Below, piece after piece: positions 1 to 64,000 of a DNA stretch of 64,000 bases. The notes beneath the pieces are model-generated. The model did no database searches and had not been told where the DNA came from. It saw only the letters and a program-made list of their open reading frames with translations. The stretch lies in NCBI GenBank assembly GCA_015709715.1, contig CP054184.1, positions 2,837,001-2,901,000 on the forward strand, read 5' to 3'. The translations under genes and the position numbers were made by a program. Numbering within the stretch: the first letter of the stretch is position 1; each line of letters begins with the position of its first letter. This DNA is from Nitrospira sp. GTDB taxonomy: Bacteria > Nitrospirota > Nitrospiria > Nitrospirales > Nitrospiraceae.

Positions 1-1491
1 TTTGCCAACCTCCCTGCATCTCCGACGTGGCCGTTCAACGCGACCAATGTTCCGATCAATGGGTTACTGAGGATACCTCAAGGTCCGGGTCCCTTCCCGT
101 TAGTGCTCTTCGTTCATGGCAACCACAGTCCCACCGAAAATTCCACGCCAGGCTATGTATATCTCATGGACCTGCTCGCGTCCCACGGCATGATCGCCGG
201 AAGCGTGGATTGCAATTTCCTGAACGGCTGGAACTTCGGAGAGAACGACGGCCGAGCGATTGTCCACTTGGAGCACGTGAAACAATTCCGAATCTGGAAC
301 CAACAAGCAGGCCATCCGCTTGCCGGGAAGGTCGATCTGGCGCATGTCATGATCGCGGGCCACTCCCGTGGCGGAGAAGGCACCGGCCACGCCAGCGCGT
401 TTAACGAACTCACATCGGTAGTTCCGGATCCAGGGGATCCCGCCGTGCCGTTGGATGGCTCTCGTGGACTGGGTCCTTATCAGTTCTCGCTGAAGGCTGT
501 GGTTGCCATCGCCCCGACAGAAAACCAATATCAGCCTGTGGCAGGTCGGGTGGTGGTGAAGGACAACTACTTCATCGTGCACGGTAGCCGTGATGGCGAT
601 GTGTCGGATTTTCAGGGCTATCAAACCTATGATCGGGCCCAGCCCATTCATCTCGCCAACCCCACGCAAGTCGCGCGTGGCTTCAAATCCTTATTGTGGG
701 TGTACGGAGCCAATCATAATCACTTCAATTCGGTCTGGGGGCAAGATGACGGCCCAACTATTTCGCGGGCTGATCAGGAGAACGTCGCGAAGGTGTATTT
801 TTCGGCCCTTGCGCAAGGCGCTCTCCTGCACCGCGGCCAATATCTGAACGTGCTGAAGGACGTAGGCATGGCCCAGCGCTCTGGTTGGATACCGGCGTCA
901 ATGACGCTAGTCAGCCAGTATCAGGATCATCAGCGCATCTTTATGGCGCACTACGAAGAGGATGCCAATGCCAGCACGCCATCTCCGCCGGTCAATGGCA
1001 CCATCAATTCGTCGGGCGTCACCGTCAGCGAACTGCTATTCAATCAAGGCTCGGGAGGGAATCTGTACCAACAGACGAAGGGCCTGCGAGTTGATTGGTC
1101 ATCCTCCACAGGCCGCTACGAACTCAACATTCACGCGGGAGGACTGCCCGGCAGCAAATTGCACATATTAGCGCTTAGGAGCGGGCAGTCGGACGATGCG
1201 AAGAATCAGGCCAATGCGTTTCAAGACTTCAGCATCGTGGTCAGCGATGGGACTCACAGCCACACCGTGAGAGCCGCGCAATTCCAACCCTTTCCATATC
1301 CCGCACAACTGGCGGGAGGCATGCGGCGCTCGGTGATGCAAACGGTACGAGTACCGTTGCGAGTGTTCGCCGATGCGGGCGTGAATATACGCCAGATCCG
1401 GCAAATCGCATTCCGCTTTGATCAACCGATCAGCGGAACTGCTGTCATTCAGGGCTCCATGTATTTTGACGAGGTACAGTTAACCCACTAG
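1..1491 (+). CDS. alpha/beta hydrolase, 5'-truncated at window edge
   Basis: The frame is open from base 1, so the true start lies outside the window. The fold is recognisable from an oxyanion-hole segment LVLFVHGNHSP near residue 35 and a nucleophile elbow IAGHSRGGEG (GxSxG) about 80 residues later. Candidates for the acid and base are the Asp in GSRDGDVSDF and the His in GANHNHFN. The region after the catalytic core is rich in beta-strand-like sequence and may be a C-terminal jelly-roll or binding module. An esterase or lipase-like hydrolase is the family expectation; the substrate cannot be told from the sequence. An internal GTG at 103 is not the real start because the conserved HG strand lies right after it and coding sequence runs through it. 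Confidence 0.85.
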   Translation, partial: FANLPASPTWPFNATNVPINGLLRIPQGPGPFPLVLFVHGNHSPTENSTPGYVYLMDLLASHGMIAGSVDCNFLNGWNFGENDGRAIVHLEHVKQFRIWNQQAGHPLAGKVDLAHVMIAGHSRGGEGTGHASAFNELTSVVPDPGDPAVPLDGSRGLGPYQFSLKAVVAIAPTENQYQPVAGRVVVKDNYFIVHGSRDGDVSDFQGYQTYDRAQPIHLANPTQVARGFKSLLWVYGANHNHFNSVWGQDDGPTISRADQENVAKVYFSALAQGALLHRGQYLNVLKDVGMAQRSGWIPASMTLVSQYQDHQRIFMAHYEEDANASTPSPPVNGTINSSGVTVSELLFNQGSGGNLYQQTKGLRVDWSSSTGRYELNIHAGGLPGSKLHILALRSGQSDDAKNQANAFQDFSIVVSDGTHSHTVRAAQFQPFPYPAQLAGGMRRSVMQTVRVPLRVFADAGVNIRQIRQIAFRFDQPISGTAVIQGSMYFDEVQLTH

Positions 1492-1514
1492 ACCGTGGGG
1501 AGGGAGGGGGCACC

Positions 1515-1934
1515 ATGGCAGAGGGCATGGTCGTTGAAAAAGTCGAGCTCCATGCAGCTCGCCCGGAAGCGGCGGACGTGCGAAAACTCGAGCATCTACG
1601 AGCGGAAGGGGCTGCTGCGATTCCCGACGTGTCCTACATCATTAAAGTTTACATTCAGAATTTGCCACCGCCCGGAGGCAGCGGCTATGCGCTCTACGTC
1701 GGGGACAGGGAGGTTAGAAAATACGCGCAGTTCAAGAACGGCATCTTTTTCAAGGTCACCGACCCCAAACTCCTGGCATCCTATCGCGGCAAGAAAATAC
1801 GCTTTCGACGTGCGCCCGAAGGCGAGTTCATAGAAACGAACGTGATCTTTCCGGCTGCGGCGGCTGAACGCGGCCGGACGGAGGATGCGCGCTCGCGAGA
1901 GTTGCCTACTCAAGAGGAAGTGTTGCGAGAGTAA
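1515..1934 (+). CDS. hypothetical protein, 139 aa
   Basis: A small acidic/basic protein with no family I recognise. It begins with ATG after a purine-rich GGGAGGGAGGGGG tract that can serve as ribosome binding site, 23 bases behind the hydrolase stop, so it is probably co-transcribed with it. There is no signal peptide or membrane segment. The middle (about residues 40-100) alternates hydrophobic and charged residues as in a small beta-sandwich (VYIQNLPPPGGSGYALYVGD), while the C-terminus is Glu/Arg-rich and probably disordered. No function is proposed. Confidence 0.7.
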   Translation: MAEGMVVEKVELHAARPEAADVRKLEHLRAEGAAAIPDVSYIIKVYIQNLPPPGGSGYALYVGDREVRKYAQFKNGIFFKVTDPKLLASYRGKKIRFRRAPEGEFIETNVIFPAAAAERGRTEDARSRELPTQEEVLRE

Positions 1935-2031
1935 GAGCCTTAAACAGAGTTAATGTTGTCTATATCACTTTCCCTCTGAGCCGCGGTCTTTTTAGAGTGA
2001 GAGATGTTCCCATCAGGAGGACTACCCCCCG

Positions 2032-2260
2032 GTGATGGACATATCCGATCCGCAGCCGTCAATGTTCTACCATCATATCAAGGTGCAACAGTTTGTGACG
2101 GCCGATCATCCCATGCGGAAGATCCGCCCGTGATCAATACCGAGCAGCTTCGGCAACTGTGCGAGCCGCTCTATGCCTGAGACGGGACGGCCCTCGATTC
2201 CGTCAGAGCCATTGGTCTTGGCGCTCCTGGGTCCTGGGCGGGTACCTGATGGTGGTGACC
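2032..2260 (+). pseudogene. decayed transposase N-terminal fragment (IS5/IS1182-like, DUF772 type)
   Basis: Three reading frames in succession give pieces of one transposase N-terminus. From GTG/ATG 2032/2035 the frame reads FYHHIKVQQFVTADHPMRKI and stops. The next frame gives INTEQLRQLCEPLYA, the next PETGRPSIPSEPLVLALLG, and the last LGGYLMVV. Together they follow the familiar order of this family (DHxLRxI, LCEPLYAETGRPSI, LLGGYLxG). At least three frameshifts and loss of everything after the glycine-rich segment show it is dead. No terminal inverted repeats were found. It lies between the hypothetical gene and the end of the suf-like pair. Confidence 0.75.
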
Positions 2261-2294
2261 GCCGTGGACGAATCTGGGGGGAGGAGAACCCGCC

Positions 2295-3230
2295 TTACCG
2301 CAGAATCCCGCTCACGATCAATTCCACCGCCTCCTCCGGGGTGAGCCCACGCGCCATGAGGGTCTCCAGCTCTTTCCGGTCAACGCTCCCGATGGCGGCT
2401 TCATGGGTCACTTTGGCGTCCGGATGGAACACTCTGACGATGGGAATGGCACTGGCCTGCGCCTGGTCTTGCACGATTTCCATACAGTCCACGTGACCCC
2501 TGGCCCCACCCGCATGCGCCTCCGTGATGCCGGTGATCTCCGCTTGCGCCCGGCCGGCGAGCACGACGCGAGTCTTGATCAGCCCTCGTGACCGTGCGCC
2601 GCGAAGCAGCACCGCCTCTTTCAACGTGATGCGGTCGGTATGGCGCGCAAAAATCTTCGCATTCAGTTCGGCGATTCCCTCCTCTGCCACTTCCACGAGA
2701 TAGTCGATGTTCAGATGACCGACCGATCCGGACAGAAGAGAAAAGTCCGAGAAATACCGGGCGCCCTTGCCGATCTTGATCGTGGCATGGGGTAGCACCT
2801 GCATGCCGCCGTGAGGGCCGTGGTAGTGCCCTTCGGTATAGACGAGCGACGCATGGGGTCTGAGCAACATTGTCGCCTGCATCCGGTGTTCAGCGGCTTG
2901 CGCCATGGGAAAGAGGCAATGCGAGAGCACCTGTGCGGTCGCCCCCTCTCCGACTTCTACATCGATCTTGATCCGCTGGGTGCCGGTGAGGTAGGCCAGG
3001 CCGAAACAGAGGTGGATGGGGTGGTCCATGGTCGTTCCCGGCTGGACCATTAGTCTCCCGACGAGGGCGTCCGGCGTCTCTTCTAACTCGAGCGAGACGC
3101 CAGGGACCGTGCGCCGGCTGAGGATGTGATGGCCATGCGCCACCACGTGCGCGATGCGCGGATCCTCGAGCACCGCCGGCTCGGCCCCCGCCATCGGCAG
3201 GGCGCGGATCAGAGCGTCAAGGTCGGACAT
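2295..3230 (-). CDS. SufB/SufD-like Fe-S assembly scaffold
   Basis: About 311 residues, clearly shorter than classical SufB (about 480) or SufD (about 420). The C-terminal half carries the SufB/SufD core signature: LNAKIFARHTDRITLKEAVL, then EITGITEAHAGGARGHVDCM, and the end KELETLMARGLTPEEAVEL. It should form the beta-helix scaffold partner of the ATPase encoded just upstream. I place the start at ATG 3230 because a GGGGAG ribosome site lies 10 bases upstream and the gene then overlaps the ATPase stop by only 14 bases; a longer frame to 3326 would run deep into the ATPase gene. The size and two-gene layout fit the minimal SUF-like (SMS) type. Confidence 0.85.
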   Translation of the reverse strand: MSDLDALIRALPMAGAEPAVLEDPRIAHVVAHGHHILSRRTVPGVSLELEETPDALVGRLMVQPGTTMDHPIHLCFGLAYLTGTQRIKIDVEVGEGATAQVLSHCLFPMAQAAEHRMQATMLLRPHASLVYTEGHYHGPHGGMQVLPHATIKIGKGARYFSDFSLLSGSVGHLNIDYLVEVAEEGIAELNAKIFARHTDRITLKEAVLLRGARSRGLIKTRVVLAGRAQAEITGITEAHAGGARGHVDCMEIVQDQAQASAIPIVRVFHPDAKVTHEAAIGSVDRKELETLMARGLTPEEAVELIVSGILR

Positions 3231-3957
3231 ATCCGCAGATCTCCCCGTCACAGCGCACGCAACTCCGCCCACGAAAATGGTCGACGGCCTCTCGCGGACC
3301 GCCTGAGAAGACGATGCGTCCGGCACAGAGTTGCGATGCGCGGTCGGCCATGAGGGCGACCTCCTCCTGGTGCGTAATCAGCAGGACCGATCCACCCCCG
3401 GCTTTCAGGGCTCGAATGATTTCGATGATGTGGGTGATCGAGAGCATGTCGATGCCTGCCGCCGGTTCATCGAGAATGGCGAGGGCCGGTTGCATCGCGA
3501 GCACCGAGGCCAGTTCGATTCGGTGGCGTTCTCCGCCGCTTAGGGCCTTGTCGACACGCCGGGCGAGGTACCGATCAGGGGCGAGGCCCACTTGCCTCAA
3601 GACCAATGCGGGATCACCGGTCGGTTTGCCCAGGCTGAGGTACTCACGGACCGTCACGCCTTCAAAGCGGGCCGGCTCCTGCCAGGCCAGCGTGAGCCCC
3701 AGGCGAGCCCGCTCGTGGATCTTGAGGGGCAACAACGGTGTGCCATTGAATCGTACCGTTCCAGCCGTCGGCACATACCCATCGCAGCCCATCAGCACGT
3801 ATGCGAGCGTCGTCTTGCCGGATCCATTGGTGCCAAGCAGGGCGTGAATCTCCCCCGCGTAAATGGTCAGGTCCAGGCGATCGAGAATCGAGTGGTGATC
3901 GGCTTCGAAGGTGAGGCCGTCGATTTCTAGTCGCGGAATAGCCATAGGGTCAGACAA
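3217..3957 (-). CDS. sufC: SufC-like ABC ATPase of Fe-S assembly
   Basis: A 246-residue soluble ABC ATPase. Walker A is LLGTNGSGKTT near residue 42, the signature LSGGERHRIELASVLAM, and Walker B LAILDEPAAGID. The order and the MLSITHIIEIIRAL segment after the D-loop match SufC rather than a transporter ATPase, and no permease is nearby. It precedes and slightly overlaps the SufB/D-like gene, so the two form a unit that would assemble Fe-S clusters in the cytoplasm. The first possible codon is TTG at 3957; ATG at 3945 is an equally good start since neither has an obvious ribosome site. No sufS, sufU or sufE is seen nearby. Confidence 0.88.
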   Translation of the reverse strand: MSDPMAIPRLEIDGLTFEADHHSILDRLDLTIYAGEIHALLGTNGSGKTTLAYVLMGCDGYVPTAGTVRFNGTPLLPLKIHERARLGLTLAWQEPARFEGVTVREYLSLGKPTGDPALVLRQVGLAPDRYLARRVDKALSGGERHRIELASVLAMQPALAILDEPAAGIDMLSITHIIEIIRALKAGGGSVLLITHQEEVALMADRASQLCAGRIVFSGGPREAVDHFRGRSCVRCDGEICGYVRP

Positions 3958-4255
3958 TGCAGGTGTGCATCGCCCGTGCCGGAGCCGATCATTTGAGGCA
4001 GCGCCTATTCGGCCGTTTGAAGCGTCCTCTGCGTTGCGTATTGCGGCAGGCGGATCGGGAGCCGTGGGGATTTCTTCCTCACCGTGCAGCGGGATCGTCC
4101 GGCGCAGTGGGGGGCGAAGGATGACAGGCGGCCTGGCGAGGACCCACCCCCTGGGTTGCAGCAGGTCTCGCCATCCAGTAGAGTAAACGCATCATCGGGT
4201 CTACCGCCAGATTCAGCACTTCCGATCTGTCACGGCAACAAAAAGGAGACAGAAC
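3958..4255. other. divergent intergenic region, no gene seen
   Basis: This spacer separates the minus-strand suf-like pair from the plus-strand YjdF-like pair and should hold both promoters. Short open frames in it have no family likeness. The only clear element is the ribosome site AAAAAGGAG just before the GTG start at 4256. Confidence 0.5.
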
Positions 4256-4900
4256 GTGATTTCCAATAGGTGGGTTTCGGCCGCATCGCTCTTGTGGTAC
4301 GTAGGGGTGTCGGTGTGGATGGCGCAGGCGCCGGTCGATCCCGAGTTCTGGTTGATCGCGAGTGTGTTGCCCGTAGGCTTCGTGCTGTTCCTGGTGGCGA
4401 CGCATCGTCTCCTTCCCCTGTCGCCGATTTCCCATGCCTTGATCGCGGTCTTTTTGACTCTGCATACGATCGGGGTCCACTACACCTACGCGGAGGTGCC
4501 GGTGGGAACGTGGGCCAACGAAGTCCTGCATCTGGGCCGCAACCACTTCGACCGCGTGGTGCATTTCAGTTTCGGGTTCCTGCTGGCCTATCCCATGGAG
4601 GAATTGTTTCGGCTGGGCGCCGGCGTTCGCGGGTGGTTGCTCTACTACCTGCCGGTGATGACTGTCCTGGGACTCAGCGGCCTGTGGGAGATCGTCGAAG
4701 CGTGGGTGGCCGGGCTGCTCCATCCGGAACTCGGCATCACCTATCTTGGCTCACAGGGTGATGTGTGGGATGCGCAAAAGGATATGGCCGCAGCGTTTTA
4801 TGGGTCGCTGATCTGTATCACCCTGCTCGTGATCGTCCGCACCGTAGGGGCCTCTCGAACAACGCTCCAGGCTCAGACCGTTCCCACAGAATCTGCATGA
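4256..4900 (+). CDS. YjdF/DUF2238-like inner-membrane protein, copy 1
   Basis: A 214-residue polytopic membrane protein with about six hydrophobic segments. Motifs shared with the YjdF (DUF2238) family are HYTYAEVPVG, NHFDRVVHFSFGFLLAYP, LWEIVEAWVA and GDVWDAQKDMAAA; the conserved His, Asp and Glu residues lie next to membrane segments. The function of the family is unknown. The start is GTG 4256, preceded by AAGGAG at seven bases. The stop overlaps the ATG of a second copy (ATGA), so both are translated together. Confidence 0.85.
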   Translation: MISNRWVSAASLLWYVGVSVWMAQAPVDPEFWLIASVLPVGFVLFLVATHRLLPLSPISHALIAVFLTLHTIGVHYTYAEVPVGTWANEVLHLGRNHFDRVVHFSFGFLLAYPMEELFRLGAGVRGWLLYYLPVMTVLGLSGLWEIVEAWVAGLLHPELGITYLGSQGDVWDAQKDMAAAFYGSLICITLLVIVRTVGASRTTLQAQTVPTESA

Positions 4901-5538
4901 CGGTCACGCGCACCGACGACGGGTCGTGGCAACCGGCCCTGGGTCTGTTTCCATGGGCATTGCTGTTCTCCTATGGGTTGTGGTGGATCTGGCTGGCCAT
5001 CGAGCCGGTCGACCGTCGTGACTGGCTGTTGGAAAACCTGCTCGCCGTGGTCTTGGTGACGACCCTGGTTGCAACCCATCGGCGGTTTGCCTTCTCGGGA
5101 CTCTCCTACGGATTGATCTGGTTGTTTCTCGCGCTCCACGCGGTGGGCGCCCATTACACCTATGCCGAAGTGCCGGTCGGCTTCTGGCTCAAGGACGCAC
5201 TGGCGCTGAGCCGCAATCCCTTCGATCGGATCGTACATTTTGCCTATGGCGCGTTGCTGGTCTATCCCCTGCGCGAGATTTTGGTTCGGTTGGCCGGAGT
5301 GCGCGGACTGTGGTCGTATTATCTTCCGGTCAGCGCGGTACTGGCGCAAAGCGGGTTCTTCGAAGTGGTGGAAGGGATTGTGGCGATGGTCGTCAATCCC
5401 GAACTCGGGAGCCTGTATCTCGGGACTCAGGGTGATGAATGGGATGCGCAGAAAGATATGGCGGCGGCTTTCGTCGGCTCAATCGTGACGATGGGCATTA
5501 CCGTCGGGACCGGCTCCGTGCGCGAAGACAGATCGTAG
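4897..5538 (+). CDS. YjdF/DUF2238-like inner-membrane protein, copy 2
   Basis: A paralogue of the preceding gene, 213 residues, with the same motifs in the same order: HYTYAEVPVGFW, NPFDRIVHFAYGALLVYP, GFFEVVEGIVAMV and GDEWDAQKDMAAAFVGS. ATG 4897 overlaps the upstream TGA by four bases. The two copies differ strongly outside the motifs, so the duplication is old or the two were acquired as a pair; they may act as a heterodimer. An open frame extends upstream to 4765 but lies inside copy 1 and carries no family likeness. Confidence 0.85.
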   Translation: MTVTRTDDGSWQPALGLFPWALLFSYGLWWIWLAIEPVDRRDWLLENLLAVVLVTTLVATHRRFAFSGLSYGLIWLFLALHAVGAHYTYAEVPVGFWLKDALALSRNPFDRIVHFAYGALLVYPLREILVRLAGVRGLWSYYLPVSAVLAQSGFFEVVEGIVAMVVNPELGSLYLGTQGDEWDAQKDMAAAFVGSIVTMGITVGTGSVREDRS

Positions 5539-5732
5539 AGAGAATACGTCCATTTCGCCCGCTATACGTAGAGGTTCTTGGCGTCACGGACCCCTGTATC
5601 TGGGGGGCGCCGGTTCCAGGAAAATTTTGTCCCCCCACCTAATGGAATCACCCCATTCGTTCTGCTATGATCCTGTCCGGTTGAGGCACCACGCCGACAT
5701 GTCGAGGACGAACGTGAACCCGGGAGGACTCC

Positions 5733-5939
5733 ATGCACAGGCCACAACTCAATCCCACCCCGCACAAGCCCACCTCCACCTCTTCCTGCCGCCATCAACG
5801 CCTCGTTGATCGCGTCTTGACGGATAGCGGTACGGAAACGGGGCAGGTGCGTTGCTTGGAGTGCGGCGCCATCATCGCCGACCAGCCGTCTCCCCAGTGG
5901 CAAGAGGTACTGACCCAACGGCCGTTCGTCCAAAGCTAA
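5733..5939 (+). CDS. small zinc-ribbon-like protein, 68 aa
   Basis: ATG 5733 follows GGGAGGACTCC, a good ribosome site. The protein has a Pro/Thr-rich N-terminus and then two half-sites that could bind zinc: Cys19/His21 and Cys41-x2-Cys44 (VRCLECGAII). I recognise no named family. The upstream 190 bases hold no other gene; a TATGAT hexamer at 5666-5671 could be a -10 element but no convincing -35 goes with it. The alternative is a chance frame, but the ribosome site and the CxxC knuckle favour a real gene. Confidence 0.55.
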   Translation: MHRPQLNPTPHKPTSTSSCRHQRLVDRVLTDSGTETGQVRCLECGAIIADQPSPQWQEVLTQRPFVQS

Positions 5940-5981
5940 GCTCTGTGCGGGCGGGTGCCGAGATCGCGCTGACCGGACCGG

Positions 5982-6419
5982 TTATGGCCAATAGGTCGCC
6001 CGCGCCTTTACATAGGCGAAGACGACATCACGGCGGGCCACCATCCCGATGAGTTTGTGATCCTTTACCACCGGCACGCGGATCAAATGCCGCTCCTGTA
6101 ACAGGTGAATCAAGTCCATCAGCGGCATCTCCTCCGTGGCAGTGATGACGTTCGTGGTCATGATGTCGGCTGCTGTGATGTTGCGGAGATCGTGCCCCTG
6201 TTCCACTGCCCGTAGGAGATCAAACTCCGTCACCAGCCCCCGCAACGTACCGTCTGCCTCCACAACCGGCAAACTCCCGAATGTATGGTCGCTCAAGACT
6301 TCCGCCACGTGCATGGCGCTCGCCCCTGGGCTGACCCGCACCACGGCATCCTCCATGATCTGGCGCACCACCAATGTTTTGGGATCACATGCGTGGACGA
6401 AGTATTCTGTGGCTCTCAT
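5982..6419 (-). CDS. two-CBS-domain protein
   Basis: 145 residues made almost entirely of a CBS pair (Bateman module): repeat one VRQIMEDAVVRVSP to LRGLVTEFDLLRAV, repeat two AADIMTTNVITATE to LIGMVARRDVVFAY. Such modules bind adenine nucleotides and sense energy state. ATG 6419 is chosen because GAGAAGGAGGGG lies just upstream; an upstream extension to 6497 is not family-like. It is a close paralogue of the protein at 19191-19625, sharing the ACDPKxL start and the xxxAADIMTT, RxPVVxxxKLxGxVARRD segments. It stands alone with no effector domain, so it probably acts in trans. Confidence 0.9.
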   Translation of the reverse strand: MRATEYFVHACDPKTLVVRQIMEDAVVRVSPGASAMHVAEVLSDHTFGSLPVVEADGTLRGLVTEFDLLRAVEQGHDLRNITAADIMTTNVITATEEMPLMDLIHLLQERHLIRVPVVKDHKLIGMVARRDVVFAYVKARATYWP

Positions 6420-6861
6420 GGTCCCCTCCTTCTCACCCGCCAGGGTGAAACCACCAGGACAACTCCGCGTGAACGCCACCGACGTCGAGGATAGCAATGA
6501 GCAATCGCGATGCCAGTGCCGGCGGTTGGATTCTGGGAGTGAGGTGGGAGGGTGCCGCTCCAGACCGGACGTTCCGGCTCATTCAAAGACCATGGAAAGT
6601 CAGGTGGTAGTTCGTGGATCGGCGCGTGCCCCTGCCCAGGCCAGCTGACGGTCTGCCACCATCGCCCTTCATTGACGCTGCTGGCTGTAGCTATTTGCGC
6701 CAGACACCCCTGTGGGAATTGCGGAAATCTTCCGCAGGGGCCAGCCAACCACCCCGTCGGTGATGCCACCCGAGCAGCGGAGGCAGGGCACAAGTCGATG
6801 GGCCTCGACCTGGCACATCTGTTGCTGTGAGCGGTCTCAAGGCCTGCTTCGAGGTTGCAGA
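6420..6861. other. intergenic stretch, no gene recognised
   Basis: I see no supported gene here. Close to the CBS gene there is a short inverted repeat (TCACC-cgccag-GGTGA, about 6432-6447) in the leader of the minus-strand transcript. Open frames on both strands are short, overlap each other and lack family motifs or good ribosome sites. The region should contain the CBS gene promoter. Confidence 0.4.
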
Positions 6862-7032
6862 ATGATTCGACACATTACGACGCCGATTTGCTTCTGGGTG
6901 GTGGTCGTCGTGGCTGCGCTCGTATCTGTGTCCTGCACTCCCCCAACGCCGAAAGTCGGTCCACCAACCCCTTACCAGGGGACGGGCGAGCGGGTCGCGT
7001 TCGCCTCTCCGGCGGAGTTCTCGTGGAAATAG
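6862..7032 (+). CDS. small putative lipoprotein, 56 aa
   Basis: ATG 6862 opens a 56-residue protein with a hydrophobic signal segment (ICFWVVVVVAALVSVSC) ending in a cysteine that fits a relaxed lipobox (SVSC), followed by a Pro/Thr-rich tail TPPTPKVGPPTPYQGTG. It would be a short envelope-anchored peptide. There is no strong ribosome site (GAGGTTGCAGA is the best). It lies 38 bases ahead of the flavoprotein gene and may be its leader. Function unknown. Confidence 0.45.
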   Translation: MIRHITTPICFWVVVVVAALVSVSCTPPTPKVGPPTPYQGTGERVAFASPAEFSWK

Positions 7033-7070
7033 GTGCCGCGGTTGTCGGGCGGGACGGGTAAGAGACAGTC

Positions 7071-7658
7071 ATGGGGCGACGCATCACGATCATCCAAGGA
7101 CATCCCGATGCGCAGGCGCGTCATTTTGGGCATGCCTTGGCGGATGAATATGCCAAGGGTTGCGAGGATGGCGGGCACCAGGTCAAGCGGATCGAAGTGG
7201 CGCAGGGGGAATTCCCGCTGTTGCGAACCAAGGAGGAGTTTGAAAAGGGCAACCCCCCGCCCATGATCCTGGAGGCGCAGCGGGCAATCGAATGGGCGGA
7301 CCATCTGGTGATCCTCTATCCGCTCTGGTTGGGCTCGATGCCGGCCTTGCTCAAGGCCTTCTTCGAGCAAGTCTTTCGCCCCGGTTTCGCCTTCGAGTAC
7401 GGCGAGCGGGGCCGCCTTCCTGTCAAACGGCTAACCGGACGGTCGGCGCGGATCGTGGTGACGATGGGGATGCCTGCCTTCGTGTACCGGTGGTTTTTCT
7501 TGGCCCATAGTCTGAAAAGTTTAGAGCGGAACATCCTGCAGTTCGCCGGCATTAGTCCCGTCAAGGTCACCCTCATCGGCAACGTCGAGGGGATGAGCGA
7601 GCAGCAGCGGGCAGGGTGGCTGGATGAATTGAGGGGATTAGGCGATACCGGACAGTGA
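7071..7658 (+). CDS. NAD(P)H:quinone oxidoreductase-like flavoprotein
   Basis: 195 residues with the flavodoxin-like fold of the NQO1/KefF/YwrO group. Start ITIIQGHPDAQ is the first strand and FMN/FAD phosphate loop; VILYPLWLGSMPALLKAFFEQVF is split here into the typical YPLWW-type segment (YPLWLGSMPALLKAF) and the dimer helix. These cytosolic enzymes reduce quinones or similar electrophiles with NAD(P)H. ATG 7071 is used. The gene is followed by a short non-coding stretch and a clear intrinsic terminator at 7836-7873. Confidence 0.85.
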   Translation: MGRRITIIQGHPDAQARHFGHALADEYAKGCEDGGHQVKRIEVAQGEFPLLRTKEEFEKGNPPPMILEAQRAIEWADHLVILYPLWLGSMPALLKAFFEQVFRPGFAFEYGERGRLPVKRLTGRSARIVVTMGMPAFVYRWFFLAHSLKSLERNILQFAGISPVKVTLIGNVEGMSEQQRAGWLDELRGLGDTGQ

Positions 7659-7835
7659 GGCGCTAGGTCGACCATCAAAGGCATTCGCGGGAGCATCGAA
7701 AAGAGATTGGAGGCCTTGGGGCATCAGGTGGATGCATCAGGCCTTTCTTCCGGAAAGTAAACATGGACTCATGGCAGCGCTTGTAGTACACCCCTGCCAC
7801 AATTTCTATTAGAGGCCAGAGAGCACCGACTCCAG

Positions 7836-7873
7836 AGCCCGAGCCCCCTATGAAGGAAGGCTCGGGCTTTTTT
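7836..7873 (+). terminator. intrinsic terminator
   Basis: A perfect 10-bp GC-rich stem, AGCCCGAGCC paired with GGCTCGGGCT, separated by a 13-base loop and followed by TTTTT then ATT. It would end transcription of the flavoprotein gene and insulate the cupredoxin-cytochrome operon that starts about 50 bases later. It is the clearest intrinsic terminator in the window. Confidence 0.85.
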
Positions 7874-7922
7874 ATTGGCCACTGCCCTGGGCACCCGCTC
7901 AGGTTGCTCGATGAGGTGCTTC

Positions 7923-8783
7923 ATGGTTCGACCTCGACGTTGTCTTCGGTGCCTGTTCGTCGTCTGTCTGGCATTTCCGCTGATGGGTGTCAATGAGGGA
8001 TTTGCCGACTACCGTGTGATCGACGTGGCCGACGGGGCCACGGTGAAAGGGCAGGTGGTGTGGACCGGAGCCGTTCCCGAGCTCCCTCCTATCAAGGTGT
8101 TCGCCGACCTGGACAGTTGCGGGACACAGGTAGCGTCTCCGGTGCTGCGAATCGATCCGGCTACTCATGGACTGGAAGAGACGCTGGTCTATCTCGAACG
8201 AGTAGAGCAGGGAAAGGCCCCCGAGTCATCCTATCGGGTGGCCATGGGGGAGCGTGATGGAGACCCCGCTACCCGCCAGTGTCAGTTTCAGCAGCAAGTC
8301 TTTCCCTTCGTGCGGACCTCCGATCTCACGCTGATCAATCATGAATCGGTGCTGCACAATCCGCATGTCTTCAGTGAGAAGCACAGCAGCCTCTTCAACC
8401 TCGCACTGCCGACGGCCGGGCGTGAAATTACTGCGCGGTTGCCGCGAGCAAGGGGAGTCGGCTTGCGGTTGCAATGTGATGTCCACGTGCATATGAACGC
8501 CTGGGCTGCCGCACTGGAACATCCCTATTTCGCGGTGACCGATGCGCAGGGCCGTTTCGAGATCGGGAATATTCCCCCCGGCACCTACACGCTGGTGGCC
8601 TGGCATGCCGGCTACAACATCGTGAGGTTCATCGCCTCCCGCCCGCTGTATGACGACCCCCATATCCTGCGCCAGACAATCGAGCTGTCGCCGAAGGCAC
8701 AAGTGGAGCGACGGTTCGAGTTCCCCGCCCGGCCGGTGGAAGTCGAGTGGAAGGTCGCCGGCGGAGAGGAGGGCGAGCGATGA
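7923..8783 (+). CDS. secreted cupredoxin-like protein
   Basis: 286 residues with a Sec signal peptide (cleavage probably after GFA, before DYRVID). The central domain (about residues 115-195) has the ligand pattern of a type-1 copper site: an upstream VLHNPHVFS histidine pair and the C-terminal loop CDVHVHM, i.e. Cys-x2-His-x2-Met. The C-terminal part (ALEHPYFAVTDAQGRFEIGN, then PPGTYTLVAWH) is a carboxypeptidase-regulatory-like beta-sandwich. I expect a periplasmic electron carrier or copper-binding protein. ATG 7923 is chosen for the AGGTG eight bases upstream; earlier codons back to 7875 fall against the terminator. The stop overlaps the next start (ATGA). Confidence 0.75.
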   Translation: MVRPRRCLRCLFVVCLAFPLMGVNEGFADYRVIDVADGATVKGQVVWTGAVPELPPIKVFADLDSCGTQVASPVLRIDPATHGLEETLVYLERVEQGKAPESSYRVAMGERDGDPATRQCQFQQQVFPFVRTSDLTLINHESVLHNPHVFSEKHSSLFNLALPTAGREITARLPRARGVGLRLQCDVHVHMNAWAAALEHPYFAVTDAQGRFEIGNIPPGTYTLVAWHAGYNIVRFIASRPLYDDPHILRQTIELSPKAQVERRFEFPARPVEVEWKVAGGEEGER

Positions 8784-10246
8784 CGATGCAGACCGTTCAG
8801 ACCAGGGCGGCCATCGCCGGCATCCTCGTCCTCTTCGCGCTCATGAGTTACGGGCTCAGCGGCCTGGTGGAGCGCGCCGATGCGATTCCGGCCTTCGCCA
8901 GGAAGTATGATTTTAAGTGCAACGTCTGTCACGTGCCTGGTTTTCCCAAGCTCAATGACTTCGGCAACCTCTTCCGGGACCGGGGATATCAATTGGGGTC
9001 AGAGGCGGATTCGCCGGTCTACGAGGGCATCGGCATGGGCTATTGGCCGGTTTCGTTGCGCACGACGGCCGGTTACCAAGCAGCGACCGTCCGCACCGAC
9101 GGCTCCGGTGTGACGACCGGCGGCTTCGGCTTCACCGGCTTGGATCTGTTGAGCTTCGGCACGTTGGATCGTAACTTGGCGTTCGGGGTCGTCTTCACCC
9201 CGGGGCTTGGCAGCGCGGGGTTCGGGACCGGTGCCTCCGATAGTGACTTGGAGGCTGCGTTTGTGCGGCTCATGCGGTTGGAGCGGTTTCTGGGGGTGAA
9301 GAGTGCAGGCGGTGACTATCTGCTGAACCTGAAGGTCGGAAAGTTCGAACTGGATCTGCCGTTCAGCGAGAAGCGGAGTCCGACCTTGAACACGACCTTC
9401 GCGATGTATCACTACATGCCTGGTACACCCTACACCGCGACCATCGGGGGTACTTCCACCAGTTCCTACCTCAATCCCAATACCTTTGCGATCGGCGAGA
9501 ACCAGCCCGGCGCAGAACTGTCCGGTGTCACCAAGACCTCGGCGACCGACGGCTACTTCCGCTACTCGCTGTCAGCGTTGGCCACGAACACGTTTTCCGG
9601 CCCCCTGAGCGGCTGCCCCAGTGGCACCACCTGCGGGACGGGCGGCCGGAACGTCAACTTCTACGGCCACGTCACGCAATCGTTCGGGGGCTACGGCATC
9701 GTGACCGGTCAGCGCATCGGCCTCTTCGGCGCCTATGGGACGGCTCCGACATTGGTCAATCCCACCTGTCCGACTTGCCAAGCCGTGGCCGGAAGCGGGC
9801 AGCCGTTCAGCCGGTTGGGTGTGGATGTCAGCTTGACGTTCAATGGAGAATGGAACCTCTTCGGCGCCTGGATGTGGGGCAACGACAGCAAGAACATGTT
9901 TGTCTCACAGGGCATCGCCGACGCCCAGAATGCGTCCTGGCACGGCGCGTTCATTGAACTCGACTATGCGCCGGCGCTGTTGCCGTTGCTCAACATGCCG
10001 GACTGGTTTTTTGCCTACCGATATGATCTGATTCGCAACAATCGGCAGGGTGATCCCACCTTCGCCAAGAACTACAACAATGTCGATTCCCACACTGTCC
10101 TCGTCCGGTACTTCATCCACCACTCCACCAGGACGGATTTGGCGCTGCACGCCGAGTACAACAGTTACCGGACGACCGGCGTCGGGGCCAACGGCGGGGA
10201 TTTGCTGGGCCAGACGATGTTGGTCGGATTCGATTTCGCCTATTGA
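8780..10246 (+). CDS. monohaem cytochrome c / outer-membrane beta-barrel fusion
   Basis: 488 residues. A signal peptide ends at about residue 35 (ERADA), then a single haem-c motif CNVCH at 47-51 in the context FARKYDFKCNVCH and a following FGNLFRDRGYQL segment. The remaining ~400 residues alternate polar and aromatic residues with Gly-rich turns, as in a transmembrane beta-barrel, and the chain ends in aromatic LVGFDFAY, the usual BAM signal. Loop cysteines (GCPSGTTC, PTCPTCQ) may form disulfides. I infer a porin-like outer-membrane protein with a haem plug or periplasmic haem. ATG 8780 overlaps the upstream TGA. Confidence 0.75.
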   Translation: MTMQTVQTRAAIAGILVLFALMSYGLSGLVERADAIPAFARKYDFKCNVCHVPGFPKLNDFGNLFRDRGYQLGSEADSPVYEGIGMGYWPVSLRTTAGYQAATVRTDGSGVTTGGFGFTGLDLLSFGTLDRNLAFGVVFTPGLGSAGFGTGASDSDLEAAFVRLMRLERFLGVKSAGGDYLLNLKVGKFELDLPFSEKRSPTLNTTFAMYHYMPGTPYTATIGGTSTSSYLNPNTFAIGENQPGAELSGVTKTSATDGYFRYSLSALATNTFSGPLSGCPSGTTCGTGGRNVNFYGHVTQSFGGYGIVTGQRIGLFGAYGTAPTLVNPTCPTCQAVAGSGQPFSRLGVDVSLTFNGEWNLFGAWMWGNDSKNMFVSQGIADAQNASWHGAFIELDYAPALLPLLNMPDWFFAYRYDLIRNNRQGDPTFAKNYNNVDSHTVLVRYFIHHSTRTDLALHAEYNSYRTTGVGANGGDLLGQTMLVGFDFAY

Positions 10247-10259
10247 GCGCCGCGGCCTG

Positions 10260-11039
10260 ATGCCTGTTGTCGCGGTCATCCTGGTGCTGCTTGCTGTGAC
10301 CTTGGGCGGTTGTACGACGACGGCGCCGAGAGAAGGCCGCTGCGTCGTCTGCGACGAGCAGCGGCTGGTGCGCGTCGTTCCGTCCGCTGCCGCCGGCGGA
10401 TCTGTTTCCTCCGGGCGGTGGGACCACCCGTTGATCCTTGAAGAAGCTGAGTGGGAAGGCATCCTGCGGAGCCTGCAGGTGCGACGTATCCGCCGCCCTC
10501 TTCTCGGTCCCTCTCAAGAGGGCCCTCCCGAGCCGGTCTTCTCCGATGAGGAGGCGCGATTCCTCGCCGATTCCCTTCACCAAGCCTTTCGTCAGGCAAC
10601 TCCGCGAGACTCTGTCGTCTTCGCCCTGGTGCGGCCGGACGAATCGGGCCCACCGTTAGTGACGTCCGGCGCCTGGTTCGTGGAGCGCGGGCGGCTCCAT
10701 CTGCGGCTGGCGAACTCGCTGGTGGCGGTCGCGCTGCCGTCGATCCGAACGCAAGTGTGGAATGATCCCCTGTTCGCTCAGGATGGCTCATATGAGCCGG
10801 TGGCACGGCCCGGTCAAGAACTGGTGGAGGGACCCCGCGGCGTGAGGGACGTGGTCTTGGCATATGGAACTGCACGGCAGCAGCCGGAACCGTCGACCGT
10901 CTCGGATGGGCCGTCATCACCATCCGTTCCTCCTCCCCTGGAACAGCAACTCGGCCTGCTCAAGCGGCTTCATGAGCAGGGCCTGATTACGGACGAGGAC
11001 TATCGAGCCAAGAAGCAACAACTCCTCGATCGTCTGTGA
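10260..11039 (+). CDS. lipoprotein with C-terminal SHOCT domain
   Basis: 259 residues. ATG 10260 opens a lipoprotein signal (VILVLLAVTLGGC, lipobox LGGC), followed by a low-complexity region and a ~120-residue folded part of unknown family (WEGILRSLQVRRI, FSDEEARFLADSLHQAF, GAWFVERGRLHLRLAN). The last 32 residues (LEQQLGLLKRLHEQGLITDE and KKQQLLDRL) are a SHOCT (short C-terminal) domain, often found at the end of unrelated proteins. It starts 13 bases after the barrel-cytochrome stop, so it belongs to the same operon and may be an envelope partner of that protein. Confidence 0.8.
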   Translation: MPVVAVILVLLAVTLGGCTTTAPREGRCVVCDEQRLVRVVPSAAAGGSVSSGRWDHPLILEEAEWEGILRSLQVRRIRRPLLGPSQEGPPEPVFSDEEARFLADSLHQAFRQATPRDSVVFALVRPDESGPPLVTSGAWFVERGRLHLRLANSLVAVALPSIRTQVWNDPLFAQDGSYEPVARPGQELVEGPRGVRDVVLAYGTARQQPEPSTVSDGPSSPSVPPPLEQQLGLLKRLHEQGLITDEDYRAKKQQLLDRL

Positions 11040-11060
11040 CGTGGGGGCTGTCGGCCCGGC

Positions 11061-11813
11061 TCACCGCTCACTCGCATAGCGGCTGTGTAGCTTCACCGGT
11101 GTGGCGGCCCGTTTGCGGCGCATCCGAATGTTCAGCATCTCGACCGTGACGGAAAAGGCCATGGAGAAGTAGATGTAACCCTTCGGGACGTGCACGTCGA
11201 ATCCCTCCACCATCAACGTCACGCCGACCAGAATCAGAAACGACAGGGCCAGGATCTTCACCGTGGGGTGGGCATCCACGAAGTCGCCGATGGCCTTGGC
11301 CGCCATCAGCATCACCACCACCGCCAGGATGATGGCAACCGCCATGATCGACACATGGTCGACCAAGCCCACCGCCGTGATTACCGAATCGAGCGAGAAG
11401 ACGATGTCCAACAGTGCAATCTGCAGCAACACCATGCCGAGGCTGGCTTGGACCGTCGGCGCCGCATGTTCTTCCACACCTTCCAGGCTGTTATGAATCT
11501 CGTGCGTGGCCTTCGCCATCAGGAACAGGCCGCCCCCGATCAGGATCAGGTCGCGGCCGGAGATGCCCTGTCCCAGCACCGTCACCCAGGGTTTGGTCAA
11601 TCCCATGACCCACGAAATGGAAAACAGGAGCGCCAGGCGCGCCAACATGGCCAGGCCCAGACCCATCTTCCTGGCGAGGGCCCGCTGCGCCTCCGGCAAC
11701 CGGCCCACGAGGACGGAGATGAAGATAATGTTATCGATCCCCAGCACGATCTCCAGCGCGGTCAGAGTTCCGAGCGCGATCCACACTTCCGGATTGGCCA
11801 GCCAGTCCAGCAT
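11061..11813 (-). CDS. TerC-family integral membrane protein
   Basis: 250 residues, about seven membrane segments. Family motifs are LTALEIVLGIDNIIFISVLV near the N-terminus and DIVFSLDSVITAVGLVDH in the second half; the paired GIDN / SLDS acidic residues within membrane helices are the hallmark of TerC proteins, which are linked to metal (Mn, Ca) export and tellurite resistance. The C-terminal tail is basic (RMRRKRAATPVKLH). It runs convergently against the SHOCT lipoprotein gene with only 21 bases between stops, and no terminator hairpin is obvious there. Confidence 0.9.
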   Translation of the reverse strand: MLDWLANPEVWIALGTLTALEIVLGIDNIIFISVLVGRLPEAQRALARKMGLGLAMLARLALLFSISWVMGLTKPWVTVLGQGISGRDLILIGGGLFLMAKATHEIHNSLEGVEEHAAPTVQASLGMVLLQIALLDIVFSLDSVITAVGLVDHVSIMAVAIILAVVVMLMAAKAIGDFVDAHPTVKILALSFLILVGVTLMVEGFDVHVPKGYIYFSMAFSVTVEMLNIRMRRKRAATPVKLHSRYASER

Positions 11814-11949
11814 CAGAGACTCCCTGTAGTAGAAAAACGACCGACGAGTCGACCGGTCATGAACGGATAGACCGCATAGCGAGGTGACAGGCAGTCTACC
11901 CCGGTGGGCCTATCGGCGCAATCAAAACGTCGCGGGCGATGGGGAGCGG

Positions 11950-12981
11950 CTAGACCGGATCTTCGGGAGGGGACGGGTGTTGATGCAAGGTTTCGAGAAA
12001 CAGCAGATTCAGATCTTGTGTCATCAGGTTGACCTGCGTCTTGAGCAGGCCCAGCATCTCGCTGCGATGCCGTAATTCGTTGATGCGGTAGATACCTCCT
12101 CGACCGAAATAGAGTTCCGTCAGGCGTTGCTCCTGCTTGGAACCGGGCTTGCCGAGGCGAGGGCGCCAGTTGCCGATGATGTGGTCGCGGCGGGTCCGTT
12201 TGCCGTTGGGGCGGATGGAGCTGTTCAAGTAGCGCCAGACCGGTTGCGGAAATTGCTCGCTGGTCCGGTCGTTGTGCCAGATGTCGGCCATGAGGTTGCG
12301 CCCGTGCTTAAATTCATAGGCCTGATCGCCGCCCAGCGCCGCCACGCCGAAGCCCAACGCGGCCACGCTTCCCGACAGGTCGATAATACCTGATAGGACC
12401 TCCGAGCCCAGGAGTAGGAATGTTCCGGCGAAGACTCCGGAAATAGAGTCGGCCAGAATGGCCATGATTGTCCGACCCTGTTGGATGTCGTTGCGAACCT
12501 CTTCGAGTTGCGAAGCCAGGTCCTCCGCCCGCTCCTTTTCGCACTCCAACTCGGCCGCAATGCTGTTCGCCTCGAACAGCGCCAACAGCAACCGATCGGA
12601 CAGTTCCTGGCGCACAGCAAGGGACCGCAAGGATGCGCCGTCCAGGCCGCGGGCCATGTCACCTTCCAGCAATTGGAACTCCGCCAGCAGATCGTGCACC
12701 CCGATGATGGCGGCGATTTCCCTGGCTCGCGGCGAGAAACGCACGGAGTCGATCGTATCGCTTGCGGTGGTCGTCGAGGTCCGGTCGATGCGATAGCCGC
12801 TGTTGACCGGAGGATGACCGACGACCTGTGTGGGCGGATTGGTGGTGGGAACGCAGTGGCTTTCAGTGATGTCATCGTCCTCGCCGTCGGCCGCCCTGAT
12901 GTGTGGTCCGCCGGCGCAGCCCTGCAGGAGGGCGACGGAGAGACAACCGGCGAGGATGTAACGAGAAATTCCAACGGCCAT
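11950..12981 (-). CDS. putative lipoprotein with helical and hydrophobic regions
   Basis: 343 residues from ATG 12981; a TTG six codons further upstream is possible but lacks support. The N-terminus SRYILAGCLSVALLQGC is a lipoprotein signal with lipobox LLQGC. Residues ~80-160 are predicted helical and probably coiled coil (ELECEKERAEDLASQLEEV), followed by a hydrophobic pair of segments (FAGTFLLLGSEVLSGIIDL, GSVAALGFGVAALGG) and a basic C-terminal half. The layout suggests an envelope protein that associates with a membrane. I recognise no family. Confidence 0.7.
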   Translation of the reverse strand: MAVGISRYILAGCLSVALLQGCAGGPHIRAADGEDDDITESHCVPTTNPPTQVVGHPPVNSGYRIDRTSTTTASDTIDSVRFSPRAREIAAIIGVHDLLAEFQLLEGDMARGLDGASLRSLAVRQELSDRLLLALFEANSIAAELECEKERAEDLASQLEEVRNDIQQGRTIMAILADSISGVFAGTFLLLGSEVLSGIIDLSGSVAALGFGVAALGGDQAYEFKHGRNLMADIWHNDRTSEQFPQPVWRYLNSSIRPNGKRTRRDHIIGNWRPRLGKPGSKQEQRLTELYFGRGGIYRINELRHRSEMLGLLKTQVNLMTQDLNLLFLETLHQHPSPPEDPV

Positions 12982-13156
12982 GCGTATGACTGACGACAAG
13001 CGGACGAGGCGTACCGACAGGGCAACACCACTTGACGAAGGTACAGGATCAACATGAAAGCCGTATGAAAAGAAGATGAATGGTCGATGAAGTTTTGCGG
13101 CGGGCGGCGGCAGGCCTGCCCGACGAGGGCCGACCTGGCACCGCCCATGCGGTGGG

Positions 13157-14005
13157 TCAGACCGATCCGCGTTTCAAGAAGTCGGGCCGGTCCCGGATGG
13201 CGACCATCTTCACCAGATCGCGGATCGAGAGCACCCCCAGCACCTTGTCATGTTCGGTGACGGCGAGGTGCCGCACCCGTTTCGCAGCCATACGTTCGCT
13301 GGCATCGCGAATCGTGCGGTTCACGTCGATGTCCAGCAGCGGCGAATTCATCACGGCGCCGACCCGGATCGCCTGCGGATCGAGTTGGTAGGCGAGCACT
13401 TTTCGAACCAGATCCGCCTCGGTCACGATGCCCACCAACTCCTCCGCCTCCATGACGAACAGGGCTCCGATGTGTTTGTCGGCCATGCGCTGCGCCGCCG
13501 AGAGCGCGGCTTCGTGGCTTCCGATCGTCTCCACGGCGGTCTTCATCAACACGCTCAGCGGGCGGTAGACATCGTTGAGCGACTGGACCGGTCCGCCGTC
13601 GGCCTCGACGAAATACCGTACAAGATCGCGGACCGACGTCACGCCGAGCACGTCCGTGCCCTCCACGACGACCAGGTGACGGACCTTCTTGGATTCCATC
13701 AGCTGGCTGGCGTCGAGCATCGGTCGATCGGGCGCGATGGTGACGAGCGGGCTGCTCATGATGGTGCTCATGTCCGTGCAGGAGGGGACGAGCCCACGGG
13801 CCAGCACCTTGCTCACCAGGTCGCTTTCGGTGACGATGCCGGTAATCCGACAATCGTGGTGCGGACGGTCGAACGTCTCGATCAAGACCGAGCCGATGCT
13901 GCGGCTCCGCATCCGTTCGGCGACGGTCACGACGGAGGTATCCTGCGGGAGGACTTCCAGTTGGCGATGCATGTACTCACTGACGCGGGGATGCGGTGCG
14001 GTCAT
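13157..14005 (-). CDS. four-CBS-domain protein
   Basis: 282 residues holding four CBS motifs in two Bateman pairs: VSEYMHRQLEVLP/GIVTESDLVSKVL, MSTIMSSPLVTIAP/GVTSVRDLVRYFV, LSVLMKTAVETIGS/GIVTEADLVRKVL and VGAVMNSPLLDIDV/GVLSIRDLVKMVA. Such proteins bind adenylates and report energy charge. ATG 14005 follows an AAGGAG-type site. The gene starts 30 bases after the P-type ATPase and so probably belongs to the UspA-ATPase-CBS unit, where it could regulate the pump. Confidence 0.92.
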   Translation of the reverse strand: MTAPHPRVSEYMHRQLEVLPQDTSVVTVAERMRSRSIGSVLIETFDRPHHDCRITGIVTESDLVSKVLARGLVPSCTDMSTIMSSPLVTIAPDRPMLDASQLMESKKVRHLVVVEGTDVLGVTSVRDLVRYFVEADGGPVQSLNDVYRPLSVLMKTAVETIGSHEAALSAAQRMADKHIGALFVMEAEELVGIVTEADLVRKVLAYQLDPQAIRVGAVMNSPLLDIDVNRTIRDASERMAAKRVRHLAVTEHDKVLGVLSIRDLVKMVAIRDRPDFLKRGSV

Positions 14006-14035
14006 GGGCGCTCCTTTCTGTAGATCGATCGTCTG

Positions 14036-16840
14036 TCATGCGTGAGGTCGTCCCGGTTGCGGCATGGCGGTGAAGGCGCGCAGTCGGGCCGCGGCGATTT
14101 TGCGGATCTCTTCGGCCAAAAGGAGGCCGATCGCCCCCAGGATCAAGGTCCCGAAGATCCAGGCCGGCAGTGGCGCGGTGCCGAATACCATATGGCCAAG
14201 CGGACTGTAGGTCAACAGGAGGAGGAGGGTCACTTCGACGGCCACGCCGAGGAGGATCAGCGGATTGCTGAACCAGCCGAGCCGGAACGCCGACAGCCGT
14301 TCGGAGCGGCAGGCGAATACATTGGCGACTTGCGCCACGACGATTCCGGAGAGGGTTACGGTGGTGGCCTCCCGATAGAGGGCGGAGTTCCAATCCAGCG
14401 GATCGCCCCAGGACCAGCCCTGCCGGAAGAGGTAGAGGAAAAATCCGCCCATGGCGATCGCAGCCTCGATCATTCCGAGAAATCCATAGGCGCGCAGGAG
14501 CAGATCCCGGCTGAGTAGGCGCTCTGTCTTCGGCCGGGGCGGGTCGTTCATGATACCCGGTTGCGGCGCTTCGGCAGCCAGGGCCAAGGCCGGCACCATG
14601 TCGGTCCCGAGATCAACGGCAAGGATCTGGGGGACGGTCAGGGCCAGGGGCGCAGACGAGAGCCCGAATGCCAGATAGGGCACAACTTCCGGGACGTTGC
14701 TGGCCAGCACGTAGGTCACGAACTTGCGGATGTTCGTATAGACGGTCCGGCCCTCCTCGATGGCGTTGACGATGGTGGAAAAATTGTCGTCGAGCAGGAT
14801 CATCGAGGCCGTTTCCTTGGCGACATCCGTGCCGGCAATGCCCATGGCGATGCCGATGTCGGCTTGCTTGAGAGCCGGTGCATCGTTGACACCGTCGCCG
14901 GTCACGGCGACGACCTCTCCCATGGCCTTGAGCATCGCGACGATGCGGAGCTTATGCCGCGGCGCCATGCGCGCAAAGACGGGATCCGCCTCACCGGGCG
15001 CGGTGGGGGTGAGCAACTGCCGCAGTTGCTCGTCGCTGTGGCGATCGAGCTGCAGGCCTTCGATCACCGGGACGAAGCCTCCTGGGGCGGGAGAAGCAGC
15101 GTCCGGGGCCAATCCGATGCGGCGCGCGATGGCCAGGGCGGTCAGCGGATGGTCCCCCGTGATCATGATGACGCGCACGCCTGCTCGTCGGCAGGTCGAC
15201 ACCGCCTCGGGCACCTCCCGGTGAGGCGGGTCCATCATGGCCACGAGTCCGAGGAAGGTCAGCTGCTGCTCGACGGTTTCGACGGTCAATGCATCCACGC
15301 CCCGTTCGACTTCCCGCATGGCGACGGCCAGCACGCGATAGGCCTGCTGCGCGAAGGTTTGGCCCTGGGCCAGCACCTTCTTCCGTCCGTCGACCGTGAG
15401 GTCGGACAGCCCGTCCGAGCGCTGTTGCGCCACGCACAGCGGGAGGACGGATTCCGGGGCGCCCTTGGTGAAGGCCAGCAGGCGGCCCTCGCTCCAATGG
15501 AGCGTCGTCATGCGCTTGCGATCGGCATCGAACGGCAATTCGTCCATGCGGCGGAGCAACGGGCGGTGCAGCAGGCCGTGGTCCTGGGCGAAGTCGAGGA
15601 GGGCCGTTTCAGTCGGGTCGCCGGTGGTGACGCTACGCCCATCGGGTCGGCGCGTCCGTTTGGCATTGTTGCAATGGATGATGGCGTCGAACAGCGGCCG
15701 CCACCGCTCGGCTTCGGTCGCATCGACGAGGCGATTCCTGGTGAACAGACAGCCTTCACGCGCCTCGACCACGAGGTCATCCACATACAGCCGGTCCACG
15801 CGCATGCGGTTTTCGGTCAGGGTCCCGGTCTTGTCCGTGCAGATGACGGTGGTGCAGCCCAAGGTTTCGACCGAGGTGAGGTGTTTGATCAGCGCCTTGC
15901 GTGTGGCCATCCGTTGACTGCCCATGGCGAGGGCCAGGGTTACCGTCGGCAGCAGGCCTTCCGGCACGTTCGCGACGATGATGCCGATGCCGAAAATGGC
16001 GCTGGTCCAGAATCCCAACCCCATGCCGACGCCGATGGTGAAGAACACGATCCCCATCATGAGCGAGAGGGCTGCTACCATGTGGGTGACTGTCACGATC
16101 TCCCGCTGGAGGGGGCTCAGGCCGGGTCTCACGCTGGTCGCGAGGTTGGCGATCTTGCCGAATTCCGTCTGCAGCCCGGTCGCGAACACGACGGCCTGGC
16201 CGTGACCGGACAACACCGTGGTGCCGGCGAACACGAGGTTGGGGATGTCCAGCGGGTGGCCGTCCGTGATCGGCTCGGCGGAACGGCGTTGAGGTTTCGA
16301 TTCGCCGGTGAGCGGAGAGTTGTCCACGCGGAGGCCGACGGCTTCGACGAGCCGCGCATCGGCAGATACCTGTTCGCCCTCCTCGAGAATCAACAAATCG
16401 CCGGGCACCAGATCGTCTCGGGGGACCTGCTGAGGTTGTCCTTCGCGCAGGACCCAAGCCTTGGCCGGGAGCAGGCTACGCAAGGCCTGAACGGCCCGCT
16501 CGGCTCGGTATTCCTGCAGAAATGCGAACAACGCGTTGACGATGATGACGCCGAGGATAGCCCAGCCCAACGTCGCCATGCCCTGGCCGGGATTGAATCG
16601 GTCGGCAAAAAAGGCCAGGGCCGCGGCGACCCAGAGCAGTAAGGCGAGGAAATGGGTGAACTGTCGGGCGAACCGCCCGAGGAGCGGAACGCCCCGCAGA
16701 TCCTGCAGGTTGTTCGGGCCATACCGCAGGGCGCGCCGCCGCACGTCCTCTTGAGACAAGCCCTGCGGCGAGGTCGTGAGGGCGCGATAGACCTGGCCAG
16801 GGGCAAGGCGGCAGACCTCGAGCGCGGTCAGGTCAGGCAC
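14036..16840 (-). CDS. P-type cation ATPase, Na,K-ATPase-like (P2C-like)
   Basis: About 934 residues with all P-type ATPase elements: actuator LTGESKP, phosphorylation motif CTDKTGTLTENRM and hinge GDGVNDAPALKQADIGIAMG. Membrane motifs match Na,K-ATPases rather than Ca pumps: M4 IIVANVPEGLLPTVTLALA, M5 VTYVLASNVPEVVPYLAF and M6 LAVDLGTDMVPALALAAE. The Ser/Asn/Glu of M5 and the two Asp of M6 that bind K/Na in the animal enzyme are present. GTG 16840 is preferred because AGGA lies just upstream and it gives an 8-base overlap with the UspA gene; TTG 16855 is an alternative. It should be an inner-membrane monovalent-cation pump. Confidence 0.9.
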   Translation of the reverse strand: MPDLTALEVCRLAPGQVYRALTTSPQGLSQEDVRRRALRYGPNNLQDLRGVPLLGRFARQFTHFLALLLWVAAALAFFADRFNPGQGMATLGWAILGVIIVNALFAFLQEYRAERAVQALRSLLPAKAWVLREGQPQQVPRDDLVPGDLLILEEGEQVSADARLVEAVGLRVDNSPLTGESKPQRRSAEPITDGHPLDIPNLVFAGTTVLSGHGQAVVFATGLQTEFGKIANLATSVRPGLSPLQREIVTVTHMVAALSLMMGIVFFTIGVGMGLGFWTSAIFGIGIIVANVPEGLLPTVTLALAMGSQRMATRKALIKHLTSVETLGCTTVICTDKTGTLTENRMRVDRLYVDDLVVEAREGCLFTRNRLVDATEAERWRPLFDAIIHCNNAKRTRRPDGRSVTTGDPTETALLDFAQDHGLLHRPLLRRMDELPFDADRKRMTTLHWSEGRLLAFTKGAPESVLPLCVAQQRSDGLSDLTVDGRKKVLAQGQTFAQQAYRVLAVAMREVERGVDALTVETVEQQLTFLGLVAMMDPPHREVPEAVSTCRRAGVRVIMITGDHPLTALAIARRIGLAPDAASPAPGGFVPVIEGLQLDRHSDEQLRQLLTPTAPGEADPVFARMAPRHKLRIVAMLKAMGEVVAVTGDGVNDAPALKQADIGIAMGIAGTDVAKETASMILLDDNFSTIVNAIEEGRTVYTNIRKFVTYVLASNVPEVVPYLAFGLSSAPLALTVPQILAVDLGTDMVPALALAAEAPQPGIMNDPPRPKTERLLSRDLLLRAYGFLGMIEAAIAMGGFFLYLFRQGWSWGDPLDWNSALYREATTVTLSGIVVAQVANVFACRSERLSAFRLGWFSNPLILLGVAVEVTLLLLLTYSPLGHMVFGTAPLPAWIFGTLILGAIGLLLAEEIRKIAAARLRAFTAMPQPGRPHA

Positions 16841-17738
16841 GCCATCCTCGCACAATAAGGACGGAGCAGGGCGCGTACTTCAACAGCGTCTCGGAGACAC
16901 TGCCCAACTGAAGCCGCTCCGATCCCGTCAAGCCACGTGACCCGGCGACCAGCAGATCCACCTTGTCCGAACCGGCCTGCTGAAGGAGCGCGTCCGTGAC
17001 ATGGTCAATGCGGACTTGGGTCGTCACCGCGTACCCTTCACGCAAGAACCGGTCGCGCAGTTTTTCCACTGTCTGCTCGGCGGCGGATCGCCGGGGGGCC
17101 GAGAGTTGGTCCACCTGGTCTTTCGACAGGTAGGTCCCCGCCAGTTCGGTGACGACCGGCTCGACCACCGAACAGATCGTCAGCTTCGCTGTCTCCGGCA
17201 GGAATCGTTTGCACAGGAAGCTGCCGGCGCCCTGCGTGTGTTTGGAGGCGTCGGCGGCAAAGAGCACCCGCGACAGGGTCGTGAGCGGTCGCTTGACGAT
17301 CAAGATCGGACAGGGCGCCAAGGCGCTCACCTTGCGGGACACGCTGCCGAGCAGGTAGCTTTCGACGTCGTTCAGGCCGCGGGACCCCAGCACGAGCAGG
17401 TCGGCCTTTTTCTGTTTGGCCTGCTTGGTAATGGTGTCAGCGACGCGGCCGTGTGCCAGTACGGTTTCGATCGTGGTGTGGGGCTTCGTCGTGGCCTGTT
17501 GCAAGGCGGTACGGGCGAGGCCTTCGAAGCGGCGCAAAATATGATCACCGGCTTTGGTCATGGCGGCCAAGGCTTGCTTGGAGAGGACCGCATGTTTGCG
17601 CGCGGAGGACTTCAGCGACGTATTGTCCACGACGTGCAGCAGTGTCACCGACTCCGGAGGACGGCCGGCCACCGCCCGCAACATCTGGACGCTCCATTCG
17701 GCATATTCAGACCCGTCCACCGCGATCAAGATCTTCAT
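16833..17738 (-). CDS. tandem UspA universal stress protein
   Basis: 301 residues with two Usp domains. Each starts with a strand-loop motif (MKILIAVDGSEYAEW; RVLFAADASKHT) and ends with the ATP-binding signature (VLGSRGLNDVESYLLGSVS; VAGSRGLTGSERLQLGSVS) followed by PCxxLIVxR. Such proteins bind ATP and act in stress survival. ATG 17738 has AGGAAGGG eight bases upstream; an open frame continues to 17948 but is not Usp-like. It is the first gene of the UspA-ATPase-CBS unit and overlaps the ATPase start. Confidence 0.92.
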   Translation of the reverse strand: MKILIAVDGSEYAEWSVQMLRAVAGRPPESVTLLHVVDNTSLKSSARKHAVLSKQALAAMTKAGDHILRRFEGLARTALQQATTKPHTTIETVLAHGRVADTITKQAKQKKADLLVLGSRGLNDVESYLLGSVSRKVSALAPCPILIVKRPLTTLSRVLFAADASKHTQGAGSFLCKRFLPETAKLTICSVVEPVVTELAGTYLSKDQVDQLSAPRRSAAEQTVEKLRDRFLREGYAVTTQVRIDHVTDALLQQAGSDKVDLLVAGSRGLTGSERLQLGSVSETLLKYAPCSVLIVRGWRA

Positions 17739-18010
17739 GAACATCCCTTCCTGCTTGAAAGCACAGCCTGGAATAGGGTCTGCATCGGATATGCCTAAGC
17801 CCTGCATCGGACTGAGTCGCTGATCCTGCGAGTCATCAAGCAGGGCGAATGTTTTGAAAGCGTGGGGGGGAGGCCACTCTGCGGCGTTTTGCAGCAGTCT
17901 CACTCCGGCGGTTGGGGTAATTGGCAGCAGTATGGTTGCCGAGGGCAATCTGTGCAGTAATGGGACGGTCAGGCATTGTGATTGCGTCGGCAGTCGAAGG
18001 GAGGAGGGGC

Positions 18011-18550
18011 ATGGGAATTCAGAGGGGCAGGGGCGTCACAGGTCTCGCTGGGTGCGTCTTATTGGCGGCCGGGATTCTGGGGATGGATGGGGCTGAGGCC
18101 GGTGTTACCACCCGCATTGCCTCAAGTGGAGATGCGATCGAACTGGAGATTCCGACCGACATCGGTCCACAAAAGGACGTGTTGCCGCTCTACCACAGCG
18201 GGAAGATCCGGTATTTCAGTGCGGGTATCGGCCAAGTCGAACGCGAAGCCTCCTATCCCCCATTCTCCTTGAAACTGGTGTTGACCGCCGGAGGCAAACC
18301 CTTCGTGACCGGCGCGGCCCTGACGATCCGCGATGCCAAGGGTGTCGTGGCCTTGAGTGTGCCGGCCGAACAGATGACAGGGCCCTGGCTCTTCGCCGAT
18401 GTGCCGGAAGGGGTCTATGAGGTAACAGCGACCCTGGGCGGACAACAGCAGAAGGTCACGGGGATCAAGGTCAAAGAGGGCCGCGTGACGACGCAGCATC
18501 TGCGGTGGGCTCAAGATCCCAGCCCGCCCTTGGCCGTGCAGGCCGAATGA
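18011..18550 (+). CDS. exported carboxypeptidase-regulatory-like protein
   Basis: 179 residues. ATG 18011 sits behind GGGAGGAGGGGC. A signal peptide ends at GAEA. The mature part contains a short beta-sandwich resembling the carboxypeptidase-regulatory or CNA-B type fold: PFVTGAALTIRDAKGVVALS, then FADVPEGVYEVTATLGG and QQKVTGIKVKEGRVTT. It would act in the periplasm or at the cell surface; no catalytic residues are seen. It is divergent from the UspA gene, and the ~270 bases between them hold no other gene. Confidence 0.7.
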   Translation: MGIQRGRGVTGLAGCVLLAAGILGMDGAEAGVTTRIASSGDAIELEIPTDIGPQKDVLPLYHSGKIRYFSAGIGQVEREASYPPFSLKLVLTAGGKPFVTGAALTIRDAKGVVALSVPAEQMTGPWLFADVPEGVYEVTATLGGQQQKVTGIKVKEGRVTTQHLRWAQDPSPPLAVQAE

Positions 18551-18668
18551 CCAAGGAGCAGGTTCGCGTCCACGGCGCAGCGACGGGGTTTACCGGGCGA
18601 CGGTCTCCTCAGCCGTGGTATAAGCGTGGACGATTCTTGGCAGCGACGAATACAGGAGGAGCTTGTGT

Positions 18669-19142
18669 ATGGTGAAGAAGCAGCGGGCCGCGACGAAACG
18701 GGCGACGGGCAAGAAGCGGACAGGGGCGGGCTTTGAGGACCTTACAGTGGGCCAGGTCTTGAACAAGCGCGTGGCGACGGCGCGCCCCGACACCAAGGCC
18801 GACCAGGTGGCGGCCCTGATCGTGAAGGGAACCGGCACCGTGCCGGTTGTGGATGGGGCGAAACGGTTGGTGGGCGTGGTGAGCGAACATGACCTGCTGC
18901 TGGCGCTCGACGAGGGGCAGGCCTGGGCCGTCCTCCGGGCCAAGGACATCATGAGCGGCAACCCCTACTCGGCGAGGCCGGAACATAACCTCCCGACATT
19001 GGTCCATGTGTTGACTGAAAGCGATCTCATGTCGGTGCCGGTGGCGGACGAGCGCAACCGGTTCGTGGGCGTCGTGTCCCGGCGGGACGTCGTCAAGGCA
19101 GCGTTGAAGGCGGGGGCGGCGAAACGGGGCTCGCGCCCGTAA
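18669..19142 (+). CDS. two-CBS-domain protein with basic N-terminal tail
   Basis: 157 residues. A lysine/arginine-rich leader (VKKQRAATKRATGKKRTGAG) precedes a CBS pair: TVGQVLNKRVATARP/LVGVVSEHDLLLAL and AKDIMSGNPYSARP/FVGVVSRRDVVKAA. The basic tail may bind nucleic acid or a membrane surface. ATG 18669 is preferred over TTG 18663; AGGAGG lies 9 bases upstream. It is followed by another CBS gene and an L,D-transpeptidase in one direction. Confidence 0.88.
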   Translation: MVKKQRAATKRATGKKRTGAGFEDLTVGQVLNKRVATARPDTKADQVAALIVKGTGTVPVVDGAKRLVGVVSEHDLLLALDEGQAWAVLRAKDIMSGNPYSARPEHNLPTLVHVLTESDLMSVPVADERNRFVGVVSRRDVVKAALKAGAAKRGSRP

Positions 19143-19190
19143 CCAGTCCGGGCGCGGGCTCCTGAGCGGTCCTGGGGAGGAGGACACTTC

Positions 19191-19625
19191 ATGCGACAGA
19201 TCGACAACCTTACGCAGGCCTGCGACCCCAAGGGCCTGACAGTTGCTCAGCTCATGCAAGACGCGCCCTTCACCTGCACGGCGAAGACGGATGCCCTCAC
19301 CATCGGGCGGCTCATGACGAAGCAGAATTTCGGCGGGCTCCCGGTGGTGGCGGAGGATGGGACGCTGGTCGGGTTGGTCACCGAATATGACCTACTTCAG
19401 GCCATGATCGAAGGGCGCGACCTCCGCAAGGTGTCGGCGGCGGACATCATGACTACTCAGCCCTTGGCGGTGCGGGAAACCATGACCTTGGAGGAAGTCG
19501 CGAACCTCTTCCAGGATCGCTACGTGACGCGCTTGCCCGTGGTGCGAGAGCGCAAACTCGTCGGCATCGTGGCGCGGCGTGACCTGCTGCATGGGTATAT
19601 GAAGGCTTCGCAATATTGGTCCTAA
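19191..19625 (+). CDS. two-CBS-domain protein
   Basis: 144 residues forming one Bateman module: VAQLMQDAPFTCTA/LVGLVTEYDLLQAM and AADIMTTQPLAVRE/LVGIVARRDLLHGY. GGAGGAGGAC gives a good ribosome site. It is a paralogue of the protein at 5982-6419, so this window has at least two members of one small CBS family. It lies between another CBS protein and the L,D-transpeptidase gene, four bases upstream of the latter, suggesting translational coupling. Confidence 0.9.
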   Translation: MRQIDNLTQACDPKGLTVAQLMQDAPFTCTAKTDALTIGRLMTKQNFGGLPVVAEDGTLVGLVTEYDLLQAMIEGRDLRKVSAADIMTTQPLAVRETMTLEEVANLFQDRYVTRLPVVRERKLVGIVARRDLLHGYMKASQYWS

Positions 19626-19629
19626 TCGC

Positions 19630-20457
19630 ATGCGGCGTCTGAGCGGGCCGTCCGTGGCGGCCCTTGGTTTCTGGGCCTTGTGGTGCCTGCATGGCGCGGA
19701 GCGGCCCGTTCTCGCGGCGGACCGTATCTCTCCCTGCGCCATCCACTACCCGAGCGACCGGCGGATTGCTTGGCAATGTCGTCGACTCCAACGGGGGGAG
19801 ACGCTCGAATCGCTGTTCGGCTCGCGATGGCAGGATGTCGCGCGCTTCAACCGTATCGATCGGCGCCACGTACAGCCGGGACGAGAGATCAAAGTGCCGC
19901 TGAGGCCCGAGGAGGTCGCGCAGTTTCATCCCCTTCCCTCGCGATATCCGCTCGGCGAGCAAGAGGACAAACTGATTCTCGTCGATTTGTCGGAGCAATT
20001 CCTGGGAGCCTACGAGCGAGGGATCTTGCGATTCGCCCTTCCCATCGCGACGGGCGGCCCGGACCATCCGACACCGATCGGAGACTTTCGCATCACGGCG
20101 GCCCACCGCACGCACCGCTCCTGCCTCTACACGGTGGAAGGGACGGATGTGCCCTATCCCATGCACTATGCGTTGCGGTTCCATGTCGACGGGCAGGGAA
20201 GTTACTGGATGCATGGCCGTGACCTCCCCGGCTATCCCGCTTCGCATGGCTGCATCGGCCTGTCGGACGAACAGATGCAACAGCGGTATTACGGCGCGCC
20301 GGCGCAGCCCGCGCTTGCCGATGCCAAGCGGCTATATGAGTGGGTGGTCGGCGAGCATGCGGAGGAAGAGGCGTGGAGGCCGATCCCGAACGGGCCGCGG
20401 GTCGTGATCTCCGGCCAGGCTCCGCGGGGGTATGTGAGCGGCGTGACTGGTTTCTAA
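19630..20457 (+). CDS. L,D-transpeptidase with LysM domain
   Basis: 275 residues. A signal peptide (VAALGFWALWCLHGAERPVLA) leads into a LysM-like segment (LQRGETLESLFGSRWQDVAR, then VQPGREIKVP) and a YkuD catalytic domain beginning LILVDLSEQFLGAYE. The active-site motif is HGRDLPGYPASHGCIGL with the catalytic Cys and the two conserved His. It should cross-link peptidoglycan or attach lipoproteins in the periplasm. The start is four bases after the upstream CBS stop. Confidence 0.9.
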   Translation: MRRLSGPSVAALGFWALWCLHGAERPVLAADRISPCAIHYPSDRRIAWQCRRLQRGETLESLFGSRWQDVARFNRIDRRHVQPGREIKVPLRPEEVAQFHPLPSRYPLGEQEDKLILVDLSEQFLGAYERGILRFALPIATGGPDHPTPIGDFRITAAHRTHRSCLYTVEGTDVPYPMHYALRFHVDGQGSYWMHGRDLPGYPASHGCIGLSDEQMQQRYYGAPAQPALADAKRLYEWVVGEHAEEEAWRPIPNGPRVVISGQAPRGYVSGVTGF

Positions 20458-20474
20458 TGGGCAGGCCGACGGTC

Positions 20475-20931
20475 GGAGAGGGGAAAGAAGGTTGCCATGA
20501 TCCAGTGCTGTTGCAGGGCGAGGACCACATCGGCGGCGATCAAGCCCATGAGCGATGAAGTTCATGGCGACCATGACGAGCGGAATGAAGGCGAGGGCAA
20601 TGCCGCTCTGCTGGGCGCGCAACAGGAGAAAGGCTTCGCTGGATCGCGCCAGCGTGAAGACTGCGCCGATTCCCACCACCCACCAATAACCTGCCCCTAA
20701 GCGCGCGAGACTGTTCCAACTGAATCAGCCCGGTGGCCAAGAGGGGCCCGACAAGCGCGCCCACCGTATCCAGCGATTGTCACAACCCGAAGGCTGCGCC
20801 CCGCGGGGCCGGCGGAGCAATGCCCGCCACCAGCGCATCACGGGGCGCACCGCGGGTCCCTAAACAGCGAAAGCAGGCTAGTGGATCATCTCCGAAGAGA
20901 CGTCCATCACTAGGCTGACAAAGCCCAGCAT
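20475..20931 (-). pseudogene. MFS transporter remnant with internal deletions
   Basis: Five fragments of one major-facilitator protein occur in order on the minus strand in changing frames: start LGFVSLVMDVSSEMIH (20931 down, then stop), GTRGAPRDALVAGIAPPAPR with AAFGL, SLDTVGALVGPLLATGL, VVGIGAVFTLARSSEAFLLL with RAQQSGIALAFIPLVMVAMN, and LIAADVVLALQQHWI. The full family is about 400 residues; here the helices between SSEMIH and the GxRGAPRDAL loop are deleted, as is the part after MN. Stops and frameshifts separate the pieces. The whole 20458-21139 stretch holds no intact gene. Confidence 0.8.
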
Positions 20932-21139
20932 TCAGATGGCGGAAGGCATTCGCTGAGAGCCACGGTCCACACCAATGCTTACCAGGTCTTGAAGAACGTG
21001 AGTAAGTCTTCTCCCTGCCTCCAGTCGTAAGGCTCCGCGTGCGCCAATCGTCCTTCTCCCTCGCGATCCACGGCAACACCTCCCTTTTCCAGATAAGACG
21101 TTCGAGCGCCGGAAAGATACACTGTGGAAGGAGGGCGGG

Positions 21140-22570
21140 CTACTGGCGGTCTCTGACCTGATGTTGCGGGCAGGGGTTCGGCATCTGGAGTCCAGGAGGC
21201 AGTGTGGTCCGTTCGTCTACGCAGGCCACATCCAGTTGTGTCTGAACGAGGCCCAGCGCGCCGCTCAGGTTGGCGCCGCGTAAATCACTCTGGCGGAGGT
21301 CGGCGCTCTGCAGTTGCGCGCCGGTCAAATCCGATTCGCTGAGGTTGGCTTCGCGCAGATCGGCTTCCTGCAGGTTCGTCTGGATCAGCGTGGCGTGGCT
21401 CAGATCGGCGTGACTCAAATCCGCCGCCACCAGGTTGGCCGATTCCAGCGTCGCCTCCCGCAGCTTCGCGCGCGACAAACGGGCCCTGGGCGCATAGACC
21501 TCGGTGAGGTCGGCCTTCCGTAGATCGGCCTGGGTCAGGTGGGTGCCGATCAACACGGCCTGGTGGAGTCGTGCGCCGTGAAGATCGGCGTGAGACAGAT
21601 TGGCCTTGTAGAAGACGGCCATGGTCAGGCCTGCGGAGTCCAGGCGGGCCTTGGTGAGGTTCGCACCCTCCAGGTTTGCGCTCTCGACATTTGCCCGCTG
21701 CAGCGTGGCACCCATGAGCTGCGCATATCGCAGATCGGCGCCACGGAGGCTGGCTTCGCGGAGATCGGTCTTCACGAGAGAAGCGCCGTCCAGATAGGCA
21801 CTGTCCAACTCCGCCTCGGCCAGGGTCGCGCCGTCCAGGGAGGCGCTGTCCAGTAGGGCTCCTTGCAGATCGGCCCGACGCAGGTTTGCCTGTTGGATGT
21901 TGGCGCGGCGGAGGTCCGTCCCGGCCAAGTCGGCGTCGGCCAGGGTGGCTTTGAAGAGGTTGGCGCCGTAGAAGTAGCCGTCCGTGACGGTGGCGCTGCT
22001 CAGGTCGGCCAGCTGCAAATCGGCATCTTCGAAATGGGCCCGCTCCAAGACCGCCTCCCGCAAGATCGCCCCCTGGAGGGTAGCGCCGTAGAACGCCGCT
22101 TCCTCCGCGACTGTCCGGCTGAGCCGCGCCTTGACCAACAGCGCCTTGCGCAGGTCGGCTCCGACCAGTGTGGCATCTTCCAGCATGGCCTGGGACAGGT
22201 CGGCGCCTTTCAAGTGCGCCTGCACGAGGCTTGCGTTGCGCAGGTTGGCGCCCTTCAAGGACGCGCCTTCCAGGTCGATGCGTTCGAGGTTCGCGCCGAC
22301 CAACCTCAATCCCCGCAGGTTGGTTTGGCATAGGGTGGCGCGCCGCCCGTCCGGCGACTCGCGGTTCTCCAACCATTGGGCATGGGCCTGCAAGATCGGC
22401 TCAAGGACTTTCGGCGCCGGCTGCTTCTGCTTGAGCGGGTGGTCGCAGATCTCGCTGCTCTGGGCCTTGGGGATGGGTTTGGGGCGGGACTTGGCGTCCG
22501 CCTGGGTGGTCAGCAGCGAGGTCGCGATCCAACCGATGACGATCGCGATCCAGAGGAAACGTGGGTTCAT
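21140..22570 (-). CDS. exported pentapeptide-repeat protein
   Basis: 476 residues. A signal peptide (FLWIAIVIGWIATSLLTTQA) precedes a ~60-residue linker and then about 65 consecutive A(D/N)Lxx-type pentapeptides (e.g. GADLSQAMLEDATLVGADLR), which form a right-handed quadrilateral beta-helix. The end leaves the repeat pattern with a Cys-containing tail (LDVACVDERTTLPPGLQMP). Being exported is less usual for this class, which is often cytoplasmic. The DNA is locally repetitive for this reason. It lies downstream of pncB, 34 bases away, and probably shares its transcript. Confidence 0.88.
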   Translation of the reverse strand: MNPRFLWIAIVIGWIATSLLTTQADAKSRPKPIPKAQSSEICDHPLKQKQPAPKVLEPILQAHAQWLENRESPDGRRATLCQTNLRGLRLVGANLERIDLEGASLKGANLRNASLVQAHLKGADLSQAMLEDATLVGADLRKALLVKARLSRTVAEEAAFYGATLQGAILREAVLERAHFEDADLQLADLSSATVTDGYFYGANLFKATLADADLAGTDLRRANIQQANLRRADLQGALLDSASLDGATLAEAELDSAYLDGASLVKTDLREASLRGADLRYAQLMGATLQRANVESANLEGANLTKARLDSAGLTMAVFYKANLSHADLHGARLHQAVLIGTHLTQADLRKADLTEVYAPRARLSRAKLREATLESANLVAADLSHADLSHATLIQTNLQEADLREANLSESDLTGAQLQSADLRQSDLRGANLSGALGLVQTQLDVACVDERTTLPPGLQMPNPCPQHQVRDRQ

Positions 22571-22604
22571 CGAAGGACCTCCTTGAGGATGACAGAGTCG
22601 TGCG

Positions 22605-23939
22605 TCATGTCTGCCGATCGACCCGTTGTGCCAGCTCGGTCAAGGCTGGGGTTACGCACACTTGATAGGATGCCGCGGTTTCCAATGTACGCCACGCATC
22701 AGGCAGTTGCGCGAGCGAGGCGGAGGCCTGCCGTCGGATCTCCTCCAGCGCCGGTGCGGTCACGAGACGGCGTCCCCCGCGCATCACGGGCAGCAACAGG
22801 GGCAGGCCCTCCTGTGCATCGCCCTCGACCGTGAGAATGTCGCCGGCCATCCGTCCGTCCGGGCCGATGGAGCGATAGACCTGCTTGCGTCCTGGCCAGG
22901 TGGCCTTGCCCTCGGAGCGTTTGCGGCAGGGGCGACCGGCATATTCCTGCAGCTTGTAGGCGCAATCGAGATAGGGCGCATCGGCGGAGGTGGTCATGGC
23001 GGTGCCGACGGCGAAACCGTCGATGGGCGCGCGGCTTGCGACCAAAGCCTGCAAGCGGTATTCGTCGAGATTGCCGCTGGCCAGGATCTCGGTGTCTGTG
23101 AGGCCGCCTCGGTCCAAGATGCTTCGCACCCGTCGCGCATGGTCGGCGAGGTCGCCGCTGTCCAGCCGCACGCCGTGGATGGTGATCTTGCGCGCCTTGA
23201 GCCGCCCCGCCAAGGCCACCACCTTCTCTGCGGCCGCTTCGGTGTCGTAGGTATCGATCAGCAGCACGACATGGCCGGGCTGCGCCATGGCGATGTGTTC
23301 GAAGGCCTCGGCTTCGTCGCGATGGGCTTGAATGAAGGAATGGGCGATCGTGCCGTAGGTCGGGATGCCGAAGCGGGCGCCCGCCAAGACATTCGAGGTG
23401 CCGGCGAAGCCTGCGAGGTAGGAGGCGCGCGCGGCCAGCAACCCCGCCTCCGCCCCATGCGCACGACGCAACCCGAAGTCGATCAAGGGGGCGCCCCCGG
23501 CCGCCAGGACGGACCGGCAGGCCTTGGAGGCAACCATGGTTTGGAAGTTCAGCAGGTTCATGATGCGGGTCTCGACAAGCTGGGCTTGGGGGAGCGGCGC
23601 GGTGATGCGCAGGATCGGCTCGTTCGCAAAAAAGATGCTCCCTTCCGGCAGGGCATGGACGTCCCCCGTGAATCTCATCGTCCGGAGGCCGTCCAGAAAG
23701 GCAGGGGTAAACCCGCCTCTGCCTGCGAGCCACTCCAAGTCGCTCTCCGTGAAGTGAAACTCTTCCAGATAGGTCAGGACCTGCTCCAGCCCCGCCGCCA
23801 GGAAGAAGTTCCGACAGGGCGGCAGCTTACGGACGAAGAACTCGAAGACCGCCTCGTCGGTCATGCCTTGGGCCACGTAGGCCTGCGCCATGGTGAGTTC
23901 GTAGAGGTCCGTGAGGAGGGCATCCGAGACATCACTCAT
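22605..23939 (-). CDS. pncB: nicotinate phosphoribosyltransferase
   Basis: 444 residues. It converts nicotinate and PRPP to nicotinate mononucleotide in NAD salvage. Family features are the N-terminal LLTDLYELTMAQAYVAQGM, RKLPPCRNFFLAAGLEQVL, the active-site IDFGLRRAHGAEAG, the phosphate-binding HGVRLDSGDLADHARRVR and NLDEYRLQALV. ATG 23939 overlaps the nicotinamidase stop by four bases (ATGA), so the two salvage steps are translationally coupled. Confidence 0.95.
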   Translation of the reverse strand: MSDVSDALLTDLYELTMAQAYVAQGMTDEAVFEFFVRKLPPCRNFFLAAGLEQVLTYLEEFHFTESDLEWLAGRGGFTPAFLDGLRTMRFTGDVHALPEGSIFFANEPILRITAPLPQAQLVETRIMNLLNFQTMVASKACRSVLAAGGAPLIDFGLRRAHGAEAGLLAARASYLAGFAGTSNVLAGARFGIPTYGTIAHSFIQAHRDEAEAFEHIAMAQPGHVVLLIDTYDTEAAAEKVVALAGRLKARKITIHGVRLDSGDLADHARRVRSILDRGGLTDTEILASGNLDEYRLQALVASRAPIDGFAVGTAMTTSADAPYLDCAYKLQEYAGRPCRKRSEGKATWPGRKQVYRSIGPDGRMAGDILTVEGDAQEGLPLLLPVMRGGRRLVTAPALEEIRRQASASLAQLPDAWRTLETAASYQVCVTPALTELAQRVDRQT

Positions 23940-24517
23940 GCGACAAGTTGCTCCACCCGGAGGGGGACTGCGCCGGCCAGGACCATGGTTTCTTCGGCTT
24001 GCCGGCCGTCGTCGGGCCGAACGTTCACCGCCTGGATGGCGTCGATCAAGAGATACACGGCATAACCCAGTTGCCGGGCGTCGCGGACGGTTTCCAACAC
24101 ACAGTAGTCCGTGGCCAGGCCGCCGACGTACAGACGGGTGACGCCGCAGGACTGAAGCCGGTCGTGGAGCAGCGTATCTTGAAAGCCGGAATAGGCCTCA
24201 CGATTGGGATCGGTGCCTTTGGAGATGACGATGGCGTGAGTCGGCAGTTGAAGGGCCTCAGGGAACCCTGCGCCGGGGCTATAGGCGAGACAGTGCGGAG
24301 GCCAGGGACCGCCTTGGGGGCGGAAGGAACAATGGTTGGGTGGATGCCAATCCCGCGTGGCAAACACCGGCAGGGCGTGCTCAACAAAAAGGAGCACATA
24401 TTGTCGCAACACGGGCACGATCCCGTCGCTCCCCGGCACGGCCAACGCTCCGCCGGGCAGGAAATCATTCTGCATGTCCACCAAGAGCAGGCCGTCACCT
24501 CGCGTCAGTTGTTTCAC
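23936..24517 (-). CDS. pncA: nicotinamidase
   Basis: 193 residues of the isochorismatase-like hydrolase fold. The catalytic triad is Asp14 (VDMQNDFLPGG), Lys100 (VISKGTD) and Cys139 (LATDYCVLETV); the metal site DWHPPNH supplies Asp56, His58 and His62. It deamidates nicotinamide to nicotinate for the phosphoribosyltransferase encoded next. The start is GTG 24517 with AAGGACC upstream. It follows the cytochrome gene by 31 bases. Confidence 0.95.
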   Translation of the reverse strand: MKQLTRGDGLLLVDMQNDFLPGGALAVPGSDGIVPVLRQYVLLFVEHALPVFATRDWHPPNHCSFRPQGGPWPPHCLAYSPGAGFPEALQLPTHAIVISKGTDPNREAYSGFQDTLLHDRLQSCGVTRLYVGGLATDYCVLETVRDARQLGYAVYLLIDAIQAVNVRPDDGRQAEETMVLAGAVPLRVEQLVA

Positions 24518-24548
24518 GAAAGGTCCTTCGCGCCTGGCCGCCCGGTTG

Positions 24549-24932
24549 TCACTTGCCCTGTTGCACGAGCAGCCGGATGTACGCCAATGCGTCCTGCATT
24601 TCTGTTTCCGTCAATTGCCCCAGCCAGGAGTGCATCGGGCTGAAGACGACCCCATGTTCGATGGTGCGAAGCAATTCTTCGTCGGACTTGAGAAAGGATT
24701 TGAAACGATGGAAGTTCGCCGGCGGAACCCGTAACTCCGCCGCGCCGGGGCCGTCCCCCCATCCGCCGGTGCCGTGGCAGGTGAGACAGTGTCGTTCGTA
24801 GACACCTTTGCCGCGGGTGACATCGGCAGGAAAGTCTTGCGCCGAGGCGGGGGACGCGGCCAGGCTTACGAACCACAGGGCGGAAACGACCAACAGACTG
24901 TCGGTCCGACAGGAGCGCGAAGCGTGCGGCAT
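24549..24932 (-). CDS. monohaem cytochrome c
   Basis: 127 residues with a signal peptide ending ASPASA-QDF and one haem-c motif CLTCH (49-53) in GVYERHCLTCHGTGG, the class-I pattern. The axial Met is probably in VFSPMHSWLGQ, followed by the C-terminal helix EMQDALAYIRLLVQ. It should be a periplasmic electron carrier or subunit. ATG 24932 is chosen; a TTG two codons upstream is also possible, with GAGGA ahead of both. It sits between the zinc-ribbon gene and pncA in a minus-strand run. Confidence 0.9.
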   Translation of the reverse strand: MPHASRSCRTDSLLVVSALWFVSLAASPASAQDFPADVTRGKGVYERHCLTCHGTGGWGDGPGAAELRVPPANFHRFKSFLKSDEELLRTIEHGVVFSPMHSWLGQLTETEMQDALAYIRLLVQQGK

Positions 24933-24944
24933 GGCCAATCGTCC

Positions 24945-25109
24945 TCAACTCTTCTTCGTCGTGTGGGCGATGAAGGGCGAAAAGTGCTGTTGTAGTTTGG
25001 TGCTGCCGCATTTCGGGCATTGCACCTCGCCCTTTTCATGTTGTTTGAGCGTGACGACGATCAACGACTCTTTGCCGCAATCCAAACAGGTATAGTCGTA
25101 CATGGGCAT
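24945..25109 (-). CDS. FmdB-type zinc-ribbon protein, 54 aa
   Basis: A short gene between the protease and the cytochrome. It reads MPMYDYTCLDCGKESLIV and later VQCPKCGSTKLQQHFSPF, giving two zinc knuckles, Cys8-x2-Cys11 and Cys31-x2-Cys34, the arrangement of FmdB/CxxC regulatory-type proteins (family start MPxYxYxCxxCG). GTAGGAGG lies 11 bases before ATG 25109; a second ATG at 25103 is possible. The stop is 12 bases before the cytochrome start. The role of the family is not well known. Confidence 0.85.
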   Translation of the reverse strand: MPMYDYTCLDCGKESLIVVTLKQHEKGEVQCPKCGSTKLQQHFSPFIAHTTKKS

Positions 25110-25124
25110 GGGGTCTCGCGCCTC

Positions 25125-27539
25125 CTACCGGTTGACCTTCTCCGTATCCCCTTCACCCTCTCCCCAGCAGGCGACGATTTGGGCCATCTCCGCGAGCCGC
25201 GCCGCCGTCCGGCCGTAGACACTGTCGTGCGGATACAGGCCGTCGGGGCCTCGTTCGCCGGCGGGGACGCCGGTCAGGAGTTCGAGGGCATCTTCGATGG
25301 TATCCACCGCGTAGACGGTGAACAGGCCGGCCTCCACCGCCTCCACGACCTTCCGATTCAGGGCCAGGTGTTTGATGTTGCGAGAGGGGATGATCACTCC
25401 CTGCGAGCCCGTCAACCCGCGGCGCCGGCAGGATTCGAAAAAGCCCTCGATCTTTTCGTTCACGCCGCCGATGGGTTGGATTTCTCCCAGCTGGTTGACC
25501 GAGCCCGTGACGGCCAGCGCTTGGCGGATGGGAAGATTCGCCAGGCTGGAGAGCACGGCGGTCAGCTCCGCGACGGCGGCGCTGTCGCCTTCGACCTCGG
25601 AATAAGTCTGTTCGAACGTCAGGGTCGCACTCAACGCGAAGGGCTGAGTCCCGGCGAACTTCCCTGCCAGGAATCCCGCCAGCGTCATGACCCCCTTACT
25701 GTGGATCTCTCCGGCCAACTCGACTTCACGTTGAATGTCGATGAGGCCCTTCGTGCCGACATAGGTGCGCGCCGTGATTCTGGTGGGGCGGCCGAACGCA
25801 TAGTCGCCCAGTTGATAGACGGAAAGCCCGTTGACCTGGCCGACCACTTCGCCCTGCAGGTCGACCATCAGGGTGCCCTCGCGGATTTCGTCCTGGATCC
25901 ACTGTTCCGGCAGATCGGCTCGATGGCGCTGGTGGTCCAAGGCCGATTCGACATCCGCGCGTGTCACGAAGGAATGGCCGTCCTTCTTGGCCCAATAGCC
26001 GGCTTCGCGGATCAAGTCGCTGACCAGGCTGAAGCGCAGGGACAGCCGGTCGTGGCGGTCGGCAAAGCGGAACCCTTGCCGGATGACTTCCGCCACCGCG
26101 TCGGCGCCGAAATGCGGGAGCGACTCCTCCCGGCACAGTTTGGCGATGAAGCGGGCATATTGTCGCTCCTGCCGCTCGTCATGCGGCACCTCGACGTCGA
26201 AATCGGCCTTCACCTTGAAGAGTTTCGAAAAGTCTTCCTCGTAGGCCTGCAGGAGGTGGTAGATCATCGACGTGCCCACCAGAATCACCTTGACCGACAC
26301 CGGGATCGGTTCCGGCCTAAGCCCTGCCGTGGCGAAGCCGTAGAACTCGCCGGGGTCCTCGATCGTGACGGCGCCGGTTTTGATGACCCGCTTCAATGCA
26401 TCCCAGGTAAAGGGTTGACGCAACACGTCGAGGGCCTGCAGGATCAGGTACCCGCCGTTGGCCTGCAGCATGGCGCCGGCCTTGATCTCGGTGAAGTCCG
26501 TATACATGACCCCCAAGTGCGCCCGCCGCTCGATCTTGCCGATGAGATTGCCGTAGGTCGGGTGGGGTTCTTCTACCACCGGCGCGCCGGCCGTCGCATC
26601 ATGAGACACGATGAGATTCACGGCGAAGCGCGTCATGTCGGGGCGACGCACCTGTTCCAACCCTGGGATCGGAAGGATCGGGCCGCTGTGGGGGAGGAAG
26701 TCTTTGTATTGGTGAATGATGTCGTGGTGGACCCGCTGCAAGTGCGTGGTGACGGGTTTGAGCGCTTGATAGGTTCGCTGCAACGTCTCGTAGGCCCCTT
26801 GCATGACGTTGGCCACGATTTGGCGATCCAGGTGATGCAGGCCCTGTTCGGCCTCGCGTTCCAGCGCGTGCATGCGCACGTGAAACTCGCGCAGGTCGCT
26901 CTCCAGCGACTTCCGGCGTTCGGTCAGGCTCTCCTGCGCTTGCTCGGACAGCTCCTCCATGTCCTTTTCGCTCATGGGCCGATCGTTCTTCAGGGGCACG
27001 AGCCCGAAGCCGACCGGCGTTTCCTCGAACCCGAAGCCGCGTTCGCGACAGAGCTTGGTCAGCTCATGAAACAGGGCCTTCTTTCGGCCTTCGGTCTCTT
27101 CGATGATCTTGGCCTTGGCATCCAGATACTTCTTGCCTTCGAACGCGGCGGGAATGTCGTGCCGGAGGCCCTCGATGAAGGTGCCCATTTCGCGTTTGAA
27201 CGCGGCGCCCTGTCCGGCGGGGAAGGCCAGGCAGATGGGCCGTGACGCGTCCTGAAAGTTGTGGACGTAGCAGAGGTCCGACGGCGGCGGCGCGGACTGC
27301 GCCATCCGCTTGACCATCTGCCGCACGAGCGTTCCCTTCCCCGTGCCGACCGGGCCGGACACGAAGATATTGAAGCCGACGCTCTTCATCTGCAGGCCGA
27401 ACTCCAGCGCCTCGACCGCCCGCTCCTGTCCGATGGTTTCATCGAGCGGTTCGATCTCGCTGGTGTCCTCGAAACCCAACCGGCCTGGGTCGATGGTGGG
27501 GGCCAGCAGGCTGGCGGGGAGCTTGTGTTTGTCCGACAT
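25125..27539 (-). CDS. Lon-like AAA+ protease
   Basis: About 804 residues. Walker A is GPVGTGKGT near residue 63. A long insertion (about 100-300) includes a coiled-coil-like stretch (EELSEQAQESLTERRKSLES). The C-terminal Lon protease domain has the catalytic Ser in VEGDSAAVAEL and Lys in GGVNEKIEGFF. The absence of the N-terminal LON substrate domain and the size match the soluble LonB/LonC-like ATP-dependent protease group rather than LonA. ATG 27539 (or GTG 27542) begins 11 bases after the HPF-CSD stop, so the two are co-transcribed. Confidence 0.9.
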   Translation of the reverse strand: MSDKHKLPASLLAPTIDPGRLGFEDTSEIEPLDETIGQERAVEALEFGLQMKSVGFNIFVSGPVGTGKGTLVRQMVKRMAQSAPPPSDLCYVHNFQDASRPICLAFPAGQGAAFKREMGTFIEGLRHDIPAAFEGKKYLDAKAKIIEETEGRKKALFHELTKLCRERGFGFEETPVGFGLVPLKNDRPMSEKDMEELSEQAQESLTERRKSLESDLREFHVRMHALEREAEQGLHHLDRQIVANVMQGAYETLQRTYQALKPVTTHLQRVHHDIIHQYKDFLPHSGPILPIPGLEQVRRPDMTRFAVNLIVSHDATAGAPVVEEPHPTYGNLIGKIERRAHLGVMYTDFTEIKAGAMLQANGGYLILQALDVLRQPFTWDALKRVIKTGAVTIEDPGEFYGFATAGLRPEPIPVSVKVILVGTSMIYHLLQAYEEDFSKLFKVKADFDVEVPHDERQERQYARFIAKLCREESLPHFGADAVAEVIRQGFRFADRHDRLSLRFSLVSDLIREAGYWAKKDGHSFVTRADVESALDHQRHRADLPEQWIQDEIREGTLMVDLQGEVVGQVNGLSVYQLGDYAFGRPTRITARTYVGTKGLIDIQREVELAGEIHSKGVMTLAGFLAGKFAGTQPFALSATLTFEQTYSEVEGDSAAVAELTAVLSSLANLPIRQALAVTGSVNQLGEIQPIGGVNEKIEGFFESCRRRGLTGSQGVIIPSRNIKHLALNRKVVEAVEAGLFTVYAVDTIEDALELLTGVPAGERGPDGLYPHDSVYGRTAARLAEMAQIVACWGEGEGDTEKVNR

Positions 27540-27550
27540 CACGTCTGGTC

Positions 27551-28096
27551 CTACAGTTTCAGCGTCGGGGGTGGTTGAACGATTGTGGCATGCAGGCCCT
27601 TTTCACCTGGTTCCTCTTCAAAGACCACCTCTTGACCATCTTCCAGCTTCTCGAACGAGAGGCCCTTGAGGGAGTTTTTGTGAAAATACACTTCTCCGCC
27701 GCCGTCCTTCAGGATGAAGCCGTAGCCCTCATCCGGGAAGAGTTTGCTCACCACGCCATGCAGTGGCGGCAGGGGTTCCGTGCGAACGACTTTGTTGGCG
27801 CGCTTCTCACGGAATTTGCGCAATTCGATCGCCACCGCGTCGAAGGCGGCCCGAATGGCTTCCTCGAAGGTCTTGTCTTCCTTGCGGGCGGTCATGGTGT
27901 GGCGGGTCGGGACCGTGACCAGCACCAAGGCTTCCGCGACATTGTCCAGCTTCTTGTGGTGGCGGTTCTTGGTGAGGGTGACGCGTCCATGGATGATATC
28001 GTCATGGCCTCGTTGCAGGTCGGCCATGCGGGCTTCGATTTCGGTTTTCCATCGGGGGGTCATGGCGACATTGCGGCTCTCGATTTCTAGGTTCAT
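27551..28096 (-). CDS. ribosome hibernation factor (HPF/RaiA) fused to cold-shock domain
   Basis: 181 residues. Residues 1-110 are an S30AE/HPF-type domain (LEIESRNVAMTPRWKTEIEA start, DNVAEALVLVTVPTRHTMTA, KTFEEAIRAAFDAVAIELRK). Residues ~125-181 are a cold-shock domain with HGVVSKLFPDEGYGFILKDG and EVYFHKNSL, i.e. RNP1/RNP2-like motifs. It should bind the ribosomal 30S site and RNA in starved cells. ATG 28096 follows AGAGGAGGCAG; a longer frame to 28153 is not conserved. It heads the operon with the Lon-like protease. Confidence 0.9.
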   Translation of the reverse strand: MNLEIESRNVAMTPRWKTEIEARMADLQRGHDDIIHGRVTLTKNRHHKKLDNVAEALVLVTVPTRHTMTARKEDKTFEEAIRAAFDAVAIELRKFREKRANKVVRTEPLPPLHGVVSKLFPDEGYGFILKDGGGEVYFHKNSLKGLSFEKLEDGQEVVFEEEPGEKGLHATIVQPPPTLKL

Positions 28097-28376
28097 TCTG
28101 CCTCCTCTCTGCAGGGTGGTACGGGACCCACTCCCGGACTCAGCAAGGCACATGCCTTTCCCTGGCCGGACCGGGTTGCTCCTCGCGATGACCGAATCGG
28201 CTAAAAGTGAAGCATTTGCCGGTCCTGCCGATCGGACGGATCGGTTCGACGGGAAAGCACTGGCGCATTATTCCTCAGTACAGGATCGGTCGCTGAAGCC
28301 CAATGCACCAGCGGCAGCGGAGAATCGTGCTAAATGGCCGCCCTCTGCGGGAATGTGTCTTGCGTAAGGGGCAGGT

Positions 28377-29462
28377 ATGGCGGTGCTGAAGAAGTCTGCG
28401 CTGGAACGCTACCTTCGGGACCGGTTCGGTCCTTCCACGGAGGTGCTGGCTTATGGTCCGATCGGGAAAGAAACCAGCGGCGCCCAATACAAACAATATG
28501 GCTATGGCGCGCCGGTCCGCCTGACCTTTCGGGTGGAGGGGCAGGTGCGACAGGCCGTCTTGGGGACGATGAGTCCGGGCCCCTTCGGCCACGAACATCC
28601 GGCCGACCGGGCACAGGCAATGCTCTGGGACTATGCCTGTTATAGCCGCCTGCCGAAACACATCGCAGCGCTGGATGTCGGGGCCTTTACCGCCCGCAAC
28701 GACTTGATGTCGGTGGCGGCGGCAAAGGAATTTTTCCTGCTCACCCAGTGGTCGGAAGGGGAGACCTACAACAAGGATCTCGAACGGTTGGCGCAGGCGG
28801 CCAAGCCGACCGCCATGGATCGGAAGCGAGTGACGGCGCTCGCCGACTATCTGGCCACGATTCACCGGGTGAAACATCGTGACCCGCAGCTCTACCGGCG
28901 GCGGCTGCGGGAATTGCTCGGTCACGGCGAATGCATCATGGGCCTGACCGACAGTTACCCCGACCGGTTTGCGTTCATTTCCCAAGAGCTGCTCGAATCG
29001 ATCGAAACCGCCTGCAACCGCTGGCGCTGGCGATTGCGGGCGAAACATGCGCGTCTCTCGCAAGTGCACGGTGACTTCCATCCCTGGAACGTGCTCTTTC
29101 GGCGCGGCACCGATTTCTCGGTGCTCGACCGTTCGCGTGGCGAATGGGGTGAACCAGCCGACGACGTCACCTCGATGTCGATCAACTATCTGTTTTTCTC
29201 GCTCTGCCGCCATGGCACGTTGACAGGGTCGCTGGAAACGCTTTTTCAGAGCTTCTGGGAGCGGTACTTGACCCAGAGCGGTGACCGCGCCGTGCTGGAG
29301 ACCACCGCGCCGTTCTTTGCCTTTCGCGGCCTCGTGCTCGCCAGCCCGCTCTGGTATCCGAAACTCTCGGTCGGCATCCGGCGGAAGATCTTCCGCTTCA
29401 TCGAAAACGTTTTGGCAGCGGACCGGTTCGATCCGGCCGATGTGAAGCGGTATTACGCGTGA
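28377..29462 (+). CDS. APH-like phosphotransferase
   Basis: 361 residues of the aminoglycoside/choline kinase-like fold. The catalytic loop is VHGDFHPWNVLF (His231, Asp233, Asn238), and the metal site is in VLDRSRGEWGEPADDV. The N-terminal lobe has a divergent Gly loop. The natural substrate is unknown; adjoining APS-kinase-like and glucan genes suggest a small-molecule or sugar kinase rather than drug resistance. GGGGCAGGT precedes ATG 28377. The ~280 bases upstream hold no gene. Confidence 0.8.
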   Translation: MAVLKKSALERYLRDRFGPSTEVLAYGPIGKETSGAQYKQYGYGAPVRLTFRVEGQVRQAVLGTMSPGPFGHEHPADRAQAMLWDYACYSRLPKHIAALDVGAFTARNDLMSVAAAKEFFLLTQWSEGETYNKDLERLAQAAKPTAMDRKRVTALADYLATIHRVKHRDPQLYRRRLRELLGHGECIMGLTDSYPDRFAFISQELLESIETACNRWRWRLRAKHARLSQVHGDFHPWNVLFRRGTDFSVLDRSRGEWGEPADDVTSMSINYLFFSLCRHGTLTGSLETLFQSFWERYLTQSGDRAVLETTAPFFAFRGLVLASPLWYPKLSVGIRRKIFRFIENVLAADRFDPADVKRYYA

Positions 29463-29469
29463 GCAGCCC

Positions 29470-29997
29470 ATGAAGCCATCGCCCTTCGCGCTCTGGCTCA
29501 CGGGCCTTCCGGCCTCGGGCAAGAGTTCGATCGTCGCGAGTCTGACACCGAGACTGCAGGCCTTGGGGCTGGACGCCGAGGTGTTGGAGTCGGACGAACT
29601 CCGCCGGATCCTGACGCCGACGGCCAGTTACTCTCAGGAGGAGCGCGATGTGTTTTATCGCGCCATGACCTTCATGGGGTCGCGGTTGTTGGCGCATGGG
29701 GTGAACGTGATCTTCGATGCCACCGCCAGCCGCCAGGTCTATCGGGACTTTGCCCGGTCGTTGATTCCGCAGCTGCTGGAGGTGTCGATCGATTGTCCGC
29801 TGGAGGTGTGCATGGCCCGTGACAAAAAAGGCACCTACCAGCGAGGCCTCGCGGGCGAATCGTCCACCGTGCCGGGTCTGCAGGTGCCCTATGAAAAGCC
29901 AGCCAAGCCGGATCTCACGATCGATACGACGGTGCTCTCGTCCGACGGGGCCGCGGAGCAGATCCTGGCGTTGATTCAAGCTCGTCGTCCTGCTTGA
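29470..29997 (+). CDS. adenylylsulfate-kinase-like P-loop kinase
   Basis: 175 residues. P-loop GLPASGKSS (12-20), then the APS-kinase-like ESDELRRILTPTASYSQEER and DVFYRAM, lid-region DKKGTYQRGLAGE and VPYEKPAKPDLTIDT near the C-terminus. The family phosphorylates adenylylsulfate to PAPS, but no ATP sulfurylase or other sulfate-assimilation gene is nearby, so it could act on another substrate together with the APH-like enzyme eight bases upstream. Confidence is high for the fold and moderate for the substrate. Confidence 0.8.
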   Translation: MKPSPFALWLTGLPASGKSSIVASLTPRLQALGLDAEVLESDELRRILTPTASYSQEERDVFYRAMTFMGSRLLAHGVNVIFDATASRQVYRDFARSLIPQLLEVSIDCPLEVCMARDKKGTYQRGLAGESSTVPGLQVPYEKPAKPDLTIDTTVLSSDGAAEQILALIQARRPA

Positions 29998-30012
29998 GGA
30001 GGATGTCGATCC

Positions 30013-31923
30013 ATGCCTGCCTCACTCAACCACATCCATGCTGATACGCCGATGGGGGCGAACCTCGTGGCCGACGGGGCCACCTTCCGGGTCTGGGCAC
30101 CGCAGGCCAAGGCGGTCTACGTCCTGGGAGACTTCAATCGACGCCGGCGCAACGACGCCTCGCTGCTGACGCGCGACGGACAGGGCCATTGGCGGGGGTT
30201 CGTCCGAGGCGTCAAGGATCGGCAGCGCTACATGTTCTACGTCGTGGGCGAAGGAGGCGAGGGGCTGAAGCGCGACCCCTATGCCCGTGAGTTGGAATCA
30301 CCCTTCCCCGCCGAATGCATCATCCGCCGGACGGATTTCCCGTGGCATGAGAGCGGCTACGTCACCCCGCCGTTCCATGAATTCGTCATCTACCAACTCC
30401 ATGTCGGCACCTTCTTCACGCCGAACCTGCCGCGCAAGGGCGGCACGTTTCTCGACGTGGCGCGCAAGGTACCGTATCTGGCCGAGTTGGGCGTGACGGC
30501 GTTGCAACTCATGCCCATCCAGGAATTTCAGACCAGCTTCAGCCTCGGTTACAACGGCACTGATTACTTTTCGCCGGAGATGGACTTTGCCGTTCCTGAT
30601 GCGGAGCTGACGCCCTACGTCACGGCGTTGAATCGCCTGCTGACGGCACGGGGCCTGCGCCGCTACCAGGCCAAAGATTTACGCGGCGAAATGAATCAGC
30701 TGAAGGCGCTGGTCGATCTCTGTCATCTACACGGGTTGGCGGTGCTGCTCGACGTGGTCTACAACCATGCGGGCGGCGACTTCGGCGACCAGAGCCTCTA
30801 TTTCTTCGATCGTCAGCCCGTCGAGGGTGGGCAGCGGCACTCCCTGTATTTCACCGAGAAGGGCCATGCGGGTGGGCTGGTCTTCGATTTCGAAAAACCG
30901 GAGGTACGGGACTTTCTGATCCAAAACGCCAAGTTCTTCCTCCGCGAATATCGCGTGGACGGCTTCCGCTACGACCAGGTCAGCGTGATCGACCACGACG
31001 GTGCGCCGCAGGGCTGGCGGTTTTGCCAAGACCTCACCGATACGCTCCATGCGCAGCGGCCGCAGGCCCTGAACCTGGCGGAGTATTGGAATGTGAATCC
31101 CTATGTCGTGAAACCGACCCCGGAGGGCGCCGGATTCGACACGACCCTGACCGACGGGTTGCGCTTAGCCATTCGGGATGTCATCGGTAACGCCGCTGCG
31201 CCAGACGAACGTCCGCTGAACATGAGCGGCCTGGCCCGCAGCCTCTGGCCGGAGGGCTTCACGGAGCCCTGGCGGTTCGTTCAGGGGCCGGAGAACCACG
31301 ACATCGTGTATCGTGGCCGGGAGTTGCGCATTGCGCGACTTGGCGATCCGGACCATCCGCGCTCGTGGTTCGCCCGCAGCCGGGCGCGTGTCGCCACGGG
31401 ACTGAGCCTCACCGCGCCCGGCATTCCGATGCTCTTTATGGGGCAGGAATTCTTGGAGGACAAGCAATGGGCGGACGACTTCGTCGCCCACGCCGACCTC
31501 CTGCTCTATTGGGAAGGGCTCGACCGAGGCGACAAGCAGATGCAGGACCATCTACGGTTCACCCGCGAGTTGCTGGCCTTGCGGCGCCGCTTGCCGGCTC
31601 TGCGAGGCGGCGGCGTCCGCGTGCTGCACGTACATGATGCCAATCGCGTCCTGGCCTTTCACCGGTGGGTGGAAGGGGAAGGGCGGGATGTGATCGTGGC
31701 GGTGAGTCTCGCCAATTTTACCCGCGTCGGGTACCGCATCGGATTTCCCGTCGGCGGCCCCTGGCGCGAGGTCTTCAACAGCGACGTCTACGAAGGGTGG
31801 GTCAACGCCGGCGTGATGGGTAACGGTGGATTGGTGACGGCCGAGCCGCAACCGCTGCATGGCTACGGTTTTTCCGCCGCCGTCGTGCTCCCCGCCAACA
31901 GCCTCATGGTCTTTGCGCGGTAG
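30013..31923 (+). CDS. GH13 alpha-glucan enzyme (branching-enzyme/trehalohydrolase type)
   Basis: 636 residues. An N-terminal CBM48-like domain (FRVWAPQAKAVYVLGDFNRR) precedes a GH13 TIM barrel. Catalytic residues by motif: nucleophile Asp321 in VDGFRYDQV, acid Glu357 in LAEYWN, and Asp430 in GPENHDI. The conserved VVYNHAGG is also present. It should act on alpha-1,4-glucan, as a branching or maltooligosyl-trehalose-type enzyme; the exact reaction cannot be fixed by eye. It follows the APS-kinase-like gene by 15 bases, in one operon. Confidence 0.85.
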   Translation: MPASLNHIHADTPMGANLVADGATFRVWAPQAKAVYVLGDFNRRRRNDASLLTRDGQGHWRGFVRGVKDRQRYMFYVVGEGGEGLKRDPYARELESPFPAECIIRRTDFPWHESGYVTPPFHEFVIYQLHVGTFFTPNLPRKGGTFLDVARKVPYLAELGVTALQLMPIQEFQTSFSLGYNGTDYFSPEMDFAVPDAELTPYVTALNRLLTARGLRRYQAKDLRGEMNQLKALVDLCHLHGLAVLLDVVYNHAGGDFGDQSLYFFDRQPVEGGQRHSLYFTEKGHAGGLVFDFEKPEVRDFLIQNAKFFLREYRVDGFRYDQVSVIDHDGAPQGWRFCQDLTDTLHAQRPQALNLAEYWNVNPYVVKPTPEGAGFDTTLTDGLRLAIRDVIGNAAAPDERPLNMSGLARSLWPEGFTEPWRFVQGPENHDIVYRGRELRIARLGDPDHPRSWFARSRARVATGLSLTAPGIPMLFMGQEFLEDKQWADDFVAHADLLLYWEGLDRGDKQMQDHLRFTRELLALRRRLPALRGGGVRVLHVHDANRVLAFHRWVEGEGRDVIVAVSLANFTRVGYRIGFPVGGPWREVFNSDVYEGWVNAGVMGNGGLVTAEPQPLHGYGFSAAVVLPANSLMVFAR

Positions 31924-31956
31924 GCCGCGAGCAAGTCGAGCAGGGCGTGAAGCGGA

Positions 31957-32814
31957 TCAGCGGGGCCGCGCGATCCGCAGCAGGCTTTCTCCCGCCGCGA
32001 GCCGCGCGAATTGCCGCTTCATGGTGTTGACGCGGTCGAGGTAGCCACGGACGTCATGGGCGCCGCAACGTTGGTGCGGTGCCGGCCTGAGGCCGCGCGC
32101 GACGTAGGCCTGTCCGGCGCCGAGCCCGCAGAGATGGATGATCGCGGCCAAGTCTTGCTTCTGCCTGAGGCTCACCGGTCGATGGCGCGCGAGGCTCTCG
32201 GTGATGCCACGGTCCAGCAGGGCGGAGGTCAGTTCGATGGCGTGGCTCGGCAGGATGCGGCTGTAGAGGCTGTTGAACCAGCAGGCGTTCACGTCCTGGA
32301 GCGCTCCCCGCTCCACCACGCGATGGTTGTGGACGCAATAGCGTTTCGCCTGTTCGAAGGTCGCGTCGGTGATTTGAAACATGCCCACCGCGCTCGACGC
32401 CGGTCGGTACAGTTCGAGCGGATTCCAACTCGGCTGCCAGCGCCAATAGGTGCGCGCTACGGGATTACCCGCGCCTTCCACCTGGGCCAGCGCCGCCAAC
32501 AGCTCCGGCGTGATGACGGCGGTGGCATGTTTGCGGAACAGCGGGCCGTACTCCCGCCAGGTTTCAAAGGGGCGTTTGTCCAGCGCCTCGTCCAACGCAA
32601 AGAACACTTCGGTCGGCTTGTGGGCCGCATGGTAGGCCCAGTTCACCCCCGCGCCGAACACGACGAGCAAGGCCGCGACGACTCCGAGCCGGATCGTCAA
32701 GGGCAGGGTCCGCAACGCGGCTCGCAAGAACGTCCCCCAGCCCCGCCGCGATTTCGAACGGCGGCCCCGCCGGTGGCGACCCTGCGATTCGCTGGACGAA
32801 AAATCCGACGCCAT
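31957..32814 (-). CDS. membrane-anchored lytic transglycosylase-like protein
   Basis: 285 residues from ATG 32814. A basic N-terminus (RHRRGRRSKSRRGWG) is followed by one membrane anchor (IRLGVVAALLVVFGAGVNWA). The periplasmic domain resembles SLT lysozyme-like enzymes: LLAALAQVEGAGNPVARTYW with the catalytic Glu, then SSAVGMFQITDATFEQAKRY. It should cleave peptidoglycan. The open frame continues upstream to 33066 but crosses into AT-richer sequence with no family likeness. It converges with the glucan gene, 33 bases between stops. Confidence 0.8.
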   Translation of the reverse strand: MASDFSSSESQGRHRRGRRSKSRRGWGTFLRAALRTLPLTIRLGVVAALLVVFGAGVNWAYHAAHKPTEVFFALDEALDKRPFETWREYGPLFRKHATAVITPELLAALAQVEGAGNPVARTYWRWQPSWNPLELYRPASSAVGMFQITDATFEQAKRYCVHNHRVVERGALQDVNACWFNSLYSRILPSHAIELTSALLDRGITESLARHRPVSLRQKQDLAAIIHLCGLGAGQAYVARGLRPAPHQRCGAHDVRGYLDRVNTMKRQFARLAAGESLLRIARPR

Positions 32815-33065
32815 GGGGGTACTATAACGCAAAGCTCGCCTCTTGTTTAGCACTAACCTCGTCCGTATCCTACTGAGTCCTTCCTTGTTGGTCTGATTTC
32901 TGGCCCTCACGAAATACGTGTATTTGCCTGAGTGTTTCGTTCGACAGTAGTAGCCGGTAGACGTAGGATCCCGCCAACCGACTCTTGTGGCAGCGCGCAT
33001 GGCTGTCGTCAATGGAAACCTGTACTGGTCCTTGATCATGAATCCTGATCGTGCAGGAGGGAGCA

Positions 33066-35498
33066 ATGTATTGGAATAGGTTTGCAGACATCGAAGTCCT
33101 CCCGGATGGTGATAAGGACTACCTGAGCGTAATCCAACATCTCAATGTTCAGTACAGGCTCGGACTGGCGGAGGAGCTTGCGCAACCCTCAGGCCAGTCA
33201 AAGGACGAGCAGTCAAAGAAACCCGTTCGCCACATAAAGAAGAAGCCGTTAGGATTTTACAAGAACGCTAGTGAGCCCCCACTCCTGTTTGAGGTCGACC
33301 TAGATCTCGGCGCGATCGACGAACGGTATGGTGACAAGTCCCTGACGAACTACGAATGGACGCGGGTGTATCTGGTCAGGGTGTGTGCTGACAAGGCCGA
33401 CAAAAAGCCCGAACAGTCTACGGACGAGTATGAGTGGTATTTGCTCGACGGAGAGAGCGGTGTTCTGCATGCGTTGAACGCAAAATTCGGCGGGATCAAT
33501 ATTAATGACTCTTCATACGCAAGTGAGTATCTCGATTTCTTCTGTTCGTTCTTGAGCGCGAAAGAGGGGGTCTTTGCACTCATCCAGCAAGAAGCGGATC
33601 TGAACCAGCTCGAAGATCAGGGGGAACGATTCGAGGCTGAACTTGACGAACGTCGTCGATACGCAGTGTTTGATGAAAAGAAAAAATACATCAACAAGAT
33701 GTCATGGGGCAAGGTAGAGGAGAAGCTTAAACAGAAGCTCGAGGAACTGAAGGAACGGAATGGGCAACAGCGTGATTCTTCTGGCCAAGGTGCTAGCGCT
33801 GGGCCTGGGGATTCTGCTGCAACGGATTCTCGCACTGAGAACAAGAAGGTGCTGTATGGGTTGGTCTTGTACGGCAAGGAGGTTCGGGAATCCAGTTTTG
33901 AACTGACTGAATCCGGGATGGTCACTATGAGGGGGGATCAGGAGTGCCTGCGTGATCTGCCAGTTAGACGTCACACGACATGGCGCCACAAGAGATCCGG
34001 TCTCATTCGGTTTACCAAGAGCGCTTCCAGGAAGCGCATCCCTGCTGCTGAGTTTAAAAACTTGGTAGTGAGGGCAGTGGGAGTTGCGAGTTTTTATTTT
34101 GTGTTGATAGAGGAGAATGTGAAATTTGATCCGACCGATAAAGTGAGTGCACTTGAATGCCTGGATGTGCACTTTTTGGGTGAGGTGACTTTCGACCACT
34201 GCGATGTGACGGCGGTGTTTCGATTTGAGGATTGCAAGTTCCTCGGCGGTTTTCATGCTCCCGGCACAACCTTCAATTCCCAAGTCTCCTTCAAGAAGTC
34301 TGAAATCTTTTTTCTTTCTGAGACGTGGCTGGCCCAGTTATCTATGAAGAGGAAGAGGGGGGAGGGAGACTATCCGGTAGCGCTGACTTTGGACTATGCC
34401 AAGGTTAAGGGAAGCCTTAGTTTGGAATGGCTCACTTCCCATGGATCGGTGAGTGGCCGACATCTCACTGTCAAATCGGATGCCAGTTTTTCCGGGCTGC
34501 AGGTCCTACCGCTTGTGGGTAGAAGCAGCGAAGCTTGGACGGATAAGTCCAAGCCCGAGCCTAAGCCATACAAGGCTGCCCGTGGAAACGGCCCGGTGTT
34601 GTTGGATCTTCAGCGCAGTTCGTTCGCTGGATCCCTCAATCTAGGGATCTCCGTGGAAAAGGACGTGGGGCTGAAGCAAGGAACGCTGTTGCGGCGAACC
34701 CGCGTGACCGTGTGCGGTGATTGCCGGTTCGATACCATGTCGATCGGTAAGTCCCTCATCATTGAAGGGCTGGCAGTTGTGAGGCCGAGAACTGAGGAGG
34801 TTGACCTTAAGGACTTTCGATTTGGGGATTGTGACAGGACTCTTTCCATGTCCAATGTGACGGTCAATGGAAACATTCAATCCTGGGAGTACGATTCTTG
34901 GGACCTCTCCGGTCAAACGATCCCGCCTCCGCTCGTCGTCGATGGAACCATTGATCTGAGGTGGTCCAAGATAGGCGGTTATGTCGATCTCAGGATGTCG
35001 CAGGTGAGAAAAGATCTCGATTGCATCGGCATGCGCGCTGCCTGGCTTACGTTGGAGCCTTTCCGACCCGATGACGTTGCATCGAACGATGACCAGCGCC
35101 GGAAGGCAGACGAATTTGATTGGATACAGTATTCGGTTTTGGATCCATCCTCCCCTTCTCCACCGGTCGGGAATGCACCATCTGAATGGATGAAAGCCTT
35201 CGCATGGCGGATGTCGGCCATCGGGGGTGATCTAAAACTGGATAATGCGACCATTCCTGGCGGGGTGACGTTGACGGGTACGACGATTAAGGGAACGGTT
35301 GACGTACGTCTGGGTGCCCAACTGGGTCAGATCAAGGCCATGCCGGCGTTGGGAATTTGTACCGACATGACAGACGTACGCGCGAGTCGGAAGGTGGTCA
35401 AGCAAAGCGCCTTCCTGGGAGGGCTGTCAATTCGCGATAGTACCATCTCGGGTCCCGTATACCTTTGGGGTGCTCAGATTTGGGTGCACAGACGATAA
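33066..35498 (+). CDS. giant beta-helix membrane protein, N-terminal part (frameshifted)
   Basis: 810 residues. ATG 33066 has GGAGGGAGCA upstream. Residues 1-190 are a mixed domain with the segment WYLLDGESGVLHALN and, after it, YLDFFCSFLSAKEG; ~190-240 are a charged coiled-coil-like helix (KVEEKLKQKLEELKERNGQQ). From ~360 the chain is a series of short strands in right-handed beta-helix style (TIDLRWSKIGGYVDLRMSQV; DLKLDNATIPGGVTLTGTTI). It stops just inside another such turn, GPVYLWGAQI, and the repeats continue in the next frame. The base composition is more AT-rich than the flanks, suggesting transfer. Function unknown. Confidence 0.75.
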   Translation: MYWNRFADIEVLPDGDKDYLSVIQHLNVQYRLGLAEELAQPSGQSKDEQSKKPVRHIKKKPLGFYKNASEPPLLFEVDLDLGAIDERYGDKSLTNYEWTRVYLVRVCADKADKKPEQSTDEYEWYLLDGESGVLHALNAKFGGININDSSYASEYLDFFCSFLSAKEGVFALIQQEADLNQLEDQGERFEAELDERRRYAVFDEKKKYINKMSWGKVEEKLKQKLEELKERNGQQRDSSGQGASAGPGDSAATDSRTENKKVLYGLVLYGKEVRESSFELTESGMVTMRGDQECLRDLPVRRHTTWRHKRSGLIRFTKSASRKRIPAAEFKNLVVRAVGVASFYFVLIEENVKFDPTDKVSALECLDVHFLGEVTFDHCDVTAVFRFEDCKFLGGFHAPGTTFNSQVSFKKSEIFFLSETWLAQLSMKRKRGEGDYPVALTLDYAKVKGSLSLEWLTSHGSVSGRHLTVKSDASFSGLQVLPLVGRSSEAWTDKSKPEPKPYKAARGNGPVLLDLQRSSFAGSLNLGISVEKDVGLKQGTLLRRTRVTVCGDCRFDTMSIGKSLIIEGLAVVRPRTEEVDLKDFRFGDCDRTLSMSNVTVNGNIQSWEYDSWDLSGQTIPPPLVVDGTIDLRWSKIGGYVDLRMSQVRKDLDCIGMRAAWLTLEPFRPDDVASNDDQRRKADEFDWIQYSVLDPSSPSPPVGNAPSEWMKAFAWRMSAIGGDLKLDNATIPGGVTLTGTTIKGTVDVRLGAQLGQIKAMPALGICTDMTDVRASRKVVKQSAFLGGLSIRDSTISGPVYLWGAQIWVHRR

Positions 35499-37203
35499 GA
35501 GTCAAAAGGCCCCTAAGAGGCAAAATGCCTCACCTAAACCAGTCATTGATATCGCCACATCGAATCTCAAAGGTGGCCTGTACCTTCATGTGCGGTCACG
35601 CTGGGAGGGCCAAGAGACTGTTCGTGAATCCCTCGACGAAGGATGTAACTGGCAAGATGAGTCTGCGGTTGAAACGGAATGGAGTGACCATAGTGGGTAC
35701 AAATGGATAGATCCTTGTGGATTGGTGGCAGACTTCCGGAACTTCGATGGCGGGCGAGACAGCTATTTCTGGAAAACCATCTCGGATGTGTTTCATACGA
35801 CTGTGGATGGCAATGTGGACGTGTTGGCTTCCGACATTGGTGCCGATGTGGATCTGAGTAATACGCGAGTGTGTGGACGGGTCCGCCTGAACGATTCCCA
35901 TGTCAAATGTGATGTCAGAGCGGTGGCATGTCTGCAGGAGTTTGGACACAAGTTCACGGCAGTTCCTTCTGTCGAGCAGAAAGAGGCATTATGTGCCGAA
36001 CTGCAGACCCAATGCTTTCACTTTGAATTTCAGTCTCTGCGATGTGATGGGGATCTGATGTTGGCGGGTCTTGCTGTGGCCGGGGACATCGATGGCAGGA
36101 ATGCAGGGGTGCGAGGGCATGTGGAATTTGTTTGCGACGAGAGAGTTAAGGCCCTCCCAAAACCAGGATCAGGACAACGAAACGCAAGCGGGCGCGCGTC
36201 CATAGGAGGGGATTTAGATCTCTGTGGATCCGAAATCGGTCTCTTGAGAATCGATGGACAGAGCGTTCAGACCACTGCGAAGAAGATCAATTTAGCCCGA
36301 GTCACAGTTTCCACGCTCGAAATCGTCGAGTCCCTGCCGAAGAAGATTAATTTGCAGAGCATTAAAGTCGGGACGTGGAGAGTCGAAGACCCCAAAGCCT
36401 TGCTGACGAAGGCAGACCCCTATGATTCATGGGCCTATAAGAGCGTGGAAAATTGGCTCGCTTCAACGGGTCAGGATGATAAGGCCGACGACATGCATAT
36501 GGAGAGGAATAGGAAAGAGCTAGATCTAGAGGAAGGGAAGTATTTTCAGACTGATAAGACTGTCGGCTGGATCAGTGCGATTATTATGGGTTTTGCGGCA
36601 GTCGCTGTACCAATCTGGCCCTGGTCGGCCTGCATCTTATGCTTGGTTGGCATCATCATTCTCTACCGTTATTGGGATCAAACCGTTGCCCACCTGGATC
36701 GCCCTCTCTCCTGGATCAGACTGAAAGTTTGGAATCGGTTCATCCTCGAAAAGATAATGGGATTCGGAACCCGGTTGGGCCCAGCGTTCTGCATTTGGCT
36801 CGTACTGGCGATTAGCCTAGGCCTGGTGTTGAGCCATCCTCGTAACGTCCAGCCCACTTTTGCCGCGGTCAATGCCGGGCTTCCCAAGCACGATCTCAAA
36901 ATCCAAGAAATCAGACAAATCAGAAAGGATCTTCAAAAACTAACCCCGGAAGCGCAGGAGTGGGGATTTTGGAACCATGCGCTGTGGCTGGCGCTCGACA
37001 TTACCGTGCCGTTGATACCGTTCAACCTCCATGACGAATGGGAACCAAGAGAAACAACCGAGGGAACAGCTTTTCCTTGTTGCTCGCAGAGCGAAATGCT
37101 GATTGCTCCGAAAACCCTGGCAAATATCTTCACGCCGCTATCCTGGATTATTTGGTCACTGATCGCCACAGGAATGGCAGGCGTGATACGGACAAGGAAC
37201 TGA
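35470..37203 (+). CDS. giant beta-helix membrane protein, C-terminal part (frameshifted)
   Basis: The open frame begins at GTG 35470 without a ribosome site and overlaps the previous frame by 29 bases. Losing one base in the TTTGGG run near 35479-35484 would join the frames into one protein of about 1,380 residues, reading GAQIGCTDDKSQK. This part continues the beta-helix (NVDVLASDIGADVDLSNTRV; ASIGGDLDLCGSEIGLLRID) and ends in a membrane domain: WISAIIMGFAAVAVPIW, ACILCLVGIIILY, GPAFCIWLVLAISLGLVL and a final LSWIIWSLIATGMAGVI. The C-terminal ALDITVPLIPF / GW-type ending resembles that of ion-channel-like pentapeptide proteins. Confidence 0.7.
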   Translation: MLRFGCTDDKSQKAPKRQNASPKPVIDIATSNLKGGLYLHVRSRWEGQETVRESLDEGCNWQDESAVETEWSDHSGYKWIDPCGLVADFRNFDGGRDSYFWKTISDVFHTTVDGNVDVLASDIGADVDLSNTRVCGRVRLNDSHVKCDVRAVACLQEFGHKFTAVPSVEQKEALCAELQTQCFHFEFQSLRCDGDLMLAGLAVAGDIDGRNAGVRGHVEFVCDERVKALPKPGSGQRNASGRASIGGDLDLCGSEIGLLRIDGQSVQTTAKKINLARVTVSTLEIVESLPKKINLQSIKVGTWRVEDPKALLTKADPYDSWAYKSVENWLASTGQDDKADDMHMERNRKELDLEEGKYFQTDKTVGWISAIIMGFAAVAVPIWPWSACILCLVGIIILYRYWDQTVAHLDRPLSWIRLKVWNRFILEKIMGFGTRLGPAFCIWLVLAISLGLVLSHPRNVQPTFAAVNAGLPKHDLKIQEIRQIRKDLQKLTPEAQEWGFWNHALWLALDITVPLIPFNLHDEWEPRETTEGTAFPCCSQSEMLIAPKTLANIFTPLSWIIWSLIATGMAGVIRTRN

Positions 37204-37206
37204 TGG

Positions 37207-37647
37207 CTAGGTGCGACTGTTACGCGTGTGCTCCAGTTCCCTCTCCATCTTTCGGTGCGGGATGCCGGCATCGAGAAACAGGTCGCCGATGGGACGGAAG
37301 CCGGCCCGTTCGTAGAAGCCGATCGCGTGGGTCTGGGCCGAAAGGCTGACGCGCGCGAGGCCTCGTTGCGCCGCCAGGTCCAGTAATGCGCCGAGCAGGG
37401 CGCTGCCGACGCCGCGCCCGCGCCAGCCCTTGAGCACCGCCATGCGGCCGATGGTGCCGTTCGGTTGCATGCGGGCCGTGGCGATCACCTCTCCCGCTTC
37501 ATCCCAGGCCGCCACGTGAGTGCAGGCCGGATCGAGGCCGTCCCACTCCAGCTCCACCGGCACGCCCTGTTCGCGGATGAAGACGGCGGTGCGGATCGCC
37601 TTCAAGGCCGGTTCCATTGCGTTCCATTCCACCGTGGTGAGGGTCAT
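37207..37647 (-). CDS. GNAT N-acetyltransferase
   Basis: 146 residues. Acetyl-CoA binding motif A is GRMAVLKGWRGRGVGSALLG (R-G-x-G-V/x-G), with the later HAIGFYERAGFRPIGD motif B and an ElaA/YjcF-like start (TAVFIREQGVPVELEWDGLD). A cytosolic acetyltransferase of unknown substrate. It lies three bases from the stop of the convergent beta-helix gene and its start overlaps nothing but the stop of the small secreted protein downstream of it by four bases in the same direction, i.e. the secreted-protein gene is upstream and coupled (ATGA). Confidence 0.88.
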   Translation of the reverse strand: MTLTTVEWNAMEPALKAIRTAVFIREQGVPVELEWDGLDPACTHVAAWDEAGEVIATARMQPNGTIGRMAVLKGWRGRGVGSALLGALLDLAAQRGLARVSLSAQTHAIGFYERAGFRPIGDLFLDAGIPHRKMERELEHTRNSRT

Positions 37648-37991
37648 CGCGCTTCCTCTCTGGTCGGTGTGTCACCGGCCGGGCCTTCCTTCCCGCCTCG
37701 ATGTAACTGTTCCAACCACTCGCTCACCTGCCCCTGTGCCGTCGGTGGGGCCGTCTCCCCGCGGCGTAACCGATCTTCCAAGGCTTGTGACCGATCCGGA
37801 ATGGTCTGTTGGCCCGGTCGATTCGGCTGCTTCAGGCCGCGCATCGGGCCGTTGGGTCTGGCGCGTTCCGATCTGGGTGTGAGGGTGGGGCTGCCGGACG
37901 ACTGTGATTGCGCAGGACGCGGGTCGAACGTCAGGAGGCCGGCAAGGATGGAGACAACGATGGCCCATCGAGCGTTGGTGGTGCTGTGCAT
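37644..37991 (-). CDS. small secreted Pro/Arg-rich protein
   Basis: 115 residues from ATG 37991 (AAGGTGAGAG upstream). The signal peptide ARWAIVVSILAGLLTFDPRPAQS is followed by a basic, Ser/Pro/Arg-rich low-complexity stretch and a short helix (SQALEDRLRRGETAP; VSEWLEQLHRGG). Its stop overlaps the GNAT start by four bases. No family is recognised. Confidence 0.6.
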   Translation of the reverse strand: MHSTTNARWAIVVSILAGLLTFDPRPAQSQSSGSPTLTPRSERARPNGPMRGLKQPNRPGQQTIPDRSQALEDRLRRGETAPPTAQGQVSEWLEQLHRGGKEGPAGDTPTREEAR

Positions 37992-38214
37992 AGGCTCTCT
38001 CACCTTGTGACTCTTCTCACAGTACTCCTCTCGTTTTCCCATGGTCAATCCGCTGTATCGTCGCCGGACAGCATCGGAGGTTGGTATCGCACGACTACGT
38101 ATTCACCGTCGGACGCCCATGCAAGAAACCGCTTTCCGTTTTGGCGCTCGCCGAGCCGGTGATAGGCTCCTCTCTATTCGCAAGGTTCAGCCGATCAACC
38201 TGAGAGGAGCCACT

Positions 38215-38487
38215 GTGGAAACTCGACGCGCAAGACAATCCGTTGCCGCTCAACGAGGCGGGTGGTCGCGCCTGTGGTGTTGTGTCTGTCTGGCTGGGGG
38301 CGAGAGCGAGCCATCACGGCGGGTGGCGCAGCGGGGGGTGGGATGGACCCTGCTGCAGTCACTGTGGGCGTTGCTGCGCCGGGTGGCGGGGCTCGGGCCG
38401 TCGCGGGAGAGGGATCTGCGATCCTCCTGGAGTCGCCAGGCCGTCGGGCGCCGCCGCGCCCCCGCCATCTATAGCCATCTCCTCTAG
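38215..38487 (+). CDS. possible small Arg/Trp-rich protein, weak
   Basis: GTG 38215 has a good AGAGGAG ribosome site five bases upstream and opens 90 codons (ETRRARQSVAAQRGG start, WTLLQSLWALLRRVAGLG centre). There is no family likeness, and other frames are also open here because the region is very GC-rich. Its stop is six bases before the following membrane-protein start. It is reported because the ribosome site is real; the rest of 37992-38493 holds nothing I can support. Confidence 0.25.
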   Translation: METRRARQSVAAQRGGWSRLWCCVCLAGGESEPSRRVAQRGVGWTLLQSLWALLRRVAGLGPSRERDLRSSWSRQAVGRRRAPAIYSHLL

Positions 38488-38493
38488 CCCATC

Positions 38494-38955
38494 GTGCTGC
38501 TGCAGCTGGCTACCTATTTCAACGTGCCCCTTCGCCGCCCGCAGGCCATGCGTCCCACTCGTCGCTTCCGATTGGATCCCGAGCCGCTTCGGTTCCTGAC
38601 GGCCTTCGCCGTCTGCTTTTTCGCCGTGGGGCTGCCCTATTGGTGGATTCCCGTTCGTCGCCTCACCTTGCCCGATGCGCTGACAGGGCCGGGCCTGTTC
38701 GTGGTGGGGGCGGCCGCCTTGATTTTGGGGTGGAGTCTGCTCTCACGGCTCTGGGTCATTGCGCTTGTTCCGGCTGCTGCGGTCCCGGCCGCGGTATGGG
38801 CGCGTATTCTCGTGGATGGCTGGAACAACCCTGCCGTCCATCATGTCTGGGCACTCGAACTCTCCATTACGGCGGCGGCCGGCCTCTTCTGCGCAGGGCT
38901 CGGCGCGCTGCTGGGGCGTCTGCTGCGCCGCCTGAGTCGTTCGCGGCGACCGTAG
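38494..38955 (+). CDS. small integral membrane protein
   Basis: 153 residues from GTG 38494; ATG 38548 is an alternative start. Four hydrophobic segments are seen: FLTAFAVCFFAVGLPYWWI, GPGLFVVGAAALILGWSLL, WVIALVPAAAVPAAVWARIL and LSITAAAGLFCAGLGALLG, with a basic C-terminal tail. The YWWIPVRRLTLPDALTGPGL segment recalls an uncharacterised membrane family of proteobacteria, from memory. Function unknown. Confidence 0.6.
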   Translation: MLLQLATYFNVPLRRPQAMRPTRRFRLDPEPLRFLTAFAVCFFAVGLPYWWIPVRRLTLPDALTGPGLFVVGAAALILGWSLLSRLWVIALVPAAAVPAAVWARILVDGWNNPAVHHVWALELSITAAAGLFCAGLGALLGRLLRRLSRSRRP

Positions 38956-39079
38956 CCGATCTTCCCACTCCTCCCACTCCCTATTGACCTCGCGAGCCGT
39001 TGCGGCGAAGATGCGGCGGCGTTGTGGCGCGAGACCTGCACAGCCGGTGAGTCGGCGGCGGAACCAGAGGAGTGTGACC

Positions 39080-39934
39080 ATGAAGGTGTTGATTGCGACG
39101 GATGGCTCCAAGTACGGGAAATGGGCGACGGAATGGGTGGTGCACGTACCGTTTCAAGAGAAGCCGGATGTCACGCTGGTGCATGTGACGGATGTGGAGG
39201 CCTTGCGTTCGCCGGTGATGTTTCAGCCGGTAGTGATCGGCAACGAACCGTTCATTCAGGAAGAGATCAAACGCATTGAAGCCCAGAGCAAGCGAACGAT
39301 GGTGGAGGCCAAGGCGCAGGTGGCGTCGTTGCGTCTCAAGGCCAAGCTGTCGTCGGAGCGTGGGCCGGTGGGGCAAACCATCTTGAAGCTGGCCCCGCAA
39401 CGGGACGGGCTCGTGGTGCTGGGGAGCCGGGGGCTGGATGCGCTGGATCGTTTCATGCTGGGAAGCGTGTCCACCCAGGTGACGCTCCATGCGCCCTGTT
39501 CGGTCCTCATTGTGAAGGAGGAGCCGCGGCCTGTGCGCCGCATCCTGCTGGCCACCGACGGCTCCAAGGCTTCGGAGAAAGCGGTGAAGTTCGTGCTGAC
39601 GAAGTGGCGACCGGATGCGCGGGAGGGGGCGGAGCCGCTGGAGGTGGTGGTCACCCATGTGATGCCCTATCTCAACTATCCCGAGCTGAAGGAGGCCGGC
39701 GCTCGGCTGGTCGAACAATGCGCAGACAAACTCCTGAAGGCCGGGTTTACGGTCGACGAAGTCGTGCGGTTGGGCAAACCAGCCGACGAGATTCTGAAGG
39801 TCGCCTCGAAGAAAAAGGTGGATCTCATCGTGACCGGCGCCAAGGGCATGGGCGCGATCGCGCGGTTCCTGCTCGGCAGCATCTCCACGAAGGTGGTGCA
39901 GCACAGCCGCTGTTCGGTGCTCGTCGTTCGCTGA
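39080..39934 (+). CDS. tandem UspA universal stress protein
   Basis: 284 residues, two Usp domains. Each has the strand-1 motif (MKVLIATDGSKYGKWA; RILLATDGSKASEKAV) and the nucleotide-binding signature (VLGSRGLDALDRFMLGSVS; VTGAKGMGAIARFLLGSIS) with CSVLxVxR at the end. ATG 39080 follows GAGGAGTGTGACC; upstream codons in frame are not Usp-like. It is a second tandem UspA, paralogous to 16833-17738, standing alone on the plus strand and followed by a strong inverted repeat. Confidence 0.92.
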   Translation: MKVLIATDGSKYGKWATEWVVHVPFQEKPDVTLVHVTDVEALRSPVMFQPVVIGNEPFIQEEIKRIEAQSKRTMVEAKAQVASLRLKAKLSSERGPVGQTILKLAPQRDGLVVLGSRGLDALDRFMLGSVSTQVTLHAPCSVLIVKEEPRPVRRILLATDGSKASEKAVKFVLTKWRPDAREGAEPLEVVVTHVMPYLNYPELKEAGARLVEQCADKLLKAGFTVDEVVRLGKPADEILKVASKKKVDLIVTGAKGMGAIARFLLGSISTKVVQHSRCSVLVVR

Positions 39935-40001
39935 CGTGACGGCCTGTTCATCCCATGCGCCGGCCGGTCCGGCTGTGGCATTTCACCCCGTTCCTGCCCT
40001 G

Positions 40002-40031
40002 CAGGCCGTAGCAAAAGGCTGCTACGGCCTG
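40002..40031 (+). repeat. perfect 12-bp inverted repeat, possible terminator
   Basis: CAGGCCGTAGCA pairs perfectly with TGCTACGGCCTG around a six-base loop (AAAGGC), about 68 bases past the UspA stop. It has the stability of a terminator stem but lacks the T run expected of an intrinsic one (TCCGTTCCC follows). It may be a factor-assisted terminator, an mRNA-end stabiliser or a protein site. Confidence 0.6.
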
Positions 40032-40083
40032 TCCGTTCCCTTCGAAATCACCTGTCCGGCCGGGCACGTTCCCTGCTGATTCC

Positions 40084-41355
40084 ATGAGTCACGACCTGGG
40101 GCGAGCCGGTGATCGGAGCATGACACCAACCGTGATAGGTGTGAGTCGGGGTTCGGTGCGATGGGTATGGCCGTCGGTTTCGTTGCGTCGCCTCAGGCCG
40201 GTCCCCCTGTTGGTCTGGGTCCTGCTCCTCGCGGCCCAGGGATGCGACCGCGATCCTTCCCCGAACCCTGCCGCTCATCCGGCGAACCGGTCGGTCGAGG
40301 GCATCGTTCGATTGACCCAACAGGAGATGGCCCGGGCGGGGATCGACGTGCTGCGGGTCAAAGCGGAGCCGTTCACCGTCCATCGGGAGTTTCCCGCCAC
40401 CGTGCAGGCCAACGCCAACGAACTGGCGGAGGTGACGACCCTGATCCGTGGCCGGGTCGTGGAGGTGTCGGTGGATGTCGGCAAGGATGTGAAGAAGGGA
40501 GAGCGGCTCGCCCTGCTCGACAGCGCCGACTTGGGCTTGGCCGAGGGGGCCTACCTCAAGGCGTCGGCCCGCCAGCATGAGGCCCAGTTGGCCTATGAAC
40601 GGGCCGCCAATCTCCACGAACATCGCGCGATCAGCCTGGCGGAACTTCAGCGGCGGGAAGCCGAGATGAAAACGGCGCGAGCGGACGCGCGGGAAGCCGC
40701 CCATCGCCTGACGTTGCTCGGCGTGGCATCGCAGGAGCTGCAGCGGCTGGACCGCGAGCAGACCATCCGCTCGGATGTGGCGATCCGTGCGCCCTTCGCC
40801 GGCCGAGTGATCGTCCGTAATATCACGCGCGGCGAGGTCATCGAGACCGCGCAGAAATGTTTCGTGATCGCCGACTTGTCCGACGTGTGGGTGATCGGCA
40901 ACGTGCCGGAAAAGGATGTCCGGTTCATTCGTCCGGATGAGTCGGTCAAGGTCGTCGTGCCGGCCTATCCGCATGCGCTCTTCTCCGGCACCATCACCCA
41001 CATCAGCGACGTGCTTGATCCGGAAACCAGGACCATGCGCCTGCGCGTCACGGTGCCGAACCCCGATCGCTTGCTCAAGCCTGAAATGTTTGCCATGGTC
41101 CAGGTCTATACGGCGACGGTGCAGGAGGCCCTGCGGGTGCCCCTGGCGGCGGTGCAAGAGATCGATGGGGGGAAGATGATCTTCGTGAAACGGGCGGACG
41201 ACCGCTTCGAGCCGCGTCGCGTGGTGCTGGGCGACGAGCAGAGCGAGCACGTGATGGTGCTGGAAGGACTGCGGGAGGGTGAAGAGGTGGTGGTGAAGGG
41301 GGCGTTCGCACTCAAATCGGAGGTCGAAATCCACAGGGTCGAACCCACGCCATGA
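40084..41355 (+). CDS. RND efflux membrane-fusion protein (CzcB/CusB-like)
   Basis: 423 residues from ATG 40084; GTG 40141 or ATG 40120 are possible. The N-terminus ends in a lipoprotein-type signal (VWVLLLAAQGC). The order of adaptor elements is complete: barrel-sandwich half GRVVEVSVDVGKDVKKGERL, helical hairpin (LKASARQHEAQLAYERAANL), second lipoyl half VAIRAPFAGRVIVRNITRGE and the DVWVIGNVPEKDVRFI beta-barrel. It links the inner-membrane pump encoded next (four-base ATGA overlap) to an outer-membrane channel that is not in this window. Confidence 0.9.
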   Translation: MSHDLGRAGDRSMTPTVIGVSRGSVRWVWPSVSLRRLRPVPLLVWVLLLAAQGCDRDPSPNPAAHPANRSVEGIVRLTQQEMARAGIDVLRVKAEPFTVHREFPATVQANANELAEVTTLIRGRVVEVSVDVGKDVKKGERLALLDSADLGLAEGAYLKASARQHEAQLAYERAANLHEHRAISLAELQRREAEMKTARADAREAAHRLTLLGVASQELQRLDREQTIRSDVAIRAPFAGRVIVRNITRGEVIETAQKCFVIADLSDVWVIGNVPEKDVRFIRPDESVKVVVPAYPHALFSGTITHISDVLDPETRTMRLRVTVPNPDRLLKPEMFAMVQVYTATVQEALRVPLAAVQEIDGGKMIFVKRADDRFEPRRVVLGDEQSEHVMVLEGLREGEEVVVKGAFALKSEVEIHRVEPTP

Positions 41356-44300
41356 TCGCATCGCTCCTCGAATTCTCGCTGCGCCAGCGCATCCTGATCC
41401 TGGGACTGCTCTCGTTGCTGGCCGGAGCGGGACTGATTGCCTTCCAGTCGATTCCCATCGACGCCTATCCCGACGTGACCAACGTCCAAGTGCAGGTACT
41501 GACGGAAGCGCCGGGCCTCTCGCCGGTCGAGGTGGAGCGGTTCATCACCTATCCCATCGAACTCCAGATGACCGGCCTGCCGGGGCTGAGCGAGATCCGC
41601 TCGCTTTCCAAGTTCGCGCTCTCCCAGTTGACGGTGGTGTTCGATGACGAAGTCGACGTCTACTTCGCGCGCCAATTGGTCATGGAGCGGCTGATGACGG
41701 TGAAGGAGCGGCTGCCGCCGGGCATCGACTCCGTGATGGCGCCGGTGACGACCGGCCTGGGTGAGATTTATCAGTACTATCTCGACGGTCCCCCGGCGGC
41801 GACGGATGCGGCCTCGAAGGAACTGGAATTGACGTCTCAACGCACGCTGCAGGATTGGGTGCTCCGTCCGGTGCTCAAGGGTGTGCCGGGTGTCATCGAC
41901 GTGAACGGGTTGGGCGGGTTTGTGAAGCAGTACCAGGTGCTGGTGGACCCCGCCAAGTTGCGCAAGTACGACCTCACGTTGCATGAGGTATTCGACGCCG
42001 TGGGGAAGAACAATGCCAATGCGGGCGGCAACGTGCTGGAGCGCCATGCGGAGCGGGCCATCGTGCGCGGGGTGGGCCTGATCAAGGCCATTCCCGATAT
42101 CGAGAGCATCATCGTCAAGGAGGTCGGCGGGACTCCCGTCTTCGTCCGCGACGTGGCCGAGGTCCGTATCGGGCATGCGGTTCGGCATGGGGCGGCCGTG
42201 TTGAACGGCGAGCGAGAGGTGGTGGCGGGCACGGTGTTGATGCTGCGCGGCGGCAATGCGCGGGAAGTGGTCGGCGCGGTGAAGGAGCGGGTGGCGCGGA
42301 TCCAGCGCGACGGGCTCCTTCCCGACGGCCTAGAGCTGGTGCCCTTTTATGACCGCATCGAGCTGGTGACCGCCGCCATCAATACCGTGCGCGACGCCCT
42401 GATCGAAGGGATCGTCCTGGTCACGCTCGTGTTCTTTCTGTTTCTCGGCCATGTGCGGAGCGCAATCGTGGTGACGGCTTCCTTGCTGGTGACGCCCCTC
42501 ATGACATTTCTGGTGATGCAGCGGGCGGGGCTCTCCGCCAACCTCATGACCTTGGGCGGGTTGGCCATCGGGATCGGGGAGATTGCCGACGGGTCGCTGG
42601 TGGTGGTGGAAAACGTCTATCGCCACCTGTCTGAGAATCGCCACAGCGAACGCTCGCGGCTCGAAGTCATTCTGCGGGCCACCAACGAAGTGGGGCGGCC
42701 GATTCTGTTCGGGATCCTGGTCATCAGCGTCGTGTTCCTGCCCTTGATGACGCTGCACGGCATGGAAGGAAAGATGTTTGCGCCGTTGGCCTATGCGCTG
42801 GTGATCTCGTTGCTGGCGTCGGTCGTCGTCACCCTCACCCTCTCGCCCGTGCTCGCGTCCTTGGTGCTGCGCGGCGACCATCCGGAGGAGACCCGACTGA
42901 CGCGCTGGATGAAAGCGCGCTACCAACCGGTCTTGCGCTGGACGTTGGCCCACCGTGGAGCGGTGTTGGCGGGCGCGACGGCGGTCGTGCTGGCGAGCCT
43001 GACGCTGGTTCCCTTCGTGGGACGAGAATTCATTCCCATTTTGGAGGAGGGGGCGCTGACGCCGCAGATCGTGCGGCTGCCGAGCGTCTCCCTGCCGGAG
43101 TCGATCGAGATCGAGAAACAGGCGCATCGCGCCATGCTGGAATTCCCCGAGGTGCGGATGGCGGTCAGCAAGATCGGGCGGCCGGACATCGCGGTGGGCC
43201 CGGAAGAACCGAATGAAAGTGATCCGGTCATACAACTGCAGCCGCGCGGGTCATGGACGAGCGCCAAAACGCAGTCCGCACTGGTGGATGCGATTCGGAT
43301 CAGGTTGGCGGAAATTCCCGGCATCTCCGTGTTGATGAGTCAGCCGATTCAAGAACGAGTGGACGAATTGATTTCCGGGATTCGCACCGCCTGCGCGATC
43401 AAGTTGTTCGGCGATGATCTGGAGGTGTTGTACCGACAAGCCGAGTCGATCGCGGACCTGCTGCGGACGATCGAGGGCGTGAAAGACGTGAAGGTAGAGC
43501 AGGTGGCGGGGCAGCCGTACCTGACGCTCGATATCGACCGGCAGAAGATCGCGCGTTATGGGATCAACGTGTCCGACGTGCAGGACATCATCACCACCGC
43601 GGTCGGCGGCAAACCCGCCACGCAGGTGTATGAAGGAGAGCGCCGGTTTCAACTGATCCTGCGGTTTCCCGCCCAGTACCGCAACAGCATCGCGGCCATC
43701 GGAGATATTCGGGTTCGGTCCGCTTCCGGGGCGCCGATTCCCCTCAGCGAACTGGCCACCATCGAAATGCGGGAAGGCCCGGCGCGCATCAGCCGCGAGC
43801 AGGTCAAGCGCCGGATCTACATCGGCTTTAATGTGGTGGGGCGTGACATCGGCGGGGTGGTCGATGAGGGGCGCAGGAAGTTGGCGGAACGGATTCGCCT
43901 GCCGCAGGGGTACACAGTGACCTGGGGCGGGGCGTTTGAAAACATGGAGCGGGCGAACGCGCGGCTGCTGGTGGTCGTGCCCATCACACTCGGGCTCGTG
44001 TTTTTTCTGTTGTTCTGGGCCTTCCATTCGCTTCGGTATGCGACGTTAATCATCCTGAATCTGCCGTTCGCCTTGATCGGGGGCTTGGTGTCGCTCTGGT
44101 TGAGCGGTCAGTACCTGAGCGTACCGGCGTCCATCGGTTTCATCGAACTGTTCGGCTTGGCGGTGGGCAACGGGATCGTGCTGGTGTCCTACATCAATCA
44201 ACTTCGCAATGAAGGTCAGCCGATGGATGCGGCGATCATGGCGGGCTGCGTGCTGCGGCTGCGCCCCGTGATCATGACCATGATGACGACGTTGCTGGGG

Positions 44301-44477
44301 TTGCTGCCGCTCGCCCTCGCGCAGGGTATCGGCGCGGAGGTCCAGCGGCCGCTGGCGACCGTCGTGGTGGGGGGCTTGGTCACGTCGACGCTCTTGACGC
44401 TGGTGGTCTTGCCGGCGCTCTACCGGGCCTTTGCCGATCCCGAACTCACGCGCGAGCAGGCGCCGGAGTGGGTGTAG
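41352..44477 (+). CDS. CzcA-family heavy-metal RND transporter
   Basis: 1,041 residues, the length and twelve-helix plan of HME-RND pumps. Periplasmic start AFQSIPIDAYPDVTNVQVQV and EVERFITYPIELQMTGLPGL are diagnostic for the CzcA group. The TM4 motif is LAIGIGEIADGSLVVVEN. In Czc-type Zn/Co/Cd pumps this helix reads DFGxxVDGxxxxxEN; here the first Asp is replaced by Gly and a Glu lies three positions before the second Asp, so the metal cannot be assumed. Start overlaps the adaptor stop by four bases. Proton-driven export of a metal cation is the expected role. Confidence 0.92.
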   Translation: MIASLLEFSLRQRILILGLLSLLAGAGLIAFQSIPIDAYPDVTNVQVQVLTEAPGLSPVEVERFITYPIELQMTGLPGLSEIRSLSKFALSQLTVVFDDEVDVYFARQLVMERLMTVKERLPPGIDSVMAPVTTGLGEIYQYYLDGPPAATDAASKELELTSQRTLQDWVLRPVLKGVPGVIDVNGLGGFVKQYQVLVDPAKLRKYDLTLHEVFDAVGKNNANAGGNVLERHAERAIVRGVGLIKAIPDIESIIVKEVGGTPVFVRDVAEVRIGHAVRHGAAVLNGEREVVAGTVLMLRGGNAREVVGAVKERVARIQRDGLLPDGLELVPFYDRIELVTAAINTVRDALIEGIVLVTLVFFLFLGHVRSAIVVTASLLVTPLMTFLVMQRAGLSANLMTLGGLAIGIGEIADGSLVVVENVYRHLSENRHSERSRLEVILRATNEVGRPILFGILVISVVFLPLMTLHGMEGKMFAPLAYALVISLLASVVVTLTLSPVLASLVLRGDHPEETRLTRWMKARYQPVLRWTLAHRGAVLAGATAVVLASLTLVPFVGREFIPILEEGALTPQIVRLPSVSLPESIEIEKQAHRAMLEFPEVRMAVSKIGRPDIAVGPEEPNESDPVIQLQPRGSWTSAKTQSALVDAIRIRLAEIPGISVLMSQPIQERVDELISGIRTACAIKLFGDDLEVLYRQAESIADLLRTIEGVKDVKVEQVAGQPYLTLDIDRQKIARYGINVSDVQDIITTAVGGKPATQVYEGERRFQLILRFPAQYRNSIAAIGDIRVRSASGAPIPLSELATIEMREGPARISREQVKRRIYIGFNVVGRDIGGVVDEGRRKLAERIRLPQGYTVTWGGAFENMERANARLLVVVPITLGLVFFLLFWAFHSLRYATLIILNLPFALIGGLVSLWLSGQYLSVPASIGFIELFGLAVGNGIVLVSYINQLRNEGQPMDAAIMAGCVLRLRPVIMTMMTTLLGLLPLALAQGIGAEVQRPLATVVVGGLVTSTLLTLVVLPALYRAFADPELTREQAPEWV

Positions 44478-44587
44478 GACGAATTTCCAATCGACGATCT
44501 CCTTGACTGTGCGAGATGATGTAGTACAACCAGAACGAGGATTCATACCGTCGCTTCGTTCAATCCAGCATGACCAGAGGATATTCC

Positions 44588-46105
44588 ATGGTTGGTTCCA
44601 CTCCCCCGTCCGGTCGCCCGCTGTACGATCCGCACGCGCTGCTCGACTCGCAACCGGTGAGCGTGACCGTGATCGATCCCGCCGACCATACGATTCAGTT
44701 TCAAAACCAGACGTCCGTGAAGACCTTCGGTCCTATCGCAGGCGGGCGGTGCTTTCAGAAGATTGTCGGGCAGGCCGGTCCTTGCGCGTTTTGTCGCATG
44801 CCGGATGCCTTGATCCATGATGGAATTCTTTCCGAAGAGGTGGCGCTGCCGGACGGCCGGCCCCTGTTGATCCATTGGGCCAAGGCCGCCACGACTGACG
44901 GGCGGACCCACGTGATTGAAACCATCATTGATCTGACGGCGCGTCGGCAGGATGAACAGAGCCTGCGGCAGTCGCAGAAAATGGAGGCGCTCGGGCGGCT
45001 GGCGGCGGGCATCGCGCACGACTTCAACAACCTCCTGATGGTCGTGACGGGGCATGCGCAGCGCGTGATGCAGCAACTGGGCTCGCATCCCTGTCGGCAT
45101 GAGGTGGAGTTGATCGGCCAGGCCGGCGCGCGGGCGGCCGCCTTGACGAAGAAGCTGTTGACCTTCAGCCGCAGGCAGGTGTTGGAGCAACGCGACGTGC
45201 CGCTCAACACCTTGGTCCGCGACATGGAAGATATTCTGCGCCGCCTGATCGGTGAGCAGATCCAGACGGTGATTGTGCTCGATCCGCAAGCCGGGCATGT
45301 GCTCGGCGATTCCGTGCAGATCGAACAGGTCCTGCTTAATTTGGCGCTCAACGGGCGCGACGCGATGGCTGAGGGCGGCATCCTCACGATCGAGACCGGC
45401 AATGCCGATTTGGACGAAACCTATGTGCGGGCGCATCCCGGCGCGGTTCCCGGTCCCTACGTCAAAATGGTCGTCGAGGATACGGGCTCCGGCATCGACC
45501 CCGAGACCTTGGCGCATATCTTCGAGCCGTTTTTCAGCACCAAGGAGGCGGGCCGGGGAACCGGCCTCGGGTTGGCGACGGTATACGGCATCGTCAAGGA
45601 AAGTCGCGGCTACATCGAGGTGGTGAGCCAACCGGGACGAGGCACGCGATTTACCGTGATGTGGCCGCGGGTGCTCAAGCCGACGGCAGAGGTCGAAGCG
45701 ACAGCGCCGGCTCCGGCGCGTCCGGCTACCTGTGCGACGGTGTTGCTGGTGGAGGACGACGAAGGGATTCGAGGCCTCATGACGGCGGTACTGCGAGACC
45801 AGGGCTACGAAGTCTTGGCGGCGGGGGATGGCGTGGAAGCCCTGCAGATGCTGCAGCTGCGCAAAGGCGGCTGCGACCTGCTGATCACCGACGTGATCCT
45901 GCCGCGAATGAAAGCTGCCGTGTTGGTGCAAGGAGCGAAGGCGATGTTTCCCCGGCTCAAGGTCCTGTTCATCTCGGGATATGCCGGAGATATGTTGACC
46001 TCGCACGGGGTGGATGCCCAGGCGGCCTACCTGCAGAAGCCCTTCCTACCGCAGACCCTCATCGACAAGGTGGCGGACATGCTCCTGCCCCAGTCCCCGC
46101 CCTGA
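44588..46105 (+). CDS. PAS hybrid sensor histidine kinase with receiver domain
   Basis: 505 residues, no membrane segment, so cytosolic. Residues ~20-115 form a PAS-like sensor with three cysteines (Cys55, Cys66, Cys69 in RCFQKIVGQAGPCAFCRM), a possible redox or metal site. Then HisKA with His144 (AGIAHDFNNLL), HATPase motifs LNLALNGRDAM, VVEDTGSGI, FEPFFSTKEAGRGTGLGL, and a C-terminal receiver (VLLVEDDE, Asp435 in DLLITDVILP, YLQKPF). ATG 44588 is preferred (AGAGG eight bases upstream) over ATG 44570. It follows the efflux genes by ~110 bases and may control them, an inference from position only. Confidence 0.9.
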   Translation: MVGSTPPSGRPLYDPHALLDSQPVSVTVIDPADHTIQFQNQTSVKTFGPIAGGRCFQKIVGQAGPCAFCRMPDALIHDGILSEEVALPDGRPLLIHWAKAATTDGRTHVIETIIDLTARRQDEQSLRQSQKMEALGRLAAGIAHDFNNLLMVVTGHAQRVMQQLGSHPCRHEVELIGQAGARAAALTKKLLTFSRRQVLEQRDVPLNTLVRDMEDILRRLIGEQIQTVIVLDPQAGHVLGDSVQIEQVLLNLALNGRDAMAEGGILTIETGNADLDETYVRAHPGAVPGPYVKMVVEDTGSGIDPETLAHIFEPFFSTKEAGRGTGLGLATVYGIVKESRGYIEVVSQPGRGTRFTVMWPRVLKPTAEVEATAPAPARPATCATVLLVEDDEGIRGLMTAVLRDQGYEVLAAGDGVEALQMLQLRKGGCDLLITDVILPRMKAAVLVQGAKAMFPRLKVLFISGYAGDMLTSHGVDAQAAYLQKPFLPQTLIDKVADMLLPQSPP

Positions 46106-46144
46106 CGCAGTGTCTCCTGCCGTGATTGGATCGGCTTGACCTCG

Positions 46145-47230
46145 ATGCAAGAGGCAGGCACACTCAGCACTCCGTTGAGCGAGACGCTTTCGAACTCCTC
46201 TCTACACGAACCCGCAATGATTGCCGCATGGGGACAACTCGTGGTCAGCGGCCTGCTGATCGTCGTCGCGGGCACCCGCCTGTCGGCCTATGGCGATCAA
46301 CTCGCCGCCTTGACGGGGTTGGGGCGCGTTTGGATCGGGGTGGTGTTGATGGCCGCCGCGACCTCCTTACCGGAGGTCTTGACGACGGTCAGTGCCGTGC
46401 TGCTCGACGCACCGAACCTGGCTGCCGGCGATCTGTTCGGGGCGGGGCTCGCGAATATGTTGACGTTGGGGCTGCTGGACTTGCTTCACCGCGGCAAACG
46501 GGTGTGGGAACAGGCGGCCTTCGAGCATACATTGGTGGCTGCGTTGGCGATGATCCTGACCGGCTTGGCCGCGTTCCTTATCCTGTTCGCCCGCGAGGTC
46601 GGACCGGGCGGTGTGGGGATGGGAAGTGGTCTGCTCTTCCTGGTGTATGTCTTCGGCATGCGGGTCGTCTTTCGGCAGGAGGACGTCAAGCGGCGGCAGC
46701 GGGTGCAACAGGCCTTGGCAGAGGCGGCGGTTGATGGACCGTTGGAATGCGCGATCAGGCGGGACGGGGTGCGGCGCGCGACCATGGGGTTCCTTGGCTC
46801 GACCCTGGGGCTGCTGGTTGCAGCGCCGCTGCTCGCGCAGTCGGCAAAAACCATCGCGGACGGTTACGGAGTCGGCGCCACCTTTGTCGGGACCTCGTTG
46901 GTGGCCATCGTAACGACCATGCCCGAGTTGGTGACGTCGCTAGCCGCCGTGCGTTTGGGGGCGTTCGATTTGGCGGTTGGCAATCTCTTCGGCAGCAATG
47001 CGTTCAACATGGCCGCCTTTGTCTTTGCCGATCTGGCCTACCGTGGCGGGCCGCTGTTGGCTGTTATCGATTCGGCCCATGCCCTGACGGCCTTGTGGGC
47101 GATTCTCATGATGAATGTCGGCTTGATGGGCATCATGTACCGAGTGGAAAAACGGTACCTGCTGATCGAACCGGACAGCCTGGTGATGATTGTGGCGTAT
47201 CTTGGCGGACTGTGGTTGCTCTTTCGGTGA
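46145..47230 (+). CDS. Ca2+/cation antiporter family membrane protein (CaCA)
   Basis: About 361 residues from ATG 46145 (TTG 46136 and ATG 46217 are alternatives). Two inverted alpha repeats mark the Na/Ca exchanger superfamily: VVLMAAATSLPEVLTTVSAV with AGDLFGAGLANML, and TSLVAIVTTMPELVTSLAAV with AVGNLFGSNAFNM. The conserved Pro-Glu in each (LPE, MPE) are the cation-binding acidic residues. A central cytosolic loop (RRQRVQQALAEAAVDGP) separates the halves. It should exchange Ca or another cation for Na or H across the inner membrane. Confidence 0.88.
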   Translation: MQEAGTLSTPLSETLSNSSLHEPAMIAAWGQLVVSGLLIVVAGTRLSAYGDQLAALTGLGRVWIGVVLMAAATSLPEVLTTVSAVLLDAPNLAAGDLFGAGLANMLTLGLLDLLHRGKRVWEQAAFEHTLVAALAMILTGLAAFLILFAREVGPGGVGMGSGLLFLVYVFGMRVVFRQEDVKRRQRVQQALAEAAVDGPLECAIRRDGVRRATMGFLGSTLGLLVAAPLLAQSAKTIADGYGVGATFVGTSLVAIVTTMPELVTSLAAVRLGAFDLAVGNLFGSNAFNMAAFVFADLAYRGGPLLAVIDSAHALTALWAILMMNVGLMGIMYRVEKRYLLIEPDSLVMIVAYLGGLWLLFR

Positions 47231-47239
47231 TCCCGTCCG

Positions 47240-47599
47240 TCATGAGAGGCGGAGCGAAATCACCCGGTCGTTCGTGTCGGCCGTTTGGGCGTCGAGCAAC
47301 AGCTCATACACCGTTTCGAACCGTGCCCGGAGTTCCCGCGAGGGTTTGGGAAACCCAATGCCGAACTCGTGGGTTCCGACCCAACTCACGACGGCCTGCT
47401 TCAATTCGATCGGTTCCATGCGGTCCGGCAGCGAAAACCGCAGCGTCAGCCGCATGCCGCAGTGGACCTTGACCTCCGTCCGGCACACGCGAGCGCCGCT
47501 CGGAGAAAAATCACACAACGTGCCGTGGCTGATTCCATGTGGCCCCTGAATTTCAACTGGACGGGTGATGGCGACTCGGGCGGTTCTGCGTTTCGGCAT
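47240..47599 (-). CDS. PilZ-domain protein (c-di-GMP binding)
   Basis: 119 residues, essentially one PilZ domain. The c-di-GMP signature is present: RRTAR near the start (RxxxR-like) and CDFSPSGARV (D/NxSxxG) about 35 residues later, followed by LTLRFSLPD and QAVVSWVGTHEFGIGFP. ATG 47599 has AAAGGGG upstream; an open frame to 47800 lies over the next gene's leader and is not conserved. A stand-alone PilZ adaptor would relay c-di-GMP to motility or envelope systems. Confidence 0.85.
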   Translation of the reverse strand: MPKRRTARVAITRPVEIQGPHGISHGTLCDFSPSGARVCRTEVKVHCGMRLTLRFSLPDRMEPIELKQAVVSWVGTHEFGIGFPKPSRELRARFETVYELLLDAQTADTNDRVISLRLS

Positions 47600-47792
47600 G
47601 CGGTCGTCCCCTTTCTGACACGCGCCCTTGGACTCGCTCGGCGCTCGCCCACGCTCTCGGGCGAGGCCGCACTCCGGATTGTCGCGTGACGGCGAACTGG
47701 AAAGATGACTCCGTTGGCTGTAGTCTAGCGCCAAGCCCTGAGGCGCCAAAGGGAAAGGGCACCACGCATCCGTCTGGAAGAGAGGAACAAGG

Positions 47793-48410
47793 ATGAACAT
47801 ATGGGGAGTGCACGTCGGTCACCATCGACGCTGCGGATGGATGCGAGCGAGGCTGGGCGTGTGGCTGGCGGGAGGCTGCTTGTGCCTGCTGATCGGACAG
47901 CCGGTTCATGCGGTCGTGCAGGTCTTGCCCGAGATGGTCCTGATCGGCGAGGGGCGCACCGTGACCGAGGCAAAGGTGATCCGCATGGATCCGACGGTGC
48001 AAGCTGTCCTGGCGGCCTTCAAGCAGGCGGAGCGGGCACTGCAGAAGCAGGACCTTACGTCGCTGATGGAGTTCTACGCGTCGGCGTACAACTACCATGG
48101 TCTTCATCTCGCCGAGGTGGAGCGGATTTGGCGCGAGGTGTTCGAGCACTATCGAGACCTGTCCTCGACGCATCTGTTCTCGGAGATGAGGATCATTCCC
48201 GGCGTTGATGGCCCGCGGGTCGAGCTGACCTGTACCGGCGGGTTGTACGGGATGGACCTGCAATCGAGCGAACGGATCACGCTGGATAGCTGGTTCAAAG
48301 AGGTGCACTATCTCGTCCACGAGAAAGGCGGTTGGCGGTTCTTGGGTAACAAGGGGGATGCGCCGCGCTCGGCGCCCTTCTCCTCTTCTCCGCACCATCC
48401 GCTGTTTTGA
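47793..48410 (+). CDS. exported protein of unknown function (NTF2/SnoaL-like?)
   Basis: 205 residues with a signal peptide (LGVWLAGGCLCLLIGQPVHA). The mature part has the pattern of an NTF2-like fold: a helix VQAVLAAFKQAERALQKQDL, then TSLMEFYASAYNYHG, a strand region and KGGWRFLGN at the end, as seen in ketosteroid-isomerase-like periplasmic proteins. The tail is Ser/Pro-rich. ATG 47793 follows AGAGGAACAAGG. This is a fold guess; no function is proposed. Confidence 0.65.
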   Translation: MNIWGVHVGHHRRCGWMRARLGVWLAGGCLCLLIGQPVHAVVQVLPEMVLIGEGRTVTEAKVIRMDPTVQAVLAAFKQAERALQKQDLTSLMEFYASAYNYHGLHLAEVERIWREVFEHYRDLSSTHLFSEMRIIPGVDGPRVELTCTGGLYGMDLQSSERITLDSWFKEVHYLVHEKGGWRFLGNKGDAPRSAPFSSSPHHPLF

Positions 48411-48431
48411 GGGTCGGGCCGCGCGCCGGGG

Positions 48432-48875
48432 TCAGGCTGCGGCTGCGAGCACCGCCGTGCTGAGCAGTTTTTTCACGCCGGCGTGGGCGAGGACCACATC
48501 GGGGGTGCGCTGCAGCGCTTCGTAATAGCTGCGCTCGAACCCATCGCCCTCCTCCGACGGACGCAACATGGCGCGTGCATCGGCGAGCAGCGTCTGGGCC
48601 GATTCGAGTGAAATGTCCTCGGGATCTTCCAACACCACGTCGATCCGCACGACCAGATGTGAGAGCGGGTGGAGCCAGGCGAACCAGGGGTCGTTCATGA
48701 CGAGTTGCAGCAGTTGGCCCGAGGACGCGATGCGGCCGTAAATGCGTTCGTAGGTGATTTGCTCCGACACGATCAAGGCTTTATGCAGGTTCAGCAGCCC
48801 CTGGCGCAACTCCTTCAGGCTGTTGCGGAGGCTGTCGGGAATCGGTTTCGGGGCCGACCGGGAAGAGCCTAACAT
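48432..48875 (-). CDS. conserved hypothetical protein, 147 aa
   Basis: A soluble, mostly helical protein. Its start PIPDSLRNSLKELRQGLLNL, then HKALIVSEQITYERIYGRI and LLQLVMNDPWFAWLHPLS are familiar to me as an uncharacterised family found in several proteobacteria; no name or role is known to me. ATG 48875 is used; an upstream frame to 48902 exists. It is divergent from the Ca-type ATPase gene, with about 210 bases between them. Confidence 0.7.
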   Translation of the reverse strand: MLGSSRSAPKPIPDSLRNSLKELRQGLLNLHKALIVSEQITYERIYGRIASSGQLLQLVMNDPWFAWLHPLSHLVVRIDVVLEDPEDISLESAQTLLADARAMLRPSEEGDGFERSYYEALQRTPDVVLAHAGVKKLLSTAVLAAAA

Positions 48876-49083
48876 GACATCACCATGCGGACAGGGCGTC
48901 ATACGCGAGCGACGGGTGTTCCCACTGCGGGAACGACGCTCCTATCAGGAGCCATGGCGCCGTCCTTCGTCGATACTCTATCGGCGCGAATTCGGTAGGG
49001 TTGAGCCCCGGGGGCGGCTGCTGGTCGATTTTTTCGGCACCGGCGTTTAGGCTCCCTCCCAGGGAGAGAAGGATTGGGGAAGG

Positions 49084-51783
49084 ATGGACGACCAGCATTC
49101 CGCTGCCTCCGACCGATGGCATGCCTATCCGATCGATGATCTCGGTCAAGCATTCGACGTGTCCATCCGCGAAGGGCTCACGCAAGCCGAGGCCGGGCGA
49201 CGACTGTCGCTCCATGGTCCCAACGAATTGCCCGAGGCCGCGCCCCTCTCTCCCTGGAAGATCTTCCTCGCGCAATTCACCAGTGTGATCGTATGGGTCC
49301 TCGTGGGCGCGGCCGTCGTGTCCGGACTCCTGGGCGAATGGATCGATACCGCCGCCATCATGGCGATCGTGGCGTTGAACGGCCTCTTAGGGTTTGTCCA
49401 GGAGTATCGGGCCGAGCGGTCGTTGGCCGCGCTCAAGACGCTCGCCGTCACCTATGCGCACGTCGTACGTGACGGCGTTCGACAGTCGCTGGCCTCTCGC
49501 GACGTGGTGCCGGGTGACCTGATCGAGGTGGAGGCCGGAGACCAGGTGCCGGCTGATGCGCGACTGGTCCAGTCGGTGGCCTTGCGGACGCAGGAGTCGG
49601 CCTTGACCGGAGAATCCACTCCGGTCGAAAAAGAATCGGCCACGCTGGGTCATGAGGATCTCCCGCTCGGCGATCGGCGGAACATGCTGTTCCTCGGCAC
49701 GACGGTGACGGCCGGGAAGGGACGCGCGCTGGTCGTGGCCACCGGTGCGCGAACCGAGTTGGGGCGCATTGCGACCCTGATGACCGCCGTGCCGGTCGAA
49801 CCGACGCCGTTGCAGCGGCGCTTGGAACAATTCGGTCACGTCCTGCTGCTGCTGTCGTTGGGCATCGTCGCCGTCGTCTTTCTGTTGGGACTGCTACGGG
49901 GCGAGCCGGCCTTCAACATGTTCTTGACGGCGGTGAGCCTGGCGGTGGCTGCGATTCCCGAAGGCCTGCCCGCCATCGTGACGACGACGCTGGCCCTGGG
50001 CGTCATGCGCATGGTCAAACGGCACGCGCTGATCAGGCGATTGCCTGCGGTGGAAACCTTGGGCGCGGCGACGGTGATTTGCACCGACAAGACCGGGACC
50101 CTCACCAAAAATGAGATGACGGTCACGCATCTCTATGCGGAGGGACGGGTGTACGGAGTGACCGGCGAAGGGTATGACCCGGCAGGAGCCATCCTCGACG
50201 GGGATTCGTCGTGCGGCGGGCTGCAGGACCTCTTGACCGATGCGATCCTCTGTAACGGCGCTTCTCTCAAGGAAGCCGATGGAAGTTGGACGGTGCTGGG
50301 TGATCCGACCGAAGGCGCGTTGCTCGTTGCGGGCGCCAAGGCGAGGTTGCGAAAGGACGAATTGGAGCGACGGCATCCGTTGGTGCAAGAGATTCCCTTC
50401 GACTCCGATCGAAAGATGATGTCGATGGTGCGGCGATCGGGGGATGGTCTCGTGGCCTACGTGAAGGGCGCGCCGGATGTCTTGCTCAGTCGATGCTGCG
50501 AGGTGGTCGCTCTCGACGGTACGGTCACGCCGTTGACCGACGAGATTCGCGAGGAGATCGGGACGGCCAATCGACGGTTTGCCCAGCAGGCCTTGCGTGT
50601 GGTGGGGTTCGCGCGGCGGGTGCTAGATTCGGACGCGACCCAGTTTTCACCCGAGCATGTGGAAACGCAGCTCACGTTTCTGGGGTTGGCGGCCATGAAA
50701 GACCCGTTGCGCCCCGAAGCCAAGACCGCCGTGGAGCTGTGCCGCTCGGCCGGCATCACGACGGTGATGATCACCGGGGATCACAAGGAGACGGCGTTGG
50801 CCATCGCGCGTGAAGCGGGATTTTCCAGCGGTCCCCAGCAGGCCCTGTCTGGGATCGAGTTGAATGCGTTGACGGACGAAGAGTTGGCGGACCGTGTCCG
50901 GACCTTCTCCGTCTATGCGCGGGTCTCGGCGGAGCATAAGCTCCGCATCGTCAAGGCGTGGCGTGCCAGGGGAGCGGTCGTGGCCATGACCGGCGACGGC
51001 GTGAACGATGCTCCCGCCGTGCGTGAAGCCGACATCGGCATCGCGATGGGCATGACGGGCACGGATGTGACGAAGGAAGCCTCGGATATGGTGGTGACCG
51101 ACGACAATTTTGCGTCGATTGCGGCGGCTGTGGAGGAAGGCCGCGGCATCTACGACAACATTCGGAAGGCCGTCCACTATCTGCTGTCCTGCAACCTGAG
51201 CGAAGTGCTGGTGATGCTGGGCAGTACGCTGGTGGGTTGGCCGTTGCCGCTGCTGCCCATCCAGATTCTGTGGATCAATCTGGTGACCGACGGGTTTCCC
51301 GCTTTGGCTCTGGCGGTGGATCCCGGCGATCCCGATGTGATGAAACGTCCGCCCCGCGATCCTCAAGCCCGGCTGCTGGACCGTGCTCGGTTTCTCGCCA
51401 TCTGCGCGCAAGGAGGCTTGATGGCGGCGGCCACGTTGGTGGTCTTCGGCGTTACCCTCTCGTGGTGGCATGAAGATGTCGACTCCGCAAGGACCATGAC
51501 GTTCACCACACTGGTGTTGGTGCAACTGTTCCATGCGTTCAGTTCCCGCCATGACCGGTACTCGCTGTTTCAACTGGGGGTCTTCGGGAATCCGGCCCTG
51601 GTGGCGGCGGTCCTGCTGTCGGCTCTTCTGCAGGTCGGGATTCTCCTGAGCCCCTGGGGGCAGGAGATCTTCAAGGTCGTGTCGCTGCGGGGAAACGACT
51701 GGTGGTTGATGCTGGGATTCGGCGTGCTGCCGTTCCTGGCGCTGGAACTTTGGAAGATGTGGTGTCGGTGGAGGAAACCGTGA
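49084..51783 (+). CDS. P-type ATPase, Ca2+-type (P2A-like)
   Basis: 899 residues with N-terminal cation-ATPase domain (GLTQAEAGRRLSLHGPNELP), actuator ALTGESTPVEK, phosphorylation motif ICTDKTGTLTKNEMTV and hinge MTGDGVNDAPAVREADIGIA. Membrane helices are of the Ca-pump type: M4 IPEGLPAIVTTTLALG, M5 LLSCNLSEVLVMLG and M6 ILWINLVTDGFPALALAVD (NxxTD). It contrasts with the Na,K-like pump at 14036-16840. GAAGGATG precedes the start. Stop is three bases from the convergent phosphoesterase stop. Confidence 0.93.
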   Translation: MDDQHSAASDRWHAYPIDDLGQAFDVSIREGLTQAEAGRRLSLHGPNELPEAAPLSPWKIFLAQFTSVIVWVLVGAAVVSGLLGEWIDTAAIMAIVALNGLLGFVQEYRAERSLAALKTLAVTYAHVVRDGVRQSLASRDVVPGDLIEVEAGDQVPADARLVQSVALRTQESALTGESTPVEKESATLGHEDLPLGDRRNMLFLGTTVTAGKGRALVVATGARTELGRIATLMTAVPVEPTPLQRRLEQFGHVLLLLSLGIVAVVFLLGLLRGEPAFNMFLTAVSLAVAAIPEGLPAIVTTTLALGVMRMVKRHALIRRLPAVETLGAATVICTDKTGTLTKNEMTVTHLYAEGRVYGVTGEGYDPAGAILDGDSSCGGLQDLLTDAILCNGASLKEADGSWTVLGDPTEGALLVAGAKARLRKDELERRHPLVQEIPFDSDRKMMSMVRRSGDGLVAYVKGAPDVLLSRCCEVVALDGTVTPLTDEIREEIGTANRRFAQQALRVVGFARRVLDSDATQFSPEHVETQLTFLGLAAMKDPLRPEAKTAVELCRSAGITTVMITGDHKETALAIAREAGFSSGPQQALSGIELNALTDEELADRVRTFSVYARVSAEHKLRIVKAWRARGAVVAMTGDGVNDAPAVREADIGIAMGMTGTDVTKEASDMVVTDDNFASIAAAVEEGRGIYDNIRKAVHYLLSCNLSEVLVMLGSTLVGWPLPLLPIQILWINLVTDGFPALALAVDPGDPDVMKRPPRDPQARLLDRARFLAICAQGGLMAAATLVVFGVTLSWWHEDVDSARTMTFTTLVLVQLFHAFSSRHDRYSLFQLGVFGNPALVAAVLLSALLQVGILLSPWGQEIFKVVSLRGNDWWLMLGFGVLPFLALELWKMWCRWRKP

Positions 51784-51786
51784 GGC

Positions 51787-52650
51787 CTACCGCCGCGGTT
51801 CAGCCCAGATGCTGGTGAGGGGGCGTGCCTTGGCGCCGAGTCCGACCGGCTCGGCGCCGTACAGGTCCGTGAGCGTGCGCAGCAGCCCATAATGATCGGT
51901 CCGTTCATCGAATCGCCCCTGTTTGACCATGGGGCCGACGAGAATCGTCGGAATACGGTTGTCGGACTTGCCGTTATCTTCGTCGAACGTGACGATCAGC
52001 AGGCTGTTGTGGGTGGCGGCCCATTCCACATAGCGGTCGAGGTAGAAGCGGAGCCATTCGTCGCCTCGCTCGATCCGTCCCGGGTCCCAGCCGTCGTGCA
52101 TGTCATTGGCCTGATTGGGAATCACGATACTGACGGTCGGCAGCTGAGAGAAGTCGGTGGGGAAATCGGCGAACGGGCGATTTTCCTCGGCCGGGACCTG
52201 GTAGGTGGGCGCGCCTTGCCAGTTCACCCATGGATTGTGTTTGCGTACGTAGCCGCCGGCGACACAGTCCGCCGCGCCGACGGAGGGTAGGTCTTCGGCG
52301 TACCCGGTGAAGGTTTTACCGACCGCCGCGAGCGAGCTGCGGAGATTGGGTGTCGAGAGCTGGTGGGGACAGGTGTTTTTGACGATCCCCTCGATGAACC
52401 CGCCAAACAATGCGATGTAGTTGGGTTGGCTGGGATGGGTGGCGCCATAGGATTGGGTGAGGAGGGCGCCCCGTTTGATCAGGTCGTTCAGGTAGGGCGC
52501 TGCCGGAGAATCGACGATCTGATCGAAGGCATGGTTTTCCTCGATGACGATGACGATGTGATCCGGTTGCGGCAGGGGGCTCTGCGCGATCGCCCCACCG
52601 GGCAGCATCCAGGTCGCCAGGAGTAGGACGAAGACTGCGAGCTGCGTCAT
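51787..52650 (-). CDS. secreted phosphoesterase (phospholipase C/acid phosphatase family)
   Basis: 287 residues with a signal peptide (AVFVLLLATWMLPGGAIAQS). The PF04185-type motif HIVIVIEENHAFDQIVD contains the metal-binding Glu-Asn; THPSQPNYIALFGG holds the nucleophile Ser/Thr region, and LLIVTFDEDNGKSDN and GRFDERTDHYGLLRTLTDLY give the C-terminal metal ligands. It should hydrolyse phosphate esters in the periplasm or outside. It follows the ABC exporter gene by 14 bases on the same strand. Confidence 0.88.
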   Translation of the reverse strand: MTQLAVFVLLLATWMLPGGAIAQSPLPQPDHIVIVIEENHAFDQIVDSPAAPYLNDLIKRGALLTQSYGATHPSQPNYIALFGGFIEGIVKNTCPHQLSTPNLRSSLAAVGKTFTGYAEDLPSVGAADCVAGGYVRKHNPWVNWQGAPTYQVPAEENRPFADFPTDFSQLPTVSIVIPNQANDMHDGWDPGRIERGDEWLRFYLDRYVEWAATHNSLLIVTFDEDNGKSDNRIPTILVGPMVKQGRFDERTDHYGLLRTLTDLYGAEPVGLGAKARPLTSIWAEPRR

Positions 52651-52664
52651 GGACCCTCCTTGGG

Positions 52665-54395
52665 TCAGGCCGGTAATTCGCTCAGGCGTAGCGTATAGAG
52701 GTAATGATAGAGCCCTTGCCGCTCCAAGAGGGAGGCATGGGTGCCTTCTTCGACGAGCTGGCCCTTGTTGAGCACCAGAATCCGATCGGCGCGTTGGATG
52801 GTACTGAGGCGGTGCGCCACGACGAAGGTCGTGCGGTTGACCATGAGCCGTTCCAAGGCCTGTTGCACCAGCCGTTCCGATTCCGTATCGAGCGCCGAAG
52901 TGGCTTCGTCCAGCAGGAGAATGCGGGGATTTTTCAGGATCGCCCGTGCGATGGCCACCCGCTGGCGTTGCCCTCCCGAGAGGTTGATGCCCTTTTCCCC
53001 TACAATGGTGTCGTAGCCGTCCGGGAATCCGATGATGAATTCGTGCGCGTGAGCAGCCTGGCTGGCGGCGATGATGTCGGCTTCGGGCGCATCCTCGCGT
53101 CCATACCGAATGTTGTCGCGGATGGATCCGCCGAACAGAATCGTTTCTTGGGGCACCAGGGCGATCTGGCGGTAGAGACTCTCCAGGCGCACACCCCTGA
53201 GATCGTGCCCGTCGATCATGAGACGTCCCGCCGTCGGGTCGTAGAAACGGTGCAGCAGATTGATGATCGTTGTCTTGCCCGATCCTGTCGGCCCCACGAT
53301 CGCGATGAGTTCGCCGGGCTTGGCTTCAAAGGACACGTCCGAGAGGACCGGCTGGCGGGCGTCGTACGCGAACCTGAGGTGCTCGGCGCGGACATGGCCT
53401 TGCACAGCCGGGAGATCGACCGCGTCCGGCGCGTCGGCAATCTCGGCATGGGTGTCGAGAATCTCAAACACTCGCTGCATGGCGCCCTGGGCTTCCTTGA
53501 TCTGTGCGAAGACCCTGGCGGCCGATCCGAACGGGCCGATCAGGATGCCGGCGAACAGGACGAAGGCGAACAGGTCGCCGGGCGAGACGGTGCCCTCGAT
53601 GACCTGCCGTCCTCCGAACCACAACACGGCGGCGGCGGCGGCAAAGGTCACGAACGTGATCGTCGGCACGAACACCGCCATGATGGCGGCACGGCGCAAG
53701 GCCAGTTCGAGCGCTGCCTGTACCTGGGTGACGAACCGTTGTTCCTCCCGTTTGCCCTGGACGAACGATTTCACCACCCGGATGCCGGCGATGACCTCCT
53801 CCACCAGCGTGCTGACCGAGGCGGTCTGATCCTGAATGGTCGTGGAGAGCGCTCGCAACCGCCGACCGAAGAGCTTGGCGACGACGACGAGCAGCGGGAG
53901 CAGTACCAGAATAAGCAGGCACAGCCGCCAGTTCATGGCAAACAGGAAGCCGGCGCCGCCGACAAAGGTCACGATCTGCTTGGCCGCATCGATCGGGGTA
54001 TCCGTTACGACGTTCTGGATGACCGTGACATCGCTCATCAGACGGGACATCAGCTCCCCGGTCCGCCGCTTGGAGAAGAAATTGACGGACAGGGTGTGGA
54101 GGTGGGCGAAGAGATGGGTGCGGAAATCCGCGACCACCCGCTGTGACACCCACGCGGTCAAGTAACTGTGGCCCATCAAGCAGAAGCCCTGCAGCAGAAC
54201 CAGGCCCAAGAACAAGAGGATCATCTGGGTCATGTGGGCTTCGTCGCGCTGGACGGTGATGACATCCCACAGCGATCCCGCGAGGCGGAGCAGCGCCAGG
54301 TTGACGGCGGCGACCGCCATCACCATGATCGCGGCCGCAATCATGCGGGGAAAATAGGGCTTCAGGAAGGGCAGGAACCGTTTGAAGGAGGACAT
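52665..54395 (-). CDS. MsbA-like ABC exporter (fused permease and ATPase)
   Basis: 576 residues: six membrane segments in ~1-320, then an ATPase domain with Walker A VGPTGSGKTTIINLLHRFYD, signature NLSGGQRQRVAIARAILK, Walker B ILLLDEATSALD and H-loop VAHRLSTI. The permease has the type-I exporter FFSKRRTGELMSRLMSDV segment. Such half-transporters work as homodimers to flip lipid A or export drugs/lipids. GAAGGAGGAC precedes ATG 54395. No lipid A genes are next to it, so the substrate is open. Confidence 0.92.
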   Translation of the reverse strand: MSSFKRFLPFLKPYFPRMIAAAIMVMAVAAVNLALLRLAGSLWDVITVQRDEAHMTQMILLFLGLVLLQGFCLMGHSYLTAWVSQRVVADFRTHLFAHLHTLSVNFFSKRRTGELMSRLMSDVTVIQNVVTDTPIDAAKQIVTFVGGAGFLFAMNWRLCLLILVLLPLLVVVAKLFGRRLRALSTTIQDQTASVSTLVEEVIAGIRVVKSFVQGKREEQRFVTQVQAALELALRRAAIMAVFVPTITFVTFAAAAAVLWFGGRQVIEGTVSPGDLFAFVLFAGILIGPFGSAARVFAQIKEAQGAMQRVFEILDTHAEIADAPDAVDLPAVQGHVRAEHLRFAYDARQPVLSDVSFEAKPGELIAIVGPTGSGKTTIINLLHRFYDPTAGRLMIDGHDLRGVRLESLYRQIALVPQETILFGGSIRDNIRYGREDAPEADIIAASQAAHAHEFIIGFPDGYDTIVGEKGINLSGGQRQRVAIARAILKNPRILLLDEATSALDTESERLVQQALERLMVNRTTFVVAHRLSTIQRADRILVLNKGQLVEEGTHASLLERQGLYHYLYTLRLSELPA

Positions 54396-54489
54396 GGCGC
54401 TAGGACGATTGTATCAAGGCAGTGTGGAGGGCGAACACGCGGCTGTGGGCGGCGCGTGGACAGGCTCCGGCCTTCATGACGGGGTTGCG

Positions 54490-54708
54490 TTAGAGTTGAG
54501 CGATGGACTCGATCAGGTTCTTGTTGATCGCCACGAAGTCGGACCGGTCCTTCTCGTTGATCAACACGTCAGTCAGGCTGATGAACAGCCGCTGCTCTTC
54601 GTTGATCGCGTCGGACACGCGGTTGCGCATGGGTGGGATGAGAAAATCCCCGACATAGGTACAGTTCACCGTTCGAACGCGGATGCGAACCTTTTTTCCT
54701 TCGGGCAC
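54490..54708 (-). CDS. small conserved protein (DUF6812-like), 72 aa
   Basis: The start is GTG 54708 with GGAGGGATCC upstream. The protein is a compact beta-rich domain: KVRIRVRTVNCTYVGDFLIP, MRNRVSDAINEEQRLFISLT and DFVAINKNLIESI. From memory this resembles short proteins in Nitrospirota and other phyla annotated DUF6812; no role is known. It lies 31 bases downstream of a 31-residue basic protein on the same strand. Confidence 0.75.
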   Translation of the reverse strand: MPEGKKVRIRVRTVNCTYVGDFLIPPMRNRVSDAINEEQRLFISLTDVLINEKDRSDFVAINKNLIESIAQL

Positions 54709-54739
54709 GGATCCCTCCGTCCGTTATGTCGTGATGATC

Positions 54740-54835
54740 TCAGCTCTTGCGACGCAAGAATTTCTGACGCCGGCGCAATTTCTTGTACTTGTGTTTGCGC
54801 ATCTTCTTCCGGCGTTTCTTGAGGACACTCGCCAT
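54740..54835 (-). CDS. AURKAIP1/COX24-domain (mS38/bS22-like) ribosomal protein, 31 aa
   Basis: A very short gene. ATG 54835 opens 31 codons, more than half of them Lys or Arg: SVLKKRRKKMRKHKYKKLRR then RQKFLRRKS. KKRRKKMxKHKYKKxxRR is the motif of the COX24/AURKAIP1 domain, the core of the mitochondrial ribosomal protein mS38 and of bacterial homologues sitting at the small-subunit decoding region. GGAGATTGAACGT upstream supplies a ribosome site. It precedes the DUF6812-like gene. Confidence 0.85.
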   Translation of the reverse strand: MASVLKKRRKKMRKHKYKKLRRRQKFLRRKS

Positions 54836-55011
54836 ACGTTCAATCTCCAGCTACTAGGCGCGCGAGTCTAGTGGGTTTCATACCAAAATGCAAGCCGTCA
54901 ATGCATCGACGGAGCGTTCGAGTGGGGTGCGCTCCGCTCGTGCTGCTCTGGCGAGGCCTTCCCTTGAGGGCTTGCCTTGACCTCTTTCCGCGGAGCTTCC
55001 TATACTGCGCC

Positions 55012-55521
55012 ATGTTCGGTCTTCACACGTTGGTCGCAGGTGTTGCGCTCCGAGGGCTCGTTCTGCTGCTGTTGGTCCTGGCAGTGGGCTGCGCCGGGAA
55101 AACGATGCAGTATCCTGAGGACCACGATCGTATTCTCCGCATCGACAAGGCGGTGGAGTCGCTACGGAAGGCCTATGTGGATCGGGACCTGAGCGGAGTT
55201 GAAGCGCTCCTGCTCCCGTCAGGATCGTTGGAACAAATCCAGCGAGATGTGCAGAGCGACTTTGAGACCTTCCGGGATATTCAACTCGAGTTCGCCATCG
55301 AACGCATCCTGATCGAGGGAGAGAACATCGATGTGTTCGTGCATTGGCAGGGACAGTGGAAACGGCAGCCGACGGAGGCCGGCACTCGCCAGCGTGGCCA
55401 TGCCCGTCTCGCGTGGACGGGGACACAATCCATTCTGCTTCGAGAGGCCCAGGGGGATTTGCCGTTCGGGATGGGAACGCGTGTGAGTGAGCCCGCCACG
55501 AGGGGGCAGGCGAAGCCCTAG
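55012..55521 (+). CDS. putative lipoprotein, 169 aa
   Basis: ATG 55012 starts a lipoprotein signal (RGLVLLLLVLAVGC, lipobox AVGC). The mature part has a helix (ILRIDKAVESLRKAYVDRDL) and a small alpha/beta region with FRDIQLEFAIERILIEGENI and VFVHWQGQWKRQ, similar in layout to NTF2/DUF4440-type lipoproteins. An open frame extends back to 54871 but lies in leader sequence. It precedes nadB by 12 bases. Function unknown. Confidence 0.7.
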   Translation: MFGLHTLVAGVALRGLVLLLLVLAVGCAGKTMQYPEDHDRILRIDKAVESLRKAYVDRDLSGVEALLLPSGSLEQIQRDVQSDFETFRDIQLEFAIERILIEGENIDVFVHWQGQWKRQPTEAGTRQRGHARLAWTGTQSILLREAQGDLPFGMGTRVSEPATRGQAKP

Positions 55522-55533
55522 CTCGAAGAAACC

Positions 55534-57210
55534 TTGTCTGTACGAGTCTCCTCCCATAAGCTTGAAACGGATTTTCTCGTCGTCGGCGGCGGGGTTGCCG
55601 GCTTGCGCGCGGCGATCGAACTGAGTCGAGCCGGGCGTGTTCTGATGCTGACCAAGGGCCATCCCTACGAGAGTAATTCGATGTTCGCGCAGGGGGGCGT
55701 GGCGGTGGCGCTGAGCGAGGAAGACGACGTCGGCAGCCATCTGACCGATACCTTGAAGGCGGGACATGGACTCTGCCGCCGCGAAGCCGTCCGCGTGCTG
55801 GTCGAGGAGGGGCCGGATCGCATCCAGGAACTGATCGCCTGGGGTGCCAAGTTCGACAAGATCGGGAAGCGGTTTGCCTATACCCGCGAGGCCGCTCACA
55901 GTCGGAGCCGCATCCTCCGCGCCCGCGGTGATGCGACGGGCAATGAAATGGTGCGGGCGCTCATGGCCCATGCGGCGCGGCAACGCCGCATCCACCGACT
56001 CGACCGGCGGTTTACCGTGGACCTGCTGGTGTTGGAGGGGCGCTGTTGCGGGGCCATCGTGCTGAACGAATTGACAGGGGAACGTTCCCTCCTGGCGGCC
56101 GGTGCGGTCGTGCTGTCCACCGGAGGGGCCGGGCAGGTTTATGCGCGGACCACCAATCCCGGCAATGCCACCGGCGACGGCATGGCGATGGCGCTTCGAG
56201 CCGGGGCGGTGCTCACGGACATGGAGTTCGTGCAGTTCCACCCCACGTCGCTCTACTTGCCGTCCAGTCCGCCTTTTCTGCTCTCGGAAGCCATCCGGGG
56301 GGAAGGCGGCCGACTGCGCAACATCAAGGGCGAGTTGTTCATGCACCGGTATCATCCTGACGGGGCGTTGGCGCCTCGGGATGTCGTGTCGCGGGCCATC
56401 TGGTCGGAGATGGCGGCCACGCGGGCGCGCCACGTGTATTTGGACGTGACGCATCTGGGGGCGGCCTTCGTGAAGCGGCGGTTTCCGACCATCTATGCCA
56501 CCTGTCTTCGGTACGACATCGATATGACCGAGGAGTGGATTCCGGTTTCTCCCAGCGCACATTACATGATGGGGGGCGTCTGGACCGATGTGGACGGCGC
56601 CACCACGCTGCCGGGACTGTATGCCGCGGGAGAGGTGGCCTGTAGCGGAGTCCATGGGGCCAATCGTCTGGCCAGCAATTCCTTGCTTGAAGGTCTGGTG
56701 TTCGGGATGCGGGCTGCTCGGGCTGCCGTTGCCCATGCAGGGCGCTCCTCCCTGCCCACCACGCTACCCACCGTCGAGGAGTTGGAGGAGGGGCGACCGA
56801 TTGAGTTGGATGATCCGGAGAAACTTCGAAGCTCACTCCGGCGTGTGATGTGGGGGAAGGTCGGAGTCGTGCGTTCGCGGGATTCCCTGATCGCCGCCTC
56901 GGCACAATTGGTGCGGTGGATGCGGCTGTTGGACCATCCCTTCACGTCGCGGGCGGCCTTGGAGGTCAAGAATATGGTGCAGGTCGCTCGTTGTGTCACG
57001 GAGGCGGCGTTGTGGCGGGAGAATAGTGTGGGGGCTCATTACCGGTCCGATTTTGCCGAGGCCAACCTGCCCGGGTGGCGGGCGCACAGTCGCCTCTGCT
57101 TGGGCTCCGACGAGGTTACCGGGGTTGGGGCGAAGGCGAGAGACCTCGTGCTCGTATCGCAGGAGGCGCCGAATGGGAAGGGTGGGAAACGGAAATCCGG
57201 TCGTTCATAA
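55534..57210 (+). CDS. nadB: L-aspartate oxidase
   Basis: 558 residues. It oxidises L-aspartate to iminoaspartate, the first step of de novo NAD synthesis. Evidence: FAD Rossmann motif FLVVGGGVAGLRAAIELSRA, SMFAQGGVAVAL, LSTGGAGQVYARTTNPGNAT, the substrate loop FVQFHPTSLY and CSGVHGANRLASNSLLEGLV. The start is TTG 55534 with a weak AAGAAA site. Its last 95 bases overlap, tail to tail, the convergent transglycosylase gene; the coding of both is intact. nadA and nadC are not in the window. Confidence 0.95.
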   Translation: MSVRVSSHKLETDFLVVGGGVAGLRAAIELSRAGRVLMLTKGHPYESNSMFAQGGVAVALSEEDDVGSHLTDTLKAGHGLCRREAVRVLVEEGPDRIQELIAWGAKFDKIGKRFAYTREAAHSRSRILRARGDATGNEMVRALMAHAARQRRIHRLDRRFTVDLLVLEGRCCGAIVLNELTGERSLLAAGAVVLSTGGAGQVYARTTNPGNATGDGMAMALRAGAVLTDMEFVQFHPTSLYLPSSPPFLLSEAIRGEGGRLRNIKGELFMHRYHPDGALAPRDVVSRAIWSEMAATRARHVYLDVTHLGAAFVKRRFPTIYATCLRYDIDMTEEWIPVSPSAHYMMGGVWTDVDGATTLPGLYAAGEVACSGVHGANRLASNSLLEGLVFGMRAARAAVAHAGRSSLPTTLPTVEELEEGRPIELDDPEKLRSSLRRVMWGKVGVVRSRDSLIAASAQLVRWMRLLDHPFTSRAALEVKNMVQVARCVTEAALWRENSVGAHYRSDFAEANLPGWRAHSRLCLGSDEVTGVGAKARDLVLVSQEAPNGKGGKRKSGRS

Positions 57211-57781
57211 GGAAGGCGCGGTAATAACGCAGCACTTTTTTCACGTACTCTCGGGTCTCTTCGATGGGCGGCAAGCCTCGGTATCGGTCTACAGTATGCT
57301 CTCCGGCATTGTAGGCAGCGAGGGCGAGGGGGAGATTGCCCTGAAATCGATCCAGAAGCTGCCGTAGATATTTCGTCCCTCCGCCGATGTTGTCATCCGG
57401 GTTATAGGAATCCCTCACGTCGAGGCGCAGGGCTGTCTGTGGCATCAACTGCATGAGCCCCACGGCCCCCGCCCGGGACACCGCCATCGGGTCGAAGTCG
57501 GACTCGGTCTTGATGATGGCACGAATGAGGGCCGGGTGAAGTCGGTGGGCTCGGGAGTGACGAGCGATGACGGGCGCCAATTCACCGTCGGAGATGACGC
57601 TTCGCGGATGGGGAAGACTCGAACTGACGCGTCGGTAGCGGGGATCATTCGGCACATTCGTCAGAGAGATGGTTCCGTTCGCATCGACGTACTGGTAGAC
57701 ATCGGCTAGGGCCGTTCCTGCCGTCAGCAGGATGGTGGCCGATGCCCATAACAGTGGTGGAATTGCCGATCGAGAGGCCAT
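57116..57781 (-). CDS. lytic transglycosylase with DUF4124-type N-terminal domain
   Basis: 221 residues. A signal peptide (PLLWASATILLTAGTALA) is followed by a short DUF4124-like segment (VYQYVDANGTISLTNVPND) and an SLT domain: LIRAIIKTESDFDPMAVSRA with catalytic Glu, GAVGLMQLMPQTA and LALAAYNAGEHTVDRYRGLP. It cleaves peptidoglycan in the periplasm. The C-terminal ~30 residues, beyond the SLT fold, lie in the 95-base overlap with nadB, so the overlap costs no catalytic part. Confidence 0.92.
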   Translation of the reverse strand: MASRSAIPPLLWASATILLTAGTALADVYQYVDANGTISLTNVPNDPRYRRVSSSLPHPRSVISDGELAPVIARHSRAHRLHPALIRAIIKTESDFDPMAVSRAGAVGLMQLMPQTALRLDVRDSYNPDDNIGGGTKYLRQLLDRFQGNLPLALAAYNAGEHTVDRYRGLPPIEETREYVKKVLRYYRAFLMNDRISVSHPSHSAPPAIRARGLSPSPQPR

Positions 57782-57919
57782 CTGAGTGGAAGCTCCGATG
57801 TGCGAGCACGGATGAAGTGTGATGCATCAACCGTAGCAGCTGTCCCTGGGCCTGTCAAAAACCCTCCTGCCGGATAAACCGCGCAACTGGTTGATAATCC
57901 GCGTGATGCGGCCTGGCGC

Positions 57920-58801
57920 TTAGGCGGATGGTTCGAGGAATCGCGTGCGGCCAGCGACAAATCGCGCCTGAAGGAGGCGGGTGACGGGCCCTGGTTTGCC
58001 ACCACCGATGGTCAGTGAATCGAGATGGCCGACGGGCATGATCTCCATGCTGGTGTTGGTCAGGAAACACTCTGCCGCCTGTTGCAAGTCCTGTAGCCGA
58101 TAGTGACCCTCTTGCACCGCGAGGCCCTCTTCCTGCGCCAGTTGAATCACGATGCCCCTGGTGATGCCGTCCAGGATGCCGCAGTCGAGCGCCGGCGTCC
58201 GTAATGCGCCCTCGGAGAGAAAGAAAAGATTACTGATGGTGCATTCAGTCAATTCGTCCCGCCAATTCAGCAGCAGGCTGTCGAAGGTTCCTGCCGCGAT
58301 CGATTCACGTTTCGCCAGAATGTTATTGAGGAAATTGGTGGCCTTGATCTGGGGCGAGAGCGCTTCCGGGAGATTGCGTCTGGTCCGGGCCACGGTGAGG
58401 GCGACACCCTCTTCAAACAGCCTTGCCGGCAACGGTTGCAACGGCTTGGTCATGATCACCACCGTGGGCTTGGGACAGAGACTTGGGTCGAGTCCAATCT
58501 CTCCTTCGCCGCGGGAAATTGTGATCCGCAGATAGGCGTCGTGCCGGTCATTGCCGACGTCGTTGCGGCGCATGGCCTCATGGAGCAGCGTCGGCCAATC
58601 TCCTTCCGGAATGGGAATGGTCAATCCGATGGCTTCGGCTGATCGCCGAAGCCTGGCGAGGTGCTGATCACGCATGAAAATTCTGGAACCATAGGAGCGA
58701 ATGGTTTCATAGACGCCGTCCCCGTACAGGAACCCATGGTCAAAGACCGAGACGAGCGCCTCTTCCTTGCGTACAAACCGATCATTCAAAAACACCCACA
58801 T
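57920..58801 (-). CDS. pabC: class IV aminotransferase, probably aminodeoxychorismate lyase
   Basis: 293 residues of the fold-type IV PLP family. DHGFLYGDGVYETIRSYG is the N-terminal motif, the catalytic Lys is in PQIKATNFLNNILAK, and LTECTISNLFFL with GILDGITRGIVIQLA bind the cofactor. These features are common to branched-chain and D-amino-acid aminotransferases, but the gene overlaps the PabB-like gene by one base, which points to 4-amino-4-deoxychorismate lyase in folate synthesis. The ~138 bases after it hold no gene. Confidence 0.8.
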   Translation of the reverse strand: MWVFLNDRFVRKEEALVSVFDHGFLYGDGVYETIRSYGSRIFMRDQHLARLRRSAEAIGLTIPIPEGDWPTLLHEAMRRNDVGNDRHDAYLRITISRGEGEIGLDPSLCPKPTVVIMTKPLQPLPARLFEEGVALTVARTRRNLPEALSPQIKATNFLNNILAKRESIAAGTFDSLLLNWRDELTECTISNLFFLSEGALRTPALDCGILDGITRGIVIQLAQEEGLAVQEGHYRLQDLQQAAECFLTNTSMEIMPVGHLDSLTIGGGKPGPVTRLLQARFVAGRTRFLEPSA

Positions 58802-60285
58802 CAGCGGCTGCCCTCCAGAAGGTGAAAAAATGCGCCCGCCTTGGCGAGCGTTTCCTCATATTCGCGATCGGGATCGGAGTCGGCCACGATGCCGGCGCCT
58901 ACTTGGAGGTACCCCTGCCGCCCGGTCAGCACGAGGGTCCGGATCAAAATGTTCAGATCCAAGTCTCCGCTCCAACTGAAATATCCCAGCGCTCCGGTGT
59001 AGAGGCCCCGCCGGACGGGCTCCAATTCCTCGATGATATGCATGCATCGCAGTTTGGGCACGCCTGTGATAGTGCCGCCTGGAAACAGTGCCTTGACCAG
59101 GTCCAGGGGTGAACGGTGAGGAGCCAGAACGCCTGTGACCGACGAGACGAGGTGGTTGACGTGCGAGTACGGCTCGACGGTCATGAACTCATCGACGTGC
59201 ACCGACCCGTAGCGACAGACCTTGCCGAGATCGTTCCGCTCCAGGTCGACCAGCATGACATGCTCGGCCCGTTCCTTCGCATTGACGACTAGCTCCGCCT
59301 GTAAGCGGCGATCCTCTTCGAGGGTGGCGCCTCGTCGCCTGGTACCGGCGATGGGACGAGTGTTGGCCACGGATCCCGTCAGCTGCACCAACCGTTCAGG
59401 GGAACAACTGACCAGACTCAGGTGATCGAGGTGCGCGAGTCCGGAGAAGGGTGAGGGATTCACCTGCCGGAGCCGGTGATAGAGGGTGGCGGCATATATT
59501 TCCCTGTCCGCGCGTCCCCCCTGGCCGTCCCTATGCAGCATGAAGCGATGGGAAAGGTTGGCCTGATAAATATCGCCGGCTGCGATGTACTCCTTACATT
59601 GCCGGACGCGGGCTTTGTAATCCTCCGCCGTTTGTCCCGGCTCGAAGCTCATGCCTCCCGACCAAGGCAAGCGGTCGAGAGGGGGCAGGGGAGTCGTCAG
59701 GCGCGCTTCGAATTCCGCGAGGCGGTCGCATCCCTCCCGGTAGAGTTTCTCCCGCGGTTCGGACAGAAAGCGAGCCAAGGGAGGGCAATACATCAGGTAG
59801 AGCAGGCCGGTCCGGTGATCGACGGCTGCCACCAGATCGAGCAAGACCATGTGGAGGTCCGGCAGCCGCAGATCGTCGACAGCCAACGAGGGAAGGGATT
59901 CGAAGGAACGGATAAGGTCGTAGCTGAGATAGCCAGCTGCGCCGCCATAAAACGGGGGTAATCCCGGCGGTCTGGCGATCGCCGAGTCATGCAGTAGCTC
60001 CTGGAGTACCTCGACCGCCGATCCGATGCCCCGTTGTTGTTGCCCTTCGCTCTGAATGGTGTACTCGGCGCCCCGGCCGGTCAGGGTCAGATAGGGCTCG
60101 CTACAGATGAAGGAATAGCGCGCGACCGGCCCCGCGGCATTGGCGCTGTCCAGTAGGAGGGAGGGCCGGCCTGGCTTCGTCACACGTCGGTACAGTTCGA
60201 ACACATCGGCCGTCGGCTGCGGGCGGACGACGACCAAGGGTTGTGGGGCACCCTTGAGGAAGGCTGTGTCCGGTGACAGGGTCAT
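58801..60285 (-). CDS. pabB: aminodeoxychorismate/anthranilate synthase component I
   Basis: 494 residues of the chorismate-binding family. Core motifs are IAAGDIYQANLSHRF, the substrate loop NTRPIAGTRRRGATLEED, ERAEHVMLVDLERNDLGKVC and FPGGTITGVPKLRCMHIIEE. IAGTR also occurs in TrpE, but the coupled class-IV lyase and absence of trp genes favour PabB. No glutamine amidotransferase partner is adjacent. ATG 60285 is divergent from the atp genes. Confidence 0.85.
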   Translation of the reverse strand: MTLSPDTAFLKGAPQPLVVVRPQPTADVFELYRRVTKPGRPSLLLDSANAAGPVARYSFICSEPYLTLTGRGAEYTIQSEGQQQRGIGSAVEVLQELLHDSAIARPPGLPPFYGGAAGYLSYDLIRSFESLPSLAVDDLRLPDLHMVLLDLVAAVDHRTGLLYLMYCPPLARFLSEPREKLYREGCDRLAEFEARLTTPLPPLDRLPWSGGMSFEPGQTAEDYKARVRQCKEYIAAGDIYQANLSHRFMLHRDGQGGRADREIYAATLYHRLRQVNPSPFSGLAHLDHLSLVSCSPERLVQLTGSVANTRPIAGTRRRGATLEEDRRLQAELVVNAKERAEHVMLVDLERNDLGKVCRYGSVHVDEFMTVEPYSHVNHLVSSVTGVLAPHRSPLDLVKALFPGGTITGVPKLRCMHIIEELEPVRRGLYTGALGYFSWSGDLDLNILIRTLVLTGRQGYLQVGAGIVADSDPDREYEETLAKAGAFFHLLEGSR

Positions 60286-60361
60286 GAGGTGTGCGAGCAG
60301 GTGGCAGCACAGAAAATGAAACTATACCGCATCCGCGAGCCCCGGCATAGGTGCCGACTTC

Positions 60362-60391
60362 TTGACAAGTCCCCAACGAATTTGCTTGAAT
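60362..60391 (+). promoter_or_regulatory. possible sigma-70 promoter of atp genes
   Basis: TTGACA at 60362-60367 matches the -35 consensus fully; 18 bases on, TTGAAT (60386-60391) matches four of six -10 bases. It lies about 60 bases upstream of the first atp gene in the divergent spacer from pabB. Prediction by eye only. Confidence 0.4.
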
Positions 60392-60452
60392 GGCGCGCCC
60401 GCCACGGGTGCACCCTCCGACTGTGCGGAAGTGTGCTGCACGCGAGTACGCG

Positions 60453-60671
60453 ATGCCCCCCTCTCAAGACCCGTTATATGCGGGGCTCGGACAGGCTGTC
60501 CGGATTGGGACGGAACTGCTCGCTGCGTTGATCGTCGGGGGAGGGATCGGTTGGGTCGTCGATACGTACCTCTTCGGTTCCAATCCCTGGGGATTGGTCG
60601 TGGGGTTGGGCCTGGGAGCGGCTGCGGGTGTGCGCAATGCCTATCGGGCGGCGCAACGCTGGCAAGGTTGA
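60453..60671 (+). CDS. AtpZ/AtpI-type ATP synthase accessory protein
   Basis: 72 residues. Two hydrophobic helices (ELLAALIVGGGIGWVVDTYL and PWGLVVGLGLGAAAGVRNAY) with a short loop, the arrangement of AtpZ/AtpI proteins encoded ahead of F-type ATP synthase genes and linked to c-ring assembly or Mg transport. ATG 60453 is used; an upstream frame to 60390 is not conserved. Confidence 0.8.
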   Translation: MPPSQDPLYAGLGQAVRIGTELLAALIVGGGIGWVVDTYLFGSNPWGLVVGLGLGAAAGVRNAYRAAQRWQG

Positions 60672-60699
60672 GGGTATCACCGACAGAAAAAGGATCATC

Positions 60700-61449
60700 G
60701 TGGAAGAAAGCCCCTTACATGCATTCGAGTTGTATGATCTGATTCCCCTGGCCCCGGCCGGTATCGATATTTCCGTCAACAAAGCGGTGATCCTCATGTG
60801 GGTCATCGTCGGGCTCGTGGCGTTCTTGATGATCTCCGCCGCCGCGTCTCGGAAGTTGGTCCCAGGGAAGCTGCAAAACTTGGCCGAACTGATCGTCGAG
60901 TTCATTCGTGGGATCATCTTGGACACGATGGGTGAAGCCGGGATGAAATACTTCCCGCTGGTCGCCACCTTGTTTTTGTTCATCCTCTTTGCGAACCTCT
61001 TGGGCCTGATTCCAGGTTCCTACACGGTTACCAGTCAGATCATTGTCACGGCGGTGTTTGCACTCGGGATCTACGGCTTGAGCATCGTGTTGGGCTTTTC
61101 CCTCCACGGCGCCAAGTTCCTCGGGATTCTCGTACCGCCCGGTACACCGGGATGGCTCCTACCGCTGATGATCCCGATTGAATTGATCAGTCAATTGGCG
61201 CGTCCCATCTCGTTGGCGGTGCGGTTGTTTGCGAACATGACTGCCGGACATGTCATTCTGGGCGTCTTGTTCGGTCTGGCAATCAGCGGAGGGTTGTTGA
61301 TCGGCTGGTTGCCGTTCGCGTTCACCATTGCGATGAACGGCCTCGAGGTCGGCATTGCCTTCATTCAAGCCTATATTTTTACCGTGCTGAGCTGTGTGTA
61401 TCTGGGGGATGCGGTTACCCTGCACGGTCATAGCGAGCACGCACACTAA
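60700..61449 (+). CDS. atpB: ATP synthase F0 subunit a
   Basis: 249 residues from GTG 60700, with AAAAAGGA six bases ahead; the frame opens further upstream at 60628 but this lies inside the previous gene. Family motifs are LQNLAELIVEFIRGIILDTM, FILFANLLGLIPGSYT and the helix ELISQLARPISLAVRLFANM with the essential Arg facing the c-ring. It forms the proton half-channels in the inner membrane. Confidence 0.95.
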   Translation: MEESPLHAFELYDLIPLAPAGIDISVNKAVILMWVIVGLVAFLMISAAASRKLVPGKLQNLAELIVEFIRGIILDTMGEAGMKYFPLVATLFLFILFANLLGLIPGSYTVTSQIIVTAVFALGIYGLSIVLGFSLHGAKFLGILVPPGTPGWLLPLMIPIELISQLARPISLAVRLFANMTAGHVILGVLFGLAISGGLLIGWLPFAFTIAMNGLEVGIAFIQAYIFTVLSCVYLGDAVTLHGHSEHAH

Positions 61450-61484
61450 GTCGCGTTGTCTACATAAGGGAGGAAAGACAAACA

Positions 61485-61715
61485 ATGGATGCAGCAGCAG
61501 CAGCGTTGGTGGGCATGGGATTGGCGGCGGCGGGTTTTGCCGGAGCCGGCGTGGGTATCGGATACATCTTCGGCAAAATGATCGAGGCCGTGGCCCGGCA
61601 ACCGGAAGCGGAAGGCCGCGTCGGCAAGTACATGTGGATCGGGTTCGCGTTGGTCGAAGCGATCGCGCTGTACGGGCTGGTCATTGCGTTCATCATCATG
61701 GGCTTGCGGAAGTAG
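61485..61715 (+). CDS. atpE: ATP synthase F0 subunit c
   Basis: 76 residues, two transmembrane helices joined by the polar loop ARQPEAEGR. The carboxylate is Glu in GFALVEAIALYGLV. The residue after it is Ala, not the Ser/Thr used in Na-binding c-subunits, so proton coupling is expected. AGGGAGGAAAGAC precedes the start. Confidence 0.95.
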   Translation: MDAAAAALVGMGLAAAGFAGAGVGIGYIFGKMIEAVARQPEAEGRVGKYMWIGFALVEAIALYGLVIAFIIMGLRK

Positions 61716-61790
61716 GCCTTCGACGGACGAGCCCGGGCCCTCTGGCCGGTGAGTCGGCTCGCCACCCTCAACTCATGTGGGTAACAGACT

Positions 61791-62303
61791 ATGCCTCAAT
61801 TTGAATCGCATTTCTTCTCATCGTTGATCTTCTGGGAGATCCTGTCCTTCGGGATCCTGTTCTTCCTCCTTTACAAGTACGCGTTCCCGAGCCTGCTGAG
61901 CATGCTCGAAGAGCGGGAGAAGAAGATCAAGGACAGTCTCGATCAGGCCGAGCGCCACCGCACGGAAGCCGAACGGATCCTCAAGGAATACGAAGCCAAG
62001 TTGGCGGCCTCGGCGAAAGAGGCGGAAGCGCTTCTGGCACAGGCCAAGGAGCGGGCCCAGCGGTTGATGGAAGAGAACGAACAGCGCATGACGGTGGATG
62101 CCGAGCGTATCAAGGGTGACGCCACACGTGAGATCGAACACGAGCGTCGGAAGGCCGTTCAGGATATTCGTTCCCAGACAACCGACCTGGCCCTGATGGT
62201 GGCGGAGAAAGTCGTGGGGCGTGCGTTGACTGATGCGGATCACCGCCGCCTGGCAGATGAAGCCTTGGATGCCTTGGCCAAGACCTACCAGAGCCGAAAC
62301 TAG
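61791..62303 (+). CDS. atpF: ATP synthase F0 subunit b
   Basis: 170 residues: one membrane anchor (IFWEILSFGILFFLLYKYAF) and a long charged coiled-coil stalk (LDQAERHRTEAERILKEYEA and KEAEALLAQAKERAQRLMEE), ending in MVAEKVVGRALTDADHRRLA. It is the peripheral stalk. The subunits delta, alpha, gamma, beta and epsilon do not follow; the next gene is on the other strand and overlaps the stop by four bases. A split atp locus is therefore indicated. Confidence 0.93.
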   Translation: MPQFESHFFSSLIFWEILSFGILFFLLYKYAFPSLLSMLEEREKKIKDSLDQAERHRTEAERILKEYEAKLAASAKEAEALLAQAKERAQRLMEENEQRMTVDAERIKGDATREIEHERRKAVQDIRSQTTDLALMVAEKVVGRALTDADHRRLADEALDALAKTYQSRN

Positions 62304-63127
62304 TCTGATCTGCCGGGGGGCAGGCTCACGCCCCCCTGGCGATATCCTTCCAAATCCAACGTAATGAACTGATAGCCCAGCTGCTTCAGGGCTGCGGCGA
62401 CTCGTTCTCGCCGTCCGCCTTCGAGGCAGCGTGCCAGCTCGTCTGCGCCGAGCTCGATGCGAGCCATGTCTTCGTGGTCGCGCACACGATAGTGGCGAAA
62501 TCCTTCTCGGGCCAGGGCGGCTTCGGCCCGTTCGATGCGTGAAAGGATGCTTCGGGTGATGGTGATGCCGCGTGGCACGCGAGATGAGAGACAGGCTGCC
62601 GCCGGTTTGTTCCAGTTCGAGAGTCCCAATTCCCGCGCCGCCTCGCGAATGTCGGCTTTCGAAAACTCCGCTTCCAGCAACGGGCTGCGGACTCCCCACT
62701 CCCGGGCGGCCTTCAATCCGGGTCGGTCATCTCCCAGGTCATCCGTGTTCGTGCCGTCGACGATGTAGTGGGTCGCATGCTGCTCACGGAGCGCCCGCAG
62801 TAACGAGTAGAGATCAGTTTTGCAGTGGTAGCAGCGGGCGGCATCGTTACGAATGAATTCCGGGATGTCCAATTGATCGGTGGTGACGATGCGATGGCTG
62901 GCCCCGATTTCAGTCGCCGTCTGTCTGGCTACATCGAGTTCGCTGGCCGGGAAGGTCGGGGAGACGGCCGTGATGCCGACGGCCTGCGAGCCCAATTCGT
63001 CATGCGCTAGCTTCAGCACGAGCGAACTGTCGATTCCCCCCGAAAAGGCCACGATGACCGACTGCATGTCTCGAAGGATACGTCGGGCGCGGGCAATTTT
63101 TGCGGTAAGCGACGTGGGGGAGCTCAT
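62300..63127 (-). CDS. larE: ATP-dependent sacrificial sulfur transferase LarE
   Basis: 275 residues. PP-loop VAFSGGIDSSLVLKL (SGGIDSS 29-35) activates the substrate with ATP; the sacrificial Cys is Cys179 in KPAAACLSSRVPRG, and CYHCKTDLYSLL and VDGTNTDDLGDDRPG are family motifs. LarE supplies sulfur for the nickel-pincer cofactor of LarA-type racemases; no larB, larC or larA is seen here. The stop overlaps atpF by four bases, tail to tail. Confidence 0.92.
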   Translation of the reverse strand: MSSPTSLTAKIARARRILRDMQSVIVAFSGGIDSSLVLKLAHDELGSQAVGITAVSPTFPASELDVARQTATEIGASHRIVTTDQLDIPEFIRNDAARCYHCKTDLYSLLRALREQHATHYIVDGTNTDDLGDDRPGLKAAREWGVRSPLLEAEFSKADIREAARELGLSNWNKPAAACLSSRVPRGITITRSILSRIERAEAALAREGFRHYRVRDHEDMARIELGADELARCLEGGRRERVAAALKQLGYQFITLDLEGYRQGGVSLPPGRSD

Positions 63128-63170
63128 GGTACGACAAGATATCGACGGTCGGCTGGGGCAGCCGGTCGTG

Positions 63171-64000
63171 CTATTGCTTGACCTTGGCCTTGGCGATCGA
63201 GCCGACCACCACCAAGGCGTAATGTTGAGGATCGAGGTACTGTTTGGCCACGCGCTGGACGTCGTCTTTCGTGACCTTTTCGATCGCCTTTGGATATTGC
63301 GTAAAGTAATCCAATCCCAAATTATAGAATTCCACCTGGGCCAGCACCTTTGCCAGTTTTGCGCTCGAATCGACCCGGAGCGGGAAACTGCCGATGGTGA
63401 AGGACTTGGCTTCGCTGAGTTCCTGATCGGTCACCGCCGCATCGCGGATTCCCTTGAGCTCCGTCAACACGCCGGTGATCGCCTGGTTGGTGAACTCCGT
63501 CCTCGTCTGGAGATTGATGAGAAACGCACCGGGCATGAGCCTGGTATCGAATTGGCTCATGATGCCGTAGGCCAGCCCCTGTTTGTCGCGGATCGAATCC
63601 ATGAGCCGGGACGAGAACCCGCCGGCGCCCAGAATGTAGTTCATGACCGTGACGGCATAATAGTCGGGGTTGGAGCGGCTGATCCCGGTATGGCCGAGCA
63701 CAATCGTCGATTGCGTCAAATCTTTCTCGATGAGTTGCACCATTTTGCGATCGAGCGGGGCTGGCCGCTTGACGCCGTACAGGGTCGAAGGACCGCGTTT
63801 CCATGATCCGAAATGGGTCTGCACCAGCGCCGTCGCCTGCTCTTGCGTCAAGTCACCGACGACGACGAGGATCGTTTGGTTCGGCACATACTCTTTGGCG
63901 TGGAATTGCTGCACATCGGCGACCGTGATTTTGTTCAGCGTGTCTTCGGTGCCGTGGGTGGGCCAGCTGTAGGGGTGGCCGTGAAAGATCAATTGATGGA
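63171..64000 (-). CDS. M16-family peptidase, C-terminal part (cut by window edge)
   Basis: The frame runs off the end of the window, so the N-terminus is missing. The visible 276 residues show the insulinase/M16 plan: HPYSWPTHGTEDTLNKITVA, VPNQTILVVVGDLTQEQATA and a second domain ending with YILGAGGFSSRLMDSIRDKQ and GLAYGIMSQF. The zinc motif HxxEH lies outside the window if present, so this may be the catalytic chain or an inactive partner. Secretion cannot be judged. It is followed by larE, 43 bases away on the same strand. Confidence 0.88.
   Translation of the reverse strand, partial: HQLIFHGHPYSWPTHGTEDTLNKITVADVQQFHAKEYVPNQTILVVVGDLTQEQATALVQTHFGSWKRGPSTLYGVKRPAPLDRKMVQLIEKDLTQSTIVLGHTGISRSNPDYYAVTVMNYILGAGGFSSRLMDSIRDKQGLAYGIMSQFDTRLMPGAFLINLQTRTEFTNQAITGVLTELKGIRDAAVTDQELSEAKSFTIGSFPLRVDSSAKLAKVLAQVEFYNLGLDYFTQYPKAIEKVTKDDVQRVAKQYLDPQHYALVVVGSIAKAKVKQ

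Follow-up and report, generated by a model that had tools for sequence, protein, structure and literature searches.

A three-gene operon in a Nitrospira genome probably encodes an outer-membrane electron-uptake module of the Cyc2 type, in which electrons from a metal reductant would pass to a haem, then to a cupredoxin and on to the respiratory chain. The operon lies in a 64-kb stretch of DNA (the window) from a complete 4.16-Mb genome, to which the nearest named relatives are Nitrospira, Nitrospira defluvii among them. The host strain is presumed to oxidize nitrite, as a member of this genus; a search of the genome for ammonia monooxygenase gave no match, and the control queries likewise found none.

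The operon and its three proteins

Three co-oriented envelope genes (7911–8783, 8780–10246 and 10260–11039, all on the + strand) are located 3′ of an intrinsic terminator at approximately 7834–7870 (+), which folds with −25.7 kcal/mol (z −4.8), is followed by a T run, and belongs to an upstream flavodoxin-fold gene (7071–7658), insulating the operon. A promoter/terminator consensus scan did not report this terminator and was otherwise uninformative. Genes 1 and 2 share an ATGA overlap and gene 3 begins 13 bases past the end of gene 2, so that the first-pass annotation, which had seen three packed envelope genes behind a strong terminator with the first two overlapping, described the layout correctly. 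A convergent TerC-family gene (11061–11813) directly follows gene 3 and closes the unit; the operon therefore consists of exactly three genes. It contains neither a terminal oxidase gene nor cyc1 nor any gene for cytochrome biogenesis, an absence that tells against the electron-uptake reading.

Gene 1 (7911–8783, +) is read from the ATG at 7911, with an in-frame alternative ATG at 7923. Profile, AF2 and Foldseek results assign its product as an exported cupredoxin with a carboxypeptidase-regulatory-like (transthyretin-type) segment, which is located past the copper loop and is recognized as CarboxypepD_reg in 32 of 33 homologues. The first copper ligand, His149 (codon 8355–8357, +), is an invariant alignment column, and the copper loop CDVHVHM (8475–8495, +) contributes C189, H192 and M195 in the spacing C-x2-H-x2-M. 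All four ligands are invariant in the 33 homologues (22–66% identity), as are C70 and C124. The family profile matches amicyanin chains across the copper domain (E ~1e-6), in line with the loop spacing, which we take to be that of amicyanin. The AF2 model (pLDDT 86.9) gave weak Foldseek matches, the best of them to small cupredoxins (purple cupredoxin 5fc9 and amicyanin, E 4e-4 to 5e-3). Judged from its sequence, the gene 1 product belongs to the type-1 copper proteins and has an amicyanin-type loop, as its CDVHVHM pattern had first suggested, and it would be expected to load copper.

Gene 2 (8780–10246, +) encodes a fused monohaem cytochrome-porin of the Cyc2 family. Cyc2 proteins are recognized by the signature AXPXFAR[Q/K][T/Y] ahead of a single CXXCH, PXL four residues further on, a minimum length of 365 residues, and a porin of 16 strands that resembles OprO and OprP (Keffer et al. 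2021, PMC8406198). The gene 2 protein has 488 residues and reads AIPAFARKY-DFK-CNVCH-VPGF-PKL, which agrees with both motif and spacing; the signature AIPAFARKY is located at 8882–8908 (+) and the haem c site CNVCH (residues 47–51) at 8918–8932 (+), with PKL four residues on. A hydrophobic N-terminal helix (residues 2–27) followed by A-D-A is predicted to be a signal peptide, and CNVCH comes just after it. C47, C50, H51, P56 and L58 are invariant among 38 homologues, and the haem motif with its surrounding domain is the most conserved part of the protein in this 38-sequence alignment. No second axial ligand of the haem stands out: the 38 homologues share no invariant Met or His downstream of CXXCH.

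The AF2 model of gene 2 (ma77b542c4652; 38-sequence alignment, pLDDT 80.7, pTM 0.80) is a barrel of 16 predicted β-strands spanning residues 92–487 (9053–10240, +), in which the haem segment (residues 28–60) has low confidence. The best Foldseek match was OprP (2o4v, E 2e-11), with OprO (4rjw) at rank 4; these are the two templates reported for Cyc2 (PMC8406198). VIA-align placed the model against many 16-strand porins at Z ~24, which is evidence of fold alone. By hhalign, gene 2 matches plasmid-borne proteobacterial Cyc2-like proteins with a probability of 98.2 (E 4e-14) over the haem domain and first strands only. Three of the four proteins in this comparison set contain the full motif and one a close form of it, and the Methylocystis member (L161) matches an Acidithiobacillus ferrooxidans plasmid protein at E 7e-55. 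Direct tblastn of gene 2 against the plasmid homologues reached only E 0.03–0.9, and the barrel found no match in Pfam, in NCBIfam or in a sequence-profile search of the PDB. Within its own genome, a DNA pattern for the Cyc2 motif recovered gene 2 and one truncated remnant only. By motif, 16-strand model, OprP match and profile match to the plasmid-borne proteins, gene 2 belongs to the Cyc2 family, and its product would be located in the outer membrane and carry haem. The barrel with one haem c motif right after the signal peptide, proposed in the first-pass annotation, is upheld by a model that forms a 16-strand barrel. Its suggestion that the locus resembles no standard system has to be given up, since the barrel has the published hallmarks of Cyc2 and a copper partner has a precedent in the rus operon (PMC10654088).

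Gene 3 (10260–11039, +) encodes a lipoprotein with the lipobox LGGC (residues 15–18), a near-invariant CxxC and, as anticipated, a C-terminal SHOCT domain (residues 230–256; 10947–11027, +; PF09851, E 1e-7). Each Cys of C28-x2-C31 (10341–10352, +) is kept in 38 of 41 homologues, and the family mostly retains C28, C31, H56-P57, G137, N152 and P170. Members adjoin a Cyc2-like gene in the window's own clade and in other Cyc2 clades (L108, L111, L115, L116, L138, L139, L140 and L142), sometimes in convergent orientation. Because the family recurs beside several Cyc2 clades, gene 3 looks like a Cyc2-associated accessory lipoprotein, undescribed so far, for which any role is a guess.

Conservation in Nitrospira and exchange of the carrier

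The barrel is found in 23 of 29 genomes of the genus. A cupredoxin orthologue (E <1e-100) is present in all 23 of these and in none of the six genomes that lack the barrel, which contain distant cupredoxins only (E 1e-15 to 1e-21); this co-occurrence has a Fisher p of 2e-6, uncorrected for shared ancestry. The order cup-cyc2-lipoprotein is held across the genus wherever the contig permits, so that the linkage of all three genes is conserved in Nitrospira; Nitrospira defluvii (L047) is one of the carriers of the operon. The invariant copper ligands and haem motif, together with a gene order kept across the genus, are features beyond chance. The operon is nevertheless accessory, because some near-complete Nitrospira genomes (G030, G034 and G043) lack it.

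The three proteins differ in rate, with the caveat that dS is near saturation and the ratios are rough: the barrel is 79–93% identical (dN/dS ~0.03–0.10), the cupredoxin 65–70% (0.12–0.17) and the lipoprotein 48–52% (0.19–0.27). Such ratios speak of strong purifying selection. For a porin it is unusual to be nearly invariant while its partners evolve faster, and this points to a pore under tight constraint. These rates bear on the possibility that gene 2 is no more than a substrate porin, whose haem is structural or vestigial and whose neighbours are there by coincidence. The OprP/OprO-like fold would suit such a protein, but the low dN/dS of the barrel, the concentration of conservation in the haem motif and its surrounding domain, and the recurrence of carrier genes beside the porin in varied arrangements make this highly improbable.

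The carrier gene varies among relatives. In sister lineages (L018/L066, L026, L045/L065, L067, L127, L134, L052–L054 and L049) a monohaem cytochrome c (Pfam Cytochrom_C) is encoded directly upstream of cyc2, replacing the cupredoxin. Both carriers are present in L125, and the order in L128 is cytochrome c, cupredoxin, cyc2. More distant relatives (L055–L059) encode a monohaem cytochrome c downstream of cyc2. The second Nitrospira paralogue group (B-clade, motif CTACHTAPPRLNTFGERF) contains a dihaem cytochrome c with two Cytochrom_C domains a few tens of bases after cyc2 and a cupredoxin nearby, and several of these paralogues show the order cyc2, dihaem c, cupredoxin. The plasmid Cyc2-like genes of Caballeronia, Methylocystis, Polymorphobacter, Ideonella and Acidithiobacillus adjoin c-type cytochromes, with a HiPIP close by in one case. 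Partner genes in relatives were found by ORF and motif, and missing partners may be fragment ends. A cupredoxin lies beside Cyc2 in 20 of 53 loci, a count biased upward by loci picked after the proximity had been noticed, so that its binomial p carries no weight; the unbiased figure for linkage is the co-occurrence across the genus rather than such neighbourhood counts.

Phylogenetically, the cupredoxin arrangement is nested among cytochrome arrangements with a support of 0.996, where the deeper supports are weak (0.4–0.8). A relocation of the monohaem cytochrome c within lineage-I genomes was considered: paralogues of about 50% identity are found in nearly all genomes of the genus, and a single match of 63% identity, in G036, is interrupted by two stops. 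Since these paralogues persist, the safe claim is a replacement at the position adjacent to cyc2 and not a loss of every cytochrome of this type. The common factor across Cyc2 loci is a predicted small one-electron periplasmic carrier whose chemistry varies.

Such an exchange bears directly on the reading of the operon as a copper-handling module, in which the barrel would pass copper, the cupredoxin would act as a periplasmic store or chaperone, and the haem would tune the redox state of copper. The cupredoxin gene is co-transcribed with the barrel and always linked to it in the genus, as copper handling would have it, but in sister lineages the same position is occupied by cytochrome c, and cytochrome c plays no part in copper handling. 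The invariant haem motif also argues against copper handling, as does an operon with no copper ATPase, CopC/D or Cus genes inside it, and we consider this explanation unlikely. An exchange between a copper protein and cytochrome c is hard to reconcile with copper handling, whereas it is expected if the carrier takes the electrons of the haem. Of the two roles proposed at the outset, an electron conduit or metal handling, the conduit is well supported and plain copper homeostasis is disfavored by the swap for cytochrome c. We propose that the carrier exchange is the best evidence for the cupredoxin as periplasmic electron acceptor, and the copper protein probably carries Cyc2-derived electrons into the cell envelope.

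The relatives also suggest a sensory role, in which the porin-cytochrome would signal the extracellular redox state or metals through the carrier to signal-transduction proteins. PAS or hybrid histidine kinases and response regulators occur at several B-clade Cyc2 loci, an MCP is encoded at the locus of some A-clade relatives, and an iron-sensing role has been raised for the Cyc2 of Sideroxydans (PMC12016527). However, no kinase or chemoreceptor is found in or adjoining the window operon, nor in the lineage-I loci viewed, and sensing is an improbable function here.

A probable Cyc2-type electron-uptake module and its likely substrate

In the most probable reading, that of an electron-uptake module, the 16-strand porin would let in a reductant from solution; a metal ion, for instance Fe(II), is the likeliest candidate, and Mn(II) is possible. 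The single haem c at the periplasmic mouth would accept one electron and hand it to the gene 1 cupredoxin, from which it could be passed on to c-type cytochromes in the periplasm and to the respiratory chain. Periplasmic cytochromes are numerous in the genome, where a single such cytochrome already finds 19 matches. The SHOCT lipoprotein could anchor or organize the complex at the membrane.

We infer both the direction of electron flow and the substrate, be it Fe(II), Mn(II) or another. An outward conduit, delivering periplasmic electrons to an extracellular acceptor or oxyanion, deserves mention, as sequence does not reveal direction, and four of the 38 gene 2 homologues weakly match NCBIfam ExtI (NF040900, E 0.001), the porin of selenite/tellurite reduction operons. 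The window protein itself does not match ExtI, however, and type-1 copper and monohaem c carriers suit high-potential electron uptake. The tested Cyc2 proteins, moreover, oxidize iron (PMC8406198), and outward flow has a correspondingly small probability. Knowledge of the family points to Fe(II) as the likely substrate of the uptake module, with the qualification by Keffer et al. that function is uncertain for homologues distant from tested Cyc2 (PMC8406198).

Cyc2 homologues are on record for Nitrospirales (PMC9040806) and for sand-filter Nitrospira (PMC12070406), and cyc2-like genes for other nitrite oxidizers; the reported Nitrospirales and sand-filter Cyc2 very probably belong to the same protein family as gene 2. 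For the Cyc2 of sand-filter Nitrospira and of Manganitrophus, Mn(II) has been proposed as a substrate (PMC9040806, PMC12070406). Nitrospira are more abundant in sand filters rich in iron and manganese than the supply of nitrite seems to explain (PMC12070406). The portions of these two reports that we examined do not describe cupredoxin and lipoprotein partners or a carrier exchange, and among the open-access papers searched we found no account of a Nitrospira cupredoxin-Cyc2-lipoprotein unit, of the carrier exchange, or of the CxxC/SHOCT partner. It is conceivable, and we advance it tentatively, that nitrite-oxidizing Nitrospira use Fe(II) or Mn(II) in solution as electron donor by way of Cyc2 and the cupredoxin, that the carrier is interchangeable between copper protein and cytochrome c, and that Cyc2 complexes include the CxxC/SHOCT lipoprotein as a novel accessory subunit. 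With a copper carrier of its own, a conserved Cyc2 offers a concrete, testable path to metal oxidation by these widespread nitrifiers; the carrier exchange renders the question of Cyc2's electron acceptor directly testable, and the recurring lipoprotein is a new candidate subunit.

Comparison with known systems

The non-standard part of the locus is its arrangement: an amicyanin-loop cupredoxin with a carboxypeptidase-regulatory-like segment, a carrier slot filled elsewhere by cytochrome c, and a conserved CxxC/SHOCT lipoprotein. Amicyanin shares with gene 1 the C-x2-H-x2-M loop and the upstream His, and matches it in profile and fold. It is a stand-alone protein serving methylamine dehydrogenase, whereas the copper domain of gene 1 lies within a longer protein containing the carboxypeptidase-regulatory-like part. 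The amicyanin loop and this added segment also show that gene 1 is not rusticyanin.

The MtrCAB, MtoAB and PioAB systems resemble the window system in leading electrons through an outer-membrane barrel. Theirs has 26 strands and works with a separate decahaem cytochrome, in contrast to the 16 strands and one fused haem of gene 2, which rule out an MtrAB/PioAB-type porin-cytochrome complex. The described Cyc2 proteins (Mariprofundus Cyc2PV-1, Acidithiobacillus ferrooxidans Cyc2 and Leptospirillum Cyt572; PMC8406198) share with gene 2 the signature, one CXXCH after the signal peptide, the PXL, a length above 365 residues and a 16-strand OprP/OprO-like porin. Unlike them, gene 2 falls in a Nitrospirota clade of its own, with the motif CNVCHVPGFPKLND, and iron oxidation is for its product a predicted activity.

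The parallel in function is the Acidithiobacillus rus operon (cyc2-cyc1-cup-coxBACD-rus), in which Cyc2 works with a periplasmic copper protein (PMC10654088). In both operons Cyc2 in the outer membrane is accompanied by copper proteins in the role of periplasmic carrier, a role proposed for gene 1, and several B-clade Nitrospira paralogues even retain the rus-like succession of cyc2, dihaem c and cupredoxin. The window operon is not a rus operon, as only three genes lie between the terminator and TerC, with no cyc1, coxBACD or rus among them, and it differs further in its extra SHOCT lipoprotein.

Additional window genes and the cupredoxin family

A putative lipoprotein of 349 aa (LLQGCAGG) is encoded on the minus strand at window positions 11950-12999. 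It is 75-79% conserved across several Nitrospira and has no match in Pfam or NCBIfam. Further along the window (40084-46105), an RND efflux pair, comprising an HlyD_D23 adaptor and an AcrB-type pump, is followed by a histidine kinase/receiver hybrid.

The cupredoxin/regulatory-like family to which the first gene of the window operon belongs is found in all 172 of the 172 Nitrospiraceae genomes searched, with 1-9 matches per genome. In the present genome, three further members (L152-L154; C1:3367524-3372278) lie outside the operon, all inside 5 kb and two of them adjacent.

Neighbors of the window Cyc2 relatives and plasmid-borne genes

Relatives of the window Cyc2 at L055-L057 are adjoined by one or two monoheme cytochromes c. 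At L056, a HAMP methyl-accepting chemotaxis protein is also found beside the Cyc2 gene, hinting at an outer-membrane cytochrome coupled to chemotaxis.

Cyc2-like genes with adjacent cytochromes c are carried on plasmids of Acidithiobacillus ferrooxidans (L166, CP084173.1) and Caballeronia (L160, NZ_CP049159.1). The Caballeronia gene has a HiPIP a short way upstream, and its annotated start leaves out the heme motif.

The B-clade Cyc2

In a motif search, the Cyc2 pattern occurred at only two places in the genome: the window gene and, outside the window, a truncated remnant of the B-clade gene, the second Cyc2 paralogue of Nitrospira (L002, C1:1603041-1603136; AIPAFARKYALNCTACHTAPPRLNAYR...), which passes into an unrelated, kinase-like stretch. 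Sister genomes retain an intact copy; the B-clade gene is therefore broken in the present strain.

At the B-clade loci (L060-L063, L099, L101-L106, L112, and L117-L119), cyc2 is followed by a diheme cytochrome c gene, with a cupredoxin nearby. Many of these loci also encode a LuxR-type response regulator together with a large histidine kinase of the PAS or hybrid type. This cyc2 - diheme cytochrome c - cupredoxin arrangement resembles the first genes of the Acidithiobacillus rus operon.
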